Virus record (IMG/VR): IMGVR_UViG_3300011013_000008
Location: 22,123-86,122 of that record
Strand: one strand, 5' to 3'
Source of the DNA: a virus
DNA: 64,000 nt
Positions 1 to 64,000 of this stretch are shown here, piece after piece. The number at the start of each line of letters is the position of its first letter. The first letter of the stretch is position 1. The notes below the pieces were generated by a model. It was not told the DNA's origin. It searched no databases and saw nothing but the letters and a program-made list of their open reading frames with translations. Position numbers and translations under genes: made by a program.

Positions 1-13
1 ACAAGCCAACATT

Positions 14-89
14 GCATGTATAGCTCAGCTGGGAGAGCAATTCCTTGGTACGGGATAGGTCGCGTGTTTGATTCACGCTACATGCTCCA
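14..89 (+). tRNA. tRNA-Thr (anticodon GGU)
   Basis: A complete cloverleaf can be folded. The 7-bp acceptor GCATGTA pairs with TACATGC, the anticodon stem ATTCC pairs with GGGAT around loop TTGGTAC, and the T arm GCGTG/CACGC encloses TTTGATT. CCA is encoded at 87-89. It is the first of a cluster of phage tRNAs. Confidence 0.9.
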
Positions 90-112
90 GATTTTAATAC
101 TTAGGAGATAAA

Positions 113-274
113 ATGGAAACAACACTAGAAAGATACAAAGATCAACTTATCAATGAAACTAAAGAGTATAAAGAAATAACTGGTAATATAACAGCACTAG
201 AAGGTTATAGAGAAGGATATATTCAAGGTTTTGCAGATGCTTTTAACCTATTCATTGAGAATGAAGAGGATTAA
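113..274 (+). CDS. small acidic hypothetical protein (53 aa)
   Basis: A 53-codon frame starts at ATG 113 behind the ribosome-binding site TTAGGAGAT and ends in TAA directly abutting the next start codon. The product begins METTLERYKDQLINE and is charged and probably helical. I do not recognise a family. Its position between two tRNAs, good Shine-Dalgarno spacing and head-to-tail junction with the 275 gene support it as a real two-gene unit. Confidence 0.6.
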   Translation: METTLERYKDQLINETKEYKEITGNITALEGYREGYIQGFADAFNLFIENEED

Positions 275-472
275 ATGACAGCAATTCTAGTACCAGCTTT
301 TAATAAAACTTATAAGAATAAAACTGAAGTAATAGATGACTGGACAAGTGGAAAATCTTTCAGGATATCTGGCTCAAATAAATATGTATCTATTTTGAAT
401 AAGAAAATGCTAATAGAAAGTTATGATAGAGTTTATATTATTTCGGGTAATATAAAATTAGAAGTTATATAA
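275..472 (+). CDS. hypothetical protein (65 aa)
   Basis: The ATG follows the preceding stop with no gap (TAA-ATG), and GAAGAGGA provides a ribosome-binding site inside the end of the upstream gene. The 65-residue product has no recognisable motif, signal peptide or membrane segment. The next feature, tRNA-Phe, begins two bases after its stop codon. Confidence 0.6.
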   Translation: MTAILVPAFNKTYKNKTEVIDDWTSGKSFRISGSNKYVSILNKKMLIESYDRVYIISGNIKLEVI

Positions 473-473
473 G

Positions 474-548
474 TGCTTCCTAGCTGAGATGGATTAGCGA
501 AAAACTGAAAATTTTTAGAGAGTGGTTCGATACCACTGGAAGCAACCA
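474..548 (+). tRNA. tRNA-Phe (anticodon GAA)
   Basis: The acceptor TGCTTCC pairs with GGAAGCA. The anticodon stem AAAAA/TTTTT carries loop CTGAAAA with GAA at positions 34-36. The T arm GTGG-TTCGATA-CCAC is canonical, and discriminator A plus CCA are encoded at 545-548. The all-A/T anticodon stem is weak but formally paired. Confidence 0.88.
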
Positions 549-550
549 AT

Positions 551-627
551 AGGCCAGAGGCATAAGGGGTATACGCAACCGACTCATAATCGGTAGATAG
601 TTGGTTCGAATCCAACTTGGCCTACCA
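551..627 (+). tRNA. tRNA with CAU anticodon (Ile2 or Met)
   Basis: The acceptor AGGCCAG pairs with TTGGCCT and CCA is encoded at 625-627. The anticodon loop is CTCATAA, so the anticodon is CAU. The anticodon stem-loop core CGACTCATAATCG is the same as in E. coli tRNA-Ile2, which favours an isoleucine tRNA modified to lysidine at C34. An elongator methionine tRNA cannot be excluded by eye. Confidence 0.85.
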
Positions 628-644
628 CATTTAATAACAATTAA

Positions 645-718
645 AGCCCTATAGTTCAATGGTAGAACGCTAAACTGATAATTTAGTAACTGTGGTTCGA
701 ATCCACATAGGGCTACCA
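645..718 (+). tRNA. tRNA-Ile (anticodon GAU)
   Basis: The acceptor AGCCCTA pairs with TAGGGCT. The D stem GTTC pairs with GAAC, and the anticodon stem CTAAA/TTTAG carries loop CTGATAA with GAU. The T arm TGTGG-TTCGAAT-CCACA is canonical and CCA is encoded at 716-718. Confidence 0.9.
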
Positions 719-796
719 AATTATAACCGTAGCTAGTGCGTAAAGTTCACCATCTGTGTAACTAGAATAAGGTCAGATCAACCTTTTGCAGATAAC
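719..796 (+). other. short non-coding spacer in the tRNA cluster
   Basis: No open frame or complete cloverleaf is visible here. A perfect 5-bp hairpin AAGGT-CAGATCA-ACCTT lies near 768-784 and resembles a lone tRNA arm. The stretch could be the remnant of a decayed tRNA gene. Confidence 0.3.
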
Positions 797-870
797 CGAA
801 ATATCCTCTAATTGGCTAAGACTCTCTCATATCGCGAGAGGGAATGTAAGTTCGACTCTTACTATTTTGG
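797..870 (+). tRNA. tRNA-like cloverleaf, Asp-type anticodon AUC, no encoded CCA
   Basis: The segment folds with canonical arm lengths. Acceptor CGAAATA pairs with TATTTTG, the anticodon stem CTCTC/GAGAG encloses loop ATATCGC, there is a 5-nt variable region, and the T arm GTAAG/CTTAC encloses TTCGACT. Positions 34-36 read AUC, which would decode GAU (Asp), and the discriminator base is G as in tRNA-Asp. An A at position 34 is unusual for Asp, the D stem has a C-C mismatch, and no CCA is encoded, unlike the neighbours. It could be functional after host CCA addition or it could be decaying. Confidence 0.45.
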
Positions 871-899
871 GAACACTAATTTAAAAGGAGAATTAACTA

Positions 900-1064
900 T
901 TGCATTATTTACTTATAATAATTCTAGTTACTAGCAATGGTAATCTAGTCAATGATACAATAGTAACCAATTCTCTATTTGAGTGTGTAGCTAAAGAGAA
1001 AAAAATCCTAGCTAGAGATAACATTCAAGAATATACCTTATGTGTTGCACAAGGTATTAAGTAA
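900..1064 (+). CDS. small protein with hydrophobic N-terminus (54 aa), TTG start
   Basis: The frame opens with TTG 900 behind the strong ribosome-binding site AAAAGGAG and runs 54 codons to TAA. The first 13 residues after the start (HYLLIIILVTSNG) are hydrophobic and could be a signal or anchor. Two cysteines follow in the rest of the chain. I do not recognise the family. The TTG choice is forced because no ATG lies near the Shine-Dalgarno sequence. Confidence 0.55.
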   Translation: MHYLLIIILVTSNGNLVNDTIVTNSLFECVAKEKKILARDNIQEYTLCVAQGIK

Positions 1065-1068
1065 TTGA

Positions 1069-1142
1069 GTACCATACAGTCATGGCGACGCGCAGCACTC
1101 CAAACGCTTGTGGAAGAGGTTTGATTCCTTTACGGGATGCCA
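1069..1142 (+). tRNA. probable tRNA-Trp (anticodon CCA) with stem mismatches
   Basis: Arm lengths are near canonical, the anticodon loop is CTCCAAA as in tRNA-Trp, and the end reads G-CCA, matching the Trp discriminator G73. The T arm AGAGG-TTTGATT-CCTTT pairs. The acceptor GTACCAT/ACGGGAT has A-G and A-C mismatches, the first anticodon-stem pair below the loop is A-C, and the D loop is short. It is either a degenerate gene or a tRNA that tolerates or repairs these mismatches. Confidence 0.55.
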
Positions 1143-1210
1143 AATACGTGAAGTATTGAGTTTTATATTAAAAGTTTAATTTCACTCACAAGTACCAAAT
1201 TAAATTTATA

Positions 1211-1239
1211 TTGACATTTAGTCTAAATTCTGATATAAT
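1211..1239 (+). promoter_or_regulatory. sigma70-type promoter
   Basis: TTGACA at 1211-1216 and TATAAT at 1234-1239 are separated by exactly 17 bp. The expected start near 1246 lies 18 bases before the next ATG. Confidence 0.8.
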
Positions 1240-1263
1240 AGTTTTTTAAATGAGAGAAAATTA

Positions 1264-1425
1264 ATGAAGAAAGATTTACCTTATGATTTTGACTTATATT
1301 TTGACTTGAAGACCAAAGGTGAAGTCAAGAGGTATATTAAGTATCTGAAAGAACAAATAAAACAAATTCCAGAGGATTTACAATTTCTACTAGCTCTAGT
1401 AGAGAAACACAATATAAAGCTATAG
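1264..1425 (+). CDS. small hypothetical protein (53 aa)
   Basis: ATG 1264 follows a perfect sigma70-like promoter and a purine-rich GAGAG ribosome-binding site. The product begins MKKDLPYDFDLYFDLKTK and is charged, with a helical C-terminal half. No family is recognised. It is the first gene of the transcript that continues into the NadM-Nudix gene. Confidence 0.6.
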   Translation: MKKDLPYDFDLYFDLKTKGEVKRYIKYLKEQIKQIPEDLQFLLALVEKHNIKL

Positions 1426-1464
1426 AAAGACTGTAGTTAATCAAATTCATTAGAGGAGTTCTAT

Positions 1465-2493
1465 ATGAGTCAAACAAAATTCGATATAGCTGTCGTTATA
1501 GGCAGATTTCAAGTTCCACATCTGGGGCATCATAAACTAATACAAGAAGCAGCAAGAATAGCAGATAAAGTAGTAATTATAATTGGTTCTGTAGGGCAAC
1601 CGAGAACCCCTAAAAATCCTTTTACGTTTAAAGAACGTAAGGATATGCTAGAAAAAACAATCTCTAATTATATCAATTATGAAATTTTATCTGTTAGAGA
1701 TCAAAGATACAATCTACAACATTGGTTAGTAGATGTAGCTTATAAAGTTAATTCAACTACTAAATCATGGACAGATTACCCACCTTCGGTGGCTATAGTC
1801 GGTCATATTAAAGACGATAGTTCATTTTATCTAAAGATGTTTCCTCAGTGGACTTTTCATGAAATTGAAAATCATAAGGAGGTTAACTCTACAGATATCA
1901 GGGATCAATTATTTGAGGGCAGTAGTCCTTATGATATAGATCATATTGATTCTAAAGTATGTAACTATTTAGCCGGTTGGCAAATGACTGATACTTATCA
2001 TAATCTTAAAGAAGAGTATGAATTTATTAAAAAGTATAAGTCAGCTTATAAAGATTTGCCTTATCCGCCAATCTTTAGTACAGTTGATGCAGTAGTAACA
2101 CAAAGTGGACATATTCTTCTAGTAAAGAGAAAAGCAGCTCCTGGAAAGGGCTTGTGGGCACTACCTGGGGGTTTTATTGGGCAAAGTGAAACTATTGAAG
2201 ATGCTATGCTTAGGGAGCTAGTAGAAGAAACAAAAATTAAATTGCAAAAGATTATTCTGCAACGATCTATAACTAAGCAAAAAGTTTATGATGATCCTGA
2301 TCGATCATTAAGAGGTAGAACAATTACACATGCTTTTGCTATAGAACTAAGTGGAGATACTTTACCTAGAGTTAAGGGAAGTGATGATGCTGAAAAAGCT
2401 AAATGGTTTCCACTTAACGAAGTGTTCTCAATGGGCGAAAACATCTACGAGGATCATTTAAGTATAATATTGAATATTACTGGTGATCTCTAA
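1465..2493 (+). CDS. nadM: bifunctional NMN adenylyltransferase / Nudix hydrolase
   Basis: The N-terminal domain carries the nucleotidyltransferase signature GRFQVPHLGH at residues 13-22 (HxGH at 19-22) and the second motif STDIR at 142-146. The C-terminal domain has a Nudix box from about residue 236 to 258, with E242, R250, E251, E254 and E255; the last glycine of the consensus is replaced by lysine. This is the NadM-Nudix architecture known from cyanobacteria, Francisella and phage KVP40, making NAD from NMN plus ATP while hydrolysing ADP-ribose-type compounds. ATG 1465 has the ribosome-binding site AGAGGAG. It would supply NAD to the phage's NAD-dependent ligase. Confidence 0.93.
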   Translation: MSQTKFDIAVVIGRFQVPHLGHHKLIQEAARIADKVVIIIGSVGQPRTPKNPFTFKERKDMLEKTISNYINYEILSVRDQRYNLQHWLVDVAYKVNSTTKSWTDYPPSVAIVGHIKDDSSFYLKMFPQWTFHEIENHKEVNSTDIRDQLFEGSSPYDIDHIDSKVCNYLAGWQMTDTYHNLKEEYEFIKKYKSAYKDLPYPPIFSTVDAVVTQSGHILLVKRKAAPGKGLWALPGGFIGQSETIEDAMLRELVEETKIKLQKIILQRSITKQKVYDDPDRSLRGRTITHAFAIELSGDTLPRVKGSDDAEKAKWFPLNEVFSMGENIYEDHLSIILNITGDL

Positions 2494-2540
2494 TATAAAG
2501 GATAGACCTTTATAGACTAATTTAATATAGGAGTTTACTT

Positions 2541-2762
2541 TTGAAGAAGTTAGACAAAACTCAAATAGCTAGATATAGTTTTGCAGAACCATTAGGTGAG
2601 GGTAATGAGCCAGTTGTTATAACTGTTTCCGATAAATGGATAGAACTTATGTACTATCCAGCTTGGAAAGAACGAATGATTAATGTTGGCAGAGGTCACT
2701 TAATTAGTTTAGAAAAATGTATAGAGGATTTTGTGACAGTAAACTGGGCACAAAAACTCTAA
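2541..2762 (+). CDS. hypothetical protein (73 aa), TTG start
   Basis: The start is TTG 2541, placed 9 bases after the ribosome-binding site TAGGAG. The product is a small soluble protein without recognisable motifs. It sits between the NadM-Nudix gene and tRNA-Arg and probably shares the upstream transcript. Confidence 0.6.
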   Translation: MKKLDKTQIARYSFAEPLGEGNEPVVITVSDKWIELMYYPAWKERMINVGRGHLISLEKCIEDFVTVNWAQKL

Positions 2763-2773
2763 AAATGAATAAT

Positions 2774-2850
2774 GCCCTGTTGGTCTAAATGGATAAGGCA
2801 ATAGACTTCTAATCTATACGATGCAGGTTCGAATCCTGTGCAGGGTGCCA
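2774..2850 (+). tRNA. tRNA-Arg (anticodon UCU)
   Basis: The acceptor GCCCTGT pairs with GCAGGGT with two G-U pairs. The anticodon stem ATAGA/TCTAT carries loop CTTCTAA with UCU. The T arm is canonical, the discriminator is G as in bacterial tRNA-Arg(UCU), and CCA is encoded. It decodes AGA, a codon common in this AT-rich genome. Confidence 0.92.
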
Positions 2851-2873
2851 ATTAAAAGAGAAAATATAATATA

Positions 2874-2999
2874 ATGAAGTATAAAGCAGAAGCCGGTATG
2901 GCATTAGTATTTATAGCTACCATAGGACTTCAGGGTATCTGGAATGCCTTACTATTATTAGGTTTTATGTTAATAATGTGGGCTATACTTACAGCATAG
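2874..2999 (+). CDS. small membrane protein (41 aa)
   Basis: A 41-codon frame starts at ATG 2874 and ends at TAG 2997-2999. The short N-terminus MKYKAEAG is followed by two hydrophobic stretches (ALVFIATIGL and ALLLLGFMLIMWAIL), so it is probably an inner-membrane microprotein. The ribosome-binding site is weak. No function can be assigned. Confidence 0.5.
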   Translation: MKYKAEAGMALVFIATIGLQGIWNALLLLGFMLIMWAILTA

Positions 3000-3007
3000 A
3001 GGAAATT

Positions 3008-3202
3008 ATGAGTAGAACTTATCGTACAAAAAGACCACAGTTTAAGTTAGGTAGACATCTAGCTTTTAAATGGTGTAAGAATGGTAAGGTTAGAGATGGT
3101 ACTCCTACTCACTACGCTTCAGGCTGTGAAAGGCATGGAGACTGCCCTTACTGCTATAATAATAGAATGTTTTCCACAGAAAGGAGGAAACCGATAGAAT
3201 GA
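3008..3202 (+). CDS. small cysteine-containing hypothetical protein (64 aa)
   Basis: The frame is open further upstream, but ATG 3008 is preferred because AGAGGAAATT precedes it and the preceding membrane-protein gene ends at 2999. The product is basic and contains a CERHGDCPYCYNN cluster with three cysteines and a histidine, which could bind a metal. It overlaps the next gene's start by four bases. Family unknown. Confidence 0.6.
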   Translation: MSRTYRTKRPQFKLGRHLAFKWCKNGKVRDGTPTHYASGCERHGDCPYCYNNRMFSTERRKPIE

Positions 3203-3417
3203 GTTTATCAAACTTTCCTAAAGATACAAAAGTTGTTATATATGATAAGAAGAGCAACAATGACATATGGTATAAAGGAATTATAAAATATATACCAAAT
3301 TCAAATACAGAGAAATACTTTGATGTAGTGCTACAGATTGATGCGCAGCCAATAATTAATACTAGAGGACATTATATTAATGAAGTATTTCAAATTCCAA
3401 TAGTGATTAGACCATGA
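3199..3417 (+). CDS. hypothetical protein (72 aa)
   Basis: ATG 3199 overlaps the upstream stop and is preceded by the strong ribosome-binding site AAAGGAGG. The product is a beta-rich 72-residue protein with no recognised motif. It overlaps the start of the phosphoesterase gene by four bases, so the three genes 3008-3971 are translationally coupled. Confidence 0.65.
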   Translation: MSLSNFPKDTKVVIYDKKSNNDIWYKGIIKYIPNSNTEKYFDVVLQIDAQPIINTRGHYINEVFQIPIVIRP

Positions 3418-3971
3418 TTTATTTTACATCAGATATACACTTTTTTCATGAAAATATTCTAAAGTATCAAGAGTCTACTAGACCTTTTGATACAGTAGAG
3501 GAAATGAATGATTTTATTATTAGAAAGTGGAACAGAACAGTTACTAATAAGGATGAAATTTATGTTCTAGGCGATTTTGCTATGGGACATAAAGAAAAAG
3601 CTATTAAATTGATAAAAAAGCTAAATGGACATATTCACCTTATTCGTGGCAATCACGATCACTTTAGTAAAGAACAGGAAGCTGAAATTTTTAGTTCTGC
3701 ACAAGATTATAAAGTGCTAAGATATAATAAGGAAAGATTTGTACTATTTCACTACCCTATCCAAGAATGGGATAGGTGTTATTATGGAGATATGCATCTA
3801 CATGGCCATTCACATGGTAATCTAAAAGATATTAAGCCTAATAGGTTTGATATGGGTTGGGATATTCATAAAAGATTAGTTTCTATTGAAGAAGTTAAAA
3901 CATGGAGAGTTAATGAACACGTACCACAGCATGGTAATACTAGATCAAGAGATGGAACTTTACCCACATGA
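3414..3971 (+). CDS. calcineurin-like metallophosphoesterase
   Basis: The chain shows the ordered metal-binding motifs of the family: SDIHFFH near residues 6-12, GDFAMG, RGNHDH, FHYP and HGHSHG. At 185 residues it matches small phage phosphoesterases of the YfcE/MJ0936 type. The substrate is not evident from sequence; proposed roles for relatives are nucleotide or phosphodiester hydrolysis. It overlaps its upstream neighbour by four bases. Confidence 0.85.
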   Translation: MIYFTSDIHFFHENILKYQESTRPFDTVEEMNDFIIRKWNRTVTNKDEIYVLGDFAMGHKEKAIKLIKKLNGHIHLIRGNHDHFSKEQEAEIFSSAQDYKVLRYNKERFVLFHYPIQEWDRCYYGDMHLHGHSHGNLKDIKPNRFDMGWDIHKRLVSIEEVKTWRVNEHVPQHGNTRSRDGTLPT

Positions 3972-3992
3972 TAATTTTAGAGGAATTAAAAA

Positions 3993-4409
3993 ATGAAAAT
4001 AGCATTTGATGTACATGGTGTTTTAGATACTTATGTACATTTTAGAAATACAGCAAAAAGCGTACTTAGTAGAAGAGATTCTTTATATATTATATCTGGT
4101 CAATTATATGATAAAAATATGCAAGAAACATTAGATTGGGCTGGTTTAAAAGATTATAGGTATTTTTCCATTACTCAAGAGTTACTAGACAAAGATCCTA
4201 ATTTAATAACTTGGATTGACGGTAAACCTTGGGCAGATGACGATGTATGGAATAGAGTAAAAGCTGATATATGTCATCGTGAAGGTATAGATGTTATTTA
4301 CGATGATTCTCCTATTTATGGAGAATATTTTAGGGATATAAAAACCCTATATGTAGAAGTACAAAATGGTCACTGGAGTGATTCAGGTAGAGAACAACGA
4401 AATAAATAA
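3993..4409 (+). CDS. HAD-superfamily hydrolase-like protein
   Basis: The N-terminus MKIAFDVHGVLDT matches HAD motif I, although the usual second aspartate (DxD) is replaced by histidine (D6-V-H8). The segment YIISGQ resembles motif II, and YDDSPIYGE near residue 104 resembles the motif III/IV aspartates. This suggests a nucleotidase or phosphatase fold. The motif I change leaves the activity uncertain. AGAGGAATT gives a good ribosome-binding site for ATG 3993. Confidence 0.65.
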   Translation: MKIAFDVHGVLDTYVHFRNTAKSVLSRRDSLYIISGQLYDKNMQETLDWAGLKDYRYFSITQELLDKDPNLITWIDGKPWADDDVWNRVKADICHREGIDVIYDDSPIYGEYFRDIKTLYVEVQNGHWSDSGREQRNK

Positions 4410-4413
4410 ATAC

Positions 4414-4443
4414 TTGACTACTTGGTAGTATTCTTGATATAAT
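4414..4443 (+). promoter_or_regulatory. sigma70-type promoter
   Basis: TTGACT at 4414-4419 and TATAAT at 4438-4443 are separated by 18 bp, at the start of the replication gene run. Confidence 0.65.
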
Positions 4444-4508
4444 ATATTCTCAAGTGAGAAATTAAACAATAAAATGTACCCTTGAGGTATAGAAAGAGGA
4501 AAAAATTC

Positions 4509-4892
4509 ATGGCAAGTGAATGGACAGATGAACTAAGACAGAAAGCAGTAGAATTATATGAGGAAGGTAATCCTACAGAGGAAAATACTTTAGAAGTATT
4601 AAAATCTGTAGCTGATACTATTGGTAAGACAGTAAATGGAACTCGTATGATTCTTATCGCTGGAGGAGTATATATTGCTAAGTCAAAAACTACAGCTACT
4701 ACAACTACGACCAGTGATGGTAAGAAAGTTGTTAAAAAATCAAAGAAAGAAAGCCTAGATGATCTGAAAGGTATATTAGAAGATAATGGTGCAGAAGTTG
4801 ACGCATCTATTGTTGATAAACTTACAGGTAAGGCAGCAGAATATTTTCATTCTGCTATTAAGACAATTATAACCCAAACTACTGAGGAGTAG
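4509..4892 (+). CDS. putative HTH-like DNA-binding protein, paralogue of the 7904 and 58628 genes
   Basis: The frame is open from 4482, but ATG 4509 follows AGAGGAAAA and gives a product beginning MASEWTDELRQKAVEL. The first 60 residues resemble one repeat of the 7904 protein: an acidic or aromatic start, then a helix-turn-helix-like stretch (VADTIGKTVNGTR) ending in a YxxK element. A Thr-rich linker and a second helical region follow. A DNA-binding or nucleoid-like role is inferred only from this pattern. Confidence 0.55.
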   Translation: MASEWTDELRQKAVELYEEGNPTEENTLEVLKSVADTIGKTVNGTRMILIAGGVYIAKSKTTATTTTTSDGKKVVKKSKKESLDDLKGILEDNGAEVDASIVDKLTGKAAEYFHSAIKTIITQTTEE

Positions 4893-4897
4893 AATAA

Positions 4898-5530
4898 ATG
4901 AGTAAGAGTGAAGAGCGTTTAGATAAACTAAGCATGCAAAAGGTAATATCATTATTAGAGCAGGAAAAGCCAATTACTAAAAAGGCTGCTTGTGAAATGC
5001 TTAATATCTCTTATAATACTACTAGACTAAAAAAGTTAATAGAAGAGTTCAAACGTAAGGAAGAAAATTCTAAGAAAAGGCGTACTAAGTTAAGGGGCAA
5101 ACCTATTACAACCGATGAACTATCTATTATAGCTTCAGAATATCTTAGTGGTACAGCTATTTCTGTTATATCTGATTTTATTTATAGACCAGCTACCTTA
5201 ATTAAGGAGAGTATTAAAGATCTTAATATTCCAATAAGGCATGCAGAAGCATCTTATCATAATCCTTATTTAATAGAAGATGGTGCAGTATCAGAAGAAT
5301 ACGAAAAAGATGATTTAGTATACGCAGCTAGATATCAATGTGCTGCTCTAGTAGAAAAGAAATACAGTAATGAAGATGGTAATTACTATAAAATATATTT
5401 GCTGGGTAATGAACAGCAATATGCCATGCAACCATATTGGGAATTAGCAGACCTTACCAGAGTTCATAAAGAACTTAAAGTGGTTATTAAACCACAAGAA
5501 GGTCTAGCTCCCGCAATTAATCCACGCTAA
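4898..5530 (+). CDS. putative HTH regulatory protein
   Basis: The start ATG is five bases after the upstream stop, with ribosome-binding site GAGGAG. Residues 15-60 include an HTH-like stretch (ITKKAACEMLNISYNT), followed by a basic linker with KKRRTK and a second helical motif. The C-terminal 80 residues look like a small beta barrel (LVYAARYQCAALVEKKY). It may bind DNA or RNA and regulate phage transcription, but I do not recognise a characterised homologue. Confidence 0.55.
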   Translation: MSKSEERLDKLSMQKVISLLEQEKPITKKAACEMLNISYNTTRLKKLIEEFKRKEENSKKRRTKLRGKPITTDELSIIASEYLSGTAISVISDFIYRPATLIKESIKDLNIPIRHAEASYHNPYLIEDGAVSEEYEKDDLVYAARYQCAALVEKKYSNEDGNYYKIYLLGNEQQYAMQPYWELADLTRVHKELKVVIKPQEGLAPAINPR

Positions 5531-5545
5531 CAAGAGATAACAAAA

Positions 5546-5851
5546 ATGAATAAAGGTAGAGTTATTGGTCTCCTAAAACAACATGGAGATGCTATTTTAT
5601 CATATAAAGAACCTAAAGGAACAAAAACAGTTAAGAAAGGTACAGTAACCCACCGGTTATGTACTTTAGACTTCAAAAATCCCTATATTAAGTCTAGGAC
5701 ACGGGGTAATAAACCTTGGCCTAAGAATAAAACTGATATAGTTGTTTTTAGTTGGACAGATAATAGATATTGGATTCATAATCCAGAACATATATTTAAA
5801 GTTCAACCACTTTCAGAGATACTAAATAATGTCCGTCCAAAACTATCTTGA
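5546..5851 (+). CDS. hypothetical protein (101 aa)
   Basis: ATG 5546 follows an AAGAGAT ribosome-binding site. The product is basic and contains aromatic residues near the C-terminus (FSWTDNRYWIHNP). It overlaps the ligase adenylation-subunit gene by 23 bp, which suggests co-translation. No family is recognised. Confidence 0.6.
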   Translation: MNKGRVIGLLKQHGDAILSYKEPKGTKTVKKGTVTHRLCTLDFKNPYIKSRTRGNKPWPKNKTDIVVFSWTDNRYWIHNPEHIFKVQPLSEILNNVRPKLS

Positions 5852-6794
5852 TAAGGCCGCTAGCGCTTATTATGAGGGCAATCCCTTCCTGTCAGATGCA
5901 GAATTTGATTATTTAGCCCGCATTTATAATTATAATCAACTCGGGGCAAAGCCGCTTAAAAGCGGTACACTGCCCCATATCAACCGATTATATTCCCTAC
6001 AAAAATTTTATACAGGTGATAAGTTACCAGAATTAGACAATCCAGTAGAATCTCCAAAACTAGATGGCTCATGTATTAGTATAACTTATATTAATAATAT
6101 GTTAGATTCAGTAGTTACTAGAGGAGATGGTATTATAGGCCAGGATGTTACTAAGAATTTTATAGGTTGGAATGGAATACCACAAGCTATTACATTCGGC
6201 TCTAATAATGTTATCCAAGTAGTAGGAGAGCTTATAGCTCCACTAACTATTGACAATGCTAGAAACTACGCAGCAGGAGCAGCTAATCTCAAAGATAAAG
6301 AAGAATTTCTAAAACGAGATTTAACTTTTATAGCTTATGCAGTATTTATTGGTAGTGAATTATTACAGTCTACTTATAGAGAGGCTATGTCTACATTAAG
6401 TAATTGGGGGTTCTCCACTGTACTAGACAAAGGTTTAGTAGATATCTACCCAACAGATGGAATTGTATATAGAGAAAATGATAATACTATTTATAATCTT
6501 GCAGGGTTTACTGATAAATATCCTAAAGGAGCATTTGCATTAAAAACTACAGAGGATTTTGAAACAGTAATTACTACGCTATTAGACGTAGTGTGGGAAA
6601 CTGGAAAATCTGGTAAAGTAACTCCAGTAGCTGTTCTAGAACCTATTGTAGTAGAAGATGCTTTAGTTAGTAGAGCTACACTTAATAATGTAGGTTTTAT
6701 AGATTCTATGGGAATGAAAATAGGTGATGAGTTATTACTTACTCGTAGTGGAGGTATTATACCAAAGATACTAGGAGTAGCTAATGAAACTTAA
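5829..6794 (+). CDS. ligA: NAD-dependent DNA ligase, adenylation/OB subunit (split ligase)
   Basis: The 321-residue product holds the N-terminal half of an NAD-dependent ligase. It contains a shortened Ia region, the adenylated-lysine motif KLDG at 77-80, the nucleotidyltransferase fold with DGIVYRE, and an OB part ending in GDELLLTRSGGIIPKILGV. Zinc finger, HhH and BRCT regions are absent and are encoded by the separate gene at 7149. T5 also encodes a two-part ligase. A GC-richer hairpin lies in the coding region at 5943-5976. Confidence 0.93.
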   Translation: MSVQNYLDKAASAYYEGNPFLSDAEFDYLARIYNYNQLGAKPLKSGTLPHINRLYSLQKFYTGDKLPELDNPVESPKLDGSCISITYINNMLDSVVTRGDGIIGQDVTKNFIGWNGIPQAITFGSNNVIQVVGELIAPLTIDNARNYAAGAANLKDKEEFLKRDLTFIAYAVFIGSELLQSTYREAMSTLSNWGFSTVLDKGLVDIYPTDGIVYRENDNTIYNLAGFTDKYPKGAFALKTTEDFETVITTLLDVVWETGKSGKVTPVAVLEPIVVEDALVSRATLNNVGFIDSMGMKIGDELLLTRSGGIIPKILGVANET

Positions 6795-7026
6795 AGATGT
6801 ACTTATTAAAATTCTAGCTGATAAGAGACAAGCTTCAGATACATTAGCAGATGTTGTATTATACGCAGAATTAAATATAAGTCAATGGTATAGAGGTGCA
6901 GATATATCTAATGAATTATTATGTTTACGCAAAGATGTAGATTGTATGCTAAAGTCGGATAATGGAACAATTAGAAATATGCGGGAAGTTCCCTTTAGGG
7001 AAGTAGTTAACAGCTATGATATGTAA
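6784..7026 (+). CDS. hypothetical protein between the two ligase genes (80 aa)
   Basis: ATG 6784 overlaps the end of the ligase subunit gene by 11 bp, with CTAGGAGTA as ribosome-binding site. The product is small, soluble and unrecognised. Its position between the two halves of the ligase raises the possibility that it is a late insertion. Confidence 0.55.
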   Translation: MKLKDVLIKILADKRQASDTLADVVLYAELNISQWYRGADISNELLCLRKDVDCMLKSDNGTIRNMREVPFREVVNSYDM

Positions 7027-7108
7027 AATTATCCCCCGCGCCGACCAACCAACATTTTATACATTAATTTATTCCGCGCATGTGCTAACTAACCATAAAA
7101 AATAACTC

Positions 7109-7137
7109 TTGACATTTGCTGGGTAAACTGATATAAT
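7109..7137 (+). promoter_or_regulatory. sigma70-type promoter for the second ligase gene
   Basis: TTGACA at 7109-7114 and TATAAT at 7132-7137 are 17 bp apart. The expected start near 7144 leaves about five untranslated bases before ATG 7149, and no Shine-Dalgarno sequence is present. The 7027-7108 stretch holds nothing else recognisable. Confidence 0.8.
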
Positions 7138-7148
7138 ATATACACAAA

Positions 7149-7907
7149 ATGAAAAAAGAAATAAATATACCAACCAATTGTCCATCTTGTAATTCTATAC
7201 TTACTAGAGTTAATGACCAATTATTCTGCTATAACTCTAATTGTGGAGTTAAGAATACTAAGAAGATCTTACACTTTATTAAGGTTATGAAAATAAAAGG
7301 ACTTGGAGAAAAAACTGTTGAAAAATTAGGTATAAATAGCATACAAGATATTTATACCTTAAATAAAACACAAGTAGAAGAATTAGTAGGTGAAAAGATT
7401 AGTAATAAACTTTTTGCTGAAATAGAATTATCTAAGTTAGCATCATTTGATAAATATCTTGCAGCCTTTAGTATTCCATTAATTGGTAATACTGCTGGAA
7501 AGAAATTATCTGCTATTATTAATAGTGTAGATGAAATAACAGTAGATAACTGTAAAAAAGCTGGATTAGGAGATAAAGCCACCCAATCATTAATGAATTG
7601 GGTAACTAACGAATATCCAGAGTTTAAAACCCTACCAATAAAAATTACACCTGTTGCTAAACAACAAGAAGTAAAAGAAATTAATCTAAAAGTCTGTATA
7701 ACAGGCAAACTTAATGATTTTTCTTCTAGAAGTTTAGCATCTGAGTTCTTACAAGGTAAGGGAATAACTGTAGTATCTGGAGTAAGTAAAACTCTAGACT
7801 ATTTAATCGTAGAAGATAATAAACCTTCTAGTAAATTATCTAAAGCAAATAGTTATGGTATTCCACTAATAACTATAAAAAATCTAATTGAGGAAATTAA
7901 TAAATGA
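7149..7907 (+). CDS. ligB: NAD-dependent DNA ligase, zinc finger/HhH/BRCT subunit
   Basis: The product begins with a four-cysteine zinc finger (C11, C14, C27, C32), continues with helix-hairpin-helix elements such as KIKGLGEKTVEKLGI, and ends in a BRCT domain (LKVCITGKL to the C-terminus). These are the domains missing from the 5829 protein, so the two should assemble into one ligase. The next in-frame methionine lies inside the HhH region, so ATG 7149 is the start even though the mRNA leader would be almost absent. It overlaps the 7904 gene by four bases. Confidence 0.92.
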   Translation: MKKEINIPTNCPSCNSILTRVNDQLFCYNSNCGVKNTKKILHFIKVMKIKGLGEKTVEKLGINSIQDIYTLNKTQVEELVGEKISNKLFAEIELSKLASFDKYLAAFSIPLIGNTAGKKLSAIINSVDEITVDNCKKAGLGDKATQSLMNWVTNEYPEFKTLPIKITPVAKQQEVKEINLKVCITGKLNDFSSRSLASEFLQGKGITVVSGVSKTLDYLIVEDNKPSSKLSKANSYGIPLITIKNLIEEINK

Positions 7908-8659
7908 GTAATAACAAACAAACATGGACAGAAGATCGAGTAGCAACATTAGTTGGATTAGTTGGAGCAGACACTTCTGTTGAAGTATCCGCAGACCTTC
8001 AAAATACAGCAGCAGAGCAACTTGATGTATCTGTACGTTCAATCGCATCTAAACTTCGTAATCTTGAGTACTCCGTAGCTTCTACAGCTACTAAAAAAGT
8101 AGCTGCTTATAGTGCTACTGAAGAAGAAGAACTGCGTGCTTTTGTAGAAAGTAATGCTGGTATGTTTACATACGCTGAAATCGCAGAGCAAGTACTTAAT
8201 GGTTCTAGAACTGCTAAGCAAATTCAAGGTAAACTATTATCTATGGAGCTATTTGAAAGCGTTAAACCTACCCCTAAAGTAGAAGCTGCTAAGCAATATT
8301 CTGATGAGGAAGAAGTTAAATTTATTGAACTTATGAAAAGCGGAGCATATTTAGAAGATATTGCTGCTGCTATGGGTCGTGAACTTAACTCTGTTCGTGG
8401 TAAAGCATTATCTCTTACCCGTGCTGATGACAGTTTAACTGTGCCTAAGCAGAAAGAGTCTCATGCTACAGCTAAAGCTGATATTCTGGCAGATATTGAA
8501 GATGTTTCTGTAATGACTGTTGCTGAAATTGCTGCTGCAATTGATAAAACAGAACGTGGTGTTAAAACTATGCTTACTCGTCGTGCTCTTGTTGCAAAAG
8601 ATTATGATGGTGCTAAGAAAGCTGCTAAAAATGCTAAAGCAGCCGAAGAAGCTGCTTAA
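7904..8659 (+). CDS. tandem helix-turn-helix repeat protein
   Basis: The 251-residue protein contains four degenerate repeats of about 50-60 residues starting near residues 6, 65, 130 and 185. Each has a SANT/Myb-like pattern: an acidic aromatic helix, then an AE(I/Q)A-type helix-turn-helix and a KL..L or K..L recognition-like helix (SVRSIASKLRNLE; TAKQIQGKLLSME). The C-terminus is a lysine- and alanine-rich tail. This looks like a sequence- or structure-specific DNA-binding protein, perhaps abundant. A strong terminator follows. Function is inferred. Confidence 0.6.
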   Translation: MSNNKQTWTEDRVATLVGLVGADTSVEVSADLQNTAAEQLDVSVRSIASKLRNLEYSVASTATKKVAAYSATEEEELRAFVESNAGMFTYAEIAEQVLNGSRTAKQIQGKLLSMELFESVKPTPKVEAAKQYSDEEEVKFIELMKSGAYLEDIAAAMGRELNSVRGKALSLTRADDSLTVPKQKESHATAKADILADIEDVSVMTVAEIAAAIDKTERGVKTMLTRRALVAKDYDGAKKAAKNAKAAEEAA

Positions 8660-8684
8660 TCACTAGTAGTTAAGAAAAAAAAAG

Positions 8685-8714
8685 CAAAGCGGAGACACTC
8701 GTCTCCGCTTTTTT
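8685..8714 (+). terminator. intrinsic terminator
   Basis: A GC-rich stem with arms GCGGAGAC and GTCTCCGC around ACTC is followed by six T residues, immediately downstream of the 7904 gene. Confidence 0.88.
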
Positions 8715-8728
8715 ATGTGTGAGGCAAA

Positions 8729-9037
8729 ATGACTAAAAAAGTAACAGTAATATTTGAAGACGGTGAATCTTTAACTAATGGTGAAATTATTGCTAACCTA
8801 CACGCAGTCTATGGTAAAAATGCAGAAGTACAAGTTGACCCTGTTAATAAAACCCCTCAATCTTATATCCAATTTGCTATCGAGCAACTAATCACGGAAG
8901 AACAAGCTCTAATATTTTTTGACCAGCCAGAGCAATATCAAATTAAACTAAAAGAATTAAGACACCAAGTGCACAAAACCCTTCAATTTATATTAAACGA
9001 TGTAATTATGGAGAATGAAGAAAAGTTTTCTAGTTAG
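8729..9037 (+). CDS. hypothetical protein (102 aa)
   Basis: ATG 8729 follows a GTGAGGC ribosome-binding site just after the terminator hairpin. The product has a beta-hairpin-like N-terminus (KKVTVIFEDGESLTNGE) and a helical C-terminal half. It sits directly upstream of the replicative helicase gene, so a helicase accessory or loader role is conceivable but unsupported by motif. Confidence 0.55.
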   Translation: MTKKVTVIFEDGESLTNGEIIANLHAVYGKNAEVQVDPVNKTPQSYIQFAIEQLITEEQALIFFDQPEQYQIKLKELRHQVHKTLQFILNDVIMENEEKFSS

Positions 9038-9046
9038 GGAGAATTT

Positions 9047-10408
9047 ATGGCAGATATTCGTGGAATAGTATTATATAAAATACTAAGCAAAGAAGATGGA
9101 TTTCTAGAGGTATGGTCTAAACTAAAACTAGGTTACTTCGGACAAGAATATAGTTCTATCTATAAGATGTTAGCTAAGTTTTACCTAACACATAGTGACT
9201 TACCTTCATTTTCTGAATTAGAAATATTTAATAGAAACTCAATTAATGCTCTAGCAATAGAAGCATTAAAAAGTATTGAAGTTCCAGACGTAGAATTAGA
9301 TTTAGCTCTAGAAGCTCTTATTAATGATTTTACTCAGGAAGAAACCTTAGCTGAGTTAGATAAATTTGTAGATCATATAACTATTCTTAGCGCAGAAGAA
9401 ATTAAGGAAGAATTAGGAAATATACTATTAAATGTAGAAGAGAAAACATTATCCTCAGAAGATATTGTTAGAATGGATGAAATAGAACTTACTACTGAAC
9501 CTGAATTATTAGGATTAATGCCATTAGGCATTAATAATACATTTGATGCAGAAATTGGTGGTATGGCTCCTACAGAAGTCTTAGCTCTAGGAGGTATGAG
9601 AGGTAGTGGTAAATCTATATTAAGTGAAAACTTATGGATTAACCAATATGAATATGGAAAAAGTTCTCTTTACTTTACTATTGAAATGCGAGCCAGAGAA
9701 ATATTTAATAGAGCATTAGCAATGCTTAGTGGTGTTCCTCTTACTAATATTATAAAAGCAGATTTAACTGATATTCAGCTAGATAAGATTGCTAAAGTTA
9801 GAGCGCATATGTTCGAAGGTGGAGAAGAAGTTTATCATAACTATATAGAACATAATGATTATACAAAGTTTAAAAATGAGTTAATATATACAAAGAAGCT
9901 AAAAGAAAATAATCAATTAGTAATAGTTGATAATCCTAGTTTAACATTAGCTAGTATAGACTTAAATATACAGAAGTTTAAAGCTCAGTTTGGGGATAGT
10001 TTAAACTTAGTAGTAGTAGATTATCTTAATGTAATAAACGTAGAAGATAAGTATGATTGGAAAGTACAAGTAGCTACATCAGCTAAACTAAAGGAGATTG
10101 CTAGAAAGCATGATATAATTTTAGCTGCTCCATATCAAATAGATAAAACAGGTGAAGCAAGGTTCTCAAAAGGTATTTTAGATAGTGTTGATATTGCTAT
10201 GACTCTGAATAAATCAGAGGGTAGAATAGATTTTGAATCTACTAAAACTAGAAATATGAAGCCTTTTACAATGGCTTCTCCTATTGATGATAGAACAATG
10301 CGTATTGATCCAAACGATGCAAATTTACCACCTAAAGAGGAAGCAGAACCAGAAGAAAAGAAAGAAAGTAAAAACGAAGAGAAATCACAAGATTTACCTT
10401 GGCACTAA
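9047..10408 (+). CDS. replicative DNA helicase (DnaB-like)
   Basis: The 453-residue protein has a helical N-terminal region and a RecA-like core with Walker A GMRGSGKS at 183-190. TIEMRAREIFNRAL corresponds to the DnaB motif with catalytic glutamate, and VVVDYLNVI corresponds to Walker B. The acidic C-terminal tail (about 30 residues rich in E and K) ends in DLPWH, resembling tips that contact partner proteins. It lies just upstream of the primase and polymerase genes, forming the replisome module. Confidence 0.9.
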   Translation: MADIRGIVLYKILSKEDGFLEVWSKLKLGYFGQEYSSIYKMLAKFYLTHSDLPSFSELEIFNRNSINALAIEALKSIEVPDVELDLALEALINDFTQEETLAELDKFVDHITILSAEEIKEELGNILLNVEEKTLSSEDIVRMDEIELTTEPELLGLMPLGINNTFDAEIGGMAPTEVLALGGMRGSGKSILSENLWINQYEYGKSSLYFTIEMRAREIFNRALAMLSGVPLTNIIKADLTDIQLDKIAKVRAHMFEGGEEVYHNYIEHNDYTKFKNELIYTKKLKENNQLVIVDNPSLTLASIDLNIQKFKAQFGDSLNLVVVDYLNVINVEDKYDWKVQVATSAKLKEIARKHDIILAAPYQIDKTGEARFSKGILDSVDIAMTLNKSEGRIDFESTKTRNMKPFTMASPIDDRTMRIDPNDANLPPKEEAEPEEKKESKNEEKSQDLPWH

Positions 10409-10417
10409 GGAGTTGAA

Positions 10418-11290
10418 ATGAATGTAGTAGAGTTACTAGAGAAAGAAGGAATAAGATATACTAGCGCAGGAAAAGATGTACTAATACATTGTTTAAATCC
10501 TAACCATGAAGATAATAACCCTTCTATGCGTATTGATAGAATAACTGGTATGATGGGTTGTTTTTCTTGTGGCTTTGGTGGCAATCTATTCACCCATTTT
10601 AACAAATCAGTTGACACCACATCGATAAAAGTGATACAATTAAAAAAGAAAATTAGAGATATAACAAAAAATGAATTATTATTACCACCAGGCAAAAGCG
10701 ATTTTAAACAAAACTATCGGGGAATATCTAAAGACACGTATAAGCAATTCGAAGCTTTTACTCATGATAATTATGAGGGAAGAATTGTATTTCCCATCAG
10801 CAATATTACTGGTAAACTTATTGCAGTTATAGGTAGATATGCTTTTAGTGAAGCAACACCTAAGTATTTGATTGACCCATCTCATGTTAAATTACCAATT
10901 TATCCTCCTAAACCAGATATCTACAAAGATTCAATTATTTTAGTAGAGGGTATATTTGATGTATTAAACCTATATGATAAAGGTTTAACTAATGTAGTAT
11001 GTGGTTTTGGTAAATCAATGGGTGAGACCAAAAAACGAGATAAGAGAGTAGAAGTATTAAATAAATTTATACCTTTAAAAATACAAGGTGTTAAAAAGAT
11101 TTTTATTTTATATGATACTGGAGCAGATTCTTCTGCTAAGAAATTAGCTTTTCTATTATCTGAGTTATTTATTACAGAAGTAGTACTAGACTTTCCACTA
11201 TTTTCTAAAAATAAAGATGCTGGTGATCTAAATAAAGAGGAAGTTCAACAATTGAAAGAGTATATATATGAAACGAGTAGCACTGATTGA
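10418..11290 (+). CDS. DNA primase (zinc finger plus TOPRIM)
   Basis: A CHC2-type zinc finger is formed by C25, H30, C48 and C51. The TOPRIM domain shows ILVEGIFD with E177 and then LYDTGADSSAKK and a DAGD motif. The protein is short (290 residues) and lacks a helicase domain, consistent with a separate helicase next door. AAGGAG precedes ATG 10418. Its end overlaps the polymerase gene by 23 bp. Confidence 0.88.
   Translation: MNVVELLEKEGIRYTSAGKDVLIHCLNPNHEDNNPSMRIDRITGMMGCFSCGFGGNLFTHFNKSVDTTSIKVIQLKKKIRDITKNELLLPPGKSDFKQNYRGISKDTYKQFEAFTHDNYEGRIVFPISNITGKLIAVIGRYAFSEATPKYLIDPSHVKLPIYPPKPDIYKDSIILVEGIFDVLNLYDKGLTNVVCGFGKSMGETKKRDKRVEVLNKFIPLKIQGVKKIFILYDTGADSSAKKLAFLLSELFITEVVLDFPLFSKNKDAGDLNKEEVQQLKEYIYETSSTD
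10611..10640 (+). promoter_or_regulatory. possible internal promoter in the primase gene
   Basis: TTGACA at 10611-10616 and TACAAT at 10635-10640 are 18 bp apart within coding sequence. It could add transcription of the polymerase gene or be coincidental. Confidence 0.3.
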
Positions 11291-13538
11291 TAAATATGAT
11301 AAAGGAACTAACTATGCAAAGCTATTTCCTGAAGTTGAAATAGACTTATATCATTTATCATCACAAAACAAGAAAAAGCTATTAGTAGCTGATATGGATA
11401 TAGAAATAGACACTGAAGATTATGACTTTATAATTTTAGTAGGGGCAGAACCAACTAAGAAATATTGTTCTGGTAATGTATCTACTCATCAAGGTTATCT
11501 AGTAGATGAAAAATATTTACCTTTAATTGATCCAGGGATGTTAATATTCAAACCAGATATGAAATCTGCATTTGATAGATCAGTTAGTAATATACTAGAG
11601 TATATTTCAGGAGATAAAAAGCAGCCCATTTGGAGGGAATCAATCGGAGTAGAAGATGAGCAGGAAGCTCTGACTATACTAAAAGAAATTCTAGATGCTC
11701 CAGTTGGGCCGGTTGCTCTGGATACTGAAACAACTGCTTTATATAGTAGAAAAGGTACAGTACTAGGAATTAGTATAGCAAATTCTATTACTAAAGGTTA
11801 TTACATTTCTGCTGATGTTGTTGCAGAGGACTGCATAGAGATTATTCAAGCTATTATTAATAAACACATTATAGTATTCCATAATGCTAAATTTGATATA
11901 CATATGTTAAATTATCATTTTGGGTTAGACTTTGACTTAGATAATATAACTAATCCAGATTCTTTCGAAGATACTTTAATGTTACACTATATTCTAGATG
12001 AATCTACTGGGTCTCATGGACTAAAACAATTATGTATAAAATATACTGATCTAGGAGATTATGATAGGGATTTAGACCAATTTAAGAAAGATTACTGTAG
12101 GCTACATAAAGTAAAGCAGGCAGATTTTACTTATGATTTAATTCCATTTGATATTATGTATCCGTATGCAGCAAAAGATGCGATGGGTACTCTAGAATTA
12201 TATACAAAGTTTATTGATATAGTTAAGAATAGCAGAATAAACAAAGCGTATGAAATGCTGAAGAAAGGTGCTAAGTTTTTAATAAAGATTGAGGATAATG
12301 GAGTTCCTTTCTCAAAAGAAAAACTATTAGTTACTCAAACAGCGTTAGATGATGAAATATTCCAACTAGAACAATCTATCTACAAATACCCAGAAATATC
12401 TAAACTAGAAGAAACTTTAGAGGTTAAGTTTAATCCTAATTCTGTTCAACATTTACGATATTTATTTTATAGTATGTTAAATCTTCCTGTACACGGTAAA
12501 AAGACTGCAACTGGAGCTAATAGTGTAGACGCTGAAGTATTAGATTATTTATCGGAATTACACCCTATAGTTGAACATATTAGTCAGATAAAGAAAGCTA
12601 AAAAGATTAAATCTACCTATATTGATAAAGTGCTAATGCATCTTGATTGGGATGGTAGATTAAGAACAAACTATAACCTAACTACTACTACTTCTGGTAG
12701 ACTTAGTAGTTCTGGAACATTAAATATGCAACAATTACCTAGAGATGATAAACGGGTAAAAAGTTGTATTACTGCTCCAGAAGGATATAGTATAGTATCA
12801 CAGGATCTTGGTACAGCAGAAATGTACATTGCTGCAGTTCTATCAAAAGATAAAAACTTAATGCAAGTATTCATTGATAAACAAAAAGGGATTGGAGCAG
12901 ATTTTCACTCCTCTATTGCACATATGGTATTTAGATTACCTTGTGATGCTAAAGAAGTTAAAGAATTATATCCAATACAAAGACAAGCAGCAAAAGCTAT
13001 TTCTTTTGGTATTCTATATGGCTCAGGGCCGGACAAGGTAGCAAATACTGTAAATAGTGAGGGTGGTAATTTTACAGTACAAGATGCTAATGAAGCTATT
13101 GAACAATATTTTGCAGCTTTCCCTAAACTAAAGAAATGGTTATCTACAAATCAGCAGTTAATTAAGAAACAGGGATATATTTATTCAATCTTTAACAGAA
13201 AAAGAAGATTAGGAAATGTATTCTCTAAGGATAGACAGACTCAAGGACATGAGGTACGAAGTGGAATTAATTTTCTAGTACAGTCTGTAGCTTCTGATAT
13301 TAACCTATTGGCTAGTATTGATATACAACAATACATCAATGATAGGAACTTAGATGTAGAGATTTTTGGCTTAGTACATGACTCTATCTTAGCTATAGTA
13401 AATAATAACAATCTTGATGAGTATTTAAAAATTGCTCAAGAACTTACACAACAGGATTTTGGTTGTAGTATTCCAGGTTGTCCTATTGCTGTAGACCAAG
13501 AGATAGGAACAGACTATTCCTTTAAAAAAGATGAATAA
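11268..13538 (+). CDS. DNA polymerase I family (family A) replicative polymerase
   Basis: The 756-residue protein has a 3'-5' exonuclease domain with ALDTETTAL (D152, E154) and a family A polymerase domain. Motif A reads DLGTAE near 513-518, motif B RQAAKAISFGILYG starts at R572, and motif C VHDS lies at 703-706. Motif C has serine where most family members have glutamate, but the catalytic aspartate is retained. No 5' nuclease domain is present; that activity is supplied by the gene at 19812. Confidence 0.93.
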   Translation: MKRVALIDKYDKGTNYAKLFPEVEIDLYHLSSQNKKKLLVADMDIEIDTEDYDFIILVGAEPTKKYCSGNVSTHQGYLVDEKYLPLIDPGMLIFKPDMKSAFDRSVSNILEYISGDKKQPIWRESIGVEDEQEALTILKEILDAPVGPVALDTETTALYSRKGTVLGISIANSITKGYYISADVVAEDCIEIIQAIINKHIIVFHNAKFDIHMLNYHFGLDFDLDNITNPDSFEDTLMLHYILDESTGSHGLKQLCIKYTDLGDYDRDLDQFKKDYCRLHKVKQADFTYDLIPFDIMYPYAAKDAMGTLELYTKFIDIVKNSRINKAYEMLKKGAKFLIKIEDNGVPFSKEKLLVTQTALDDEIFQLEQSIYKYPEISKLEETLEVKFNPNSVQHLRYLFYSMLNLPVHGKKTATGANSVDAEVLDYLSELHPIVEHISQIKKAKKIKSTYIDKVLMHLDWDGRLRTNYNLTTTTSGRLSSSGTLNMQQLPRDDKRVKSCITAPEGYSIVSQDLGTAEMYIAAVLSKDKNLMQVFIDKQKGIGADFHSSIAHMVFRLPCDAKEVKELYPIQRQAAKAISFGILYGSGPDKVANTVNSEGGNFTVQDANEAIEQYFAAFPKLKKWLSTNQQLIKKQGYIYSIFNRKRRLGNVFSKDRQTQGHEVRSGINFLVQSVASDINLLASIDIQQYINDRNLDVEIFGLVHDSILAIVNNNNLDEYLKIAQELTQQDFGCSIPGCPIAVDQEIGTDYSFKKDE

Positions 13539-14046
13539 AAAGCTAGTATGGCCACTATATCATATCCGTACTTACAGAAGTATAGAAGAAAAGGATGGTA
13601 TTATATATCTAGAGGATAATAGAGGTACTTATATTATTGATAATAAAAATCTTAGTGGTGATACTCTAGGTAAAAGAAGAATACGATTAAAGCATTCTTA
13701 TTTAGACGAGGGAATAAGAATATATAAACTAACTAAGATTTTTTATTATTGGGCAGACGTTATTAATAATACTCATCTGTCTAAGACGTATATAGATAGT
13801 AAAGGTACTTTATTCTTCTATAAGAAATCAAATAGACGGAAATTAATATATAAAAAGGTAAAAGATATTGTTATAACTAAAGATAGCAAACTATTAGTCT
13901 ACTGTGAAGATATATTTAAACCAATTTTAATTAGTTTTATACCTGTAGTAATGCCTAAATACTTAGGCTTGCTACAGATATATGATGACTATTTATTATA
14001 TGAATTATCTAGTACAGATAAGAAGGAAACATGGAGATTAGTATGA
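13531..14046 (+). CDS. hypothetical protein (171 aa)
   Basis: ATG 13531 overlaps the polymerase stop by 8 bp and the gene overlaps the following helicase start, so it is part of the replication operon. The sequence is rich in Ile, Lys and Tyr and looks beta-stranded, with no recognised motif. Tight packing between polymerase and helicase genes suggests a replication accessory role by context only. Confidence 0.6.
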   Translation: MNKKLVWPLYHIRTYRSIEEKDGIIYLEDNRGTYIIDNKNLSGDTLGKRRIRLKHSYLDEGIRIYKLTKIFYYWADVINNTHLSKTYIDSKGTLFFYKKSNRRKLIYKKVKDIVITKDSKLLVYCEDIFKPILISFIPVVMPKYLGLLQIYDDYLLYELSSTDKKETWRLV

Positions 14047-15371
14047 AAGCAGTTCTTAGTAATAGAATATATCTTAGTAGTACACCGGAATTATTTAAAA
14101 GATGCAGGGAAGCATTATACTATGTAATACCACCAAAAAATTCTAAATTTGGTCGGCCAGAAATTGTTAATGATATAGTAATGATAAGTCCTACAGTATT
14201 TTCTATACCTATTGGTAGACAGGAATTAATACCGGAAGACTATGAAATTATTGATAAAAGAACTAGTGTAGGAGCTAGCATACCTAAACCTTTGATAGAG
14301 TTAAGGGAAGATCAAGTTAGTATTTTTGATGCAGTTAATGATAATTGTTTGATAAATGCAAAACCTGGGTATGGAAAGACTTTTACAGGATTACATATAG
14401 CTAAGAAATTAGGGTTAAAAACTTTAGTAGTAGTTCATAATACAGCACTAAGAGATCAGTGGGAAGAAGAAACTTATAAATTATTTGGCTTTAGGCCAGA
14501 TATTATAGGTACTGGTAAACTAAATAGTAGTACTAGTATTGTTATTAGTAATACACAAACTCTAGTTAAGCATTTAGATAAATTCTCTAAAGAGTTTGGT
14601 ACTCTAATAGTTGATGAGGTTCATAGGACACCATCTACAATATTTAAAAAAATTGTAGATTCTTCTTATGCACGATATAAGATTGGGCTAAGTGCTACTA
14701 TTAAGCGCAAAGATAATAAACATGTATTTATTCCTGATTATTTTAGTAAGGATATATTTATACCGGATACGGATACCGCATTAATACCAACTATAACGAT
14801 TATCAGAACAAAACTAAGGTTATCAGTCGGTAAGGTTTCAAAGGTAGGAAAACTCTCTAGGAAAACATCTGGTGGTTGGGCGTCTCAACTAACAGAATTA
14901 TGTGATAATCCAGAATATATAGAGTTAGTATCAAACCTAGTAGATATTAAATCTAATGTAGAAGGGCACAAAGTATTGTGCATAGGAGATAGATTAAATT
15001 TCCTAGATGTATGTACTAAAAGAGTAGCTAACTCAGTCAAAGTAACTAGCGAAACCACTAATAGAAAGGAAATACATGAAGGGTTTTATGATATACCTAC
15101 TAAATATAATAGTTTATTTGGTATCACTAGTATTTATAAAGAGGGTATTTCTGTTAATCCTCTTAGTTGTTTAGTACTAGGAGCACCAATAAATAATGAA
15201 CCTTTACTAGAACAGGTTATAGGTCGAGTAACTAGACCACATAAAGGAAAAAAGAACCCAGAAATAGTTGATATAGGATTAGATGATCCAGTTGGTAGAC
15301 GTCAATTAGCTACTAGAGTTAATTACTATATTAATAGGGGTTATAAAATAAGGGAGATACGACTTGATTAG
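14031..15371 (+). CDS. superfamily 2 DNA helicase (D10-like)
   Basis: Walker A is PGYGKT ending at residue 117 and motif II is DEVH at 195-198. Motif III is LSATIKRKD and motif VI GRVTRPHKGK. The arrangement matches UvsW/D10-type branch-migration helicases. Two starts are possible, ATG 14031 (AAGGA upstream) and ATG 14043 (GGAGA upstream). It is followed by a TTG-started small gene that overlaps its end. Confidence 0.85.
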   Translation: MEISMKAVLSNRIYLSSTPELFKRCREALYYVIPPKNSKFGRPEIVNDIVMISPTVFSIPIGRQELIPEDYEIIDKRTSVGASIPKPLIELREDQVSIFDAVNDNCLINAKPGYGKTFTGLHIAKKLGLKTLVVVHNTALRDQWEEETYKLFGFRPDIIGTGKLNSSTSIVISNTQTLVKHLDKFSKEFGTLIVDEVHRTPSTIFKKIVDSSYARYKIGLSATIKRKDNKHVFIPDYFSKDIFIPDTDTALIPTITIIRTKLRLSVGKVSKVGKLSRKTSGGWASQLTELCDNPEYIELVSNLVDIKSNVEGHKVLCIGDRLNFLDVCTKRVANSVKVTSETTNRKEIHEGFYDIPTKYNSLFGITSIYKEGISVNPLSCLVLGAPINNEPLLEQVIGRVTRPHKGKKNPEIVDIGLDDPVGRRQLATRVNYYINRGYKIREIRLD

Positions 15372-15744
15372 ATACGATTGGAATGTATTATCTAAGCATC
15401 CTATTTATTATATATTTAACATTCTATATATACTAGATAATAAAATAGATTTTAAAACATTAACTAGAGAAGAATTAGGTGTAATAGCCTCTTTTAAAGA
15501 TAAGTCAGGTTTTCTGCTTAACTTTAATGGGATATTATCTAATAAGAGTAAACACACAGATAGTGAGATTTACTTATACTTAGATTTAGCTGCACAACGC
15601 AGTTATATCAATTACAAAGAAACAGGTGATCTTAGATTACCAACATACTACATTGAGCATAAATATGATCTTTCGAGATTAAGATTAAATACTATGCTCA
15701 CTGTGACTGATGAAGATATAATCTTCAAATATGAGGAAAAATAA
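15364..15744 (+). CDS. hypothetical protein (126 aa), TTG start
   Basis: TTG 15364 follows GGGAGATAC and overlaps the helicase stop by 8 bp. The product begins MIRYDWNVLSKHPIYYIFNI and is mixed alpha/beta with many Tyr and Leu residues. No family is recognised. It ends two bases before the SSB-like gene. Confidence 0.6.
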   Translation: MIRYDWNVLSKHPIYYIFNILYILDNKIDFKTLTREELGVIASFKDKSGFLLNFNGILSNKSKHTDSEIYLYLDLAAQRSYINYKETGDLRLPTYYIEHKYDLSRLRLNTMLTVTDEDIIFKYEEK

Positions 15745-15746
15745 AG

Positions 15747-16397
15747 ATGGCAAAAGGTTTTTCAGAATCCAATGGATCAGCAAAAAAGGGTGGAACTTAT
15801 TACAAATGGGTAGATGGAGATCAAACTCTAAGATTAGTAGGAGATATTGTTCCAAGATATTCTTACTGGAAAAGAACTCCAGACGGAAAAAACATTTCAA
15901 TTGAGTGTTTAGCTTTCGATCGAGATCAAGAAAAATTTACTAATGTAGAAAAGGATTGGTTTAAAGAATTACTTGGTACTGATGATAATGGAAAAGAAAT
16001 TCATTGTTCTTGGTCTTATGTATGCAGAGCTATTGACCCTAAAGATGATACAAAAACTGTGTTAATCCCAATGAAGAAAAAATTATATCAACAAATTATG
16101 GATGTAGCAGCAGAGCTTGGTGATCCTACAGATGTTGATAAAGGATGGGATCTTCCAATAGAGCGTAAGAAAACTGGAACTCAAGCGTTTAATGTTGAAT
16201 ATAACTTAAAGCAACTTAAATGTAAAAACACTGCATTAAATGATGTACAAAAAGAGACAGTAGCTAATATGCCGGATATTGACACATTAGTACCACGTCC
16301 AACTGCAGATGAGCAACATAAGTTTATCTTAGCAACTTTCTTTGGTGGTGATGAAACCACAGAAGATGCAGAGGCTGTAAATGAGCTAGAAGGTTAA
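15747..16397 (+). CDS. putative single-stranded DNA-binding protein
   Basis: The 216-residue protein has a Gly/Ser/Lys-rich N-terminus, a central region with many aromatic and charged residues (TYYKWVDGDQTLRLVGDI, SWSYVCRAIDP), and a strongly acidic C-terminal tail (GGDETTEDAEAVNELEG). This matches the organisation of phage gp32-like SSBs, where the acidic tail recruits partners. Its place among replication genes fits. The call rests on architecture, not on a diagnostic motif. Confidence 0.6.
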   Translation: MAKGFSESNGSAKKGGTYYKWVDGDQTLRLVGDIVPRYSYWKRTPDGKNISIECLAFDRDQEKFTNVEKDWFKELLGTDDNGKEIHCSWSYVCRAIDPKDDTKTVLIPMKKKLYQQIMDVAAELGDPTDVDKGWDLPIERKKTGTQAFNVEYNLKQLKCKNTALNDVQKETVANMPDIDTLVPRPTADEQHKFILATFFGGDETTEDAEAVNELEG

Positions 16398-16406
16398 AAG
16401 ACCTTT

Positions 16407-16433
16407 ATGTAGCCCAGTAAACCTGGGCTACAT
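16407..16433 (+). other. perfect 11-bp hairpin after the SSB-like gene
   Basis: ATGTAGCCCAG and CTGGGCTACAT flank a TAAAC loop. There is no clear T tract (TATTTATA follows), so it may act as a partial terminator, an RNA stabiliser or a processing site separating the abundant SSB-like mRNA from the nuclease genes. Confidence 0.6.
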
Positions 16434-16451
16434 ATTTATAATGAGGTACAA

Positions 16452-17384
16452 ATGAGTAAAGTTTTATTTAGTGCAGACTTACACATTAAGCTAGGTCAAC
16501 GCAATGTACCAAAAGATTGGCAAATAAATAGATTCAGACTATTATTCAAAGAGTTATTAGCTCTAGAGAAAAAAGTAGATTACCATGTAATAGGTGGAGA
16601 TATATATGATAGAGTTCCTACACTAGAGGAACAAGTTTTATTTGCTGAATATTTAGTACAAGTAAAAATACCAACTATAATTTTTAGTGGTAATCATGAG
16701 GCTAGTAAGAAAGGTAGAACTTTCTTTGAGGTTTTAAAGCCTATGTATGAAAGACTAAATCCTAATATAACAGTAGTAATAGGTACTGCTGAGCTCTTAG
16801 GTATGGATATAATACCATATGAAGATTTAAAAACATTTAAGCCTTCAGACTTTTCTAATGATATCCTACTAACACATGTTAGGGGTGCAATAGAACCACA
16901 TGTTAAACCAGAAATTGATCTAACTAAGTTTGATAGATGGAAAGTAGTATTTGCTGGAGATTTACACTCTCATTCTAATTGTCAAAGAAACATAGTTTAT
17001 CCAGGATCTCCTATGACTACAACCTTTCATAGAGGTAGTACTAAAACAGGAGTTATAATCTTTGATAGCGAAACTGGTGAATATGAATGGATACATCTAA
17101 AACTCCCACAACTAATCAGAAAAACTGTAGAATCTGAAGATGATATGGTTCCCACCGAATTTGATCACACCATTTATGAACTAACAGGAGACTTATCAAA
17201 CCTTGCTAAAGCTAATAAAGTTAATCCTTTATTAGATAAGAAAATAGTTAAGCGTAAAGTTGAAGCTACTTTAGATTTTTCTAATTTAGAGACTATAGAA
17301 GCAGAGTTAGTAGCATACCTAAAAAAGATAAAAGGAATAAAGAATACTGATAATATTAGTAGGAGATTTAATGATAATATTTAA
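16452..17384 (+). CDS. recombination nuclease subunit, SbcD/gp47-like phosphoesterase
   Basis: The chain opens with the metallophosphoesterase motif ADLHIKLG, followed by GGDIYDR, SGNHE, a TH motif (LLTHVRG) and GDLHSHS. This is the Mre11/SbcD/T4 gp47 (T5 D12) order. It partners the ATPase encoded by the overlapping gene at 17371 to process DNA ends during recombination-dependent replication. The ribosome-binding site is AATGAGGT. Confidence 0.92.
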   Translation: MSKVLFSADLHIKLGQRNVPKDWQINRFRLLFKELLALEKKVDYHVIGGDIYDRVPTLEEQVLFAEYLVQVKIPTIIFSGNHEASKKGRTFFEVLKPMYERLNPNITVVIGTAELLGMDIIPYEDLKTFKPSDFSNDILLTHVRGAIEPHVKPEIDLTKFDRWKVVFAGDLHSHSNCQRNIVYPGSPMTTTFHRGSTKTGVIIFDSETGEYEWIHLKLPQLIRKTVESEDDMVPTEFDHTIYELTGDLSNLAKANKVNPLLDKKIVKRKVEATLDFSNLETIEAELVAYLKKIKGIKNTDNISRRFNDNI

Positions 17385-19176
17385 AAGAATGCAATGGAGT
17401 AATTTCTTTAGTTATGGCAAGGATAATAGTATTGATTTCAATAAAACTACTGTAACTCAGTTACTGGGTCAAAACGGAGTAGGCAAAACTTCTATACCAA
17501 TAATTCTACAGGAAGTTCTTTATGGAAAGAATGTTAAGAAAATAGCTAAGGCTAAGTTATTCAATAGAAATATTGAAGCAAAGGAGATAAGTGCTAGTGT
17601 ATGGTTTTCTGTTGATGAAGTAGAGTATAAATTATCCTATTCTAGAAACGGCTCTAAAGTAGTATTAGTACTATTTAAAGACGAGGAGGATATTTCTTCT
17701 CACACTGCGCCGGCTACTTTGAAATCTATCGAAAACATTTTACGCATGGACTTTGATACTTTCTCACAATTAATTTATCAGAGCAGTAAATCTAGTTTAG
17801 AGTTTTTAACTTCTACGGATACACAAAGAAAGAAATTTCTAATTACTTTGTTCAATCTAGAAGCATATACTGAATTACACGAGGTATTTAAGAATAAATT
17901 AGGTAGTACTAATTTAGAGTTATCTAATGTGCAAGGTAAGTATGATATTATTAACGGATGGCTAGAAAAACATAGTAGTATTATTTTTAAGGAAATGGAT
18001 TTAAAGGAAGTACCGGAAGCTCCAGATACAGAAATTGCTGTGGTACATGAGTTAGAAAGTAAGAAAAACGATGCTACTAATATTAATAAGAGAATTAATA
18101 AGAATAACACATACAAAAGACAACTTGAAACTTTAGATAAGTCTATGTTACATAGTTCTCTTAAGAATCCAAGGGGTATAGCAACTGCTGAGGCCAATAA
18201 AATATCTTTGACAGCTATTAAAAATGAAAAACAAAAATTAATTAAAGTTCTAAGTGAAAAAAGCGATATATGTCCTACTTGTAAGCAATCAATAGATATA
18301 AGCGAAAGTAAAGAATTAGAGCAAAAGTATCGAGCGGAAATGCAAGATATTGAAAAAAATCTGAGTGACACTATCACAAATCTTAAATTTTTACATGAAG
18401 AACTAGATCATGATAATAAGATTAAAAAAGTAACTAATGAATTTGAGACTATTACTAATTTAATTGATGATGAAGTACCTGATACTCTTATAGATGTAGA
18501 AGATATTAATTCAAGTATTCAAGACTTACAAACTAAGATACTTAAAAGGCAGAAAGATATAAAAGAGATTCAAGAATATAATGTTAGTGCTACTGTTAAT
18601 AATACTAATAAACAAACTCATGAAAAACAATTAAAAGAATATTCAGATAGTCTTAAAGAGGAAATGAATAAGTTAGAAGAACTATTTACTGAAATAGAAG
18701 AGCTAGAAATTATTAAAGAGGCTCTGAGTACTAATGGTATAGTTTCCTATAAACTAGAATATTTAACTAAAGATTTAGAGATTGTTATAAATGAATACCT
18801 AGAGGAATTATCTAGAGGACAGTTTCAGTTAAGTTTTGCTTTAAAAGGAGATAAACTTAACATAGATGTTTATGACTATGATAGTATAATTAGTATTAAT
18901 GAATTATCTGAAGGTGAATTAGCAAAAATTAATGTATCTACTCTATTAGCAATAAGAAGACTAATGCAAAGTTTATCTAATACAAAACTTAATGTATTAT
19001 TTCTAGATGAAATAATGGGTGTATTAGATGATATAGGTAGAGAAGATTTAATAACTGTATTACTTAGTGAGAGTAGCTTAAATACTTTTCTAGTAACACA
19101 TTCTTATACACATCCTTTAGTACCAAAACTAACTATTACTAAAGAAGATAGAATTAGCAGGATAACTGATGAATAA
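17371..19176 (+). CDS. recombination nuclease ATPase subunit, SbcC/gp46-like
   Basis: Walker A GQNGVGKT lies at 33-40, a long coiled coil is interrupted by the zinc hook CPTC at 301-304, the ABC signature LSEGE lies at 512-516, and Walker B NVLFLDE follows. At 601 residues it matches phage gp46/D13 proteins. Overlap of 14 bp with the nuclease subunit gene implies coupled synthesis of the complex. Confidence 0.93.
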   Translation: MIIFKRMQWSNFFSYGKDNSIDFNKTTVTQLLGQNGVGKTSIPIILQEVLYGKNVKKIAKAKLFNRNIEAKEISASVWFSVDEVEYKLSYSRNGSKVVLVLFKDEEDISSHTAPATLKSIENILRMDFDTFSQLIYQSSKSSLEFLTSTDTQRKKFLITLFNLEAYTELHEVFKNKLGSTNLELSNVQGKYDIINGWLEKHSSIIFKEMDLKEVPEAPDTEIAVVHELESKKNDATNINKRINKNNTYKRQLETLDKSMLHSSLKNPRGIATAEANKISLTAIKNEKQKLIKVLSEKSDICPTCKQSIDISESKELEQKYRAEMQDIEKNLSDTITNLKFLHEELDHDNKIKKVTNEFETITNLIDDEVPDTLIDVEDINSSIQDLQTKILKRQKDIKEIQEYNVSATVNNTNKQTHEKQLKEYSDSLKEEMNKLEELFTEIEELEIIKEALSTNGIVSYKLEYLTKDLEIVINEYLEELSRGQFQLSFALKGDKLNIDVYDYDSIISINELSEGELAKINVSTLLAIRRLMQSLSNTKLNVLFLDEIMGVLDDIGREDLITVLLSESSLNTFLVTHSYTHPLVPKLTITKEDRISRITDE

Positions 19177-19357
19177 CCAGTATGAAGATATTTTAGAAGT
19201 AATTAGCGAAGGCTGGGTAGAACATTTACCAGCAGAACAAGTAATGCAAAAGTGTGAAGTATTAGGCTATAGTAAACCAACCAGAGAGGAAGTAATACAT
19301 CAATATGAGAAGCTAGATGACACATTGACAAATTTTATGCAGAGAGGAGGTATGTAA
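19169..19357 (+). CDS. hypothetical protein (62 aa)
   Basis: ATG 19169 overlaps the end of the ATPase gene and its own stop overlaps the next start, so it is embedded in the operon. The product is acidic and helical (EDILEVISEGWVEHLPAEQV). No family is recognised. Confidence 0.6.
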   Translation: MNNQYEDILEVISEGWVEHLPAEQVMQKCEVLGYSKPTREEVIHQYEKLDDTLTNFMQRGGM

Positions 19358-19815
19358 TGGCAGTAGATTCTAGACAAAAAGGGGCTAGAGCAGAGGCTGC
19401 GTTAGTAAAGTTATTAATTGCAGATACAGGATTTACTTGGAAGCGCACTCCAGGATCTGGTGCATTGCATGCAGATCATTTATTAAAAGGAGATTGTTAT
19501 ATTCCTGGTGAACATAATCTGTTTGTTATAGAAATAAAACATTATAAAGATTGTCATTTAACCTGTAACTTACTAACAGATAAGAATCCACAGTTATTAA
19601 TTTGGTGGGAACAAGCAAAAAGACAAGGTGTACAGGTTAGTAAAAAACCTATTCTATTTTTTAAACATGATAGAAGTAAGTGGTTTGTAGCACTAAGAAA
19701 ACAAGATGCTATACTACCTAAGAAGTATTTACACTATATGCCGGAAGATTTAGTGATTTGTACTTACGATCAATTTAAAACGTATATAATGCCAGAGGTA
19801 GAATTTATAAAATGA
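19357..19815 (+). CDS. PD-(D/E)XK nuclease, probable Holliday junction resolvase
   Basis: The N-terminus has the Hjc-like GARAEAALVKLL helix followed by RTPGSGAL, an aspartate at about residue 37, and the catalytic EIKHYK. The 152-residue size and position among recombination nucleases fit an archaeal-type Holliday junction resolvase. AGAGAGGAGG precedes ATG 19357. Confidence 0.7.
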   Translation: MAVDSRQKGARAEAALVKLLIADTGFTWKRTPGSGALHADHLLKGDCYIPGEHNLFVIEIKHYKDCHLTCNLLTDKNPQLLIWWEQAKRQGVQVSKKPILFFKHDRSKWFVALRKQDAILPKKYLHYMPEDLVICTYDQFKTYIMPEVEFIK

Positions 19816-20651
19816 GTAAAAGTTTTAGTAGTACAATGCCAGAAGAAGGTAATAATTTAATGATAGTAGATGGTTTCAACTTAGCATTTAGATATAAACA
19901 TGCTAAGAAAAGAAACTTTGCAGTAGAATATTTAAATACTATTGGTAGTTTTGCTAATAGTTATTCTGCATCTGATGTTATAATTCTTTCTGATGGTGGC
20001 TCTGAATATAGAAAACGTATCTATTCTGATTACAAAGGGGATAGAAAAAGAATGCGAGCTAATCAGAGTAAAGAAGAAGCTCAAGAATTTGAGGACTTTA
20101 TGCAAGATTGGAAGTTAGCTTTTGATTTATGCTCTAGTAATTATAGTGGTATTCAATATATCGGCGTAGAAGCTGATGACATTGCTGCCTATATTGCAAC
20201 TAGAAAAGAAGTTCTAGATAAGTACGACCACATATGGTTGCTATCAACTGATAGAGACTGGGATTTACTTATAACTGATAAAGTATCTAGATTTTCTTAT
20301 AGAACTAGAAAGGAAACAACACTAGAGAACTGGAATGAACACTATGATTATTCCCCAGAAGAACATATTAGTGTTAAAGCTTTACAAGGAGATAAATCAG
20401 ACTCTATTCCTGGCGTTGCCGGAATCGGAGAGAAAAGAGCAGCAGCTTTAGTAAAAGAATATGGTTCAGTATATGATATTTATACTAGACTACCGATAAA
20501 TGATAAAAGAGTATTTATGCAAAACTTAAATGCTTTCGGAGATCAACTATTATTAAATTGTAGACTAATGGATTTAGTTGAATATAGCGAAGAAGCTATA
20601 GGAGATAATATAGATGATCTTAATAATAAAATCGAGGATTTATGTCAATAA
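19812..20651 (+). CDS. 5'-3' exonuclease / flap endonuclease
   Basis: Characteristic motifs are VDGFNLAFR near the N-terminus, a cluster of acidic residues EADDIAAYIA and STDRDWDLL, and the H3TH element GDKSDSIPGVAGIGEKRA. This is the T5 D15 / Pol I 5' nuclease family and complements the polymerase, which lacks this domain. It overlaps the preceding gene by four bases and nrdA by ten. Confidence 0.92.
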   Translation: MSKSFSSTMPEEGNNLMIVDGFNLAFRYKHAKKRNFAVEYLNTIGSFANSYSASDVIILSDGGSEYRKRIYSDYKGDRKRMRANQSKEEAQEFEDFMQDWKLAFDLCSSNYSGIQYIGVEADDIAAYIATRKEVLDKYDHIWLLSTDRDWDLLITDKVSRFSYRTRKETTLENWNEHYDYSPEEHISVKALQGDKSDSIPGVAGIGEKRAAALVKEYGSVYDIYTRLPINDKRVFMQNLNAFGDQLLLNCRLMDLVEYSEEAIGDNIDDLNNKIEDLCQ

Positions 20652-22456
20652 TAGATTATAGTAGAGATGAGAGATTAACAGACTTTGCTAAAGCAACCCT
20701 AAAGGATAGATATTTATTAGATACAGAAACATCCCCACAAGAAGGGTTTCTAAGAGCCTGTAGAGCTTGGGCTAGTAATGAAGCACATGCAGAAAGATTA
20801 TATGATTATGTTAGTAAAGGATGGTTTTCTTTTTCTACACCAAAACTAAGTAATGCTCCAGTAAGACTAGCTTTCGCAGAGAAATGGGAAGATAACTGGG
20901 ATGCAGAGTTATTTGAAGATACAAAAATAGGATTACCTATTAGTTGTTTTCTTAACTATGTTCCAGATTCTAGAGGAGGTCTAGGAGAACATTATACAGA
21001 GAATATTTGGTTAGCTTCTAATGGTGGAGGAATTGGTGGATATTGGGGTACAGTTCGATCAGACGGGACGTCAACGTCCCACGGATCAGAATCCACAGGT
21101 TCTATACCTTTCATGAAGATCGTTGACAGCCAAATGTTAGCCTTCTCCCAGGGCAAGACTCGCAGAGGGTCATATGCGGTCTATCAGGATATTAGTCACC
21201 CAGAGGTTCTAGAGTTTTTAGATATTAGAAAACCAACATCTGGAGATATTAATCGTAAGTGTTTAAACCTGCATCATGGAATTAATATAACTAATAAATT
21301 TATGCGTTTAGTGGATTTAGCTTCTAGCGAAGAAAATATTGATGATTCTTGGGATTTAATTGATCCACATACTAATAAAGTTGTTTCTACAATTAGTGCA
21401 AAAATATTATGGCAACGTATTCTAGAGAATAGAGTTAGTACTGGTGAACCCTATATAACATTTATTGATACAATAAATGAAGCTTTACCTGCGAGCCAGA
21501 AGAAACTGGGTTTAACCGTTAAACAGTCCAATTTATGCACAGAGATTGTACTGGTTACTTCCCCAAAAAGAACTGCAGTATGTGCATTATCTAGTGTTAA
21601 TACTTACTTTTTTGATGAGTGGAAAAATAATATAGACTTTATTCCTGATTTAGTAGAAATGATTGATAATGGCCTAGAATATTTTATTCATAATGCTCCT
21701 GAAGAAATGTGGAGAGCGGTAAATTCTGCCAAAGCAGAAAGAAGTATAGGACTAGGACAATTAGGATTTCATAGTTTACTTCAGAAGAAAGGTATTCCAT
21801 TTGAAAGTGCTCTTGCAACTTCTTTAAATAGACAAATTGCGAAGCATATCTATGAAGAAGCGATAGCCTCCTCTTCCGTGTTAGCGGAAGAAAGAGGCGA
21901 GCCTTCGGATATGGAGGGCACAGGTCGTCGAAATGCTCACTTAATAGCAATCGCTCCAAATGCTAGCTCCGCTATTATAGCCGGAGTATCTCCTAGTATT
22001 GAACTAATTGTTAGTAATATTTTTACACAAAAGACTTTAAGTGGTTCTTTTACTGTAAAGAACAAAGAATTAGAAAAACTACTAGAAGAAAAGTATGATA
22101 AAAATACTAGAGAAATATGGAAGCAAATATTAGGTGATAATGGTTCTGTACGTAGTCTTGAGTTTTTAACAGATTATGAGAAGGATATATTTAAAACTGC
22201 ACAGGAAGTAGACCAGAGATGGATTATAGATCATGCAGGAGATAGACAACCTTATATATGTCAAGCACAGTCAATAAATATATTTGTACCAGCAAATGTA
22301 GATATTTTATATTTACACAAGATACATATGAGAGCATGGAAACATGGATTAAAATCATTATACTACTGTAGATCAAATACACTACAGAGAGCTGATATAA
22401 TCAGTAAAATAGAGAGGGTTAAATTAGATGACGAAGAATGTCTTAGCTGCCAATAA
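20642..22456 (+). CDS. nrdA: class Ia ribonucleotide reductase, large subunit
   Basis: Recognisable elements include SCFLNYVPDS, the GGGIGG loop, TGSIPFMKIVDSQ and the catalytic NLCTE at 297-301. A C-terminal CLSC pair fits the redox-active tail. At 604 residues it lacks the N-terminal ATP-cone of cellular enzymes, as in some phage versions. It reduces ribonucleotides to deoxyribonucleotides with the small subunit encoded next. Bases 21050-21190 and 21860-21915 are GC-richer than the rest and contain hairpins. Confidence 0.95.
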   Translation: MSIIDYSRDERLTDFAKATLKDRYLLDTETSPQEGFLRACRAWASNEAHAERLYDYVSKGWFSFSTPKLSNAPVRLAFAEKWEDNWDAELFEDTKIGLPISCFLNYVPDSRGGLGEHYTENIWLASNGGGIGGYWGTVRSDGTSTSHGSESTGSIPFMKIVDSQMLAFSQGKTRRGSYAVYQDISHPEVLEFLDIRKPTSGDINRKCLNLHHGINITNKFMRLVDLASSEENIDDSWDLIDPHTNKVVSTISAKILWQRILENRVSTGEPYITFIDTINEALPASQKKLGLTVKQSNLCTEIVLVTSPKRTAVCALSSVNTYFFDEWKNNIDFIPDLVEMIDNGLEYFIHNAPEEMWRAVNSAKAERSIGLGQLGFHSLLQKKGIPFESALATSLNRQIAKHIYEEAIASSSVLAEERGEPSDMEGTGRRNAHLIAIAPNASSAIIAGVSPSIELIVSNIFTQKTLSGSFTVKNKELEKLLEEKYDKNTREIWKQILGDNGSVRSLEFLTDYEKDIFKTAQEVDQRWIIDHAGDRQPYICQAQSINIFVPANVDILYLHKIHMRAWKHGLKSLYYCRSNTLQRADIISKIERVKLDDEECLSCQ

Positions 22457-23414
22457 AGGAATATTAGGTACTAGAACAGAGTATAAGCCTTTTCAGTATG
22501 AATGGGCATTTGATTACTATCAGATGCAAAATAAGATACATTGGATTCCTGAAGAAGTATTATTGCATGAAGATATAAAAGATTGGAATTTGAGATTATC
22601 AGACGATGATAAAGCCTTATTACAAGACTTGTTTATGCTCTTTACACAGAGCGATGTTGATGTAGCAAAAGGTTATGTTGAGAATTACATGCCATGGTTC
22701 AAATTACCAGAACTAAGAATGATGATGCTATCTATAGGTAATACAGAAGCCATTCATCAGCATGCTTATGCTTATTTGATTGATACTTTAGGTTTTGAAG
22801 AGTCAATTTATTCTGCTTTTAATGATTATAAAGTTATGGTAGATAAGCATGAATATGTAACGCAGTATAAAGTAACTGATATACCATCATTAATGAAGTC
22901 GCTAGCAGTATATAGCGGATTTACTGAAGGATTGCATTTATTTTCTAGTTTTGCTATTTTACTTAATTTTTCTAGATTTAATAGAATGAAGGGAATGGGA
23001 CAGATTGTCACTTGGTCTATCCGTGATGAAGAACTACATATTGAAGCTATGACTAAAGTATTCAGAACTCTAGTAAAAGAAAATATTCAATACTGGACAG
23101 ATGATTTCAAAAAAGAAATCTATGATATTTGTAGAACTATGGTTAAGCTAGAAGATGCTTTTATTGATAATGCTTTTAAAGACTATAAGATTGAAGGTAT
23201 TACAGCAGAGGAAGCTAAGTCTTATATTAGATTTATCGCGGATAGACGCTTATTGCAGTTAGGTCTAAAAACTAATTATGATATGAGGGAAAGTCCTTTG
23301 GATTGGATGGAAGATATGTTAAGTGGTATTGAGCATACAAACTTTTTTGAGAATAGAGCTACAGAATACTCTAAGGGAGCTATGACTGGTAGTTGGCAGG
23401 ATGTTTGGAAATGA
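22428..23414 (+). CDS. nrdB: class Ia ribonucleotide reductase, small subunit
   Basis: The 328-residue protein has the di-iron ligand motifs of R2: a conserved EAIHQHAY segment, a DEELHIEAM segment and the surrounding helices, with the EWAFDYY start typical of the family. It provides the tyrosyl radical for NrdA. The gene overlaps nrdA by 29 bp and is the last gene of the plus-strand block. Confidence 0.95.
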   Translation: MTKNVLAANKGILGTRTEYKPFQYEWAFDYYQMQNKIHWIPEEVLLHEDIKDWNLRLSDDDKALLQDLFMLFTQSDVDVAKGYVENYMPWFKLPELRMMMLSIGNTEAIHQHAYAYLIDTLGFEESIYSAFNDYKVMVDKHEYVTQYKVTDIPSLMKSLAVYSGFTEGLHLFSSFAILLNFSRFNRMKGMGQIVTWSIRDEELHIEAMTKVFRTLVKENIQYWTDDFKKEIYDICRTMVKLEDAFIDNAFKDYKIEGITAEEAKSYIRFIADRRLLQLGLKTNYDMRESPLDWMEDMLSGIEHTNFFENRATEYSKGAMTGSWQDVWK

Positions 23415-23450
23415 ATAAGTTGGATACAGGAACTGGCTAACTTAGTAGAG

Positions 23451-23480
23451 AAGGAAGAGTAGTAACTACTCTTCCTTTTT
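23451..23480 (+). terminator. intrinsic terminator closing the replication operon
   Basis: A 12-13 bp stem (AAGGAAGAGTAG against CTACTCTTCCTT) is followed by a T run. The downstream arm is also the last codons and stop of the convergent spanin gene, so the two operons share this DNA. Confidence 0.85.
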
Positions 23481-23750
23481 TATTGCCTGTAATAAGTTAA
23501 GCAACTCTTTAATATAACCTTCTAGTGTTATTTTTGTAGCTACATAGGCTTTGCCTATAGTAGCATAGTCGGTTCTATTTTGTTCTACTAATAAATCAGT
23601 AGGTAAGACAGGTTCGGGTGGTATATCAAATTTAGGTATTTGATATACAGGTACATCAACATACTTAGTTTTATATACTATTTGTGGCTTTGGCTTAGGA
23701 CAGCCAACGAGGAAACTACTAATTAGTAGTACTAATATTAATCGCTTCAT
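23466..23750 (-). CDS. outer-membrane spanin lipoprotein (Rz1-like)
   Basis: The N-terminus MKRLILVLLISSFLVGC is a lipoprotein signal with a lipobox ending at cysteine 17. A proline-rich stretch follows (PKPKPQ to PPEPVLPTD). This is the Rz1 pattern. The gene overlaps the upstream Rz-like gene by 32 bp in another frame. With its partner it would fuse inner and outer membranes in the last step of lysis. Confidence 0.8.
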   Translation of the reverse strand: MKRLILVLLISSFLVGCPKPKPQIVYKTKYVDVPVYQIPKFDIPPEPVLPTDLLVEQNRTDYATIGKAYVATKITLEGYIKELLNLLQAIKKEE

Positions 23751-24093
23751 CTAACATCCACTCCATTGTATCAGTACAACCTTCTAGTTGTTTTTTATTA
23801 ATTGAATTAAGTTGCTTGGACACATTACTCTTTAGTTTAACATTTTCAGTGCTAGCTTTACTTAATTTACTATTAGTATCTTCTAACTTTCTATTAAAGT
23901 TATCTATAATAGAATTTTGATGAGTAATAGCTTGTTTTAAATTTTCAGCAGAAGCTTCACAGATAGTAAGTTGAGCTTTTGCCATTCCTAGTGCATTATC
24001 TTTATCACTAATTACACCATTAAGATAAAAGACATACCCTGACATAGTTAATAAAACTACGCCAAGGATAGCAGATATATATTTACTAATCAT
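23719..24093 (-). CDS. inner-membrane spanin (Rz-like)
   Basis: One N-terminal transmembrane segment (ISAILGVVLLTMSGYVFYL) is followed by a long periplasmic coiled coil rich in N, S, K and L. The 124-residue length and overlap with the lipoprotein gene match two-component spanins. It acts after the endolysin. Confidence 0.8.
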   Translation of the reverse strand: MISKYISAILGVVLLTMSGYVFYLNGVISDKDNALGMAKAQLTICEASAENLKQAITHQNSIIDNFNRKLEDTNSKLSKASTENVKLKSNVSKQLNSINKKQLEGCTDTMEWMLDEAINISTTN

Positions 24094-24117
24094 CTTTCTC
24101 AGTATCTATAAAAATAC

Positions 24118-24543
24118 TCATCTGCTTAATATCTCCCAATGTGGTAAGTCATCAAAGGATTGATCTGAAAAATCTCCATCACCATCCCAATCTCCTCCCC
24201 ATCTTACTTTTATTCCAAGTTGAACAGCAGTACATTTAACATAACCAGCAAAATGATAAAATCTAGCAATTGCTTTCTGTCTTTCTTTTTTAGTACCTGT
24301 ATTACCCCAATTAATTGGATAAGGTGATACATCAACTGCTTCACTAAGATAAGAATTATGCTTAGAGTTAGGCCACTGTACTTTTGATCTTTTAGTAGAA
24401 TAAGCGTATTGTTGGTCTATCTTACTTCTATGCCCTTGTAATATAGTACAATCATAATACTTAATTACAGTATTAAATAAATCCTGTAATTCAGGAACAC
24501 AAGTATCTAATCTATCCTTAGATGTTTTACTAAAGTTACTCAT
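24118..24543 (-). CDS. endolysin, L-alanyl-D-glutamate peptidase (M15/VanY type, T5-like)
   Basis: The zinc-binding motifs SKHNSYLSEAVDV and DLPHWE are present, as is the GHRS segment. GDWDGDGDFSD resembles the calcium-binding loop that regulates the T5 endolysin. At 141 residues it is close to T5 Lys (137). No signal peptide is present, so export needs a holin. It lies between a two-TM membrane protein and the spanins. Confidence 0.9.
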   Translation of the reverse strand: MSNFSKTSKDRLDTCVPELQDLFNTVIKYYDCTILQGHRSKIDQQYAYSTKRSKVQWPNSKHNSYLSEAVDVSPYPINWGNTGTKKERQKAIARFYHFAGYVKCTAVQLGIKVRWGGDWDGDGDFSDQSFDDLPHWEILSR

Positions 24544-24878
24544 TTTTTACAATGTACCCCCCTGTAATCATGCCTATCTAGGTATCGGCATATTTCTACA
24601 CCGAGCTTATTTCTAAGGCTACCTTTAGGCTCTTCGTATTTGTATCTAGTTACTCTATTTGTAACTAGATCCTTCCAAGACTTAGATGGCCCACCTATAA
24701 AAGGCATAAAGATAAAATACTTATCTAGCAGCCAGTCTAGGGCTACAAATACAACTTCTAGAGGATATAGTAAATACTCAAATTTAGTATCTTGTAACTT
24801 AGCCATTAAGCTCATTAAAATTGGAAAGGTTACTAGCAGAGTTACTGCTAGTAGAAGGAAGTATAAAAATATATTCAT
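24540..24878 (-). CDS. membrane protein, holin candidate
   Basis: Two hydrophobic segments occupy about residues 3-25 and 36-60. A conserved-looking cytoplasmic tail (SKSWKDLVTNRVTRYK) with two cysteines follows. The gene overlaps the endolysin start by four bases, which suggests a lysis role. The long soluble tail is atypical for a holin, so the assignment is tentative. Confidence 0.5.
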   Translation of the reverse strand: MNIFLYFLLLAVTLLVTFPILMSLMAKLQDTKFEYLLYPLEVVFVALDWLLDKYFIFMPFIGGPSKSWKDLVTNRVTRYKYEEPKGSLRNKLGVEICRYLDRHDYRGVHCKK

Positions 24879-24890
24879 TAATTTCTCCTA

Positions 24891-25364
24891 TTATGGATTA
24901 AAGTTATCTGCAAGAGTTCCATTTATCTCCGCCTGATTACTTGCGTCCCTTATTGTTTTTATTTGAGACCAGATAGACTTAATGACATCGGACTCCGCTT
25001 GCTCAGTGACGGTAAGTGCTGCGCCAGTGGCTATCTTGTTTGTTAGCTCCAGCTCTCTAGCAATCATGTTTCGCTGCTTAACTTCATCTGCTATTGCTAA
25101 TATTGCAGATGAGGCTTTAGACTTAATTTTAGCTACTCTTAATTCTTCTATAGTATTTGCTTCTTCTATAGTATAGTCAAAAGAACTCATTAATGCATCT
25201 AGAGTTGCTTGATCTATACCTTGAACATCTAAATTGAAGACTGTAAGATCTGGTTCACCATTTACTTCAGGATGACTTGTATATAAATCTTCTGTACGAA
25301 CACCTAAATAATTAGCTAATAACTGTAAGTTAATATTAACTGGAAAATTATTTATTATACTCAT
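24891..25364 (-). CDS. putative tail fibre assembly-like protein
   Basis: The gene directly follows the tail-tip gene and overlaps its end by four bases. The C-terminal half (ADEVKQRNMIARELELTNK) resembles the helical region of phage tail fibre chaperones. The N-terminus is not diagnostic. It may assist folding of the tail-tip C-terminus. Confidence 0.45.
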   Translation of the reverse strand: MSIINNFPVNINLQLLANYLGVRTEDLYTSHPEVNGEPDLTVFNLDVQGIDQATLDALMSSFDYTIEEANTIEELRVAKIKSKASSAILAIADEVKQRNMIARELELTNKIATGAALTVTEQAESDVIKSIWSQIKTIRDASNQAEINGTLADNFNP

Positions 25365-28300
25365 GCTTTATACCCCCAAGCTATATATCGTGCTGTATTA
25401 GCACTCATACTTATATCCCTATGCACTACAAAATTTGATGTAGTTATATAGTGCACATGTATTCCTACAGCGTCAGATATAGAGCTATCATTTGGAATAG
25501 CCATTGTTAAAAATGGAGTAGTAAAAGTTAATCCTGAGTGATAAGAAACCGTTTGATTGTTTACTGTATTTGAAGCAAATGTACCCCAAATAATTAATAA
25601 ACCATCATTAAAGTGTTTATACCCTTGTGTAGAAGAACCAATACTCTTTGCCCTAGTAACTGAAAATTCATTCCACCGTGAACTTAGATAAGCATGCATG
25701 GAATTACCATCAGAAGGAACCCACATAGATCCTTCATAAGCACCAGCAGGCTTATAGCTTGCAATAGATGGCTCTATATACAATGGAACTCCCTCTGCAG
25801 TAGATGCAAATGCTGTTACTCCAATAGCTCCTTTTGAATTGCCATTAGTTCCTCCTTCAACCCCTCTAACATAGCCATAACCAATTATAGCACTAGAATA
25901 TCCTGATTTATAATTCTGCGCACGTATAGTATATGTAGGCCCATTACTTTCAGCATGAATAGCTTGATACTTTCCTGTAGTTGCTAAACTAGAGCCTAAC
26001 TTTAGAACAGTATTATCTGTACCATATCCAAGATTAATACCAATAGTAGCTACTTTATAGTTATTACTATCATAAAATTCAGCTTCATTAGTTGTTGAAT
26101 TTAATACCATTCTCTGGCCAGTAGATTTTGTTTGTACTGTTCTAGCAGTTAATGTACCAGCAGTAATTTTGTCTGCGCTAAGTGATCCTATTTGGGCATC
26201 AGTGATTGTACCATTAGCTATTTGTGTATTATCTACTTGGTTTAATAAAGCTAATTTACCTTGTCCAGCTATACCAGCAGCTATATTACTAGCTGTTATA
26301 TCAGCATTAGGGTTAGTCCTTGAAATTACCAAGCCTTGTACAAGTGGTTCACCAAAAGTGTTAAATGAATTAATCTGTAAAAATGGTGCGATTGATGTTG
26401 TTCCAGATGCAATTACCAACTCACCTGTTAAATATGTCCAATCATTACCAGCAGCTAAATTTACTGCATAAGGCCACAAATTCTGTGCTACCCCACCTAT
26501 CCACTGTCTATACCCGAACTGCGTTAGTTGCGTTGTAGCCTGTGTATTAATCCAACACGCCCAGTACATTGTTTCACCCGGCGTTACTGGTATTCTATTG
26601 GTTTGGTCATAATTATCTCTCTGGGTTAGCTTTAGAGCGTGTGTATATCCGTCTAATGCTGACACACCTGCAACTGATGAAATAGCCACGACACTTCCAC
26701 TTGTCCAATCACCTTTAAATAAACTATCAGTGAACGTGCCTGTATTTAATAAATTTGCACCAGTTGCATTAGCCATCGCAATAGTTCTTGCGGTAGTTAT
26801 ATCCTGTTGCGTTTGAGCATCTGATTGGTTTTGTGTAGCATTTAAAGCGCCAGTGTATCCAATATCTGCGGGAGTAGTGTTAGCATTTAATAGCTGAGTA
26901 TCACCTACAACAGTTCCACCATAGTTTTTAATATTTACCCCAGATTGAGCTCCTACTGTTGCTTGGGGTTCATAGTTAAAATTAGGCGTTAATAAAATTC
27001 CTACTGGAGAGTAAGTTGTGCCTAAACTATTGCCTACTGTTTGATTATCATTAATCCAAGCAGTCGACCCAGTACCTTTTCTCCATATACCCTCTAACCT
27101 TACAGATGTATAATTTGTTGTGTACGCATATATAGTCCATTTGTATGAATTTATAGGGTTTCCAATTGCTTCTCTGTATACTTTGAATCTGGCATCAAAT
27201 TGAGTTTGATTATCCACAGATACAGAAAACACACTTGAGCCAATTCCTAAGGGTGAACCACTAGTAACAACCCCACTAATTGATACACGAGCTGAATTAG
27301 TATATCTACCTGTAGAAGAACCCAAGTTTGCAGTTCCGTTAAATGACCAACTTGTCCAATTATTAACTAATGTGAAAGACGCAACTTTATACCAGCCATT
27401 AGCATTATGATTATTATCAACTTGACAACTAATGTAATATTCTCTATTGGCTGTCGCTAAATCATTACCATTGTATCGTTTTAGTATTTCACTGGAATTT
27501 ATTACATCAGACCATTGCTGATTAGTATTTAATACAGTAGTATCAGAAGGTTGCCCAGATATATTACTATTCCAAGTTGAACCAGCTGTTGCACCAGCCT
27601 CTGAAGGAGCATTTATAGTCTGTAACACATCAATATCAGAATTAGAATAAATTTCTTTCTTTTTCCAAGCTGACCAAGTAGGATAACTAGTTGGGTTAAC
27701 TTCACGAGTCCATTCTTCAGACTCATTAGCAGCACTGATTGCTGCTAGATAAAATACTTGAGTTGCTCTATTACTAGCATACCAGTGTGTAACTACACCA
27801 CCATAAGTATCAGGCCAAGTATTATTATTAACTACTTGAAACATTAAGAAAGGTGCTTTATCTAGTGTAGCATATACTGAAGCATTATCTGTACCAGCAT
27901 AGGCATTATCAGCTAGTGTTTTTACAACATTATCTGTATACGCTTTAGCATTAGCCTCTGCAGTATTAGCGGATGCCTGCGCATCAACTAGATTCTGTGT
28001 ACCAGATACACCAGTTATAGCATTAGGAGTTCTTACACTAACATTACCAGTAGTATCTTCAGCAATAGCCCAATAGTACATAGTAGCATATTGGTTATCA
28101 ACATCAGTTAAAGTAGTACCACTAGTAGTACCAATTACCTTTTTAGAAGCATCATTCCAATTATTAACATTAGCACTATATATAGTAGTATGTTTAAAGT
28201 CTAAATCAGTAGGATTAGTCCAACTAATTTTTATCTGACCGTCTAAACCGGAGGTAACATTTAGTCCTGTTACTGGATTAGGTGCTGCACTTTTCCCTAC

Positions 28301-30913
28301 AACTGTACCACTAGCACTGACAGTAGTATATATATTAGAATTTTCTATATTAGGATCAGTATACTTTATAGTTGCTGCTACACTAACAAGATCTTGATCT
28401 TTAACATCTCTAATAAAATACTGTTCATCACTAGGATTTAAAGTTACTGTTCTAGTTTCGTTAGCACTAACACCAGAGGTAATATTTATAACTAACTCTA
28501 ACAACGTTCTTGTTTCTTGAGTAGGAGCTGTCCAAGTAACTTTTGCCTGTGGTAATACTGTACCATCTCCAGTTTTATATAAAGTACTATTATCAGAAGT
28601 AATAGTTAAAGCTGAAACTGGACTTAAGTCAGGAGAACTAGAATAAGAAGTTGTTGGAGAATACTTTATAGGCTCTAAAGTAGTTTTATCCCAAACATAA
28701 GCACTGCTACCTTCTTGTCTTATTTTTAGAACTATTTTGCTATCCTGCAACGACCATGAAGTAACAGAAAATATATTATTTCCATTAGTATCAGACCAAC
28801 CAAGTCTATCTATATTTACTTTTATAAAAGACCCAACAGGTATTTCCATAACACTAAGATTACAGATTAAAGTTGCACTAACTCCTAGTCTTGCTCTCTG
28901 TAAGCTAATTCTAGCTAAGCGTTGAGCATCAAAATTACTAGTAGTAAAAGGATACTTAACACTATGTAATAATTCATAACCTCCATCTTCTAAAATATAA
29001 TTAGAATGAGTTTGTTTTGGAAAATCACTCTCTTCCCATTTATTAGCAGGATTTTTAATCGTACCAGATACAGTATTTATTAGATTTGCAGAACCTGCAG
29101 ATCCATCAACAGTAACATCACCAGCTAAATTAGATTCATCTATAGTAAATGTAGGAGTATTATAAGCACCAGGTATAGCTAAAAATTTACCTTGAACATA
29201 AGGTAAAGTTCCAGCACCAGCAGCTAATAAGTTTTCTAAGTTACTAATAGGACTTTGAGCTGTATCAACAATACCATTAATAGTATATCTAGGACTCTGT
29301 ATACGTATATTAGTTACTGTAAAGTCTTGCTCAACTTTAAAAGTAATTACAGTTCTAGTATTATTAGCCTCGTAATAAGAATCTTCTATATAATATCTAG
29401 CTTTACTAATAACTTCTTCAGTATTAGTATCTAATAAAGGAGTAGGCTCTCCATTAATAACAGTTTCACCAATTCTAGTATATACTAAATTAGTAGTAGA
29501 ACCGCCAATAATAATTTCTTCATATTTAACATAGTAATCTGTTTGGTCACCAGTTACATATAAAGTTTTAACATTAGTATTTGTAGAGTAAGGCCCATCA
29601 ATAGCAGATAGAGTACTACCAGTTAGATTAACTATTTCATCAGCTACATTAGCTGCCTCAATAATATTAGAATTAGATATCTCAGAAGATTTCACTCCAA
29701 TTCCATACAAGGAGTTATCAGAATTTCCAATTCTACCATAGTAGTTACCACTAGATAGATAATCTCTTAGACATAGTGCCCAGTTATCGGAATATTCCCA
29801 AGTACTAGAATCAGTTTCTGATTGTAGGGTAGCCCAATTTTGACCAAGAATTACATCACCAAGAAAAGCTTGTAAAAAAGATAAGAATATACCCGCAGTA
29901 TGAGCTTTAATACATCTATATGTTTTTCCAGAAGCACTAGTTACTTTATCATCTACAGCATAAGCAGTATTACCAGACCAATTACCTCTATCATTTAATG
30001 TAAAATTAGCTTCAGACTGTCTAGGATCAAATACACGTTTACCTCTAATTACACATCTAACTTTAGGTATACCAGAATATAATTCTGGGTCATATTTAAA
30101 GCGTAGATATACATATGCAGTATTGGTTAGTATATGGTCAGTAGACCATTGTCTACCCTCAACTGGTTCAGTTCTACCACTACCACTATACGGTACAAAA
30201 GGTAAAGTATCACTATAACGTTCAGGATCGAATACAATTGATCCATCTATATTTACTACTCCACCACCCATTTTAAATTTAGAATGGTTACTAAATACCT
30301 TAGTTTCATCTATAGTAATAGATGTAGGACTTATAGCAGTTACACCATATGGTTCATAGTATTTTAAATTAGAACTATCAGATATAGATCCAGCATCATA
30401 TTGTTTATCAACATTAGCTAGAATAAAATTATCTCCAGTAGTTTGATTACCTCTGTAACCAATAAATTCTATTTTATCTTTATATTTATTATCTACTAGT
30501 TTTAATAAGCCATTAACAACATCAAGTTTAAATACAAGGTCTTCACCAATATATACTTCTTCTATACCATCTATTTCATGGGCAGCTATTGCAACTGCTA
30601 GATTTAAGTAACCACCTGACTCCTTTTGCTCTGTAATACGTCCACCAGATAAATCACTTTCATATTTTAAGTAATATCTATCTAATACATCTAGAAATAC
30701 TGCAGTACCACCTACCATAGTACGTCCATAAACAATTTTATGTGATTCTGAAGCACTTCTTACTACTAAATTCTGTGAACCTAAATCTTCATTAGAGCTG
30801 GGGGCTAAAATTGCTCCAAGTATATAAGCATCTATAATATTAGCTGCTAGTACAGAAAAAAATAGTGCTCCCCCTTGTAAGCCTAAAGTACCTACATAAG
30901 CCGCTGCTGGCAT
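25361..30913 (-). CDS. central tail tip / host specificity protein (lambda J-like)
   Basis: This 1850-residue protein is the last structural gene after L- and K-like genes, as in lambda. The N-terminal part forms the tail hub. Around residues 308-365 a carbohydrate-binding-like segment (AYAVDDKVTSASGKTYRC, later NW) is visible. Fibronectin-like domains lie near 770-970 (PNPVTGLNVTSGLDGQIKI). The C-terminus ends in RYIAWGYKA, resembling fibre tip domains. It probably contacts the receptor and triggers DNA ejection. Confidence 0.85.
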   Translation of the reverse strand: MPAAAYVGTLGLQGGALFFSVLAANIIDAYILGAILAPSSNEDLGSQNLVVRSASESHKIVYGRTMVGGTAVFLDVLDRYYLKYESDLSGGRITEQKESGGYLNLAVAIAAHEIDGIEEVYIGEDLVFKLDVVNGLLKLVDNKYKDKIEFIGYRGNQTTGDNFILANVDKQYDAGSISDSSNLKYYEPYGVTAISPTSITIDETKVFSNHSKFKMGGGVVNIDGSIVFDPERYSDTLPFVPYSGSGRTEPVEGRQWSTDHILTNTAYVYLRFKYDPELYSGIPKVRCVIRGKRVFDPRQSEANFTLNDRGNWSGNTAYAVDDKVTSASGKTYRCIKAHTAGIFLSFLQAFLGDVILGQNWATLQSETDSSTWEYSDNWALCLRDYLSSGNYYGRIGNSDNSLYGIGVKSSEISNSNIIEAANVADEIVNLTGSTLSAIDGPYSTNTNVKTLYVTGDQTDYYVKYEEIIIGGSTTNLVYTRIGETVINGEPTPLLDTNTEEVISKARYYIEDSYYEANNTRTVITFKVEQDFTVTNIRIQSPRYTINGIVDTAQSPISNLENLLAAGAGTLPYVQGKFLAIPGAYNTPTFTIDESNLAGDVTVDGSAGSANLINTVSGTIKNPANKWEESDFPKQTHSNYILEDGGYELLHSVKYPFTTSNFDAQRLARISLQRARLGVSATLICNLSVMEIPVGSFIKVNIDRLGWSDTNGNNIFSVTSWSLQDSKIVLKIRQEGSSAYVWDKTTLEPIKYSPTTSYSSSPDLSPVSALTITSDNSTLYKTGDGTVLPQAKVTWTAPTQETRTLLELVINITSGVSANETRTVTLNPSDEQYFIRDVKDQDLVSVAATIKYTDPNIENSNIYTTVSASGTVVGKSAAPNPVTGLNVTSGLDGQIKISWTNPTDLDFKHTTIYSANVNNWNDASKKVIGTTSGTTLTDVDNQYATMYYWAIAEDTTGNVSVRTPNAITGVSGTQNLVDAQASANTAEANAKAYTDNVVKTLADNAYAGTDNASVYATLDKAPFLMFQVVNNNTWPDTYGGVVTHWYASNRATQVFYLAAISAANESEEWTREVNPTSYPTWSAWKKKEIYSNSDIDVLQTINAPSEAGATAGSTWNSNISGQPSDTTVLNTNQQWSDVINSSEILKRYNGNDLATANREYYISCQVDNNHNANGWYKVASFTLVNNWTSWSFNGTANLGSSTGRYTNSARVSISGVVTSGSPLGIGSSVFSVSVDNQTQFDARFKVYREAIGNPINSYKWTIYAYTTNYTSVRLEGIWRKGTGSTAWINDNQTVGNSLGTTYSPVGILLTPNFNYEPQATVGAQSGVNIKNYGGTVVGDTQLLNANTTPADIGYTGALNATQNQSDAQTQQDITTARTIAMANATGANLLNTGTFTDSLFKGDWTSGSVVAISSVAGVSALDGYTHALKLTQRDNYDQTNRIPVTPGETMYWACWINTQATTQLTQFGYRQWIGGVAQNLWPYAVNLAAGNDWTYLTGELVIASGTTSIAPFLQINSFNTFGEPLVQGLVISRTNPNADITASNIAAGIAGQGKLALLNQVDNTQIANGTITDAQIGSLSADKITAGTLTARTVQTKSTGQRMVLNSTTNEAEFYDSNNYKVATIGINLGYGTDNTVLKLGSSLATTGKYQAIHAESNGPTYTIRAQNYKSGYSSAIIGYGYVRGVEGGTNGNSKGAIGVTAFASTAEGVPLYIEPSIASYKPAGAYEGSMWVPSDGNSMHAYLSSRWNEFSVTRAKSIGSSTQGYKHFNDGLLIIWGTFASNTVNNQTVSYHSGLTFTTPFLTMAIPNDSSISDAVGIHVHYITTSNFVVHRDISMSANTARYIAWGYKA

Positions 30914-30914
30914 A

Positions 30915-31316
30915 TTAAATCTCCCATCTATATATACAATCTTTTAAGTCTACGTAGCATATTCCAGATCCTTCTTTTAAGAATACTACTTTACTACCAA
31001 TACAAATACCTAGTGATGCTTGTATTCCTTCATTACGTTGTATTAAATCTCCTCGCTTAGCATATGGTAAGCTAGAGTATTTTTGTTTCAAAGCTCTAGA
31101 AACCTGGTCCTGCATAGGTTCTGACTTCTGAGCTCTTAAAGCTTCCCTTTTATTTGACCAAGTAGGTTTCCATTCAAAATCACTAATCTTCTTTATTACA
31201 CTAATTGACCATATAGTACAATCATTTTTACCATATTCAAATTTAAGTGTTTTAGCTTTTTCAATCTCTGAATATAATATTTGTTCCCAATTATCCTTTC
31301 TAGTCAGGCTCCCCAT
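30915..31316 (-). CDS. tail assembly protein with NlpC/P60-like motif
   Basis: The 133-residue protein has a YGKNDCTIW motif typical of phage tail proteins related to NlpC/P60 cysteine peptidases, and RGDLI in the second half. Position between L-like and J-like genes matches lambda K. The catalytic histidine is not obvious, so peptidase activity is uncertain. It overlaps its upstream neighbour by 13 bp. Confidence 0.6.
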   Translation of the reverse strand: MGSLTRKDNWEQILYSEIEKAKTLKFEYGKNDCTIWSISVIKKISDFEWKPTWSNKREALRAQKSEPMQDQVSRALKQKYSSLPYAKRGDLIQRNEGIQASLGICIGSKVVFLKEGSGICYVDLKDCIYRWEI

Positions 31317-31921
31317 ACTACTTCCTTATTTACTAAATCTGCAACATTATCAAAGCCTCTATCAGTTCCTAATATTAGTTTCTGAGTACCAGAATTATAT
31401 CTTTTAACTCTAGGACGTTCCCAGTCTGCTAAAATAGATTCTAACTCTAATGATACATCAGCTGCATTATCTTGTAAGTTTACCTTTAATATAGACATAA
31501 ATCCTTTAAATAGTAATATAGGATCTTGTATAACAGTATGAGTATCCTTATTTAGTACTGCTAGAGCTAACATAGCATCTCCACCATAGTAATCTTTTGC
31601 TAATGCTAGAGCTATGTATGAGGAATCAATACCATTTAACTTAACTGTTAGGTTATTAGACTTTAGTTCCAATGATTCTTCAGTGGAAGATATTGAAGCA
31701 ATACCCCCTACACCTATATATGTTGCAGCAGGTAGGATATTACTATTAACTAACGTAATATCTGTTAATGAACCTGCAAAGTATTTTTGAAATCGTGTAT
31801 CTGGGCCAGTACCATCTTTATCTGGGAAATCTAAATATAGTAGTGGTACAGCAACTAACTGATTACTAGTTAGTTGTGCATTGACATCTACATGTAAATT
31901 TCTATCTAAAGTTACTGCCAT
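31304..31921 (-). CDS. minor tail protein (lambda L-like position)
   Basis: The product begins MAVTLDRNLHVDVNAQL and contains FAGSLTDITL and a hydrophobic core like tail-hub proteins that bind the J trimer. Family assignment is by gene order and general beta-rich character. It is translationally coupled to the next gene. Confidence 0.55.
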   Translation of the reverse strand: MAVTLDRNLHVDVNAQLTSNQLVAVPLLYLDFPDKDGTGPDTRFQKYFAGSLTDITLVNSNILPAATYIGVGGIASISSTEESLELKSNNLTVKLNGIDSSYIALALAKDYYGGDAMLALAVLNKDTHTVIQDPILLFKGFMSILKVNLQDNAADVSLELESILADWERPRVKRYNSGTQKLILGTDRGFDNVADLVNKEVVWGA

Positions 31922-31922
31922 T

Positions 31923-32531
31923 TTAAAATCCCTCTATACATTCTATACTTATATTTGATAGTAATGCTTCATTATTACTAGTCCATCTTGATTCATTACT
32001 AGATAACATCATAGTAACACTATAATCTGTTAAAGTTATAGCAGCGGCATTACTTGGAGATATTCTTATTGGGGGTTCAAAAGTAATAGTAGCATTACCG
32101 CTAACATCAGAAGTCACATCTTTAGTAACCATTTTTAACTCACCATTACTAAATTGAAAATAATCTCCTTTTAATAATAGTCCTGATTGGCTCGCTGTCC
32201 AACCTGAAGTAGTTACTGTATTCCCTACCTGATTTGCACCATTGACGGTCACCGCGCCAGGGGCGCTGATTGACCCGCGTGGTGCTGGGTGGGTGAAATC
32301 GGTAAGAAAAAACCTACCGCTAGAACCTCTCAATTGAGCCAAGAAGGCAGACATGAGTCTGCCTTCGTAAGGCTCTAGGTCACTAAAAGATAATGAACAT
32401 ACCCATCTAGCTCCGGGTATCTCAATAGTTTGAGTACTACCCGATAAGGTACTAGTGTTTATCTGTGTATTATATTTAATACCGAAAGATGAAGAACTAG
32501 GTATAACATTTGGAAAGGGTATTGTTGCCAT
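31923..32531 (-). CDS. minor tail protein (lambda M-like / distal tail position)
   Basis: The 202-residue product follows the tape measure gene with one shared base. SFSDLEPYEGRLMSAFLAQL and RFFLTDFTHP resemble distal tail components. Its gene contains two GC-rich nested palindromes (32236-32285 and 32343-32366) unlike the surrounding AT-rich DNA. Confidence 0.55.
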   Translation of the reverse strand: MATIPFPNVIPSSSSFGIKYNTQINTSTLSGSTQTIEIPGARWVCSLSFSDLEPYEGRLMSAFLAQLRGSSGRFFLTDFTHPAPRGSISAPGAVTVNGANQVGNTVTTSGWTASQSGLLLKGDYFQFSNGELKMVTKDVTSDVSGNATITFEPPIRISPSNAAAITLTDYSVTMMLSSNESRWTSNNEALLSNISIECIEGF

Positions 32532-35500
32532 TATCTACGTCTTCCTACAGTTTTAGCCATTGTGCCACCTCTATTTATATTATCAACTATTTCTCTAATA
32601 GTATCTTGTTTAATTTGATCTGCATACTGTCTCAATCTAGCTTCACTAGAAGGATCAGCTCCGCTAAAATCATAAGTATTATTTATATTAATATTAGGCT
32701 GAGTATTACCTTCTAGTCTAACAGGAATTGATCTATTATCTGGTAATGGAACAACAGCTTCACTATTTTTACCTTCACCAATTAAAGCATTAGTAGGTCT
32801 ATGTACTATACCACCGGTAGCAAAGTGACTATTTGAACTATCAAATAAAGGTTTATAATTACCTACAGTACCTGGCTTACCTGGAGTTCCACTACCATCA
32901 CTAACCGTACCTAATACAGATGAAATAATTGAATCAGCGGAACCAACAGAACCACCTACTTGCGAAGCAGTATTTCTGTCAAGAGCACCAATTAATAAGT
33001 TAGTAGCAGCTATTTGATCTGCTACTGTAGCATCTCGTTTTACTTCAGAATCAAATAAGGTACTAGCAAACTTAACAATAGCCTGTTTCATATTATCAGC
33101 TATTACACTACCAATAGATTTTCTTAGAGTATCTTTAAGACCTTCTCTAAGAGCAACAGCCATTGATCTTCCTTCCTTTTTACCATCCCATTTATTAGAT
33201 ATAATTGAAGATACTAGATTAGAGGTTACATTATCAATAGCATCTAAAGATACTTTGGCAATATTATCAACAGAGTTACCTAATGTTTTACCCATGTCAT
33301 CTGCTATTATAGCAAATTTAGTACCTACATTAGTCCAGAAATGATTATCACCTAGTAGGCCATTAAAACCGCCTACATATCCAGTATTACCTATATTACC
33401 TCTAGATGCATTATTAGCATCGAATATAGCTTTTTGAACATCAAGCTCTTCTTTAGCCTGCTTAAGTCTAATACCTTGCTGTTTAGCTGTTAATAAATCA
33501 ATTTTTAATTGAGCTTCCTTCTTTATTACAAGGTTTCCAGTTAAATCTAGAATAGTATTATCAAGTTTCTCCTTGATTTTTGTATCCTCTAACTCTTTTA
33601 CCTTCTTATCTGATATTGATTGTGATAGTCTACTCTGCTCCTGTAGTAAGGCAACAACTTTAGCGGAATCTTGAGATAAATTAGAAGCTAAGGCAATTTG
33701 ACTCTTATTATTAGCAAGTGCTTGATTTTGTAAATTAAGCCTAGCTTTATCTATAGCCATAGATCTTCTCTGTGCTTCAACTGCTCCTAGTAAAGAGCCT
33801 ACTGCAACAGTTCTTAAAGCAATTTTACGCTTTAAAGCCTCTTCCTGCGCTAGTATTAGTTGTAATATTAATTTATTGTGCGTAGAATCTTTAGCTATTA
33901 ATTCTTTAAGCTTATCTGTTACACCATATTGAGCTTCTAAATGTGTTAGCTGTAATTTTAAATCCTTTGTTTGTAACCTATATTCCTCAGATATAGCACT
34001 AAGATCACCTTTTTGCTTATTTTCTTGTACTTTTTTAATTTTTTCGCCTAAGATACTTTTATTTACATCAAAATTACGTACTGTATTTATTTGTTTATCT
34101 AAACCTTTTAATTCCTTCTTTAATTTCTTTACTGCCAAAATAGGAGTATCTGTATCTTTCAACATACTTAAAAAAGCTTTTCTATACGCCTTAGGTACAC
34201 TATCTAGGAATGGTTTTATACTATCTTTTGCTTCTTTTAATGAACTTTTTGAGAAAGAAGATAATTCTATTTGTAGTGTCTTTAAGTCATCCCTAAAACC
34301 TATAAGGGTATCAGTATTAAGAATCCTTCGGCTATCAGACTTATTATTTAAATCAGATAGTCTTTTATCATTACCTATTATAAGTCCTTTTATAGTTTTT
34401 TCCGCACTTTTTAATCTATCTATAGGGTCTAGTAATGCTTTTGCTAACTCTGGATATTGTTTAGCAAGAGCCTTTAATACATTATTATCCCCTAATGCTT
34501 TCTCAATAGCATCTGTATTCATAAAAGAAGTAAAAGTTATAGTTCTTTCTGCACTATACTTTGGGTCTATAAGTTTTTTAATAAAGTATGCTTGTTTAGG
34601 ATCTTTATAAATATAATGTATAGGTAGATTTACTGGTTTACCAGTAATACGATTCAACTCTCTCATAGCCTTTTTAATACCTTCTGCAGCTTTTTTAGGC
34701 TCCATAAAAGCATTTATAGGATGTCTAATATAGTCAAAGACACTTAACTTATTTAACTTATCAGATTCTTTTATAATTTTAGATATAGCATCGGCATATT
34801 GATGAGCTACTCCACTTATTTTTGTCCACTTAGTAGAGGCTTCTTCTAAACTTTTGGGTATAGCTTTTATATCCTTATTTATTTCCTTATATCTATCTAT
34901 AGCTTTATCTAATTCTTCTACAGTATCTTGTATAGCGGCAGAATTATTATTAAACTCCTTATTTAATAATCCTAAGGCTTCTATACCAGTACTAATAGTT
35001 TCAAATATAAATAATACTAAAGTCATTTTAGATATAGCACTAAAAGCAGATTCCATAGCTTTTGTTAAAAAAACGGTTACTAAAGCTACTCTTTTAGTAA
35101 CAGATTCTACGACTAAACTAGCCTTAGTGTAGAGACTGGCATCTATACCAGCTCTAACATAAGATTTTGCAACTAAGGATAAAGAGGTTCTTAACTCCTT
35201 ATATGCCCCTTTTAATGTAGTAGCATTAAGTATAGATACTCTACCTTGTGCAGCTATAGATCTAGCACTAAATGTTAGTTTTTCTTGTTCTGCTACTAAT
35301 GCTTCTACAGATGCCTTTTTTATACCCATAGCAACAGTTTCTTTCTCAAGAGACTTTTTTTGCAATATAGAAGCTTCTACTATTTCCCCCTTTAGTGTAC
35401 TTATAGCTGCCTTTTTAGATAACTCACTTTTATCAAACTCACCAGAAGAGCCAACTTTATTAATTTCCTTTTTTAGAGCACTACTAAGCTTAAAAGCTAT

Positions 35501-36718
35501 TTTTTGTTTTCTAAACTGTTTAGTAAGCTCTTCTCCAGTAATCCCTGAGGCCATCATTTTAGCTAAAGATTTAGATATTTCACCATTTTTATTAAGTTTT
35601 GGCATTATATCTTTTTGTATTAACTCTCTTAAATCTATACCTGCCTGTTTACCTGTCATGCCAGGCTGACTAGGGCGTATTCTTTCTAAGACTGCAAGCT
35701 CTTTCTTTCTTTTGGTTAGTATGTCCATTTTTTCAATAGCACGCATACTAGCAGCTTCTGCTTCCTCTGAAGTCCGTTTTAAAATCTGTTGGGCTTCTTC
35801 TCCCATAGTACCAAGTATTGGTATTGCCTTTTTACCAATGGAAGCAATTAATAAGCCAATACCTGCACTCATTAGTGCAGTATTTTTAGAGAAAATTTCT
35901 GCTATACCAGTAACTGGAATACTGACTACTTTTACTAAATTAATTGCAAGTTCACTTAGAGAAGCACTTAACCTTGCATATGGGTTAACAGCCTTCTCTA
36001 CATCTGCAAACTTCTGAGTACCTTGAGTTATTAACTGATTAATTATAGCTTGTTGCTTCTCAAATGTGGTTAGAGTAGTAGCAGTTTTCTTATGTGCATC
36101 TGCATAGTCCTGTGTAGCTTTAGTAACACGTAATATAATACCTAATTCATCAACAAGTTCAGGCTCACCTTTAGTAACGGCCTGTATCATTCTACCAACA
36201 GATTCTGGTACTGAGCGTCCTAGAGTATTAGCTGCTTTATTTGCGATTTCAGTAATAGTTTCTAGCTGCTGTGCTGTAGCTCCACCACTTAAACCAAGGT
36301 TAGCTTGTCTCATTGCTTCTTGGAAGCTTATAGCACCACCTGTAATCTCTTTCATGCTATTAGCAACAGCGCTATAGGAAATACCTGTAGTAGTTGCTAA
36401 ATCATTAGCAGCTTTTTCCATTATAGATAAATCAGAATTTTGTTTCAGTACTTCATAGGCTGCACTTAACGCAAATACGTTAGCTGCAACTGTAGCATAT
36501 ACATGTACTAAACCACCCATACCTTGAGCCTGTTTGGCAAAGTTAGAGGTAGTATTCTTACTAATATTACCAGCACCTTTTAAATTCTTATCAAGATTAG
36601 CTGCTTCTACACCCGCAGCTTTAGTTTCATGATGTAGTTTGTTTAAGTCTTGAGTTACACTCTTAACTTGATTTTTTCCATCTATAACTATTTCTAGTGT
36701 TATCTTTTTATTTGACAT
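32531..36718 (-). CDS. tail tape measure protein
   Basis: This 1395-residue protein is long and helical with coiled-coil regions. Hydrophobic segments lie near residues 250-300 (VVSIPVTGIAEI to GIGLLIASIG) and 560-590 (TLVLFIFETISTGIEAL). The C-terminus contains FATGGIVHRPTNALIGEG, a feature common near the end of tape measure proteins. It sets tail length and is ejected with DNA. Confidence 0.93.
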   Translation of the reverse strand: MSNKKITLEIVIDGKNQVKSVTQDLNKLHHETKAAGVEAANLDKNLKGAGNISKNTTSNFAKQAQGMGGLVHVYATVAANVFALSAAYEVLKQNSDLSIMEKAANDLATTTGISYSAVANSMKEITGGAISFQEAMRQANLGLSGGATAQQLETITEIANKAANTLGRSVPESVGRMIQAVTKGEPELVDELGIILRVTKATQDYADAHKKTATTLTTFEKQQAIINQLITQGTQKFADVEKAVNPYARLSASLSELAINLVKVVSIPVTGIAEIFSKNTALMSAGIGLLIASIGKKAIPILGTMGEEAQQILKRTSEEAEAASMRAIEKMDILTKRKKELAVLERIRPSQPGMTGKQAGIDLRELIQKDIMPKLNKNGEISKSLAKMMASGITGEELTKQFRKQKIAFKLSSALKKEINKVGSSGEFDKSELSKKAAISTLKGEIVEASILQKKSLEKETVAMGIKKASVEALVAEQEKLTFSARSIAAQGRVSILNATTLKGAYKELRTSLSLVAKSYVRAGIDASLYTKASLVVESVTKRVALVTVFLTKAMESAFSAISKMTLVLFIFETISTGIEALGLLNKEFNNNSAAIQDTVEELDKAIDRYKEINKDIKAIPKSLEEASTKWTKISGVAHQYADAISKIIKESDKLNKLSVFDYIRHPINAFMEPKKAAEGIKKAMRELNRITGKPVNLPIHYIYKDPKQAYFIKKLIDPKYSAERTITFTSFMNTDAIEKALGDNNVLKALAKQYPELAKALLDPIDRLKSAEKTIKGLIIGNDKRLSDLNNKSDSRRILNTDTLIGFRDDLKTLQIELSSFSKSSLKEAKDSIKPFLDSVPKAYRKAFLSMLKDTDTPILAVKKLKKELKGLDKQINTVRNFDVNKSILGEKIKKVQENKQKGDLSAISEEYRLQTKDLKLQLTHLEAQYGVTDKLKELIAKDSTHNKLILQLILAQEEALKRKIALRTVAVGSLLGAVEAQRRSMAIDKARLNLQNQALANNKSQIALASNLSQDSAKVVALLQEQSRLSQSISDKKVKELEDTKIKEKLDNTILDLTGNLVIKKEAQLKIDLLTAKQQGIRLKQAKEELDVQKAIFDANNASRGNIGNTGYVGGFNGLLGDNHFWTNVGTKFAIIADDMGKTLGNSVDNIAKVSLDAIDNVTSNLVSSIISNKWDGKKEGRSMAVALREGLKDTLRKSIGSVIADNMKQAIVKFASTLFDSEVKRDATVADQIAATNLLIGALDRNTASQVGGSVGSADSIISSVLGTVSDGSGTPGKPGTVGNYKPLFDSSNSHFATGGIVHRPTNALIGEGKNSEAVVPLPDNRSIPVRLEGNTQPNININNTYDFSGADPSSEARLRQYADQIKQDTIREIVDNINRGGTMAKTVGRRR

Positions 36719-37043
36719 TACTTACCTTCTTACGCATATTCTCATTAGTAATATTAGTACCCTCACTAATTATAGTTAATATTAAATCTAACATATCTGG
36801 TTGGTTAGATACATTGTACATATCTAACAAGAATGGTAGCATACTTAAATCCTTACCCATAGAAGCTCCAGCCATACTATCCCATTTATCTGGTAATATA
36901 TTGACTATTTCCATAGCCAATTTAGTATCTGTTAGAAAATCATTATATTCTATAGGTATTTTATCTGGATCTACCTGTGAGTTAGTTACCTTACAAATCT
37001 CTAAGTATTTTTCTTTACTTATACCTAATGAGCTATTACGCAA
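36708..37043 (-). CDS. tail assembly chaperone, second frame (lambda T-like), TTG start if independent
   Basis: The frame starts with TTG 37043 and overlaps the tape measure start. Upstream of TTG it remains open in the -1 frame relative to the chaperone gene at 37073, past that gene's stop codon. This is the arrangement used for G-GT frameshift products. No classical slippery heptamer is present; TTTTC and CAACAAA near the stop are the only candidates. Independent initiation is also possible. Confidence 0.6.
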   Translation of the reverse strand: MRNSSLGISKEKYLEICKVTNSQVDPDKIPIEYNDFLTDTKLAMEIVNILPDKWDSMAGASMGKDLSMLPFLLDMYNVSNQPDMLDLILTIISEGTNITNENMRKKVSNVK

Positions 37044-37072
37044 GTAGTCTTTTATTCTAGTGCGCTCTTTCT

Positions 37073-37480
37073 CTAGGAGCCTTTGTTGAAAAGCGAGATA
37101 TCAGACATAATACTGGTTAACCAACCATCGAATAATTTTGAGTTAGTTACTAAAGTGTAGGCATTTTCCTGTGTGTATTCTAACTCTCCTTCTTCTGGAA
37201 GTTCACCATCAGCGATTAATAGAAAGTCTGTTAAATATTCATACTTAAGACCTTTCCATCCTGTTAGAGCTTTATTTACATATAACTTAGTAAATAACTC
37301 ATCGTCAAGACCTTCTATAGGTGCATGAGTTTTTTGGTCAAAAACAATAGTTTTTGCTTTATCTCCAATTTTTCTAAGACTTTCTTTACTTAGATAAGTG
37401 ATTTGTACTTCAAAGCCTTCCTTCTCTGGAAATGGTACTGTAATTTGTTTGGTTTCAGCTAGTAAACTGCTAAGTTGCAT
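37073..37480 (-). CDS. tail assembly chaperone (lambda G-like)
   Basis: The 135-residue acidic protein lies between tail tube and tape measure genes, the constant position of tail chaperones. Its mid part (EELFTKLYVNKALTGWKGL type pattern) fits this group. It would coat the tape measure during tail assembly and may be extended by frameshifting. Confidence 0.65.
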   Translation of the reverse strand: MQLSSLLAETKQITVPFPEKEGFEVQITYLSKESLRKIGDKAKTIVFDQKTHAPIEGLDDELFTKLYVNKALTGWKGLKYEYLTDFLLIADGELPEEGELEYTQENAYTLVTNSKLFDGWLTSIMSDISLFNKGS

Positions 37481-37492
37481 CTTGTATTTCTC

Positions 37493-38506
37493 CTATGTCT
37501 CATAAATTATATGAATTTCATCACCAGCTCCTGGAACTGATTCCTGGGGTGATACTCCTATATCCACTGTATTCATTTGTCCTACAGTTGGATTTTTTAA
37601 AGCTATTTTTCCTTGTGGTATAACTATAGATGCCTTAGTAGAACTACTAGAGCCACCTATACTAAATGTAATAGCACTATTAGTATTAATAGTGTCTAAT
37701 GTATTGTAGTTAAATAATGTTTTAAGTAAGTCTGAACTACCTAATGTTTTATCATCTAAGTAAAACTTTGCAGCTAGACTAGTAGTTCTGCTTTTATTAT
37801 AATGCCCGGAAACATCAGATAATTGTCCTAATCTAACTCGTCTTATAGGTATAACACTATTAGATATAGTGAAACTAGCCGATACAACAGCTAAGTTATA
37901 ATCAGAACCACCTAAGTTTAAAGCTATCGTAGATAGTTTATTACGTATAAAGGTTCTATTATCAAATAAGTTAGGACTACCAGTTAATGTAGTATTAGTA
38001 ATATACTCTAAATTTAGAGCAAATACTTCCCAAGTAGCTTTTGCTATTGTACTTATAGATAAATCTATCTTTACACTAGCAATAACTCCCCTACTAATTT
38101 TATAATAAGTTCCATCATCAAAAATTAGATAAAAATATAATTCTCTTAACTTATTTGTATTACCATTAAAAAAAGATATAGTTGAATCAACTACTGTGTC
38201 AGTAGTATCTGTAGCAGATAATGATTCCCATAATAATTTTTCTGCAGATATAACATTACCACTATCTATGATAGGTTTTAAATAAGTATCAAAACTAAAA
38301 TTAACTCCTGAATACCCAGTATTAAATGCTAGAGGAACTTTTCTAGTAGAAGTACTAACTTGACTAGGTTTACTAGTAATAGCTGTAGTATTTCTATTAA
38401 GACTTATTTCTTTTAGTATTGATATTTCATGTGAATTAGTATTAAAGTTAGTAGTATCTTGGGTTGAAACCACTAATCTAACCTTTGGTGATATAACTAT
38501 GCTCAT
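37493..38506 (-). CDS. tail tube protein paralogue (337 aa)
   Basis: The protein shares landmarks with the larger 38558 product: a FIRNKLSTIALN element (FLRNKLSTMTLS there), a glycine/serine-rich TFSIGG segment near the C-terminus, and an IHIIYET ending versus LTVIYQTN. It is therefore a second, smaller tail tube-like protein. It could form a distinct tail ring or a minor tube component. Confidence 0.65.
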   Translation of the reverse strand: MSIVISPKVRLVVSTQDTTNFNTNSHEISILKEISLNRNTTAITSKPSQVSTSTRKVPLAFNTGYSGVNFSFDTYLKPIIDSGNVISAEKLLWESLSATDTTDTVVDSTISFFNGNTNKLRELYFYLIFDDGTYYKISRGVIASVKIDLSISTIAKATWEVFALNLEYITNTTLTGSPNLFDNRTFIRNKLSTIALNLGGSDYNLAVVSASFTISNSVIPIRRVRLGQLSDVSGHYNKSRTTSLAAKFYLDDKTLGSSDLLKTLFNYNTLDTINTNSAITFSIGGSSSSTKASIVIPQGKIALKNPTVGQMNTVDIGVSPQESVPGAGDEIHIIYET

Positions 38507-38522
38507 AAATAATCTCTATAGT

Positions 38523-38551
38523 AAAAAGGGAGAGATAAAAATCTCTCCCTT
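38523..38551 (-). terminator. terminator after the major tail tube gene
   Basis: On the minus strand AAGGGAGAGAT pairs with ATCTCTCCCTT around TTTT, followed by further T residues. Attenuation here would keep tail tube mRNA more abundant than downstream genes. Confidence 0.8.
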
Positions 38552-38557
38552 AATATC

Positions 38558-39970
38558 TTAGTTAGTTTGATAAATTACAGTTAGTTCATCTTGGTTTTCA
38601 ATAGCATCAGCTGATCCTTGGCCAGAGAATGTTATTTCAGTTGCAATAACTGCTTCAATATTAATTGTAGGTACAGCTAATTGTGCTGTTCCTAGGGTAA
38701 GATCAACACGTTTAGCATTAGAACCCCCACCAATAGATAATACAAAGTTATAACTATTAGATACAGAATTAATATCTTCTAAAATATCATTAAGTAATGC
38801 TGCAGTACCATAAACACCAGTATCTAAATATGCAGTAATACTACCACTTACCTTCCTAGACCCCGCAAATCCTGATAGAGGTTGGTTAACTACACCTAAT
38901 TCAGCAGGAGTTAGGAAATTCATATTATTTTCAATAGTTAAAGAACCACCAGTAATTGCTATAGTATAATTCTGTCCCGCTGCATCATTAGAAGCATAAA
39001 CTGCCCAGCTATCACTACCACTAGGAGTAGTATCCCAATTTCCAACAATAGTAATAGTAGTTTCAGTGAAAGAATCAATTACTCTTGTTTCACCTGTAGT
39101 ACTATCTCGGATATAATCACCAATTGCTATAATACCATCAGTAACAAAGGTAGAACCTATTTCAGTAATTGAATTAACAGTAGCAGAAGTTACAGTGCCT
39201 ACAGCTAAAGTAGTAGTAGATATATTATTATTACTTAGAGTCATAGTAGACAGCTTATTACGTAAGAAGCTGTTAGCTGTTGTAGCGGGTGTTGGTGTAT
39301 ACGCTGTACCTGCAACCCAAGCTCCAATTGTAGTATGATCAGCAGAAGAAAGTTCAGTTACCTTTGTACCCTTACCAGACCAAGCAATCTGAGCTATATC
39401 TTCAATAGCGAAACTAATTTCAGCGGTAGAAATATTAACGTTATCTACTCGATAAGTAGATTTTTCTAACTGGAACCAGAAAGTTAACTTAGCTAGCTCA
39501 TTAGAATCTGATTCCTCGAAATCTATTAACATACCATCTGCTGTGGTTTGAGTACCTACATCCCTCTGCAAAATAGCAGAACCTGTTACAGCACTAGAGA
39601 AATTACCATTAGCATCTACGGCAGCACCACTAGCTAAACTACCCGCTAAAGAAGCCCATAAAATCTTTTCAGGTGCATCTACTACACTATTAGTAAAATC
39701 ATCATAAGGTCTTATATAGGTTGTTACAGAAACATCTACAGGGTCTTGAGCAGTATTATAAGTTTTTTGCCCACGAATAGGGGTTGTACCCGCCTCATTA
39801 ATAGATATATCTTCAGTTGAAGTCGCTTGGGAAAAGTTGTACCCATCTAGTACTTTAATTTCCCAAGTATTTGTGTTATTTACGCTTCCTAATAGTGGTA
39901 CACCATTACTATCTAGAACATCAGCGTTACTAACATAAAGTTTTGTATTGCGCGTTAAATTACGTGCCAT
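38558..39970 (-). CDS. major tail tube protein (470 aa)
   Basis: The product begins MARNLTRNTKLYVSNADV and shows the alternating beta pattern of siphophage tail tube proteins, with EDISINEAGTTPIRG early on. At 470 residues it is larger than usual, as in T5 pb6, so it may carry an extra surface domain around residues 260-330. A terminator follows, consistent with a highly expressed structural protein. Confidence 0.75.
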   Translation of the reverse strand: MARNLTRNTKLYVSNADVLDSNGVPLLGSVNNTNTWEIKVLDGYNFSQATSTEDISINEAGTTPIRGQKTYNTAQDPVDVSVTTYIRPYDDFTNSVVDAPEKILWASLAGSLASGAAVDANGNFSSAVTGSAILQRDVGTQTTADGMLIDFEESDSNELAKLTFWFQLEKSTYRVDNVNISTAEISFAIEDIAQIAWSGKGTKVTELSSADHTTIGAWVAGTAYTPTPATTANSFLRNKLSTMTLSNNNISTTTLAVGTVTSATVNSITEIGSTFVTDGIIAIGDYIRDSTTGETRVIDSFTETTITIVGNWDTTPSGSDSWAVYASNDAAGQNYTIAITGGSLTIENNMNFLTPAELGVVNQPLSGFAGSRKVSGSITAYLDTGVYGTAALLNDILEDINSVSNSYNFVLSIGGGSNAKRVDLTLGTAQLAVPTINIEAVIATEITFSGQGSADAIENQDELTVIYQTN

Positions 39971-40020
39971 ATTTAAAATCTCCTAATTAGATAGTTGATT
40001 GAAGTATTTAGATTTTTATC

Positions 40021-40452
40021 TTAACCGTCAATTCCATATCTTACTTGTAATAAAATTTCTCCAATCCTTAGAGGTTCCATTAGACCTTCATCAGTAGTTA
40101 TACTAAGAACTCTAATATCTTCCGTAAACTTTCCAGTTGAATACTCTAATTCCTGATTAGAATCTACTATAAGCTCTATATCTGTAAATACATCCTCAAC
40201 ATCTTGATCTGATGTTTCACTATTGATGTATATCCATATATGTATTTGTAGCAAACCCCAAGTTAATGCAGGTAAGTATTCTCTCGTTTCTCTGCCTGCA
40301 GTAACACACACAAAAGGGAAATCAGTTACTTCGTTCCAGTATTTTAATTTACCTAGCACATTAGTATATAAATTGGAAATATAAGGATTGTTACCCTGTA
40401 TTTCTTTAAATTTGGATACCAAAGCATCTTTTATATCTACTCTTGAACTCAT
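40021..40452 (-). CDS. tail terminator / tail completion protein
   Basis: The 143-residue protein lies between neck and tail tube genes. DFPFVCVTAGRETREYLPA followed by IHIWIYI resembles the lambda gpU / T5 p142 fold of tail terminators. It would cap the tail tube and join it to the head. Overlap of four bases with the upstream gene. Confidence 0.65.
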   Translation of the reverse strand: MSSRVDIKDALVSKFKEIQGNNPYISNLYTNVLGKLKYWNEVTDFPFVCVTAGRETREYLPALTWGLLQIHIWIYINSETSDQDVEDVFTDIELIVDSNQELEYSTGKFTEDIRVLSITTDEGLMEPLRIGEILLQVRYGIDG

Positions 40453-41555
40453 AATAGATGTAAACTCCTTATTCTCATATTAGCATATATTTCTTTCATA
40501 ATATCTCTTATAGCACCACTAATAATATTCTCTGGATTTCTACCTGGCCCATGCACCCCTTTAGTAAATACTTCATAAGGGAATCTCATATAAGAATAAG
40601 TTATGTCAACCTTTCCATCATTTTCAATAGCTGAAGATACAGAAGCAGTTGTTGCAAACCTATAAGTTCTATTTCTCAAGTAATTTTTATTAGGGCTTAA
40701 TATATCAGTTGGGGCGTGCATAACTGGATAGATAGAGTGTCTATTATTAGTAGCTAAATATTGTTGTAATAATATAGTCAAAGTTGTAGATAGATTAGTA
40801 ACGGGTTTAGGAGCTTCATAATCTTCACCATCAAGGTTATAAGTATAGCTATCAACTCCTCTATGCTTTCTTATATTACGAGTTGTTTGTTTCCTTATTC
40901 TTGTAATGGCTCTATTGTGAGCTTTCTCTTTACCTAGTTTTGCAATTTCAGCCATTAATTCTATTTTAGAATCAAGAACGTCTAATACATCTGCGGACTT
41001 ACCATAATCAATACCAGTTAGAATAGCTTCTTTAGCTTTCTTCTCTAGAGCTCTAAACTCATGTCCAGTAGGTGCAGTAAAACTTAATTTAATCTTAGAT
41101 ATTTTATCATTACTTTTTGTCTTTAGCTCTGATACTAAGTCAGGACTTGTAAATCTTTCTATATCCTTAAAATATTTATCTATATTATCTTTTAATCTTG
41201 CGCCGGACTGCCTAGATTTCTTTAGTACTAATTCTCCGCGTGCCTCCTGACGTGTATTTAGTAGGTCTTCTTCTGAGAAGTCCTGAGTATATTTATTTAT
41301 AATACGTTTTGCTTTCTTAAGTTTTTGAGTAGTAGATGCTAGCACAAAATCAGATTCAGTACCAATATAAGGGTGCCCTATGCTATCTACCAATTCAGCT
41401 TTAAGTTTTCTAGCTTTTGATTTATCTCCACCTAACATTTTAGAAAGAGTTCTAACACTCACATCTAGAGCAGTAGAGAAAGACTTAACTTCTTTGTCAA
41501 GAGTAGCAAATTGTCTATCTAATCCCGCTTTAGCTAATTCAACAACATCTTTCAT
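40449..41555 (-). CDS. putative neck protein (HK97 gp10-like position)
   Basis: The 368-residue protein is basic, with a helical N-terminal two-thirds and a C-terminal part containing RFPYEVFTKGVHGPGRNPEN. Its location between head-tail connector and tail terminator suggests a head-tail joining function. It is much longer than HK97 gp10, so an additional domain is likely. Confidence 0.5.
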   Translation of the reverse strand: MKDVVELAKAGLDRQFATLDKEVKSFSTALDVSVRTLSKMLGGDKSKARKLKAELVDSIGHPYIGTESDFVLASTTQKLKKAKRIINKYTQDFSEEDLLNTRQEARGELVLKKSRQSGARLKDNIDKYFKDIERFTSPDLVSELKTKSNDKISKIKLSFTAPTGHEFRALEKKAKEAILTGIDYGKSADVLDVLDSKIELMAEIAKLGKEKAHNRAITRIRKQTTRNIRKHRGVDSYTYNLDGEDYEAPKPVTNLSTTLTILLQQYLATNNRHSIYPVMHAPTDILSPNKNYLRNRTYRFATTASVSSAIENDGKVDITYSYMRFPYEVFTKGVHGPGRNPENIISGAIRDIMKEIYANMRIRSLHLL

Positions 41556-42133
41556 TATAGTACTCTATATAAATCTAATACTCTTTTGATATGTGGAGGT
41601 AATTGACTTCCTGGAGAAATGCCAACAGGGTTATCCATATTAGCACTAGCCATAGATTTACTTGGTTGATGCTCTTCAGCTTTATAGTACTGAACTAAAT
41701 CCATAGCAGCATTTTTTAAGTCTAAAGGAGTATTAATATAACCACCCTTATAAGTTAATTTACCACTTTTATGTCTTATAGTACTAGATACAAATCCCTG
41801 TAATCCAGTATTAGCTATAATTCTATCATTTTCTTCATCTACGAAATAGTCAGTATTTTCAACTAGAGCAGTATATGTAACTCCACCATCAGTAGATACA
41901 GCTAGTTCTGTAACTTCTAGTAGGGGAAATTCTACAGGATATATTTCAGAATAATTAGTAGCGTCAAAATACTCTACCTTATCTGTTAGAGAGTAGTCAA
42001 TTAAGTCTCTATTAGTATATCCCTTTATAAATGAAGTAACAGAACCTATTAGTGAGTTTATAATAGGATCATATTGTTCACTATTAATATTCTTATAATT
42101 CTTAAATTCATCAATAGTTATTAAATTTAACAT
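41555..42133 (-). CDS. head-tail connector (gp6-like)
   Basis: The N-terminus MLNLITIDEFKNYKNI with the following helices, and LKNAAMDLVQYY in the second half, match the helical connector family of HK97 gp6. It is the first gene after the capsid gene. It attaches to the portal and forms the neck. Confidence 0.65.
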   Translation of the reverse strand: MLNLITIDEFKNYKNINSEQYDPIINSLIGSVTSFIKGYTNRDLIDYSLTDKVEYFDATNYSEIYPVEFPLLEVTELAVSTDGGVTYTALVENTDYFVDEENDRIIANTGLQGFVSSTIRHKSGKLTYKGGYINTPLDLKNAAMDLVQYYKAEEHQPSKSMASANMDNPVGISPGSQLPPHIKRVLDLYRVL

Positions 42134-42157
42134 GTATATATTTTCCTATTATAAACT

Positions 42158-42180
42158 CACTAGGGTTGTTAACCCTAGTG
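42158..42180 (-). terminator. hairpin after the capsid gene
   Basis: CACTAGGGTT and AACCCTAGTG form a 10-bp stem with a 3-nt loop. The T run is weak, so this is probably an attenuator that limits read-through from the abundant capsid mRNA. Confidence 0.6.
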
Positions 42181-42213
42181 ATAATCTAAAAATTAGATTT
42201 AAGTAGCTTAAAA

Positions 42214-44178
42214 TTAAGCTCCAGGCCAAACCATAGTTACTACAGTAGCATTAGAACTAAATAGTTCTAGCATACCCATGCGTCTAGTAACAACTAATAG
42301 ATTAGTTTGATTTTCTACAGAACGTTCACGTTCTACAGAAAGACCCTTATAGTCGCCTTTAATGTAGTTACTCATATTAACACAAATAGCAGCAACTTTA
42401 TTAGCAGCTTTAGATTCAAATTCTCCTGAAACTATTATAGCAGATCCACCAACTTTACCCACTTGTCCTGTAAGAATAGTAGCTTGAGTACCTACTTTAT
42501 CCATAGTTAAGAAGTTAGTATCTTCTAATAGGTCGTAATAAACATCGTGAGATACTACAAATACTATATCAGAAGCATTATGTCCATGAACACCCATCTG
42601 CTTACGCATAGCACGTAAGTTAGCAACAGTTACAGTATCAACAATAGTACCAAAAGTACCACCAATAGCTAAAGTACGTCCAGCATTAACACCAATAGTA
42701 GCTAAACCATCGAATGGGTAACTACCTTCTCCAGTACCTGCTACAACACCATTAACACCACGTAAAAGGGCTTTATCAGAAGATTTAGCCATTCTACGAA
42801 CAGCAGCATCACGTATAATAGGAATTAATGGAATTAAAGAATCATCTTCTTCTTCATATCCAATAAATTCTTTAGTAGCTAGTTTATAAGCTGTTAGTTG
42901 AGTATCATTAAGACCATGTGTACGTGCAGTACCAGAAGAAGTAGCAGCAGATAGTTCACCAACAGCTCCACCAACTACCCAAGTACCATAACCAGCTTCA
43001 GGATTTAATGGAATATTTAAAGTAGCACGAGGTAGGGTCATAGTGGTGAATAAATTTTCAACAATTAACTTTTCACGAACATCTTCAAATAGACGAGTTG
43101 AGAAACCAATTTCCCAACCAGCAGTCATACCAATTTGGTGAGCACCATCAGAGGTAGTACCAGCTTTTTGAATTAAATCTTGTCCAAACTTAGTATCTGC
43201 TACAGGACGATTAAGAATTTTAGATACAAGCATTGCAGTATCAATATCTTTATTAGCTAGGTCAATAACTGAACTTTCTTTATCAGTAAAGGACATTTTT
43301 GATTTGTTATAACTTTGAAGTTGCTCAGAGTACTCAGCAATTTCACTCTTAATAGAATCTAGAGCTTCCTGAAGAGTAGTAGACTCATCATTAAAACGCT
43401 TTTCAATTTCAGTTTTAAGGTTTTCTACCCTTTCACCAACAACTTCAGTAGTTGTAGAGATAGCTTTTTCTACTTGCGTAGAGACTTCCTCTTCAAGAGC
43501 AGCTTTTCTATCAGCTTCTTCTTGCATTTCTTTTTCAATTTTTGCTCTTAGATCAGTTTCTAATTGCTTCTTATCTATGCTTTCTGGCATATTCTTTTCC
43601 TCTTTATTTTCTGAGTTGTCATCAGACTCATCCTCAGCTATTACTGTACTAGTGCCCTCAAGAAACTCAGATTTGAACGAAATATATTCGTCCTCTGTTT
43701 CAAAAGATTTTCTTACAGAAAATGTGGAATCCGCATTAGCAGGAATGCTAACTACAGATACTTCTAATAATTCGAGATCCTTAATTACAAACAGATCAGT
43801 CTCTGTATCATAATCAGCTTCTCGAGTTCTAAACCCTACGGAGAAAGTCTTTAATACTCCATCCTTAATCAGGGAGTAAATTTCTCCAATTGACTTATGT
43901 ACTTTCGCAACAATTTTTAAACCTTTATTATTAATATAATACTCAGTCATAAGTCCAATAGGCTTGGTGTGGTTGTGGTATGCTAAGATAATGGGATTTT
44001 TTAGATAATTGTCTAGACCACCTTTAGTCCAGGCTTCCTCTAAAATTATATCACCTACTCTATCTACTGTAGTAGTATTAGCGTAGCCTTCAATAACAAT
44101 AAAATCATTTTCACCATTATTATCTGATATAGCTTTTACCTTGAAACCAACGGGGAGATTTAGCATTTCTTTCATCAT
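42214..44178 (-). CDS. fused prohead protease and HK97-type major capsid protein
   Basis: Residues 1-150 carry S78-type protease features: AYHNHTKPIG with H68/H70, TFSVGF with S113, and ELLEVSVVSIPANADS. Residues about 175-290 form a charged coiled coil like the HK97 delta scaffold. From about 295 to 654 the sequence is an HK97-fold capsid protein (GAVGELSAATSSG; MDKVGTQATILTGQ). Protease, scaffold and capsid are therefore one polypeptide. Self-cleavage after assembly would remove the N-terminal part. Confidence 0.88.
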   Translation of the reverse strand: MMKEMLNLPVGFKVKAISDNNGENDFIVIEGYANTTTVDRVGDIILEEAWTKGGLDNYLKNPIILAYHNHTKPIGLMTEYYINNKGLKIVAKVHKSIGEIYSLIKDGVLKTFSVGFRTREADYDTETDLFVIKDLELLEVSVVSIPANADSTFSVRKSFETEDEYISFKSEFLEGTSTVIAEDESDDNSENKEEKNMPESIDKKQLETDLRAKIEKEMQEEADRKAALEEEVSTQVEKAISTTTEVVGERVENLKTEIEKRFNDESTTLQEALDSIKSEIAEYSEQLQSYNKSKMSFTDKESSVIDLANKDIDTAMLVSKILNRPVADTKFGQDLIQKAGTTSDGAHQIGMTAGWEIGFSTRLFEDVREKLIVENLFTTMTLPRATLNIPLNPEAGYGTWVVGGAVGELSAATSSGTARTHGLNDTQLTAYKLATKEFIGYEEEDDSLIPLIPIIRDAAVRRMAKSSDKALLRGVNGVVAGTGEGSYPFDGLATIGVNAGRTLAIGGTFGTIVDTVTVANLRAMRKQMGVHGHNASDIVFVVSHDVYYDLLEDTNFLTMDKVGTQATILTGQVGKVGGSAIIVSGEFESKAANKVAAICVNMSNYIKGDYKGLSVERERSVENQTNLLVVTRRMGMLELFSSNATVVTMVWPGA

Positions 44179-44184
44179 ATACCC

Positions 44185-45435
44185 TCATTGCTGGTGGGGA
44201 GCCCCACCAGTACTAGCATTCGCTGCACTACCTGCAATATTAGCTGGTAGTACTAATCTATCACCTAAACCATCATCTTTAGTATAAGGTTCTAAACGTA
44301 ACTTATCTCTAGCTTCATTTCTTGTCATAATTCCTGCATTTACCAGAGTTGAATAATAATTACCTATTTCTCTGAGATCAGGTCTTAAAGCCATAATCTC
44401 GGCTGTAACTGGTTTTAAATCAAAACCAAAGTACAGTTCAAAACTAGAAATTATCTTATCTAATAATGGCATAACAGTATTTGTGTAGAAAAGTTTTAAA
44501 TTAGGGGAAATATTTGCGTTATTACCTGAATCTAATAAGATAGGTGGAACGCCTAATGCCTCTAATATTTTTCTTTCCTGCGTTTTAATAGAAGCTGAAA
44601 AGTCTAACTCTTTAAAGCTATACTTAGCAAGATCTTCTATTTGGAATCCACCATCTAAAATCAATGGCTTTCTTCCTCCGGTAGACGGGTTGTAATCACG
44701 CATCCACTCCAGAATTTTTCTTTGTTTCAATTTCTTAGACAGCATATCTTCTGTTTTTAGTACAACACCTAATATAGTATTGTTTTTAAAGAAGTTATCC
44801 TGATAAGTATTCATTCTATTTAGTATAGATATACTATCTACTGCTGATGATAGTCTAGAACTACCTCTAAAAACTGAATCAGCTGAGTTCTCTCTAATAT
44901 GTATAATTTCATCTGGTAAAAAACTCTTATTGTCATATTTATATTCTTTTATAAAGTTTCTTTTATCAGGAATAATCTCTACATTAATAGCTGGTAGTAC
45001 ATATATATCAGTACCATCATAATATGCAAAAGCATTACCCTCTAGAATTAAATCTGTTGCTAATTGACGTTTTAATTCCTGAGCACTTAAAAATCTATTA
45101 GATTTAAAATTTAATAAAACTTCTAGTCTATCTTGCCTAACATAAGGAGCCACAGGAGTTACTTTAGGAATTCTACCTTTAATATCAATAGGAAATTCTG
45201 CTAAAGAATCTGCTATAAGGTTAACTCCGCGGTTAACTACTTCTAGACCTTTATATGAATCTACATGTGTATAAGAATATCTGGAGGTATATTGAGCTTG
45301 ACTACCTTGTTCTATAGCTATAGATTCTTGTGCAGGGTTTAATTTCTCCTCATATTCAGCTTCTAAATCTGTTATTTTCTTCTGAATAAGTTTTGCTTGC
45401 TCTTCTTCAGAAGGTGCTCTACTAAACCATGCCAT
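44185..45435 (-). CDS. portal protein (HK97 family)
   Basis: The 416-residue protein contains GLEVVNRGVNLIADSLAEFP near the N-terminus, the conserved QLATDLILEGNAFAYY segment and a C-terminal stretch ILEALGVPPILLD. These are landmarks of the PF04860-type portals. It forms the DNA entry vertex. It overlaps the HNH gene by 14 bp. Confidence 0.9.
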   Translation of the reverse strand: MAWFSRAPSEEEQAKLIQKKITDLEAEYEEKLNPAQESIAIEQGSQAQYTSRYSYTHVDSYKGLEVVNRGVNLIADSLAEFPIDIKGRIPKVTPVAPYVRQDRLEVLLNFKSNRFLSAQELKRQLATDLILEGNAFAYYDGTDIYVLPAINVEIIPDKRNFIKEYKYDNKSFLPDEIIHIRENSADSVFRGSSRLSSAVDSISILNRMNTYQDNFFKNNTILGVVLKTEDMLSKKLKQRKILEWMRDYNPSTGGRKPLILDGGFQIEDLAKYSFKELDFSASIKTQERKILEALGVPPILLDSGNNANISPNLKLFYTNTVMPLLDKIISSFELYFGFDLKPVTAEIMALRPDLREIGNYYSTLVNAGIMTRNEARDKLRLEPYTKDDGLGDRLVLPANIAGSAANASTGGAPHQQ

Positions 45436-45805
45436 ATTCTTTCTCTCTTCTCATATCACACCAACGTTTTTGTTTGCTAGCGGTACTTAGTGGTGGTGCT
45501 TGACCATATATTTTGTGTAATCTCTGCATATGATGGAATTTACATAGTGTAACAACTTCATTATATATTTCATTATACTTATCACTAATGAAATCATCTC
45601 TAACATCTAATACATCTTCACTAGACTTTATAGTTATGTTATTGTCTTTCTTCCACTGTTCCCACATTAAAGTCATAGAATTAAAGTGGTGCATTTGCAA
45701 TTCTTCTATCTTTCCACAGATATAACATTCGAAATCCTTTTTATATGCTGCCTTAGCACCATCCCTGACATATTTAACTTCATCCCTTAGTAATTTAGAC
45801 CCCAT
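45422..45805 (-). CDS. HNH endonuclease
   Basis: CYICGKIEELQMHHFNS and later VTLCKFHHMQRLH give the paired Cys/His zinc ligands and HNH catalytic site. In HK97-like phages an HNH nuclease near terminase and portal helps terminase cleave DNA. It could serve that role here, although terminase lies 9 kb away. Confidence 0.8.
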   Translation of the reverse strand: MGSKLLRDEVKYVRDGAKAAYKKDFECYICGKIEELQMHHFNSMTLMWEQWKKDNNITIKSSEDVLDVRDDFISDKYNEIYNEVVTLCKFHHMQRLHKIYGQAPPLSTASKQKRWCDMRREKEYGMV

Positions 45806-45817
45806 AACTATTTCCTT

Positions 45818-46117
45818 TTATAAATTTCCAGCTATAATATCTTTTTCTGTTTGTGTTAAAGGATTAATTCTATCTGCATCAGCATCTGTTAAATTAACCC
45901 ATTTATTTAAGTATACTACAGAAGGATCTAAAGCTATTGTATATGGGTCTAACCCACCATCTTGCTGTACAAAAATAGTAGTACCATTTTGACGTATTCT
46001 ACATTCAGTTAAATTATCTTTTACAGTTAAGTCTGCACCCCCAGTTACATTTAAGTTACTATCTTGTTGGCAAGCAGTTAAAGTTAATAATAAGGCAGTG
46101 ATTAATATTTTTTTCAT
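45818..46117 (-). CDS. small lipoprotein
   Basis: MKKILITALLLTLTACQQ is a lipoprotein signal with lipobox LTAC. The mature part is about 80 residues, acidic and beta-rich. It may act at the host outer or inner membrane during infection, for example in receptor masking, but there is no direct evidence. Overlapping neighbours are virion-type genes. Confidence 0.65.
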   Translation of the reverse strand: MKKILITALLLTLTACQQDSNLNVTGGADLTVKDNLTECRIRQNGTTIFVQQDGGLDPYTIALDPSVVYLNKWVNLTDADADRINPLTQTEKDIIAGNL

Positions 46118-46420
46118 TTATTCTATCCTAAGAAGTCCTTGCCCAACTTTAGTATTACCTAAATTGGTAAGAACTGTTATGGTTACTTCATACTGCTCAT
46201 TTGAAGTACCACCTGATATTCGTAATTGTGCAGTTGATCCAGAAAATACTGTAGTATCTAATACAATATCAGAAGAACCACTAATTCTACCTAAATTAGT
46301 AAAATCAGTTAGCGATATTGCTGCTATTGTCTCACCCGTGCTCATACGTTTTTCAAAATTCATATCAAACAATATAGATTCTGTAGATAATTTAGTTAGT
46401 TCTTCTAATATATAGGCCAT
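46118..46420 (-). CDS. hypothetical structural-type protein (100 aa)
   Basis: The product is beta-rich (SSDIVLDTTVFSGSTAQLRI, EVTITVLTNLG), similar in character to small head or fibre decoration proteins. It sits directly between two other putative virion genes without gaps. No family recognised. Confidence 0.55.
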   Translation of the reverse strand: MAYILEELTKLSTESILFDMNFEKRMSTGETIAAISLTDFTNLGRISGSSDIVLDTTVFSGSTAQLRISGGTSNEQYEVTITVLTNLGNTKVGQGLLRIE

Positions 46421-46423
46421 AAG

Positions 46424-47185
46424 TTACACCGTTTGTCCACTTTCTCTAAGAGTATAAGTTGAATTTGTAGCTGCTTGTCCGGCTGGTAAGTTAAGATGTA
46501 ACCATACACCTTGGGCACTATTTGCACTATGATTTTGGGAATTAGCTACATTTAAAGTAGCGGAACTCCAGTTACCTGTTGCAGCTACTGGTTCTGTAAT
46601 TCTATTAGTTGCAGAATCAGAAGCATCTAGGGTAGAATCTAAGTAGAATTCAACATTAGCAGCTACACCCCCAGCTATTTCTGCTATAGTAGCATTAGTT
46701 AAAGCTAGTGTAGAATTTTCATTTTTAAAGAAAATTTTCTCATACATATCTACAGCTAAACCTCCTACTGCTTCTGAACTAACATTATAAAAGGGTCTAC
46801 GTACACTAGTAGTACCAGCTTGCATAACTACTAAGTTAGCCTTTGAAGTAGCTTCTTCTATTGTCACAGCTCCAGCACAAGCTGCACTTAGAACCATTTT
46901 TAGAACTCTTTCAAATGTAGTAACTCCAACTACTGGAGTAGTGCCTGTTAGAGTATATACTTCAGTAGCTATACTACCATCTACTAAACGTCCTGTTACG
47001 GTTAACGTTTGGGTAGTATCTGCTGCATTACTAGATACTACATCTAAAGTATCTGATGCAGCAATAATATCTGTAAAAATTATTAGTGTAGTTGTATCTA
47101 TACCACCACCTTGTGGGGAAGTAATATTGTCTTCTTGCATATTAAGACTACCATAAACTACTATATCAGTATCAATTACTGGCAT
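46424..47185 (-). CDS. putative virion structural protein (253 aa)
   Basis: MPVIDTDIVVYGSLNM opens a Thr/Ala/Ser-rich beta protein (TQTLTVTGRLVDGS; TPVVGVTTFERVLK). The composition and the neighbourhood of fibre-like genes suggest a structural component. I recall similar openings in structural proteins of other siphophages but cannot verify homology here. Confidence 0.55.
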   Translation of the reverse strand: MPVIDTDIVVYGSLNMQEDNITSPQGGGIDTTTLIIFTDIIAASDTLDVVSSNAADTTQTLTVTGRLVDGSIATEVYTLTGTTPVVGVTTFERVLKMVLSAACAGAVTIEEATSKANLVVMQAGTTSVRRPFYNVSSEAVGGLAVDMYEKIFFKNENSTLALTNATIAEIAGGVAANVEFYLDSTLDASDSATNRITEPVAATGNWSSATLNVANSQNHSANSAQGVWLHLNLPAGQAATNSTYTLRESGQTV

Positions 47186-47202
47186 TTTATTGTTTCCTCT
47201 AT

Positions 47203-48573
47203 TTATCTAATCATCTTGTAAAGAGTCCAAGAGTTATTTATCTTGGAAAGAGTCCAAGAATTATTTGTTTTTCTTACTGTCCAGGTTGCTTTAGTACCTT
47301 GATAAAAAGTAATAGCTAAACCATCCCAATCAACTAGAATATTTTTATTTATACCAATTGATTCTAGCCAAGCAATTGGGTTTGTAATTGTAGTTGTTAC
47401 TTTAGCACTATTTTCGATAGCTAATATTATACTAGCATCTATATAGCCCTTATATTCAATAGACATAGCCTTAGCTGTATCTAAATAACCCTTAAATTCT
47501 ATTGATACTAAATTATCAGATTTAATACCTTGATTATTATCTATAGGTATAAGTCTAGAAGTATCATAATTTAAGATAGCTTCAATATTAATCAATTCAT
47601 TAATATTGATATTGGAGTTCCATTGAATATTTTGTGCTCTAGCATAATCTACTTTAGCACTCCAACTAATAGGTATATCTCTAGTTACATCCAAAGGTAT
47701 AGCAACTGCACCCTTCCATTCTATAGGAATAAGATTACTAGCTTCTAAGTTTAGATTATTAGTAATAGGTATTAGTTTATCAACACTAACATCTAATGCC
47801 CAATTTATATCTAAAGAACCATCTACTATTAAAGATTCAATGGTAGATATTGGCATTGTACTTAACTTATCAATACTAGTAGAAAATTCTATTGGAATTA
47901 ATCTTTCTGCATTAAAGTTATTACTAGAACCCCAAGTAATAGGTATTAGTTTACCTGAATCTACACTTAAAGCCCAGCTAATAACATTGTCTTTCTCAAC
48001 TTTTAAAGCTTCAGCCCATTCAGTAATAAGTTGTTTACTACTAATTGTAGTACTAGAGTTTTCAATGTTTTCAGTTTTATCTACTGTAGTAGTACTAGAA
48101 CTTTCAATGTTTTCGGTTTTATCTACTGTAGTAGTACTAGAGTTTTCTGTAAATAAACTAGTATCTATTTGTACATCTAAGGTATTTTCCGTAACAGATG
48201 TTCTATCTAGTGTAGTAGTACTAGAGTTTTCAATGTTTACAGCACTAGTAATATTTAGAGTAGAAGACCAATCAATAGCTAATAATCTATTTACATCTAA
48301 AATTGTAGCACCTTTCCATTCTATATTAATTAGATAATTATTAACTAAATTACTAGAATATTCTATGCTTGCAACTCTACTAGATAATGTATCTAACATT
48401 GATTCTATAGTTAGTAGTCTATCAGAGTTTATTTTATTTCTATATTCAACCTGGGCCAATCGGTCGCTTGCGACCCAACCGGCCCAGTTGATCGGTGTAC
48501 CTCTATCAGCTGTTACTGTAACAGTACTAATAGTACCAGTAGGCCTATGTATCCTTATTCTTGAAAGTCTCAT
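47203..48573 (-). CDS. repeat-rich structural protein with I(E/D)W-type units
   Basis: The 456-residue protein consists largely of degenerate units of roughly 18-20 residues containing LIPIEW, LLAIDW, LIPITW, NIQWN or VSIEFKG. A Thr-rich insert repeats ENSSTTTVDKTENIE two to three times. The C-terminus repeats NNSWTL twice. The regular period suggests a solenoid or elongated spacer in a fibre or decoration structure. A strong GC-rich hairpin lies at 48451-48487. Confidence 0.6.
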   Translation of the reverse strand: MRLSRIRIHRPTGTISTVTVTADRGTPINWAGWVASDRLAQVEYRNKINSDRLLTIESMLDTLSSRVASIEYSSNLVNNYLINIEWKGATILDVNRLLAIDWSSTLNITSAVNIENSSTTTLDRTSVTENTLDVQIDTSLFTENSSTTTVDKTENIESSSTTTVDKTENIENSSTTISSKQLITEWAEALKVEKDNVISWALSVDSGKLIPITWGSSNNFNAERLIPIEFSTSIDKLSTMPISTIESLIVDGSLDINWALDVSVDKLIPITNNLNLEASNLIPIEWKGAVAIPLDVTRDIPISWSAKVDYARAQNIQWNSNININELINIEAILNYDTSRLIPIDNNQGIKSDNLVSIEFKGYLDTAKAMSIEYKGYIDASIILAIENSAKVTTTITNPIAWLESIGINKNILVDWDGLAITFYQGTKATWTVRKTNNSWTLSKINNSWTLYKMIR

Positions 48574-48618
48574 TAAGCCTCCTTAATTACTATTCTTATC
48601 CGACTAGGGCGCATAATA

Positions 48619-51150
48619 TCACTCCGGGATTAAGAATTGGTATTGATTTTGGTAGATACTTTCAACTTCATCAGGTGTTAATCCTTTATTAAAAACCCCT
48701 ACGCATCTAAAATTTCCCGCTGCATTTTCGTTAGCGTTATTACTCAAATAACTCCTAGTTCCAATATTTATAGGCGCTATTTCGTTAAAATCAATATCGT
48801 TTATTGGTGCGCTAGCTGTTGTATATAAGTTTCCATCCCTATAAAATTTTACTTCTCCGCCTATTCTAGTGACTGTAAATTGGTGGTATTTTTCATCAAA
48901 TAATAGGTAGCCAGAATAAGATGGTATATCCCTATAATAAGTTGAACCTTGAGCAGCATAAGCAAATCTTGCTTGGGAGCCTGTACCATTACGGGTAAAG
49001 TTCATAGCCATATATGGTGGTGACCAGCCAGTTTTTCTAGATGGGATACAAAATAAGGGGGCGTATACACCTTGAGTCGCATCCAGCGCCACATCAACAA
49101 CTATAGTTAAATCATTCTTTATGAAATTATAAATATTATTTTCATAAACTTGATAATCACCAAGTGTGCCAAGTCTTAAATGTTTACCTTGCGGTGAAGT
49201 TACTTCAGTAGCTCCAGACTCAGCAATATTCTTTAACCCATCTACTAGATTCTTTGACGTAAGATCAGGATATGCCAAGAACCCAATATTAGCAGCCAAT
49301 GGGTGATCTGGATCAATCATAACATTGCCCGTAGGCTTTCTTCTAGGCTCAAACAATTCAGGCATTTCAAAGCGAGCATCAGGTATAACATAATCGCTTC
49401 CTGAAGCTGGAGTTTGAAACATTCTTAATGGAGATGATGTTGGTTTGAGGAACTGATAGGGATCTTTACATAATGCGCTTACTTCGTCATTAGTTGCTGC
49501 TGTCTTAGATAATATCGTTAAATAGACAGGATCCTCTGGTCCTACTGCCGACACGTGATCACCACCGCATACGGTCGATTTACTGAGGGCATCATCTTGT
49601 ATTATGATAGACCCACTACAGTTATCTGATCGCAATAGGTCAGCGTTGCCACCAATAAGCCCTGCATAAAGATGTCTGCTAGAACCATCCCATGTCATTG
49701 CAATCAGAGCAAATCCATTTTTATATGCCGAAATATCCTGGTCTTGTGCGGCAGTCCAAATATAAGTGCCATTAGTATATATTAATGATCTGATATTTTG
49801 TGTAGATTTCATTCCCGCAAAAGCGATTCCACTACCAGACGCGGTAGTTTGTCTAAAAAACTCATTTTCAGTACCCGCCGAATTTTGGAAATTTCCCAGA
49901 CTAAAATCCACGACGGTTATGATTGTTAATTCATTTGCACCATGAAAACTGAAATCTGTAGGCGCAAACTTGACACCGTTGTCAATATGCTGGGTAGCCT
50001 CTATTTTTAACGCATTTAACGTAGTTTGATTCCCAAGTTGATATTGATAATTATTTAATAGGTCTAGCCGATCAGCCCATGGCCCGATGACCATAGCATC
50101 TTTTTTAAAAATTCTTGATATAGGATGTTCCCAATCAATCTCAACTGCACCAGTAGGCTTACGACCTTCCATCAGGTCGCCATCAAGAAATTTAAAATCA
50201 GGTATTGTATACTGATATCTGTAATGGTTTACATACTGATCAAATCCAATATCCCAGCTTGCGCCTCTTGGGTCGCCTTCAAAGTCAGTGGTAAAATCAG
50301 TGCTTAAATCTATGCCTACACCAATAAGACTTGATATTGATGTAAGTGAAAAATCACCAGCACTAGGGACAACAAAATCTACACCGTCAACAACTGAAAC
50401 ATTATAAGTCCAATTAGTACCTAATGTTTCACTAGCATTAGATGTAGCATTTGAATCAACTACAGCACTAGGATCAGTTACATGATAAGCGTCATTACAA
50501 TTTACAACTACATTATTTTTAATAATTGGGCCAGTACCAGAAATTCCAGTAGCATAAACACCGGACAAAAATCCGTGAATTGTGTTATTGAGTATAAAAG
50601 CTGAATAAGGCGAATTGTTTAGGTAAACAGCATATCCAGCATTACTACGGTCTGAGTAAAATAGATTGTTATAAACTTTAGTGCCAGGAGCGCCACTATA
50701 ATTTATCTGTAGAGCTCTTGGGTTTGAGCCATAACCATAATTAACAAATATACAGTTTCTTACTATACAGTCTGAATTTTGTATAGTAACGCTGACATTA
50801 CCTGACTTAGCCTTATTATCATACTGTACAGCATCTACTAGGCTATATTTAGGTAGCGTCATGTATTGTTTATACGTAGCACCCGAGACTACCTTATATT
50901 TTGATGCATCGAATAATTTTGAACTAGCATCACCAATTAGTTCAAAATTATTAGAGGAACTAGTATTGGTAAATGCCAAGGTTAGTGCTGCAGTTAGCAC
51001 ATCTTCCGCTACACCAGAGCAGTTTAGTGTAGTTTTTCCTGCAATAGATAAATCTGCTTCTACAGTTGTTCCAATAGCAGCATCAAAAGCAGCTATTGAA
51101 GTAAAGTCTGGGCTGCCTACATTATCTGTATTTAATGTATATACTGGCAT
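48619..51150 (-). CDS. fibre/spike-like protein: beta-helix plus two lectin-like modules
   Basis: The first 300 residues show right-handed beta-helix features (VRNCIFVNYGYG; KVYNNLFYSD; FILNNTIHGF; IIKNNVVVN). The rest contains two related modules starting PDFKFLDGDLMEGRKPTGAV and PDARFEMPELFEPRRKPTGN. Both are followed by LamG/concanavalin-like sequence and end in QYQFL or PYQFLKP. The duplication and fold suggest glycan binding. No catalytic site is evident. Confidence 0.65.
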   Translation of the reverse strand: MPVYTLNTDNVGSPDFTSIAAFDAAIGTTVEADLSIAGKTTLNCSGVAEDVLTAALTLAFTNTSSSNNFELIGDASSKLFDASKYKVVSGATYKQYMTLPKYSLVDAVQYDNKAKSGNVSVTIQNSDCIVRNCIFVNYGYGSNPRALQINYSGAPGTKVYNNLFYSDRSNAGYAVYLNNSPYSAFILNNTIHGFLSGVYATGISGTGPIIKNNVVVNCNDAYHVTDPSAVVDSNATSNASETLGTNWTYNVSVVDGVDFVVPSAGDFSLTSISSLIGVGIDLSTDFTTDFEGDPRGASWDIGFDQYVNHYRYQYTIPDFKFLDGDLMEGRKPTGAVEIDWEHPISRIFKKDAMVIGPWADRLDLLNNYQYQLGNQTTLNALKIEATQHIDNGVKFAPTDFSFHGANELTIITVVDFSLGNFQNSAGTENEFFRQTTASGSGIAFAGMKSTQNIRSLIYTNGTYIWTAAQDQDISAYKNGFALIAMTWDGSSRHLYAGLIGGNADLLRSDNCSGSIIIQDDALSKSTVCGGDHVSAVGPEDPVYLTILSKTAATNDEVSALCKDPYQFLKPTSSPLRMFQTPASGSDYVIPDARFEMPELFEPRRKPTGNVMIDPDHPLAANIGFLAYPDLTSKNLVDGLKNIAESGATEVTSPQGKHLRLGTLGDYQVYENNIYNFIKNDLTIVVDVALDATQGVYAPLFCIPSRKTGWSPPYMAMNFTRNGTGSQARFAYAAQGSTYYRDIPSYSGYLLFDEKYHQFTVTRIGGEVKFYRDGNLYTTASAPINDIDFNEIAPINIGTRSYLSNNANENAAGNFRCVGVFNKGLTPDEVESIYQNQYQFLIPE

Positions 51151-51151
51151 A

Positions 51152-51454
51152 TTACTGAACCGTGCCCGTTAATCCAGTGGCTTTAACTAATTGTGTATAT
51201 AACGCGCTTTTTAGATCAGCGTATTTACTAGCACTCGTCCCCATTTCAAATTCTGTAATGGCGTCAATAAAGTCTTGCCCTGTTACAGAAAGCATTAAAT
51301 CCTTTACTATAGGGGAAAAAACACCATTAACAAGTATTCCTTTATCGAAGGCAATATGTGCTGTTTGTGTCTCATTATCAACCGCAAAACTATTAATTTC
51401 TAATGTATCAATAGTTTGTGATATTACTTCATTTGTATCTAATATTAATGGCAT
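51152..51454 (-). CDS. hypothetical protein (100 aa)
   Basis: The product begins MPLILDTNEVISQTIDTLEI and ends ATGLTGTVQ. It resembles small structural accessory proteins. It is packed with one base between it and the fibre gene, and overlapping features upstream imply one transcript. Confidence 0.55.
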   Translation of the reverse strand: MPLILDTNEVISQTIDTLEINSFAVDNETQTAHIAFDKGILVNGVFSPIVKDLMLSVTGQDFIDAITEFEMGTSASKYADLKSALYTQLVKATGLTGTVQ

Positions 51455-51455
51455 T

Positions 51456-51806
51456 TTAAACTGCTCCTAATTGTTTTCTATTAACATTACCTGATAAATC
51501 TACACTATGCTTCCTTCTTGCTCGCATTCCAAAATACGATTGTTTTAGCATTGATATACGTAGACGCTTAATAGCGAATAAACTGCGGGGATATTTATCC
51601 CTTAAGGTTAATGGCTCTGATTCTGTCAGATAATCATAATCAGCTTTTGATCCGGCTACCTGTACAACAGCAAATGGGTACTGTAACTCAGCACTACCAA
51701 ATACATGAGAATCCTCTGCTACCATTACAACATCACCAATTTTATAACTTACGCTATCATCGTTGACATTATAATTATCACGCTGGAATACTAATAACTG
51801 AGCCAT
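51456..51806 (-). CDS. hypothetical protein (116 aa)
   Basis: A mixed beta protein (LLVFQRDNYNVNDDSVSYKIGDVVMV) with a basic C-terminus (RARRKHSVDLSGNVNRK). Location between structural-type genes suggests a virion component. No motif recognised. Its start overlaps the upstream stop by one base. Confidence 0.55.
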   Translation of the reverse strand: MAQLLVFQRDNYNVNDDSVSYKIGDVVMVAEDSHVFGSAELQYPFAVVQVAGSKADYDYLTESEPLTLRDKYPRSLFAIKRLRISMLKQSYFGMRARRKHSVDLSGNVNRKQLGAV

Positions 51807-52225
51807 TATGCTGCCGCGCTATAAGACCTAGCACGTATAAATAATTGGCAAGTAACACTTGATCCTGTAGTATTTTCTAATAAATAAGTATCATTCTTAT
51901 CAATATTGGCTACGCCACTAAGATATATTTGATCAGCCACAGTAGTTAAACTAAAAGACCCTACATACTTACTCTTGTTTGTACCACTAGGAATTTCTGC
52001 TTGATCAACGCCATCTCCGCTTCTACGGTACAAATTGACAGTACCGGCGGCTACTGGAGCAACTGTTACATCTAATTTAAAATCAATTAACGGATAACGG
52101 TCATTAGCAGTACCAACACCAGTTGATACAGTACTTGATTCTACGCTAAAGGCTGTATTCAAAATAGCCGCACTTGCAACAATCGAGGAATACGCACTTT
52201 CTACTTGTATAGTTTCACCACTCAT
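51806..52225 (-). CDS. putative virion structural protein (139 aa)
   Basis: A Ser/Thr/Ala-rich beta protein with LYRRSGDGVDQAEIP and a C-terminal FIRARSYSAAA. The overall pattern is like capsid decoration or fibre-associated jelly-roll proteins. Assignment is by composition and context. Confidence 0.55.
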   Translation of the reverse strand: MSGETIQVESAYSSIVASAAILNTAFSVESSTVSTGVGTANDRYPLIDFKLDVTVAPVAAGTVNLYRRSGDGVDQAEIPSGTNKSKYVGSFSLTTVADQIYLSGVANIDKNDTYLLENTTGSSVTCQLFIRARSYSAAA

Positions 52226-52227
52226 AA

Positions 52228-52647
52228 TTAAAGTCCTCTAGCTAAATTAACATAATAGGCAGTCACATTGCCCAACCCTAGCTGAGTCGCTCTGCTAACT
52301 GTAGCTGTAGATAAGCTTAAAATATAAGCCTTATCTATTGCATCAAGCAAGCCAGCAATAATCATATCGTCAATAATCTGCACTACGCGCGGTTCAACCC
52401 CAGTCAAATTAAAATCAACACTCTGCATTGATTCTATAACGTCGATAAAGTCTTCCGCACTAACATCAACAGATTTCTTTATAGCGTTCCACTTTCCACT
52501 AATAAGCAGATACGATTTAACATCATGCGTTGATACAGATATCTTCGTAGCAATATTCACTGTATTCAGCAGTGCTGCTGCATCTGCGTCAGTTAACGCC
52601 ACGTACTGAGCATTTAGCAGCTCAGCTTTTAAAATTTCAAAATTCAT
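52228..52647 (-). CDS. hypothetical protein (139 aa)
   Basis: The product is helical (EILKAELLNAQYVALTDADAAALLN) and probably soluble. It is the first gene of a sub-block after a 128-bp gap containing a weak minus-strand -10-like element at 52701-52706. No family recognised. Confidence 0.55.
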   Translation of the reverse strand: MNFEILKAELLNAQYVALTDADAAALLNTVNIATKISVSTHDVKSYLLISGKWNAIKKSVDVSAEDFIDVIESMQSVDFNLTGVEPRVVQIIDDMIIAGLLDAIDKAYILSLSTATVSRATQLGLGNVTAYYVNLARGL

Positions 52648-52775
52648 AATAATTACCTTTATTGGCTATATTGCCTTGAACTCTAATTGCTCAATGTTGT
52701 ATTATAACAACTAATATGTATCACACAAAAATAAGTATAATGTACTATATCTACATTAGAAATTACACCTAGATT

Positions 52776-53015
52776 TTATTTATTTAGTACTGCATGAGCA
52801 CCTTTTGCTCCAACTTCTGAAGCTGAGTAAACACCAAATGCCCACATAATAGAATTAGTCCAATCACTATAACTTACGGCTGTGGCAACACCTACAATAC
52901 CAAATAGCGATAGTATCCAAGCTAATGTAGCTAAGATTGCAAAGCTAAGGAGGAATTTCCACCGAGTATTTCTTGTAGGTATCTTTTTACTCTCTTGTAT
53001 TTCTGTTTTATCCAT
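52776..53015 (-). CDS. two-TM membrane protein, holin-like
   Basis: Two hydrophobic segments (FLLSFAILATLAWILSLFGIVGV and SIMWAFGVYSASEVGA) occupy most of the 79 residues behind a charged N-terminus. Size and topology fit a class II holin. The endolysin gene is 28 kb downstream, so an alternative holin elsewhere is possible. Confidence 0.5.
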   Translation of the reverse strand: MDKTEIQESKKIPTRNTRWKFLLSFAILATLAWILSLFGIVGVATAVSYSDWTNSIMWAFGVYSASEVGAKGAHAVLNK

Positions 53016-53061
53016 GATTTAAACCTCAAATATAATGCTAATAGTACAGCCAGTAGTGCAC

Positions 53062-53430
53062 CTATTGTACTGTTAGACCCGTTACTGGGGTTGGGTTCGC
53101 TACTGGCACTGTAAAATTTACAGAAGTACTTTGTGCACTTTCAAGTAAATTATTATCTACAGCAGTCATAGCACAACTATAATCACCTGCAGCAAATTGT
53201 CCTACAGGAGCAATATATTCATATGGTGGCATCCCAACATTTTGAATATCTATTGCACTCATGCCGGGGCAGTAAAGTTTGAATGATTTTAAATCTGTAG
53301 CTGGATTTAGAGTACTACCATTAGTATATTCTACTGGTGGAGTCCAAGTAAACTTTGGCTGAAAGGGTAAGTCTGCATAAGCAACATTTATTGCAGATAG
53401 CAGAATTAGTATTTTTATAAAGTTTTTCAT
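53062..53430 (-). CDS. secreted Ig/fibronectin-like protein
   Basis: A Sec signal peptide (MKNFIKILILLSAINVAYA) precedes a 100-residue beta domain with two cysteines (YCPG and YSCAMTAVDNN), resembling a fibronectin type III or Ig-like fold. The C-terminus ends PTPVTGLTVQ, which could be the start of a second, missing domain. It would act in the periplasm; role unknown. Confidence 0.6.
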   Translation of the reverse strand: MKNFIKILILLSAINVAYADLPFQPKFTWTPPVEYTNGSTLNPATDLKSFKLYCPGMSAIDIQNVGMPPYEYIAPVGQFAAGDYSCAMTAVDNNLLESAQSTSVNFTVPVANPTPVTGLTVQ

Positions 53431-53431
53431 A

Positions 53432-53977
53432 TTATTTTAACTCTGGGTTAGATATTGCAGTACTATTACTAGCTGCTTTTATCGTAGTATTATCTATTTT
53501 ATCATCTAACTTATTATAATACTGTGTCAATTCTTTTATACGTTTATCAACTTGAGAATATCTAAAATCAATTTCACGTTTAAGTGATTCATCTAAGAAA
53601 TCAATACCTCTAGTATTAGTTTGTACTCTAGAAAATAGTGTTTCTGTATTGCGTAATCTAGTATCATTAGCTTTTGTAGTTTCTTCAACTCTAGAAAGGT
53701 CTCTTACATAACCACTGCCAAACATAGATAGCACAATCAGGCCAACTGCGGCCCAAGAGGCCCATATGGCCATATGCGGTTTATTATCATCACTTTGTCT
53801 TTCAAACTTATGGTATAAATCTTGAAACCCAGAAGAAATACTAGACTTAATTTCAGACATATTCTTTTCAATATGTTCAACCGCTGTTTCTACAGCGACT
53901 AATCTTTCTTCAATTTTACTGTTTGCCATAAAATCCTCAGCTTCTGCACGTCTATGCCTCTCTCGTCTTTCAATCAT
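53432..53977 (-). CDS. single-TM coiled-coil membrane protein
   Basis: A coiled-coil N-terminal part (KIEERLVAVETAVEHIEKNM) leads to one transmembrane segment (MAIWASWAAVGLIVLSMFG), followed by another helical domain. A start at the internal ATG giving MANSKIEERL is also possible because GAGGA precedes it. It may be a holin-associated or lysis-timing protein; not proven. It lies immediately after a promoter-terminator pair. Confidence 0.5.
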   Translation of the reverse strand: MIERRERHRRAEAEDFMANSKIEERLVAVETAVEHIEKNMSEIKSSISSGFQDLYHKFERQSDDNKPHMAIWASWAAVGLIVLSMFGSGYVRDLSRVEETTKANDTRLRNTETLFSRVQTNTRGIDFLDESLKREIDFRYSQVDKRIKELTQYYNKLDDKIDNTTIKAASNSTAISNPELK

Positions 53978-53989
53978 ATTAATATCCCT

Positions 53990-54015
53990 AAAAAGAGCTA
54001 AGAATTTCTTAGCTC
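53990..54015 (-). terminator. attenuator/terminator upstream of the 53432 gene
   Basis: On the minus strand GAGCTAAGAA pairs with TTCTTAGCTC and is followed by five T residues. It lies only about 20 bases from the start point expected for the promoter at 54040-54068. Confidence 0.75.
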
Positions 54016-54039
54016 ATAAATTTTTCATCTATAATAATT

Positions 54040-54068
54040 ATTATACCAAAAATCACTACCCATGTCAA
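54040..54068 (-). promoter_or_regulatory. sigma70-type promoter (minus strand)
   Basis: Read on the minus strand, TTGACA (54063-54068) and TATAAT (54040-54045) are 17 bp apart. Confidence 0.75.
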
Positions 54069-54077
54069 GTATTATTT

Positions 54078-54302
54078 TCACTTTCGTAAAAATTTCCACC
54101 CTTTTACGCTTTTGGTTATTCCACGTGAACAGTTGCTGACACTCATTACGCTTACCCCACACGCCGCAGCGGCGGCCGACTGGGTCTTAAACTTAAATTT
54201 TTCTCCACTAGAAATATTTTCTGCAATTATGCTTATACCAGCTTCGCCTTTTCCTTTAGGAGTACTTTCATCACCATCTGTTAAATATCTACGTTTTTTC
54301 AA
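54078..54302 (-). CDS. small NUMOD1-like modular DNA-binding protein, TTG start
   Basis: The 74-residue product has the nuclease-associated modular pattern ISSGEKFKFKTQSAAAAACG, then VSVMSVSNCSRG and KGWKFLRK. This matches NUMOD1-type modules that accompany homing endonucleases. No GIY-YIG or HNH catalytic part is present. The TTG start overlaps the terminase stop, with GGAGGG upstream. It may be a remnant of a homing endonuclease beside terL. Confidence 0.65.
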   Translation of the reverse strand: MKKRRYLTDGDESTPKGKGEAGISIIAENISSGEKFKFKTQSAAAAACGVSVMSVSNCSRGITKSVKGWKFLRK

Positions 54303-55603
54303 TTTTCAATCCCTCCAATACCATCCATATTAGGAGCATAGCTGTATAATGCGTATCTAAGCGCATCAGAAATATGCGAATACTCATCATGTATTGTATC
54401 TTCTTTAACTCTATTTGGTCGCATATCCCATCTATAGTTCTGTAAAGCAGCTATAGTATGTGTACAAGTAGGGGCTACAAATAATCTATCCCAATCAACT
54501 AGAGAACTAACATAACCAATACCATCAAGTTTTGACTTATTAGCTTTTGTACAGGTTATATCATAATCGTAAGCTAAATCCGCGCGCGTTTGGGCCGCCG
54601 ATGAGTCAATGTAGACAAAGTCGGCATCATATTTATCAACTAGACGTTTTATCTCGGCGGCATGTACGGAAGTAGCTTTGCCAACTGCGAGATATTCGTC
54701 AACTACATACGCTGTATGCCCGTCTGTCAAAATTACCACAAGGGCCGTCGCGTCGCGAAATCCCATATCTAGACCACAGATAACCTCCCAATCAGGATCA
54801 GTTTCTACTACTCTAATATTATCTTTATTAAATTCCCAAACTAGACCTTGATTGACTGTGAATGAGCAGTAGTATTCTTGTTCAAATTCTGCTTTTGACA
54901 TTCCATGCCTAGCATCTTCAATATCTTCTAATTGCGCTCTAGGATTATCTTCTACAGTTGATTTTATTGAAGCCCATCCAGCCCATGCAGATTCTACGCT
55001 AAAGCCACGCATATAAAAATCATGAAACCAGTTCATTCCACGTGGTGTACTGATAAATATGGCCTTACTATTAACTTTGTCCAATGTAGGTCTCAACTGG
55101 ACATTAAATATATCTTGTCCAAATTTATCCAGCGCACATTCATCGAATAAAATTAAATCATAAGAGCGACCTACAACAGAGTCTGCCTGTGAAATACTAC
55201 CAATTCTAATGCTAGAGCCATTTTCTAGTTCCATGACTCTATCTTTAGCATTCATCTTAGTAACTTCGATACCAAACTTAAGTATGATTCGCTTTTGCTC
55301 ATCCCATGAAATACTTGCTAGAGAATAATTCGGTGCCATGACTAAAACTACAGAACCTGGGATTAGGGTTACTGCATGTGCGATTATATTTGCGATGAAA
55401 GTTTTTCCTGTTCTTCTAGAAAGAGCTCCTACTACAAATCTGTACTTTGGATCATTTATAGCATTTATTAAAGCTATCTGTGGGGCTATAGGTTCAATAT
55501 CATGTATTTTAAGGATATTTTGAATGGGTAATTTTAAAAATCTCTTATCTAGAGGAAAGTCTGTAATCTCTGTACTAGATATATCATCTCTGCTTATTTG
55601 CAT
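54299..55603 (-). CDS. terL: terminase large subunit
   Basis: The ATPase has Walker A SRRTGKT (62-68) and Walker B LILFDE with D153 and E154. A coupling-type ISTPRG follows. The nuclease domain has D278 (GLDMGFRDA), D332 (VYIDSSAAQ) and D412 (HISDALRY). It pumps and cuts DNA at the portal. Part of the nuclease region (54580-54760) is GC-rich compared with flanks. Confidence 0.95.
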   Translation of the reverse strand: MQISRDDISSTEITDFPLDKRFLKLPIQNILKIHDIEPIAPQIALINAINDPKYRFVVGALSRRTGKTFIANIIAHAVTLIPGSVVLVMAPNYSLASISWDEQKRIILKFGIEVTKMNAKDRVMELENGSSIRIGSISQADSVVGRSYDLILFDECALDKFGQDIFNVQLRPTLDKVNSKAIFISTPRGMNWFHDFYMRGFSVESAWAGWASIKSTVEDNPRAQLEDIEDARHGMSKAEFEQEYYCSFTVNQGLVWEFNKDNIRVVETDPDWEVICGLDMGFRDATALVVILTDGHTAYVVDEYLAVGKATSVHAAEIKRLVDKYDADFVYIDSSAAQTRADLAYDYDITCTKANKSKLDGIGYVSSLVDWDRLFVAPTCTHTIAALQNYRWDMRPNRVKEDTIHDEYSHISDALRYALYSYAPNMDGIGGIEN

Positions 55604-56079
55604 TATATTATGTCCTTATCTGTCTCTAATATCTTTTGCATTAGAGCGGTGTAATTATCACCACCCATTTGCACTGGCATATTAATTTGTTGGTTTTTAA
55701 CACTAGCAGCACTTTCTTTTTCTAGCTTTAAGTAGTCCATGCGCATTTGATGCTGGAAGCGTAGTATCTCTAGGATATCTTTATTACTTCCTAGGCCGGT
55801 TTCGTTCATCTCTTCGAGTTTCATATTAATAACATCAGTCATTACGTCATTAAGTCGGTCGCGTTGCATGAAGCCCTGTTGTAAAAAAATTGCATCAATA
55901 TATCGCTTAACTTCTTTTTTATCTAGGATAGTAACAACCTCATCTTGGCCTATACCTAGCGCTTTGGCAGTACTAGCAATATCTAAATGTTTAACATATT
56001 CAGTTGCTACTTCGAAAATTTCGGGGCTAATCTTATAATCTTGTAGAGGATTATCACTCTGGTTAATAATTTCATTCAT
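55603..56079 (-). CDS. terS: terminase small subunit
   Basis: The N-terminal half contains an HTH-like stretch (IASTAKALGIGQDEVVTIL), followed by a helical oligomerisation region and a C-terminal tail. The frame extends upstream to a GTG at 56094, but that codon lies inside the -10 element of the promoter. ATG 56079 is therefore the likely start, giving MNEIINQSDNP (158 aa). It would recognise the packaging site and regulate TerL. Confidence 0.8.
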   Translation of the reverse strand: MNEIINQSDNPLQDYKISPEIFEVATEYVKHLDIASTAKALGIGQDEVVTILDKKEVKRYIDAIFLQQGFMQRDRLNDVMTDVINMKLEEMNETGLGSNKDILEILRFQHQMRMDYLKLEKESAASVKNQQINMPVQMGGDNYTALMQKILETDKDII

Positions 56080-56085
56080 ACTTCT

Positions 56086-56114
56086 ATTATACACGTTTAA
56101 CTCGCGCGTGTCAA
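56086..56114 (-). promoter_or_regulatory. late operon promoter in front of terS
   Basis: On the minus strand TTGACA (56109-56114) and TATAAT (56086-56091) have a 17-bp spacer. The base seven positions after the -10 element is the A of the terS ATG, so the mRNA may be leaderless. GTTAAA/TTTAAC arms just upstream (about 56130-56155) may be an operator. Confidence 0.8.
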
Positions 56115-56178
56115 GAAATTTTTTTCGAGGTGTTAAAGTTGGGGCATTTTAACGTGTGGGGCGATCTTGTGAAATAGG

Positions 56179-56437
56179 CTGATAACTGCATCTACACCTA
56201 GTTTAACTCCAAAATTCTTGTATGGTACACGTATGCGAGACAAAAAGGTCATAAAATAGTCTGATAACTGCATCCACGCCTAGTTTAACTCCAAAATTCT
56301 TGTATGGTACACGTATGGGAGACAAAAAAGGTCATAAAATAGTCTGATAACTGCATCCACGCTTAGTTTAACTCCAAAATTCTTGTATGGTACACGTATG
56401 GATGGGCTGGGGGCAAAAGAGGTATAAAATAGTCTAA
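56179..56437. repeat. three tandem 82-83 bp repeats upstream of the late promoter
   Basis: Copies begin at 56179, 56261 and 56344. Each contains a TAGTTTAACTCCAAAATTCT core, then TGTATGGTACACGTATG; copies one and two continue into an A-rich run and CATAAAATAGTCT. The third copy is interrupted and ends with a partial TATAAAATAGTCTAATAAC. No ORF spans them. They could be packaging, activator or recombination sites. Confidence 0.85.
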
Positions 56438-56443
56438 TAACCG

Positions 56444-56474
56444 CCCTGCCCATAAGTTTATTTTATGGGCAGGG
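56444..56474 (-). terminator. 12-bp hairpin after the minus-strand mini-operon
   Basis: CCCTGCCCATAA pairs with TTATGGGCAGGG around a 7-nt loop, nine bases past the stop of the 56483 gene. The minus-strand T run is poor, so termination strength is uncertain. Confidence 0.6.
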
Positions 56475-56482
56475 CCGGGAAG

Positions 56483-56728
56483 CTAAAATATCTCGCGGAT
56501 TACATCCTGAAGAAATTCGATCTCACGAAAATTCAATATAAAATCTCGATCTGTTAAGGTTTGCAGGATAACAGATAGAGAACCACACGCCTGCAATTTT
56601 GCGTTAGGCGTTTTCCCTCCCAGATTATTTATTGACCAGTGCAGATGCTCAAAAATAACTTGATACGCCGTGTCCAGATTAAAACTGACTACTGTATCAG
56701 GAACATATTTTGCTGTAGCTTTCATCAC
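56483..56728 (-). CDS. hypothetical protein (81 aa)
   Basis: Starts MMKATAKYVPDT behind GGAGG, overlapping the upstream stop by four bases. The product is helical in its second half and has no recognised motif. It is the last gene of a four- or five-gene minus-strand operon. Confidence 0.6.
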   Translation of the reverse strand: MMKATAKYVPDTVVSFNLDTAYQVIFEHLHWSINNLGGKTPNAKLQACGSLSVILQTLTDRDFILNFREIEFLQDVIREIF

Positions 56729-57063
56729 TTAATACCTCCATTAACAGGGTAAATAAAATTAAGTAATTCTAAATGCAGATCACGGTCGGGGAAGTCGCCA
56801 GCGTTGCGGATAAATACTTGGCTTTGACTGGTTATTATTCTATCGTCATCAAGTGTAAGACTGAAGACAATCCCAGCTTTATTGATGCTGTAATAGTCGC
56901 CCTGATAGGTAAACATAAGGGCGTTACGACTTTTGTGATAGCGTTTTCCTGCGCTTTGCTCCGGATCACAACAAGGCAAGTCACCTAAAAACTCAAAATC
57001 TGCAATCTTTGCGTCTTTGCCAAAGGCAAGCTTCAAGCCTGTAACTAAATTAGAATTTTTCAT
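56725..57063 (-). CDS. hypothetical protein (112 aa)
   Basis: ATG 57063 follows the ribosome-binding site TAGGAGTA. The protein contains LPCCDPEQSAGKRYHKSRN with adjacent cysteines, then beta strands (NALMFTYQGDYYSINKAG). No family recognised. It overlaps the downstream gene. Confidence 0.6.
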   Translation of the reverse strand: MKNSNLVTGLKLAFGKDAKIADFEFLGDLPCCDPEQSAGKRYHKSRNALMFTYQGDYYSINKAGIVFSLTLDDDRIITSQSQVFIRNAGDFPDRDLHLELLNFIYPVNGGIK

Positions 57064-57067
57064 AATG

Positions 57068-57178
57068 TTATACTCCTACGATTGATAAAGCTGAAATTAA
57101 AACTTGATAGCCAACATAAACTAGCAAGCCCGTATAAATTGTGCGAAAGTCCAACAAAAATTTTAAAATGTGTTTCAT
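57068..57178 (-). CDS. small membrane protein (36 aa)
   Basis: ATG 57178 overlaps the upstream stop in an ATGA arrangement. The sequence MKHILKFLLDFRTIYTG is followed by a hydrophobic segment (LLVYVGYQVLISALSIVGV). A microprotein of this size is easily missed; the overlap and the ribosome-binding context support it. Confidence 0.5.
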   Translation of the reverse strand: MKHILKFLLDFRTIYTGLLVYVGYQVLISALSIVGV

Positions 57179-57327
57179 TTTTTCGCCCTCTGGTTCGCCT
57201 GTTTGATAGCCTCGCGGCTATACTCTATAGCCAAGTTCGGATTGTCACGGATAAAAAATCTAGCATCTTTTAAAGCGTTAAAAGATGTTATGACCTGTTT
57301 TGTTTTAGCATGAATAATTGTGTACAT
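57175..57327 (-). CDS. small basic hypothetical protein (50 aa)
   Basis: ATG 57327 follows CGAGGCAAT. The product starts MYTIIHAKTKQVITSFNALKD and ends in a basic NQRAKK tail. It overlaps the next microprotein by four bases, consistent with an operon of very small genes. Confidence 0.55.
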   Translation of the reverse strand: MYTIIHAKTKQVITSFNALKDARFFIRDNPNLAIEYSREAIKQANQRAKK

Positions 57328-57328
57328 T

Positions 57329-57490
57329 TTAGATTGCCTCGTTTTTTAATTTAAAAGAAAGTTTAGCGGTCAGATTATCCCGCTTGCCTATTTTATAGCT
57401 AATCCTGCTAATATCCAGACCGCCGCCAATTATGCGCCCGCGTTGCGCTCGACTATGCCCAATATTAGCGGCCTCCCTCGTCAAATTCAT
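57329..57490 (-). CDS. possible small basic protein (53 aa)
   Basis: The frame is open from an earlier ATG at 57595, but the extra N-terminus looks non-coding. ATG 57490 gives MNLTREAANIGHSRAQRGR, a basic protein. It lies 12 bases after a weak -10 element, so a very short leader is implied. Its stop is one base before the start of the 57327 gene. Coding status is uncertain. Confidence 0.4.
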   Translation of the reverse strand: MNLTREAANIGHSRAQRGRIIGGGLDISRISYKIGKRDNLTAKLSFKLKNEAI

Positions 57491-57502
57491 TCCACAACCA
57501 TA

Positions 57503-57530
57503 AAGATACAGGACTGGGCGAGTATTGCAA
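57503..57530 (-). promoter_or_regulatory. weak promoter for the minus-strand mini-operon
   Basis: On the minus strand TTGCAA (57525-57530) and TATCTT (57503-57508) are 16 bp apart. It is the only candidate upstream of the small-gene operon. Confidence 0.35.
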
Positions 57531-57690
57531 GAGATTATTGAAAATAAATTGAAAATAATTTGTTCCACAGGTAGCGGACAGGAAAAAAGTGTCATATCCC
57601 TCAGGCCTTCTATATGCCCGTTTAAGCGATTTTATGATACCACCTTATACTGCTATCAGTTCGCCGAGATAATGGAAATTTGAGTTTTCA

Positions 57691-57731
57691 ATATCCCAAA
57701 AGAGATATAGGTATATCCCAAAAGAGATATA
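57691..57731. repeat. two 19-bp direct repeats with dyad symmetry
   Basis: ATATCCCAAAAGAGATATA occurs at 57691-57709 and 57713-57731, 22 bp apart. Each copy has ATATC/GATAT arms, suggesting a protein-binding site spaced by two helical turns. The 57596-57690 stretch before it holds nothing recognisable. Confidence 0.75.
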
Positions 57732-57762
57732 TTAGTTTTACTAATAGGTGTATAAATAAATT

Positions 57763-57781
57763 TTATGACTTAAGGTCATAA
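57763..57781. repeat. 19-bp palindrome
   Basis: TTATGAC and GTCATAA flank a TTAAG centre within AT-rich DNA, part of the gene-poor repeat locus. Confidence 0.65.
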
Positions 57782-57820
57782 GTAAATTTTATAGGGATAT
57801 AAATATAACTAATTAGAAAG

Positions 57821-57911
57821 TTGGCATGATTTATGCTAGAATGATTATCTAGCAAGAGTTGTGCCAATTTTCAAGCTGGCACGAATTATGCTATAGCAAG
57901 AATCATGCCAA
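57821..57911. repeat. two inverted pairs of a 20-bp half-site
   Basis: Half-sites related to TTGGCAYGAWTYWTGCTAGA lie at 57821-57840 (+), 57848-57867 (-), 57876-57895 (+) and 57892-57911 (-). They form two large dyads directly next to the 27-bp-period iterons. Confidence 0.75.
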
Positions 57912-58006
57912 TAAGCTCAGTTTATGATGATTTTGCTATAAGCTCAGTTTATGACGATTTTGCTATAAGCTCAGTTTATGACGATTTTGCTATAAACTGA
58001 GTTTAT
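57911..58006. repeat. four iterons of a 15-bp palindrome with exact 27-bp period
   Basis: ATAAGCTCAGTTTAT starts at 57911, 57938 and 57965, and the fully symmetrical ATAAACTGAGTTTAT at 57992. The intervals are TGATTTTGCT-type spacers of fixed length. This is an iteron-like array that could bind a replication initiator or repressor. Confidence 0.85.
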
Positions 58007-58144
58007 CACGCTCGCCCAAAATTTGCGCCTAGTGCCCCCCTTTCTTTAAAAATGGATTTTTACATGCTTGACTAGACATATATTTTATGTTAGCATTAGT
58101 TTATATAAAACGCATTTTGCGCCGAAAAATGATCGGCTACTTTA

Positions 58145-58173
58145 ATTATAGCATATATTCCACAGGTATGCAA
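58145..58173 (-). promoter_or_regulatory. minus-strand promoter M1
   Basis: TTGCAT (58168-58173) and TATAAT (58145-58150) on the minus strand are 17 bp apart with an extended -10 TGC. A CCGA/TCGG hairpin and the CGGCGCA box at 58117-58123 follow, then a short CGCA/TGCG hairpin with TTTTAT. Confidence 0.65.
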
Positions 58174-58231
58174 GTATTTATTTAAAAATAAATGACGCGC
58201 AAATTGCGCCGAAAAATGATCGGCTACTTTA

Positions 58232-58261
58232 ATTATAGCATGTATTACCGTTGCCTGTCAA
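58232..58261 (-). promoter_or_regulatory. minus-strand promoter M2
   Basis: TTGACA (58256-58261) and TATAAT (58232-58237) are 18 bp apart on the minus strand, extended -10 TGC. The downstream leader is identical to that of M1 through the CGGCGCA box (58204-58210). Confidence 0.7.
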
Positions 58262-58327
58262 GTACCGTTTATCAATTAATTTAAAAGGGACACAGTGAAA
58301 AACTACTCTGGAACTATTAAATAATGC

Positions 58328-58356
58328 TTGACAGTGGAGCGGAAAATCTATATACT
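58328..58356 (+). promoter_or_regulatory. sigma70-type promoter
   Basis: TTGACA at 58328-58333 and TATACT at 58351-58356, 17-bp spacer. It is preceded by TTAAATAATGC, which is repeated before the next promoter at 58531. Confidence 0.65.
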
Positions 58357-58391
58357 GATTGCATCAGGTATGAACCGAGCAGCAGAAAGCA

Positions 58392-58478
58392 ATGAAAAAT
58401 AATTCTTTACTTGCAAGCGAATATCTGATAAACTATTTAAATCATGTACCGGTAGGGATTAGAATAGCAATTCCATAA
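58392..58478 (+). CDS. possible 28-aa peptide
   Basis: ATG 58392 opens a short frame (MKNNSLLASEYLINYLNHV) 30 bases after the expected start of the promoter at 58328. The ribosome-binding site is weak. It may instead be an untranslated leader or small RNA. Confidence 0.3.
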   Translation: MKNNSLLASEYLINYLNHVPVGIRIAIP

Positions 58479-58530
58479 TTATACAGCTATAATTCGACTT
58501 GAATGTATATGATTTATTTTTAAATAATGC

Positions 58531-58560
58531 TTGACAATCGACAAGGTTTAATGGTATTAT
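58531..58560 (+). promoter_or_regulatory. promoter for the 58628 gene
   Basis: TTGACA at 58531-58536 and TATTAT at 58555-58560, 18-bp spacer, extended -10 TGG. An AGTCG/CGACT inverted repeat lies in the 5' leader. Confidence 0.75.
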
Positions 58561-58627
58561 TTACTCACTGGTTAAGTAGTCGGCCAGTTCATAAAACGAC
58601 TGCAAATTTAATAGGATACTTTATACT

Positions 58628-59083
58628 ATGGCAAAGCAAAAAACTGTAAACTATGACGCTGATACAATGGCTCGCATGGAGGTGATTTATCTCGACGCTG
58701 AGAAAAATCATCCTGATATTCTTGACCCTTATCTTGCACAGCAAGAGGCAGTAAAAGAAATTCAGATAATGACGGGCAAAAGTCTTGCATCTATTCGTTC
58801 AAAATTGGGTGATATGGAAATCTATAAACCAAAACCAAAAGTTGTAAAGAAAGGAGGCAAACGTGTAACTAAAAACACGCTTGTTACCCGACTTGGCGAG
58901 GGCGACCCTGCACAAAGCGAAGGGTTTTTCGACTCCATCGAAGGTTCACGATACGAAGTGATCGAATACGTTTTAAACCAGCAAAAACTAATTGCTGAAC
59001 TTGAGCATACTCTTTCGCTGGAAGGTGTACAGGACGCTATACAGGCCGCGCTTGAAGTGGATGAAAATGCCGCTACTGAGTAA
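58628..59083 (+). CDS. HTH-like DNA-binding protein, paralogue of the 7904 family
   Basis: The 151-residue protein has KEIQIMTGKSLASIRSKLGD near residues 39-58, very like a repeat of the 7904 protein (SVRSIASKLRNLE), followed by EIYKPKPKVVKKGGKR, a basic linker. It is the first gene of the early-type region and could be a regulator of the shared operators nearby. That role is inferred from position and fold only. Confidence 0.6.
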   Translation: MAKQKTVNYDADTMARMEVIYLDAEKNHPDILDPYLAQQEAVKEIQIMTGKSLASIRSKLGDMEIYKPKPKVVKKGGKRVTKNTLVTRLGEGDPAQSEGFFDSIEGSRYEVIEYVLNQQKLIAELEHTLSLEGVQDAIQAALEVDENAATE

Positions 59084-59276
59084 AATTGCTTTAATCTCTG
59101 GGATACTAGGCGCATGCCTAGTATCCTTTGGGATTCCAGCAGGATTTTTTCTGTTTTTACTATCTGGTTTATGTTCGGTTTATATTTTCTATCGTATTAA
59201 AAATGGCGATATGCTGATACTTAACCTTGTTTATTCCCTGATAAACATTAACGGAATTATCCATTACTTTTTTTAA
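59061..59276 (+). CDS. small membrane protein (71 aa)
   Basis: ATG 59061 overlaps the end of the upstream gene. The sequence has three hydrophobic segments (IALISGILGACLVSFGI; AGFFLFLLSGLCSVYIF; ILNLVYSLININGI). The pattern resembles single-bundle PnuC/SemiSWEET-like small transporters or superinfection immunity proteins. I cannot decide between them by eye. Confidence 0.6.
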   Translation: MKMPLLSKIALISGILGACLVSFGIPAGFFLFLLSGLCSVYIFYRIKNGDMLILNLVYSLININGIIHYFF

Positions 59277-59283
59277 AATTAGC

Positions 59284-59315
59284 TTTACATTGTGGCCAGT
59301 ATAATGTTATACTGG
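59284..59315 (+). promoter_or_regulatory. promoter with 9-bp palindromic operator
   Basis: TTTACA (59284-59289) and TATACT (59308-59313), 18-bp spacer. CCAGTATAA (59296-59304) and TTATACTGG (59307-59315) form a perfect palindrome over the spacer and -10. A half of the same sequence recurs at 62251-62263. Confidence 0.65.
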
Positions 59316-59342
59316 TCATGTGTTAAACAATAGGAAAAAATT

Positions 59343-59576
59343 ATGTCAGTTACAAAAGAAATTTCAATTAAGGAATTAAATGCTTTAAAATCATCCATTG
59401 ACGGACGTCTTTCCCGATTGCGTAAATGTAAACCTCGATTTGACGATGACTGGGATTCATCGCCTACGCCAATCGAAGCAATTGGGGTTTTTTCAGAAGA
59501 AATAGACGTTATAGAAAAAACCTTGCGGAAAATGCAAGATAGGGTTAATAATGCAGAAATTACCATTGAACTGTAA
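59343..59576 (+). CDS. hypothetical protein (77 aa)
   Basis: ATG 59343 follows AATAGGAAAA. The product is a helical, charged protein (EISIKELNALKSSIDGRLSRL; FSEEIDVIEKTLRKMQDRV), perhaps a coiled-coil dimer. It has its own promoter with a palindromic operator. Function unknown. Confidence 0.6.
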   Translation: MSVTKEISIKELNALKSSIDGRLSRLRKCKPRFDDDWDSSPTPIEAIGVFSEEIDVIEKTLRKMQDRVNNAEITIEL

Positions 59577-59583
59577 ATAAACC

Positions 59584-59613
59584 TTGACAATAGCACAAGG
59601 AACGTGCTATTAT
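59584..59613 (+). promoter_or_regulatory. early cassette promoter 1
   Basis: TTGACA (59584-59589) and extended -10 TGC-TATTAT (59608-59613), 18-bp spacer. ATAGCAC (59590-59596) and GTGCTAT (59604-59610) form an inverted repeat between and over the elements. Confidence 0.85.
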
Positions 59614-59642
59614 CTTTATATCGAAGCAAAACAGGAAAAGTT

Positions 59643-60428
59643 ATGAAAGTTGATAAACGTAAACAATACTTTTTTATCTGTGATACTGAAACAACAACAA
59701 AAGATACTATAGCAGATTTTGCTGGTATCATTGTTGATAAAAAAGGTAATATCTATAATCAAATCGCGGTGCTTGTGGATGGGCATTATGGAAAGCATGA
59801 GCTATTTCACGATGTTAGAAGCGCGGAAGAAATCTGGACATTAAAAGGATTAAAACGTCGCAATGATATTTACAAGGGTATGCTAAACTCCGGTAATCGT
59901 ATGCTGGCAAGTGTAAATGCTGTGAATAAATGGATTGAACTAGCACAAAAAACATATAAAAACCTTGTTTTTTGTGCTTATAATTCAAGGTTTGATTTGG
60001 GCAAAATGAAAAAAACAGGTATTCATACGGTACGCGATTTGAATCCTGAATTAAGTTATAAGGAACGCAAAATTGAACTAGACAGACTTGAACAATCAGA
60101 CGTTAATGTTCACGGATTCCATGATTATCTGTGTTTAATGAACGCGGCACAAAATAAAGTGGAAGGTTCTCGCGATTATGTACAGCATTGTATTAACCGA
60201 AAATGGGTTACTCCAAAACTCAATTTAAGGACAAATGCGGAAGCAATGGCCGAGTATGCCGTCGGGCATGAACTGCCAGCAGAACCACACACTGCACTTG
60301 AGGATATATTATACTATGAATTGCCAATTTTTGAGTGGCTTTTGAAAGGAACAAGTTATAAAAAACTAAATCAATCCGGCAATAATTGGCAAAATTTTCA
60401 GCTAAAAAATCTAGTTGTTCCAAAATAA
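59643..60428 (+). CDS. DnaQ-like 3'-5' exonuclease (DEDD)
   Basis: The frame is open from 59604 inside the promoter, but ATG 59643 follows CAGGAAAAG and is the shared cassette start. The product (261 aa) has FFICDTETT with D14 and E16, a second Asp in YNSRFDLGKM, and HTALEDILYYE for the final His/Asp. It may degrade or proofread host or phage nucleic acid. Confidence 0.75.
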   Translation: MKVDKRKQYFFICDTETTTKDTIADFAGIIVDKKGNIYNQIAVLVDGHYGKHELFHDVRSAEEIWTLKGLKRRNDIYKGMLNSGNRMLASVNAVNKWIELAQKTYKNLVFCAYNSRFDLGKMKKTGIHTVRDLNPELSYKERKIELDRLEQSDVNVHGFHDYLCLMNAAQNKVEGSRDYVQHCINRKWVTPKLNLRTNAEAMAEYAVGHELPAEPHTALEDILYYELPIFEWLLKGTSYKKLNQSGNNWQNFQLKNLVVPK

Positions 60429-60431
60429 ACC

Positions 60432-60461
60432 TTGACACTAGCACATGGAACGTGCTATTAT
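60432..60461 (+). promoter_or_regulatory. early cassette promoter 2
   Basis: TTGACA (60432-60437) and TATTAT (60456-60461), 18-bp spacer. TAGCAC and GTGCTA arms occupy the spacer as in cassette 1, and the leader after the -10 is nearly identical. Confidence 0.85.
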
Positions 60462-60491
60462 CTTTATATCGAAGCAAAAACAGGAAAAGTT

Positions 60492-60959
60492 ATGATAAAG
60501 AAAATCTATATATTTGACATTGACGGAGTATTACTTGACAGTTCGCATCGCTACCGTGTCAAGTCTGATGGCAAAATTGACTTGAACCACTGGCGCACGA
60601 ATTGTGTAGAATCTGAAATTATGAAAGATGCAGAATTACCAATGGCGAGTATTTATAAAAAGTTATTGCATAAACCCTCTACTTATGTTATAATCGCTAC
60701 AGCGCGACAGATGACACGCCATGACTTTAAAAGCATTGAAAACACTATTGGTATGCCTAATCATTTTATCTATCGCAAAAAAGATGATAACCAATCTGGT
60801 ACAAGTTTAAAATTAAAAGGTATAAAAAAGTTGTTGAATCTGAAACAATTTTCTGGTAAAATGGTCACACTGTTTGAAGATAATATTGATTATCTTTATG
60901 GCCTGACTTCAAAGCTGAATTGTGAACCAGTTTACATTCACTCGAAACAGGGATTTTAA
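60492..60959 (+). CDS. HAD-family phosphatase (polynucleotide kinase 3'-phosphatase-like)
   Basis: ATG 60492 follows CAGGAAAAG; the longer open frame begins inside the promoter. Residues 1-15 MIKKIYIFDIDGVLL contain HAD motif I (D9, D11). IIATARQMTRHD is like motif II, and LFEDNIDYLYGL gives the motif IV aspartates. The 155-residue size and HRYR segment resemble phage nucleotide or end-processing phosphatases. Confidence 0.75.
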   Translation: MIKKIYIFDIDGVLLDSSHRYRVKSDGKIDLNHWRTNCVESEIMKDAELPMASIYKKLLHKPSTYVIIATARQMTRHDFKSIENTIGMPNHFIYRKKDDNQSGTSLKLKGIKKLLNLKQFSGKMVTLFEDNIDYLYGLTSKLNCEPVYIHSKQGF

Positions 60960-60970
60960 AATACTCAAAA

Positions 60971-61008
60971 GAAAAAATACCCGCGTGAAAAAAAGCGGGT
61001 ATTTTTTC
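60971..61008 (+). terminator. intrinsic terminator, possibly bidirectional
   Basis: AAAAAATACCCGC pairs with GCGGGTATTTTTT around an A-rich loop, with A and T runs on both sides. It follows the HAD gene and faces the minus-strand promoter M3. Confidence 0.85.
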
Positions 61009-61023
61009 TTTGCCTGCGATAAC

Positions 61024-61048
61024 CCAAATGAGAATCATTCTCATTTGG
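61024..61048. promoter_or_regulatory. 25-bp palindrome containing a perfect Fur-box-like core (copy 1)
   Basis: The core AATGAGAATCATTCTCATT at 61027-61045 fits the Vibrio Fur consensus AATGANAATNATTNTCATT at every fixed position. Extra CCA/TGG bases extend the symmetry. No T run follows on either strand. Confidence 0.6.
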
Positions 61049-61084
61049 CTGCGCCGAAAAATCCTCCGCGTCAGCGGAGACCTT

Positions 61085-61114
61085 ATTATACCACAGGTAT
61101 AAGCTTCTTGTCAA
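61085..61114 (-). promoter_or_regulatory. minus-strand promoter M3
   Basis: TTGACA (61109-61114) and TATAAT (61085-61090), 18-bp spacer on the minus strand. The expected transcript starts with a CTCCGC/GCGGAG hairpin followed by GATTTTTC and the GGCGCA box, and no ORF. Confidence 0.7.
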
Positions 61115-61136
61115 TATCCCTTTGTGGATATATACA
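61108..61136 (+). promoter_or_regulatory. weak plus-strand promoter sharing DNA with M3
   Basis: TTGTCA (61108-61113) and TATACA (61131-61136), 17-bp spacer. ATATCC/GGATAT arms occupy the spacer. Its -35 overlaps that of M3 on the other strand. Confidence 0.4.
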
Positions 61137-61184
61137 AATTAATTGTATTCTGGTAATATATCTATATTGAAACTGGAGAAAGAA

Positions 61185-61394
61185 ATGAAAAAATTATATT
61201 TAATAAAATGCGATACTGCTATTGATTATTATACTCATTTGGTTTATAGTCCTAATAAACCTAAAATAATGAATTTTGAATCAGTGGTGGAACTACCTAG
61301 TAATCTATATGATTTTTTAGACTGTATAGAATTTTACAATATCAATATTAGTGAGATTGATGGTTTATCTGATTTTAAAATTGTGCCAAAATAA
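61185..61394 (+). CDS. hypothetical protein (69 aa)
   Basis: ATG 61185 follows the cassette-type leader CTGGAGAAAGAA. An upstream ATG at 61143 lacks a ribosome-binding site. The product MKKLYLIKCDTAIDYYTHLVY is small and acidic towards the end. No family recognised. Its stop overlaps the spacer leading to the next promoter. Confidence 0.6.
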   Translation: MKKLYLIKCDTAIDYYTHLVYSPNKPKIMNFESVVELPSNLYDFLDCIEFYNINISEIDGLSDFKIVPK

Positions 61395-61397
61395 ACC

Positions 61398-61426
61398 TTG
61401 ACAATAGCATAGGGATGTGCTATTAT
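61398..61426 (+). promoter_or_regulatory. early cassette promoter 3
   Basis: TTGACA (61398-61403) and TATTAT (61421-61426), 17-bp spacer. ATAGCA and TGCTAT arms as in the other cassettes. Confidence 0.85.
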
Positions 61427-61452
61427 CTTTATATTGAAACGGGAGAAAGAAA

Positions 61453-61635
61453 ATGACTATTGACTATGAAATTGCTTGCGTATCAGATATAACTGGGTAT
61501 ATTGAATTTTTAGCAGATGAGTTTAAACTTCCATATGATGTGATCGATAAACTTATTGAAGAAGAACCTACCCTAGTTAATGTTCCGGAAAATTGTAATA
61601 TAATGCGGCCTTATTATGATAAATGGGATATTTAA
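61453..61635 (+). CDS. small acidic protein (60 aa)
   Basis: ATG 61453 follows CGGGAGAAAGAAA. The product MTIDYEIACVSDITGYIEFL is acidic with a helical middle (EFKLPYDVIDKLIEEEP). Acidic microproteins of early phage genes often bind host enzymes or mimic DNA. No match is recognised here. Confidence 0.65.
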   Translation: MTIDYEIACVSDITGYIEFLADEFKLPYDVIDKLIEEEPTLVNVPENCNIMRPYYDKWDI

Positions 61636-61638
61636 CCC

Positions 61639-61668
61639 TTGACACTAGCACAAGGAACGTGCTATTAT
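61639..61668 (+). promoter_or_regulatory. early cassette promoter 4
   Basis: TTGACA (61639-61644) and TATTAT (61663-61668), 18-bp spacer, with TAGCAC/GTGCTA arms. The leader after the -10 differs from the other cassettes. Confidence 0.85.
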
Positions 61669-61697
61669 TAACACTCACTTAAATGACTAGGAAAATT

Positions 61698-61889
61698 ATG
61701 AATATATATAACGAACATAACTTTGCAAGCCGTAGAGAGTATATTGAAGCTGTGGCGTTAGAGTATGGATTGCCTTGTGATAAAGTTGCCGCTATAGCTT
61801 CTCTATTAGGTATGGAGGAGGATTTTGACGGCTTATTATCAGCTTGTGCAGATATGGCAGGCACTACCGTTTTTCAGGTTTATGGTTAA
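61698..61889 (+). CDS. small acidic protein (63 aa)
   Basis: ATG 61698 follows CTAGGAAAATT and is preferred over ATG 61683, which lacks a ribosome-binding site. The product (MNIYNEHNFASRREYIEAVA) is helical and acidic with an HTH-like middle (LPCDKVAAIASLLGM). Partial resemblance in the LPYD/LPCDKV segment to the 61453 product suggests a related fold. Confidence 0.6.
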   Translation: MNIYNEHNFASRREYIEAVALEYGLPCDKVAAIASLLGMEEDFDGLLSACADMAGTTVFQVYG

Positions 61890-61896
61890 ATAAACC

Positions 61897-61925
61897 TTGA
61901 CAATAGCATAGGGATGTGCTATTAT
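61897..61925 (+). promoter_or_regulatory. early cassette promoter 5
   Basis: TTGACA (61897-61902) and TATTAT (61920-61925), 17-bp spacer, ATAGCA/TGCTAT arms. The promoter region is the same as cassette 3. Confidence 0.85.
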
Positions 61926-61952
61926 CTTTATATCGAAACAGGAGAGAGAAAA

Positions 61953-62120
61953 ATGAAAAAAATCTATGCAGGTTTATACAGTTATAGAGGTTGGATTGTT
62001 GAGAGAATGGAAGCTGGTCACTGGAACATAAAACCGGAAAACGAGGATTTTTGGACAGATTCATTCGATACAAAATGGGAATGTAAGGAAAGAATTGATA
62101 GATATATTAGAGAATCCTAA
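61953..62120 (+). CDS. small hypothetical protein (55 aa)
   Basis: ATG 61953 follows CAGGAGAGAGAAAA. The product MKKIYAGLYSYRGWIVERME is rich in aromatic residues (HWNIKPENEDFWTDSFDTKW) and is probably a small beta sheet. It is the last gene of the cassette array, ending eight bases before palindrome copy 2. Confidence 0.6.
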   Translation: MKKIYAGLYSYRGWIVERMEAGHWNIKPENEDFWTDSFDTKWECKERIDRYIRES

Positions 62121-62180
62121 TATAAAAGTTAATGAGAATCATTCTCATTAACTTGCGCCGCGCGGACACAGCTCTCCCAT
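62121..62180 (-). ncRNA. candidate short RNA from promoter M4
   Basis: Transcription from M4 would start near 62180, pass the GGCGCA box and end at the 25-bp palindrome, which on this strand is followed by TTTTAT. The product would be about 60 nt and untranslated. This is inferred from promoter and terminator positions only. Confidence 0.4.
62128..62152. promoter_or_regulatory. 25-bp palindrome containing a perfect Fur-box-like core (copy 2)
   Basis: The 19-bp core at 62131-62149 is identical to copy 1, extended by GTT/AAC arms. On the minus strand it is followed by TTTTAT and can act as an intrinsic terminator. Confidence 0.65.
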
Positions 62181-62186
62181 TGTATC

Positions 62187-62215
62187 ATTATACCGTGCCT
62201 CCGGCATCATGTCAA
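62187..62215 (-). promoter_or_regulatory. minus-strand promoter M4
   Basis: TTGACA (62210-62215) and TATAAT (62187-62192), 17-bp spacer that contains a TGCC-TCC-GGCA hairpin. Confidence 0.7.
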
Positions 62216-62319
62216 TACCTATTTAGAGATATATGTCAGACTGGCGAAAAATGTTATACTGGCTTCAAAAAGTCAAAAAACCTTACAACATTAAAAATCG
62301 CCCCCACCCCTCCCTTGGT

Positions 62320-62348
62320 ATTATACACCAATTCCGATCACCTGTCAA
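62320..62348 (-). promoter_or_regulatory. minus-strand promoter M5 with G-rich start
   Basis: TTGACA (62343-62348) and TATAAT (62320-62325), 17-bp spacer. The first transcribed bases would include GGGAGGGGTGGGGG (complement of 62300-62313). Confidence 0.7.
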
Positions 62349-62391
62349 GCTTTTTTATTACTTATATACATTTTCTTATTTTTTCTTTTTT

Positions 62392-62434
62392 AGCTTGCGC
62401 CTAGTACTGATCTTTCAACTGAAATGGTTTTAGC
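62392..62434. repeat. 43-bp repeat, copy 1
   Basis: An exact 43-bp sequence beginning AGCTTGCGCCTAGTACTGAT recurs exactly 100 bp downstream. It contains the TTGCGCC box (62395-62401) and a small TTTCA/TGAAA stem. Confidence 0.85.
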
Positions 62435-62491
62435 CTACCCGCACCAATATTCGCCTCCGGCGACAATTTGTGAAGTCTATATAAAAACTCA

Positions 62492-62534
62492 AGCTTGCGC
62501 CTAGTACTGATCTTTCAACTGAAATGGTTTTAGC
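62492..62534. repeat. 43-bp repeat, copy 2
   Basis: Identical to 62392-62434. Both copies are followed by related DNA with a GCC-rich hairpin (62451-62463 and 62551-62563) and a CAAnTTGTsAAGTCTAT segment. Confidence 0.85.
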
Positions 62535-62641
62535 TTGTCCAGACCAATGCCCGCCGGAGGCGGCAACTTGTCAAGTCTATCTCTATTCACCTACCATAGT
62601 ACCAGTCTTTTCATATAATCAATTTTATGCTCGTTGCGCCC

Positions 62642-62672
62642 ATTATACTCCAACAGCCTAGAAACTTGTCAA
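62642..62672 (-). promoter_or_regulatory. minus-strand promoter M6
   Basis: TTGACA (62667-62672) and TATAAT (62642-62647) with a long 19-bp spacer on the minus strand. A GGGCGCAA box (62634-62640) is at the presumed start. Confidence 0.5.
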
Positions 62673-63448
62673 GTGAGATTACTTTTGCTTTTTCATAATT
62701 TAAAACAATAGTCTATATTTACCAATTCCGCACCTATCGGGCCACTTGCTGCGAAGCAGACATTGGCCAAACTATTAATCCTCACAACAATCATTCCAAT
62801 AGTACCCAAATTCCCACCAAATTGGAAAAACTGAATATAATTATATAAATCTACACTATCCGGGCCAATATACGCTTTTCAGCGTCAATATGCCCAACCT
62901 TAAGAAAAATATTCATTCACAAGATAAAATTTTACACCCATAATCATAGCAATCAAATTTTATTTTTCAAATAGAGATTTTTTCAAGCGTCTGGAACACT
63001 GTGAACCAATCTAGAGAGAAATGTGGCTAGCTAGAGTACATTTGGGCACTTTCAGGGAAATTATAAAACAATTTTTGAACATTTTGTAAAATTTGGAGAC
63101 AATTAAGGAAAACTAGGAAGAATTGGGCAACTTTAGAGAAATTTGGAGCACTAGTCTACTTTTTTATGCCTATTTTAGAGTGGTTTTAAAGCGGCGCGAA
63201 GTGCCGCATGATTAGAGCGAATTAGAATAAGTTGGAAAAAATTGGAGGAGGGAGGGGGTGGAAAAATCTCACTTGACTACGAGCTGGTGAGCATGTTATA
63301 GTTATACTAAGGATTTTATTATTTTAAAACTCCAAAGTGTAATAAAGGCAATTTAACTAGTTAAACTCTGCACCTCAGCGATTTTAACCAGAATTTTTTA
63401 ACAAATGAGCTCGTAATTTTTAGCCATTCGGAACATAGAAAATTACAG
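62673..63448. other. non-coding region with dispersed imperfect palindromes
   Basis: No convincing ORF is present. REP-like palindromes are seen at 62739-62768 (GGCCA/TGGCC around CTGC-GAA-GCAG), 62862-62895 (GGGC/GCCC around ACGCT/AGCGT) and 63192-63209 (GCGGC/GCCGC). A G-rich stretch lies at 63244-63261, followed by a weak promoter-like TTGACT/TATAGT at 63273-63302. Confidence 0.6.
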
Positions 63449-63478
63449 TTGAAATTCTGTTTGTAAAAACTGTATAAT
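63449..63478 (+). promoter_or_regulatory. promoter for a short early-type frame
   Basis: TTGAAA (63449-63454) and TATAAT (63473-63478), 18-bp spacer, followed by the cassette-like leader TATATTGAAATGAGAAAAGA. Confidence 0.6.
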
Positions 63479-63502
63479 AACTATATTGAAATGAGAAAAG
63501 AA

Positions 63503-63589
63503 ATGAAAAATAAAATTTCAACGCTATCCGGCCTAATACTGGCTTCGCCACCAATCGGGCGTTATTTAATAGATAGTAGCGTTATTTAA
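63503..63589 (+). pseudogene. short frame, possible truncated early gene (28 aa)
   Basis: ATG 63503 has a normal cassette leader and GAGAAAAG ribosome-binding site, but the frame reads through a GGC-TTC-GCC palindrome and ends inside the 20-bp tandem repeats. This looks like an early gene whose body was replaced by palindrome and repeat DNA. A genuine 28-residue peptide is possible. Confidence 0.4.
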
Positions 63590-63646
63590 TAGATAGTAGC
63601 ATTATTTAATAGATAGTAGCATTATTTAATAGCATTATTTAATAGC
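63561..63646. repeat. tandem repeats, 3 x 20 bp plus 2 x 13 bp
   Basis: RTTATTTAATAGATAGTAGC occurs at 63561, 63581 and 63601. Two shortened units ATTATTTAATAGC follow at 63621 and 63634. The pattern suggests slippage expansion and contraction. Confidence 0.85.
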
Positions 63647-63700
63647 ATTATTTTTATAGATAGCGGATTTAAACGTAATATTATGAAAGGTAAAACTAAA

Positions 63701-63982
63701 ATGAAAAGAGAAACAATCGTAGCAGTATATCAAGCAGCAGAAACTTCTTCTGAACGAGATGAAACTATTAAAGAACTAGCAAATGAATCTGGATTAAAGC
63801 AGTTTCAGATTAGACAAATTTTACAAGAAGAAAAAGTGTATGTGGAAAAGGAAGGTAGGACTGAAAAGGAAAGCTATGCGTATGCATTGAGCTGTGTGAC
63901 AGGAATTGATCAGAAGGAATTTATGAAGCTATCTTTAAAAGCAGCAGTTAAATTAATGGGGGTATTTAGAGGTGATGCATGA
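63701..63982 (+). CDS. putative HTH-like protein (93 aa)
   Basis: ATG 63701 follows GAAAGGTAAAA; ATG 63683 is also in frame but lacks a ribosome-binding site. The product MKRETIVAVYQAAETSSERD has a helix-turn-helix-like stretch (TIKELANESGLKQFQIRQILQEEKVY), again resembling the YxxK-type repeats of the 58628 and 7904 proteins. It may be a regulator. Confidence 0.6.
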   Translation: MKRETIVAVYQAAETSSERDETIKELANESGLKQFQIRQILQEEKVYVEKEGRTEKESYAYALSCVTGIDQKEFMKLSLKAAVKLMGVFRGDA

Positions 63983-64000
63983 AATTAATGCTTTGACTAA
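63975..64000 (+). CDS. start of a further gene, cut by the window end
   Basis: ATG 63975 overlaps the preceding stop by eight bases and remains open to the end of the window (MHEINALT). Coding status cannot be judged from eight codons. Confidence 0.3.

Follow-up and report, generated by a model that had tools for sequence, protein, structure and literature searches.

The window analysed here is a 64,000-nt stretch (positions 22,123–86,122) of an IMG/VR viral contig of 86,122 bp (IMGVR_UViG_3300011013_000008), referred to below as the phage record. Based on homology to PHROG 3802 and on its adjoining terL, terS was identified as the gene of a T5-type terminase small subunit (Table 1), with a predicted polypeptide that shares 31–42% identity with the TerS proteins of six T5-like isolates. 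The start of terL shares one base with the terS stop codon (TAATG), which makes translational coupling of terL to terS probable. Gene content and orientation suggest that terS is a late gene. Upstream, a perfect hairpin, possibly a terminator though one without a clean U run, separates terS from further leftward genes (57063–56483). Three tandem repeats are situated between this hairpin and the terS promoter; every copy contains the 9-mer GTTTAACTC, which recurs in the spacer of the terS promoter (56095–56103), and the repeats sharing it might act in protein binding or packaging. That such repeats regularly accompany the leaderless layout described below was rejected, as no comparable arrays were present at other leaderless loci. 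A separate 27-bp tandem repeat (3.7 copies, ATAAGCTCAGTTTATGACGATTTTGCT) was located at 57911–58010 of the window.

Table 1. Features of the terS region, with positions in the window
Feature	Position	Strand	Evidence and remarks
terL, terminase large subunit	54299..55603	-	Pfam Terminase_6N 3.5e-19, PHROG 2
terS, terminase small subunit, 158 aa	55603..56079	-	PHROG 3802, E 8e-33; ATG taken as mRNA +1
Discriminator AGAAGT	56080..56085	-	Sole bases between -10 and terS ATG; sequence
terS -10 hexamer TATAAT	56086..56091	-	6 nt between its end and ATG; sequence and promoter scan 12/12
terS -35 hexamer TTGACA	56109..56114	-	17-nt spacer to -10; sequence and promoter scan 12/12
A-tract AAAAAAATTTC, UP-element-like	56115..56125	-	Abuts terS -35 on its 5' side
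Three tandem copies of an 82-83-bp unit	56160..56401		Repeat search; upstream of terS promoter
13-bp perfect hairpin	56443..56475	-	Inverted repeat I3; fold z = -4.6

The terS promoter and start codon

On the minus strand the terS start reads 5'-CGAAAAAAATTTC TTGACA CGCGCGAGTTAAACGTG TATAAT AGAAGT ATG AAT GAA. The A of the ATG, at 56079, is the seventh base past the -10 hexamer and is preceded by T, giving a Y-A initiator. Both this distance and this context are favoured by sigma70 polymerase for its start. An earlier note on this DNA had proposed that the promoter TTGACA-17-TATAAT puts the expected transcription start on this A, and both the sequence and the promoter scan (12/12) agreed with this placement. 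The A-tract abutting the -35, a box resembling an UP element, is the counterpart of an AAAAATAnnnC box kept in leaderless relatives, as seen in the consensus from an alignment of 25 clusters and in the information content across 87 upstreams.

No Shine-Dalgarno (SD) sequence was present at a working distance from the terS start in the window, in agreement with the earlier note. The sole SD-like string nearby, AGAAG, is one base from the ATG and therefore too close to function as an SD, even on a longer RNA. The note had further placed a GTG at 56094 within the -10 hexamer; this codon (56094–56092) is in fact immediately 5' of the hexamer and, despite the corrected position, falls outside an RNA begun at the predicted start point. 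Downstream, the next methionine of TerS is residue 71, with no in-frame methionine between it and the ATG, and the conserved SPE motif occupies residues 18–20, so that a start later than ATG 56079 would cut this motif. The first 50 nt of the predicted terS RNA gave a fold of -2.9 kcal/mol, no more stable than shuffles, in which the AUG was unpaired. The start codon was AUG rather than GUG or UUG in the window terS and in 26 clusters of relatives, a result partly built in because the script picked ATG starts.

Perfect TTGACA-16/18-TATAAT sites numbered 14 in the 86,122-bp record versus 0 for the reversed pattern, indicating that such sites are meaningful here. Among the promoters followed downstream, terS had the only perfect site with a gene starting 6 nt behind the -10; the next closest was 11 nt from its start codon (ATG 7149), and the majority were separated by about 24–35 nt, with SD-like GGAGA/AGGAAA. 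The gene at ATG 7149, with its short leader (promoter and start codon at 7109–7149 of the window), resembles, by its sequence, the latter half of a DNA ligase. Leaderless starts as a genome-wide habit were rejected, since the phage record contained no other perfect promoter with an ATG at 4–9 nt, as was a general shortage of SDs, an SD core being found at 34 of the 50 genes of the window. Many rightward promoters of this phage are followed by a TATATT/ATATC motif; the terS discriminator is without it, which fits a late promoter class but proves nothing. An operator-like inverted repeat, AATAGCACAnnnnnnGTGCTATTATC, overlaps each of a series of nearly identical rightward promoters (TTGACA-17/18-TATTAT) observed on the plus strand at 59584–61925 of the window.

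Conservation of the promoter-ATG distance in relatives

A scan of viral contigs with a single TerS protein found nothing, and relatives were reached only by alignment, an alignment-based scan of viral contigs yielding 80 loci and a TerL scan 56 more. The 125 usable terS loci, from T5-like phages and contigs, formed 62 clusters at 90% identity. In 26 of these 62 clusters a promoter (at least 10/12) ended 6–8 nt before the ATG, the gap being 6 nt in 15, 7 nt in nine and 8 nt in two. Half of the other 36 clusters had a promoter at 19–28, 36 or 39 nt, mostly together with an SD, and in the remaining 18 it was unrecognised; a promoter ending 9–18 nt before the ATG was found in none of the 62. Shuffled upstreams gave the 6–8-nt layout in a mean of 0.08 clusters, with a maximum of 1 in 200 rounds. 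The SD and '?' labels assigned by the script are rough: L029 and L050, labelled SD through a chance TAAG lying across the promoter, are of the leaderless type.

Identity between leaderless-type clusters was 0.95 in the -10 and 0.89 in the -35, with a gap of 6.5 +/- 0.6, compared with 0.32 in the spacer (0.26 by composition) and 0.32 in the discriminator (0.28 by composition). The AAAAATAnnnC box ahead of the -35 was nearly invariant, and a pyrimidine stood at -1 in 22 of the 26 clusters, as it did in 51 of the 63 upstreams from a further sample. SD cores were no more frequent upstream of leaderless-type terS than expected by chance (16/90; shuffles 0.17–0.18). Across many uncultured T5-like phages the 6–8-nt geometry has been maintained while the surrounding letters diverged.

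When an alignment of leaderless members served as the query of a second scan, at least 583 viral contigs were matched. The loci read numbered 85, with 6 from bacterial bins among them, and represented 65 distinct upstreams. The leaderless layout, with a gap of 6 or 7 nt, was present in 63 of these 65, a proportion that indicates stability and not frequency, the upstreams being close mutual relatives obtained with a leaderless-biased query. In one of the two exceptions, L260, a ten-codon frame (MSKKPICIKG), possibly a leaderless upstream peptide, lies 7 nt behind the same promoter and is followed by an SD and then by terS; in the other, L185, a core promoter is lacking and the ATG comes directly after the UP-like A-tract.

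No isolate with a leaderless terS was present among the nearest hits inspected; in the isolates examined terS was always leadered, mostly with a clear SD. These T5-like phages (Vibrio phages phi 3, Ceto, River4, PG07 and D51; Sugarland; Slocum; PSTCR5; Akh-2) carry a homologous terS, which adjoins terL in most, and as in the window a -35/-10 can be recognised close upstream in the Vibrio phages, with the exception of PG07. Unlike in the window, either a leader some 20 nt long or longer, or an upstream gene, precedes terS in the isolates; a classical SD was found at terS of Vibrio phages phi 3, Ceto and PG07, and of Sugarland, Slocum and PSTCR5.

Across 20 records with a leaderless terS, 44 promoters had an ATG at 4–9 nt and 11 had one at 10–15 nt. 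Approximately 19 of the 44 belonged to terS, and many others opened very short frames. Small HTH/Myb-like proteins were encoded in L160, L167 and L171, in each case with a promoter ending 5–6 nt before the ATG, and a Pyr_excise-like protein (under Pfam's cut-off) was also among the leaderless candidates.

Origins of the layout and alternative explanations

In a TerL tree this phage was placed with the SD-type L045 and L098 (97% SH-aLRT), away from the main leaderless group. A single clade of all leaderless types was rejected on TerL (p-AU 5e-5) and a single clade of the main leaderless group was not (p-AU 0.21); the groups were named beforehand, the tree was a quick one with several long end branches, and terS and terL could differ in their histories. 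The TerS tree was too weak to settle the number of origins. Judged from the TerL sequences, the layout probably arose, or was regained, more than once.

The promoter might abut the ATG merely through compaction or shared ancestry, in which case the RNA would start at the ATG but the leaderless form would have no selected role. Such an account is possible though doubtful: the majority of leaderless cases may form one clade, given that the main group was not rejected, and the leaders of SD-type relatives are short too (19–28 nt). Against it, the distance holds at 6–8 nt although the letters are near saturation, the trait appears at separate places on the TerL tree, and leaders of intermediate length are absent. 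Near-saturated letters around fixed hexamers at a fixed distance, together with the scatter on the TerL tree, argue that the layout is not merely a matter of ancestry or chance.

We consider it unlikely that terS is expressed mainly from longer RNAs begun upstream, with the close promoter minor or active in another phase and translation leadered and SD-independent. Read-through from the leftward genes past the hairpin, which has no clean U run, could produce a leadered RNA without an SD; RNA from a weak promoter-like site at 56173–56146 (10/12) would carry some 60 nt of leader; and the relative L185 has its A-tract and ATG without a core promoter. Yet these longer RNAs would have no SD at any workable distance from the ATG, the perfect promoter with its A-tract is by far the strongest site upstream of terS, and purely leadered use would not preserve a 6–8-nt gap across 26 diverged clusters. 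A start of TerS at a different codon, for example GTG 56094, is very improbable. The reading frame is open as far as this GTG, but the codon is upstream of the predicted RNA start and has no SD, TerS of relatives starts no further upstream than the position of ATG 56079, and the first methionine downstream of that codon is at residue 71.

From the promoter geometry, its conservation, the missing SD and the phylogenetic scatter we infer, with a probability of roughly 85%, that a strong promoter produces a leaderless terS RNA starting with a 5'-AUG, with terL coupled or reinitiated, in a conserved layout gained more than once. The earlier note's proposal of a leaderless terS gains support from the 26 of 62 clusters, the 63 of 65 upstreams of the second sample and the fixed distance amid near-random letters. 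Leaderless expression is very likely in this phage as well, as predicted from its sequence; its TerS is far removed from the main leaderless group, and the case for it accordingly draws partly on analogy. The sigma70-type promoter, aided by the UP-like A-tract, would start the terS-terL transcript at, or within about a base of, the A of the AUG. The resulting RNA would have neither leader nor SD, and synthesis of TerS would begin on the 5'-terminal AUG, probably bound directly by a 70S ribosome, the mode of lambda cI, and translation of terL would follow through coupling or reinitiation after the terS stop. Start points 1–3 bases upstream of ATG 56079 would leave a tiny leader.

As to the use of such an arrangement, the likeliest, though only a guess, is that high transcription combined with modest translation fixes the dose of terminase subunits at a steady and limited level. 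Insulation of late expression from changes to the host initiation machinery, the purpose suggested in the earlier note, is likewise a guess. No initiator tRNA was found in the phage record, which is possibly incomplete, and its two tRNA-Met genes had no initiator features by eye; a phage-borne initiator tRNA favouring leaderless RNAs was rejected on these grounds. Two structured RNAs were detected in the phage record (L154) to the left of the window: a GOLLD RNA (RF02032) at L154:10648-11121, which at 146.9 bits (E 1.6e-39) falls slightly short of the gathering score of 150 and encloses a tRNA-Asp call, and a phage-borne permuted tmRNA at L154:16692-17005 (RF04321, 87.4 bits) with the ARAGORN tag ANDVTFNIALAA.

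Relation to known leaderless mRNAs

To our knowledge, leaderless phage mRNAs are known mainly as single cases, for example lambda cI. The cI mRNA transcribed from PRM is the model leaderless phage mRNA, and leaderless RNAs are bound directly by 70S ribosomes (reviewed in PMC9031893). Lambda cI is the repressor of a temperate phage, whereas the gene described here serves packaging in a T5-like phage presumed to be lytic, in a layout conserved in dozens of lineages. The leaderless mRNAs of Caulobacter crescentus and other bacteria begin at the start codon, as predicted for terS, and in C. crescentus they are translated as well as leadered mRNA (PMC4117421). There it is a general mode of cellular genes; here it concerns terS, in a window whose other genes mostly carry SDs. 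The early and late promoters of phage T5 differ mainly in the discriminator, and the late ones use the host sigma70 RNA polymerase, a likeness to the terS promoter; in contrast to the present case a leaderless late gene is not mentioned, the word being absent from that paper (PMC7472727). A search of the open-access literature, with subscription journals outside its scope, returned no description of a conserved leaderless terS layout.

Tentatively, in a large, uncultured and mainly aquatic group of T5-like phages, a leaderless start could be an established means of expressing terS and a small number of further genes, for example those of small HTH/Myb-like proteins, gained more than once and tying terminase synthesis to the late state of the host ribosomes or setting its dose. 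The promoter geometry could be used for calling start codons in phages. If the interpretation is true, a layout that sets the promoter on the start codon of an essential packaging gene, and that has arisen more than once and is shared by hundreds of contigs, would represent a natural replicated test of the benefit of leaderless initiation.
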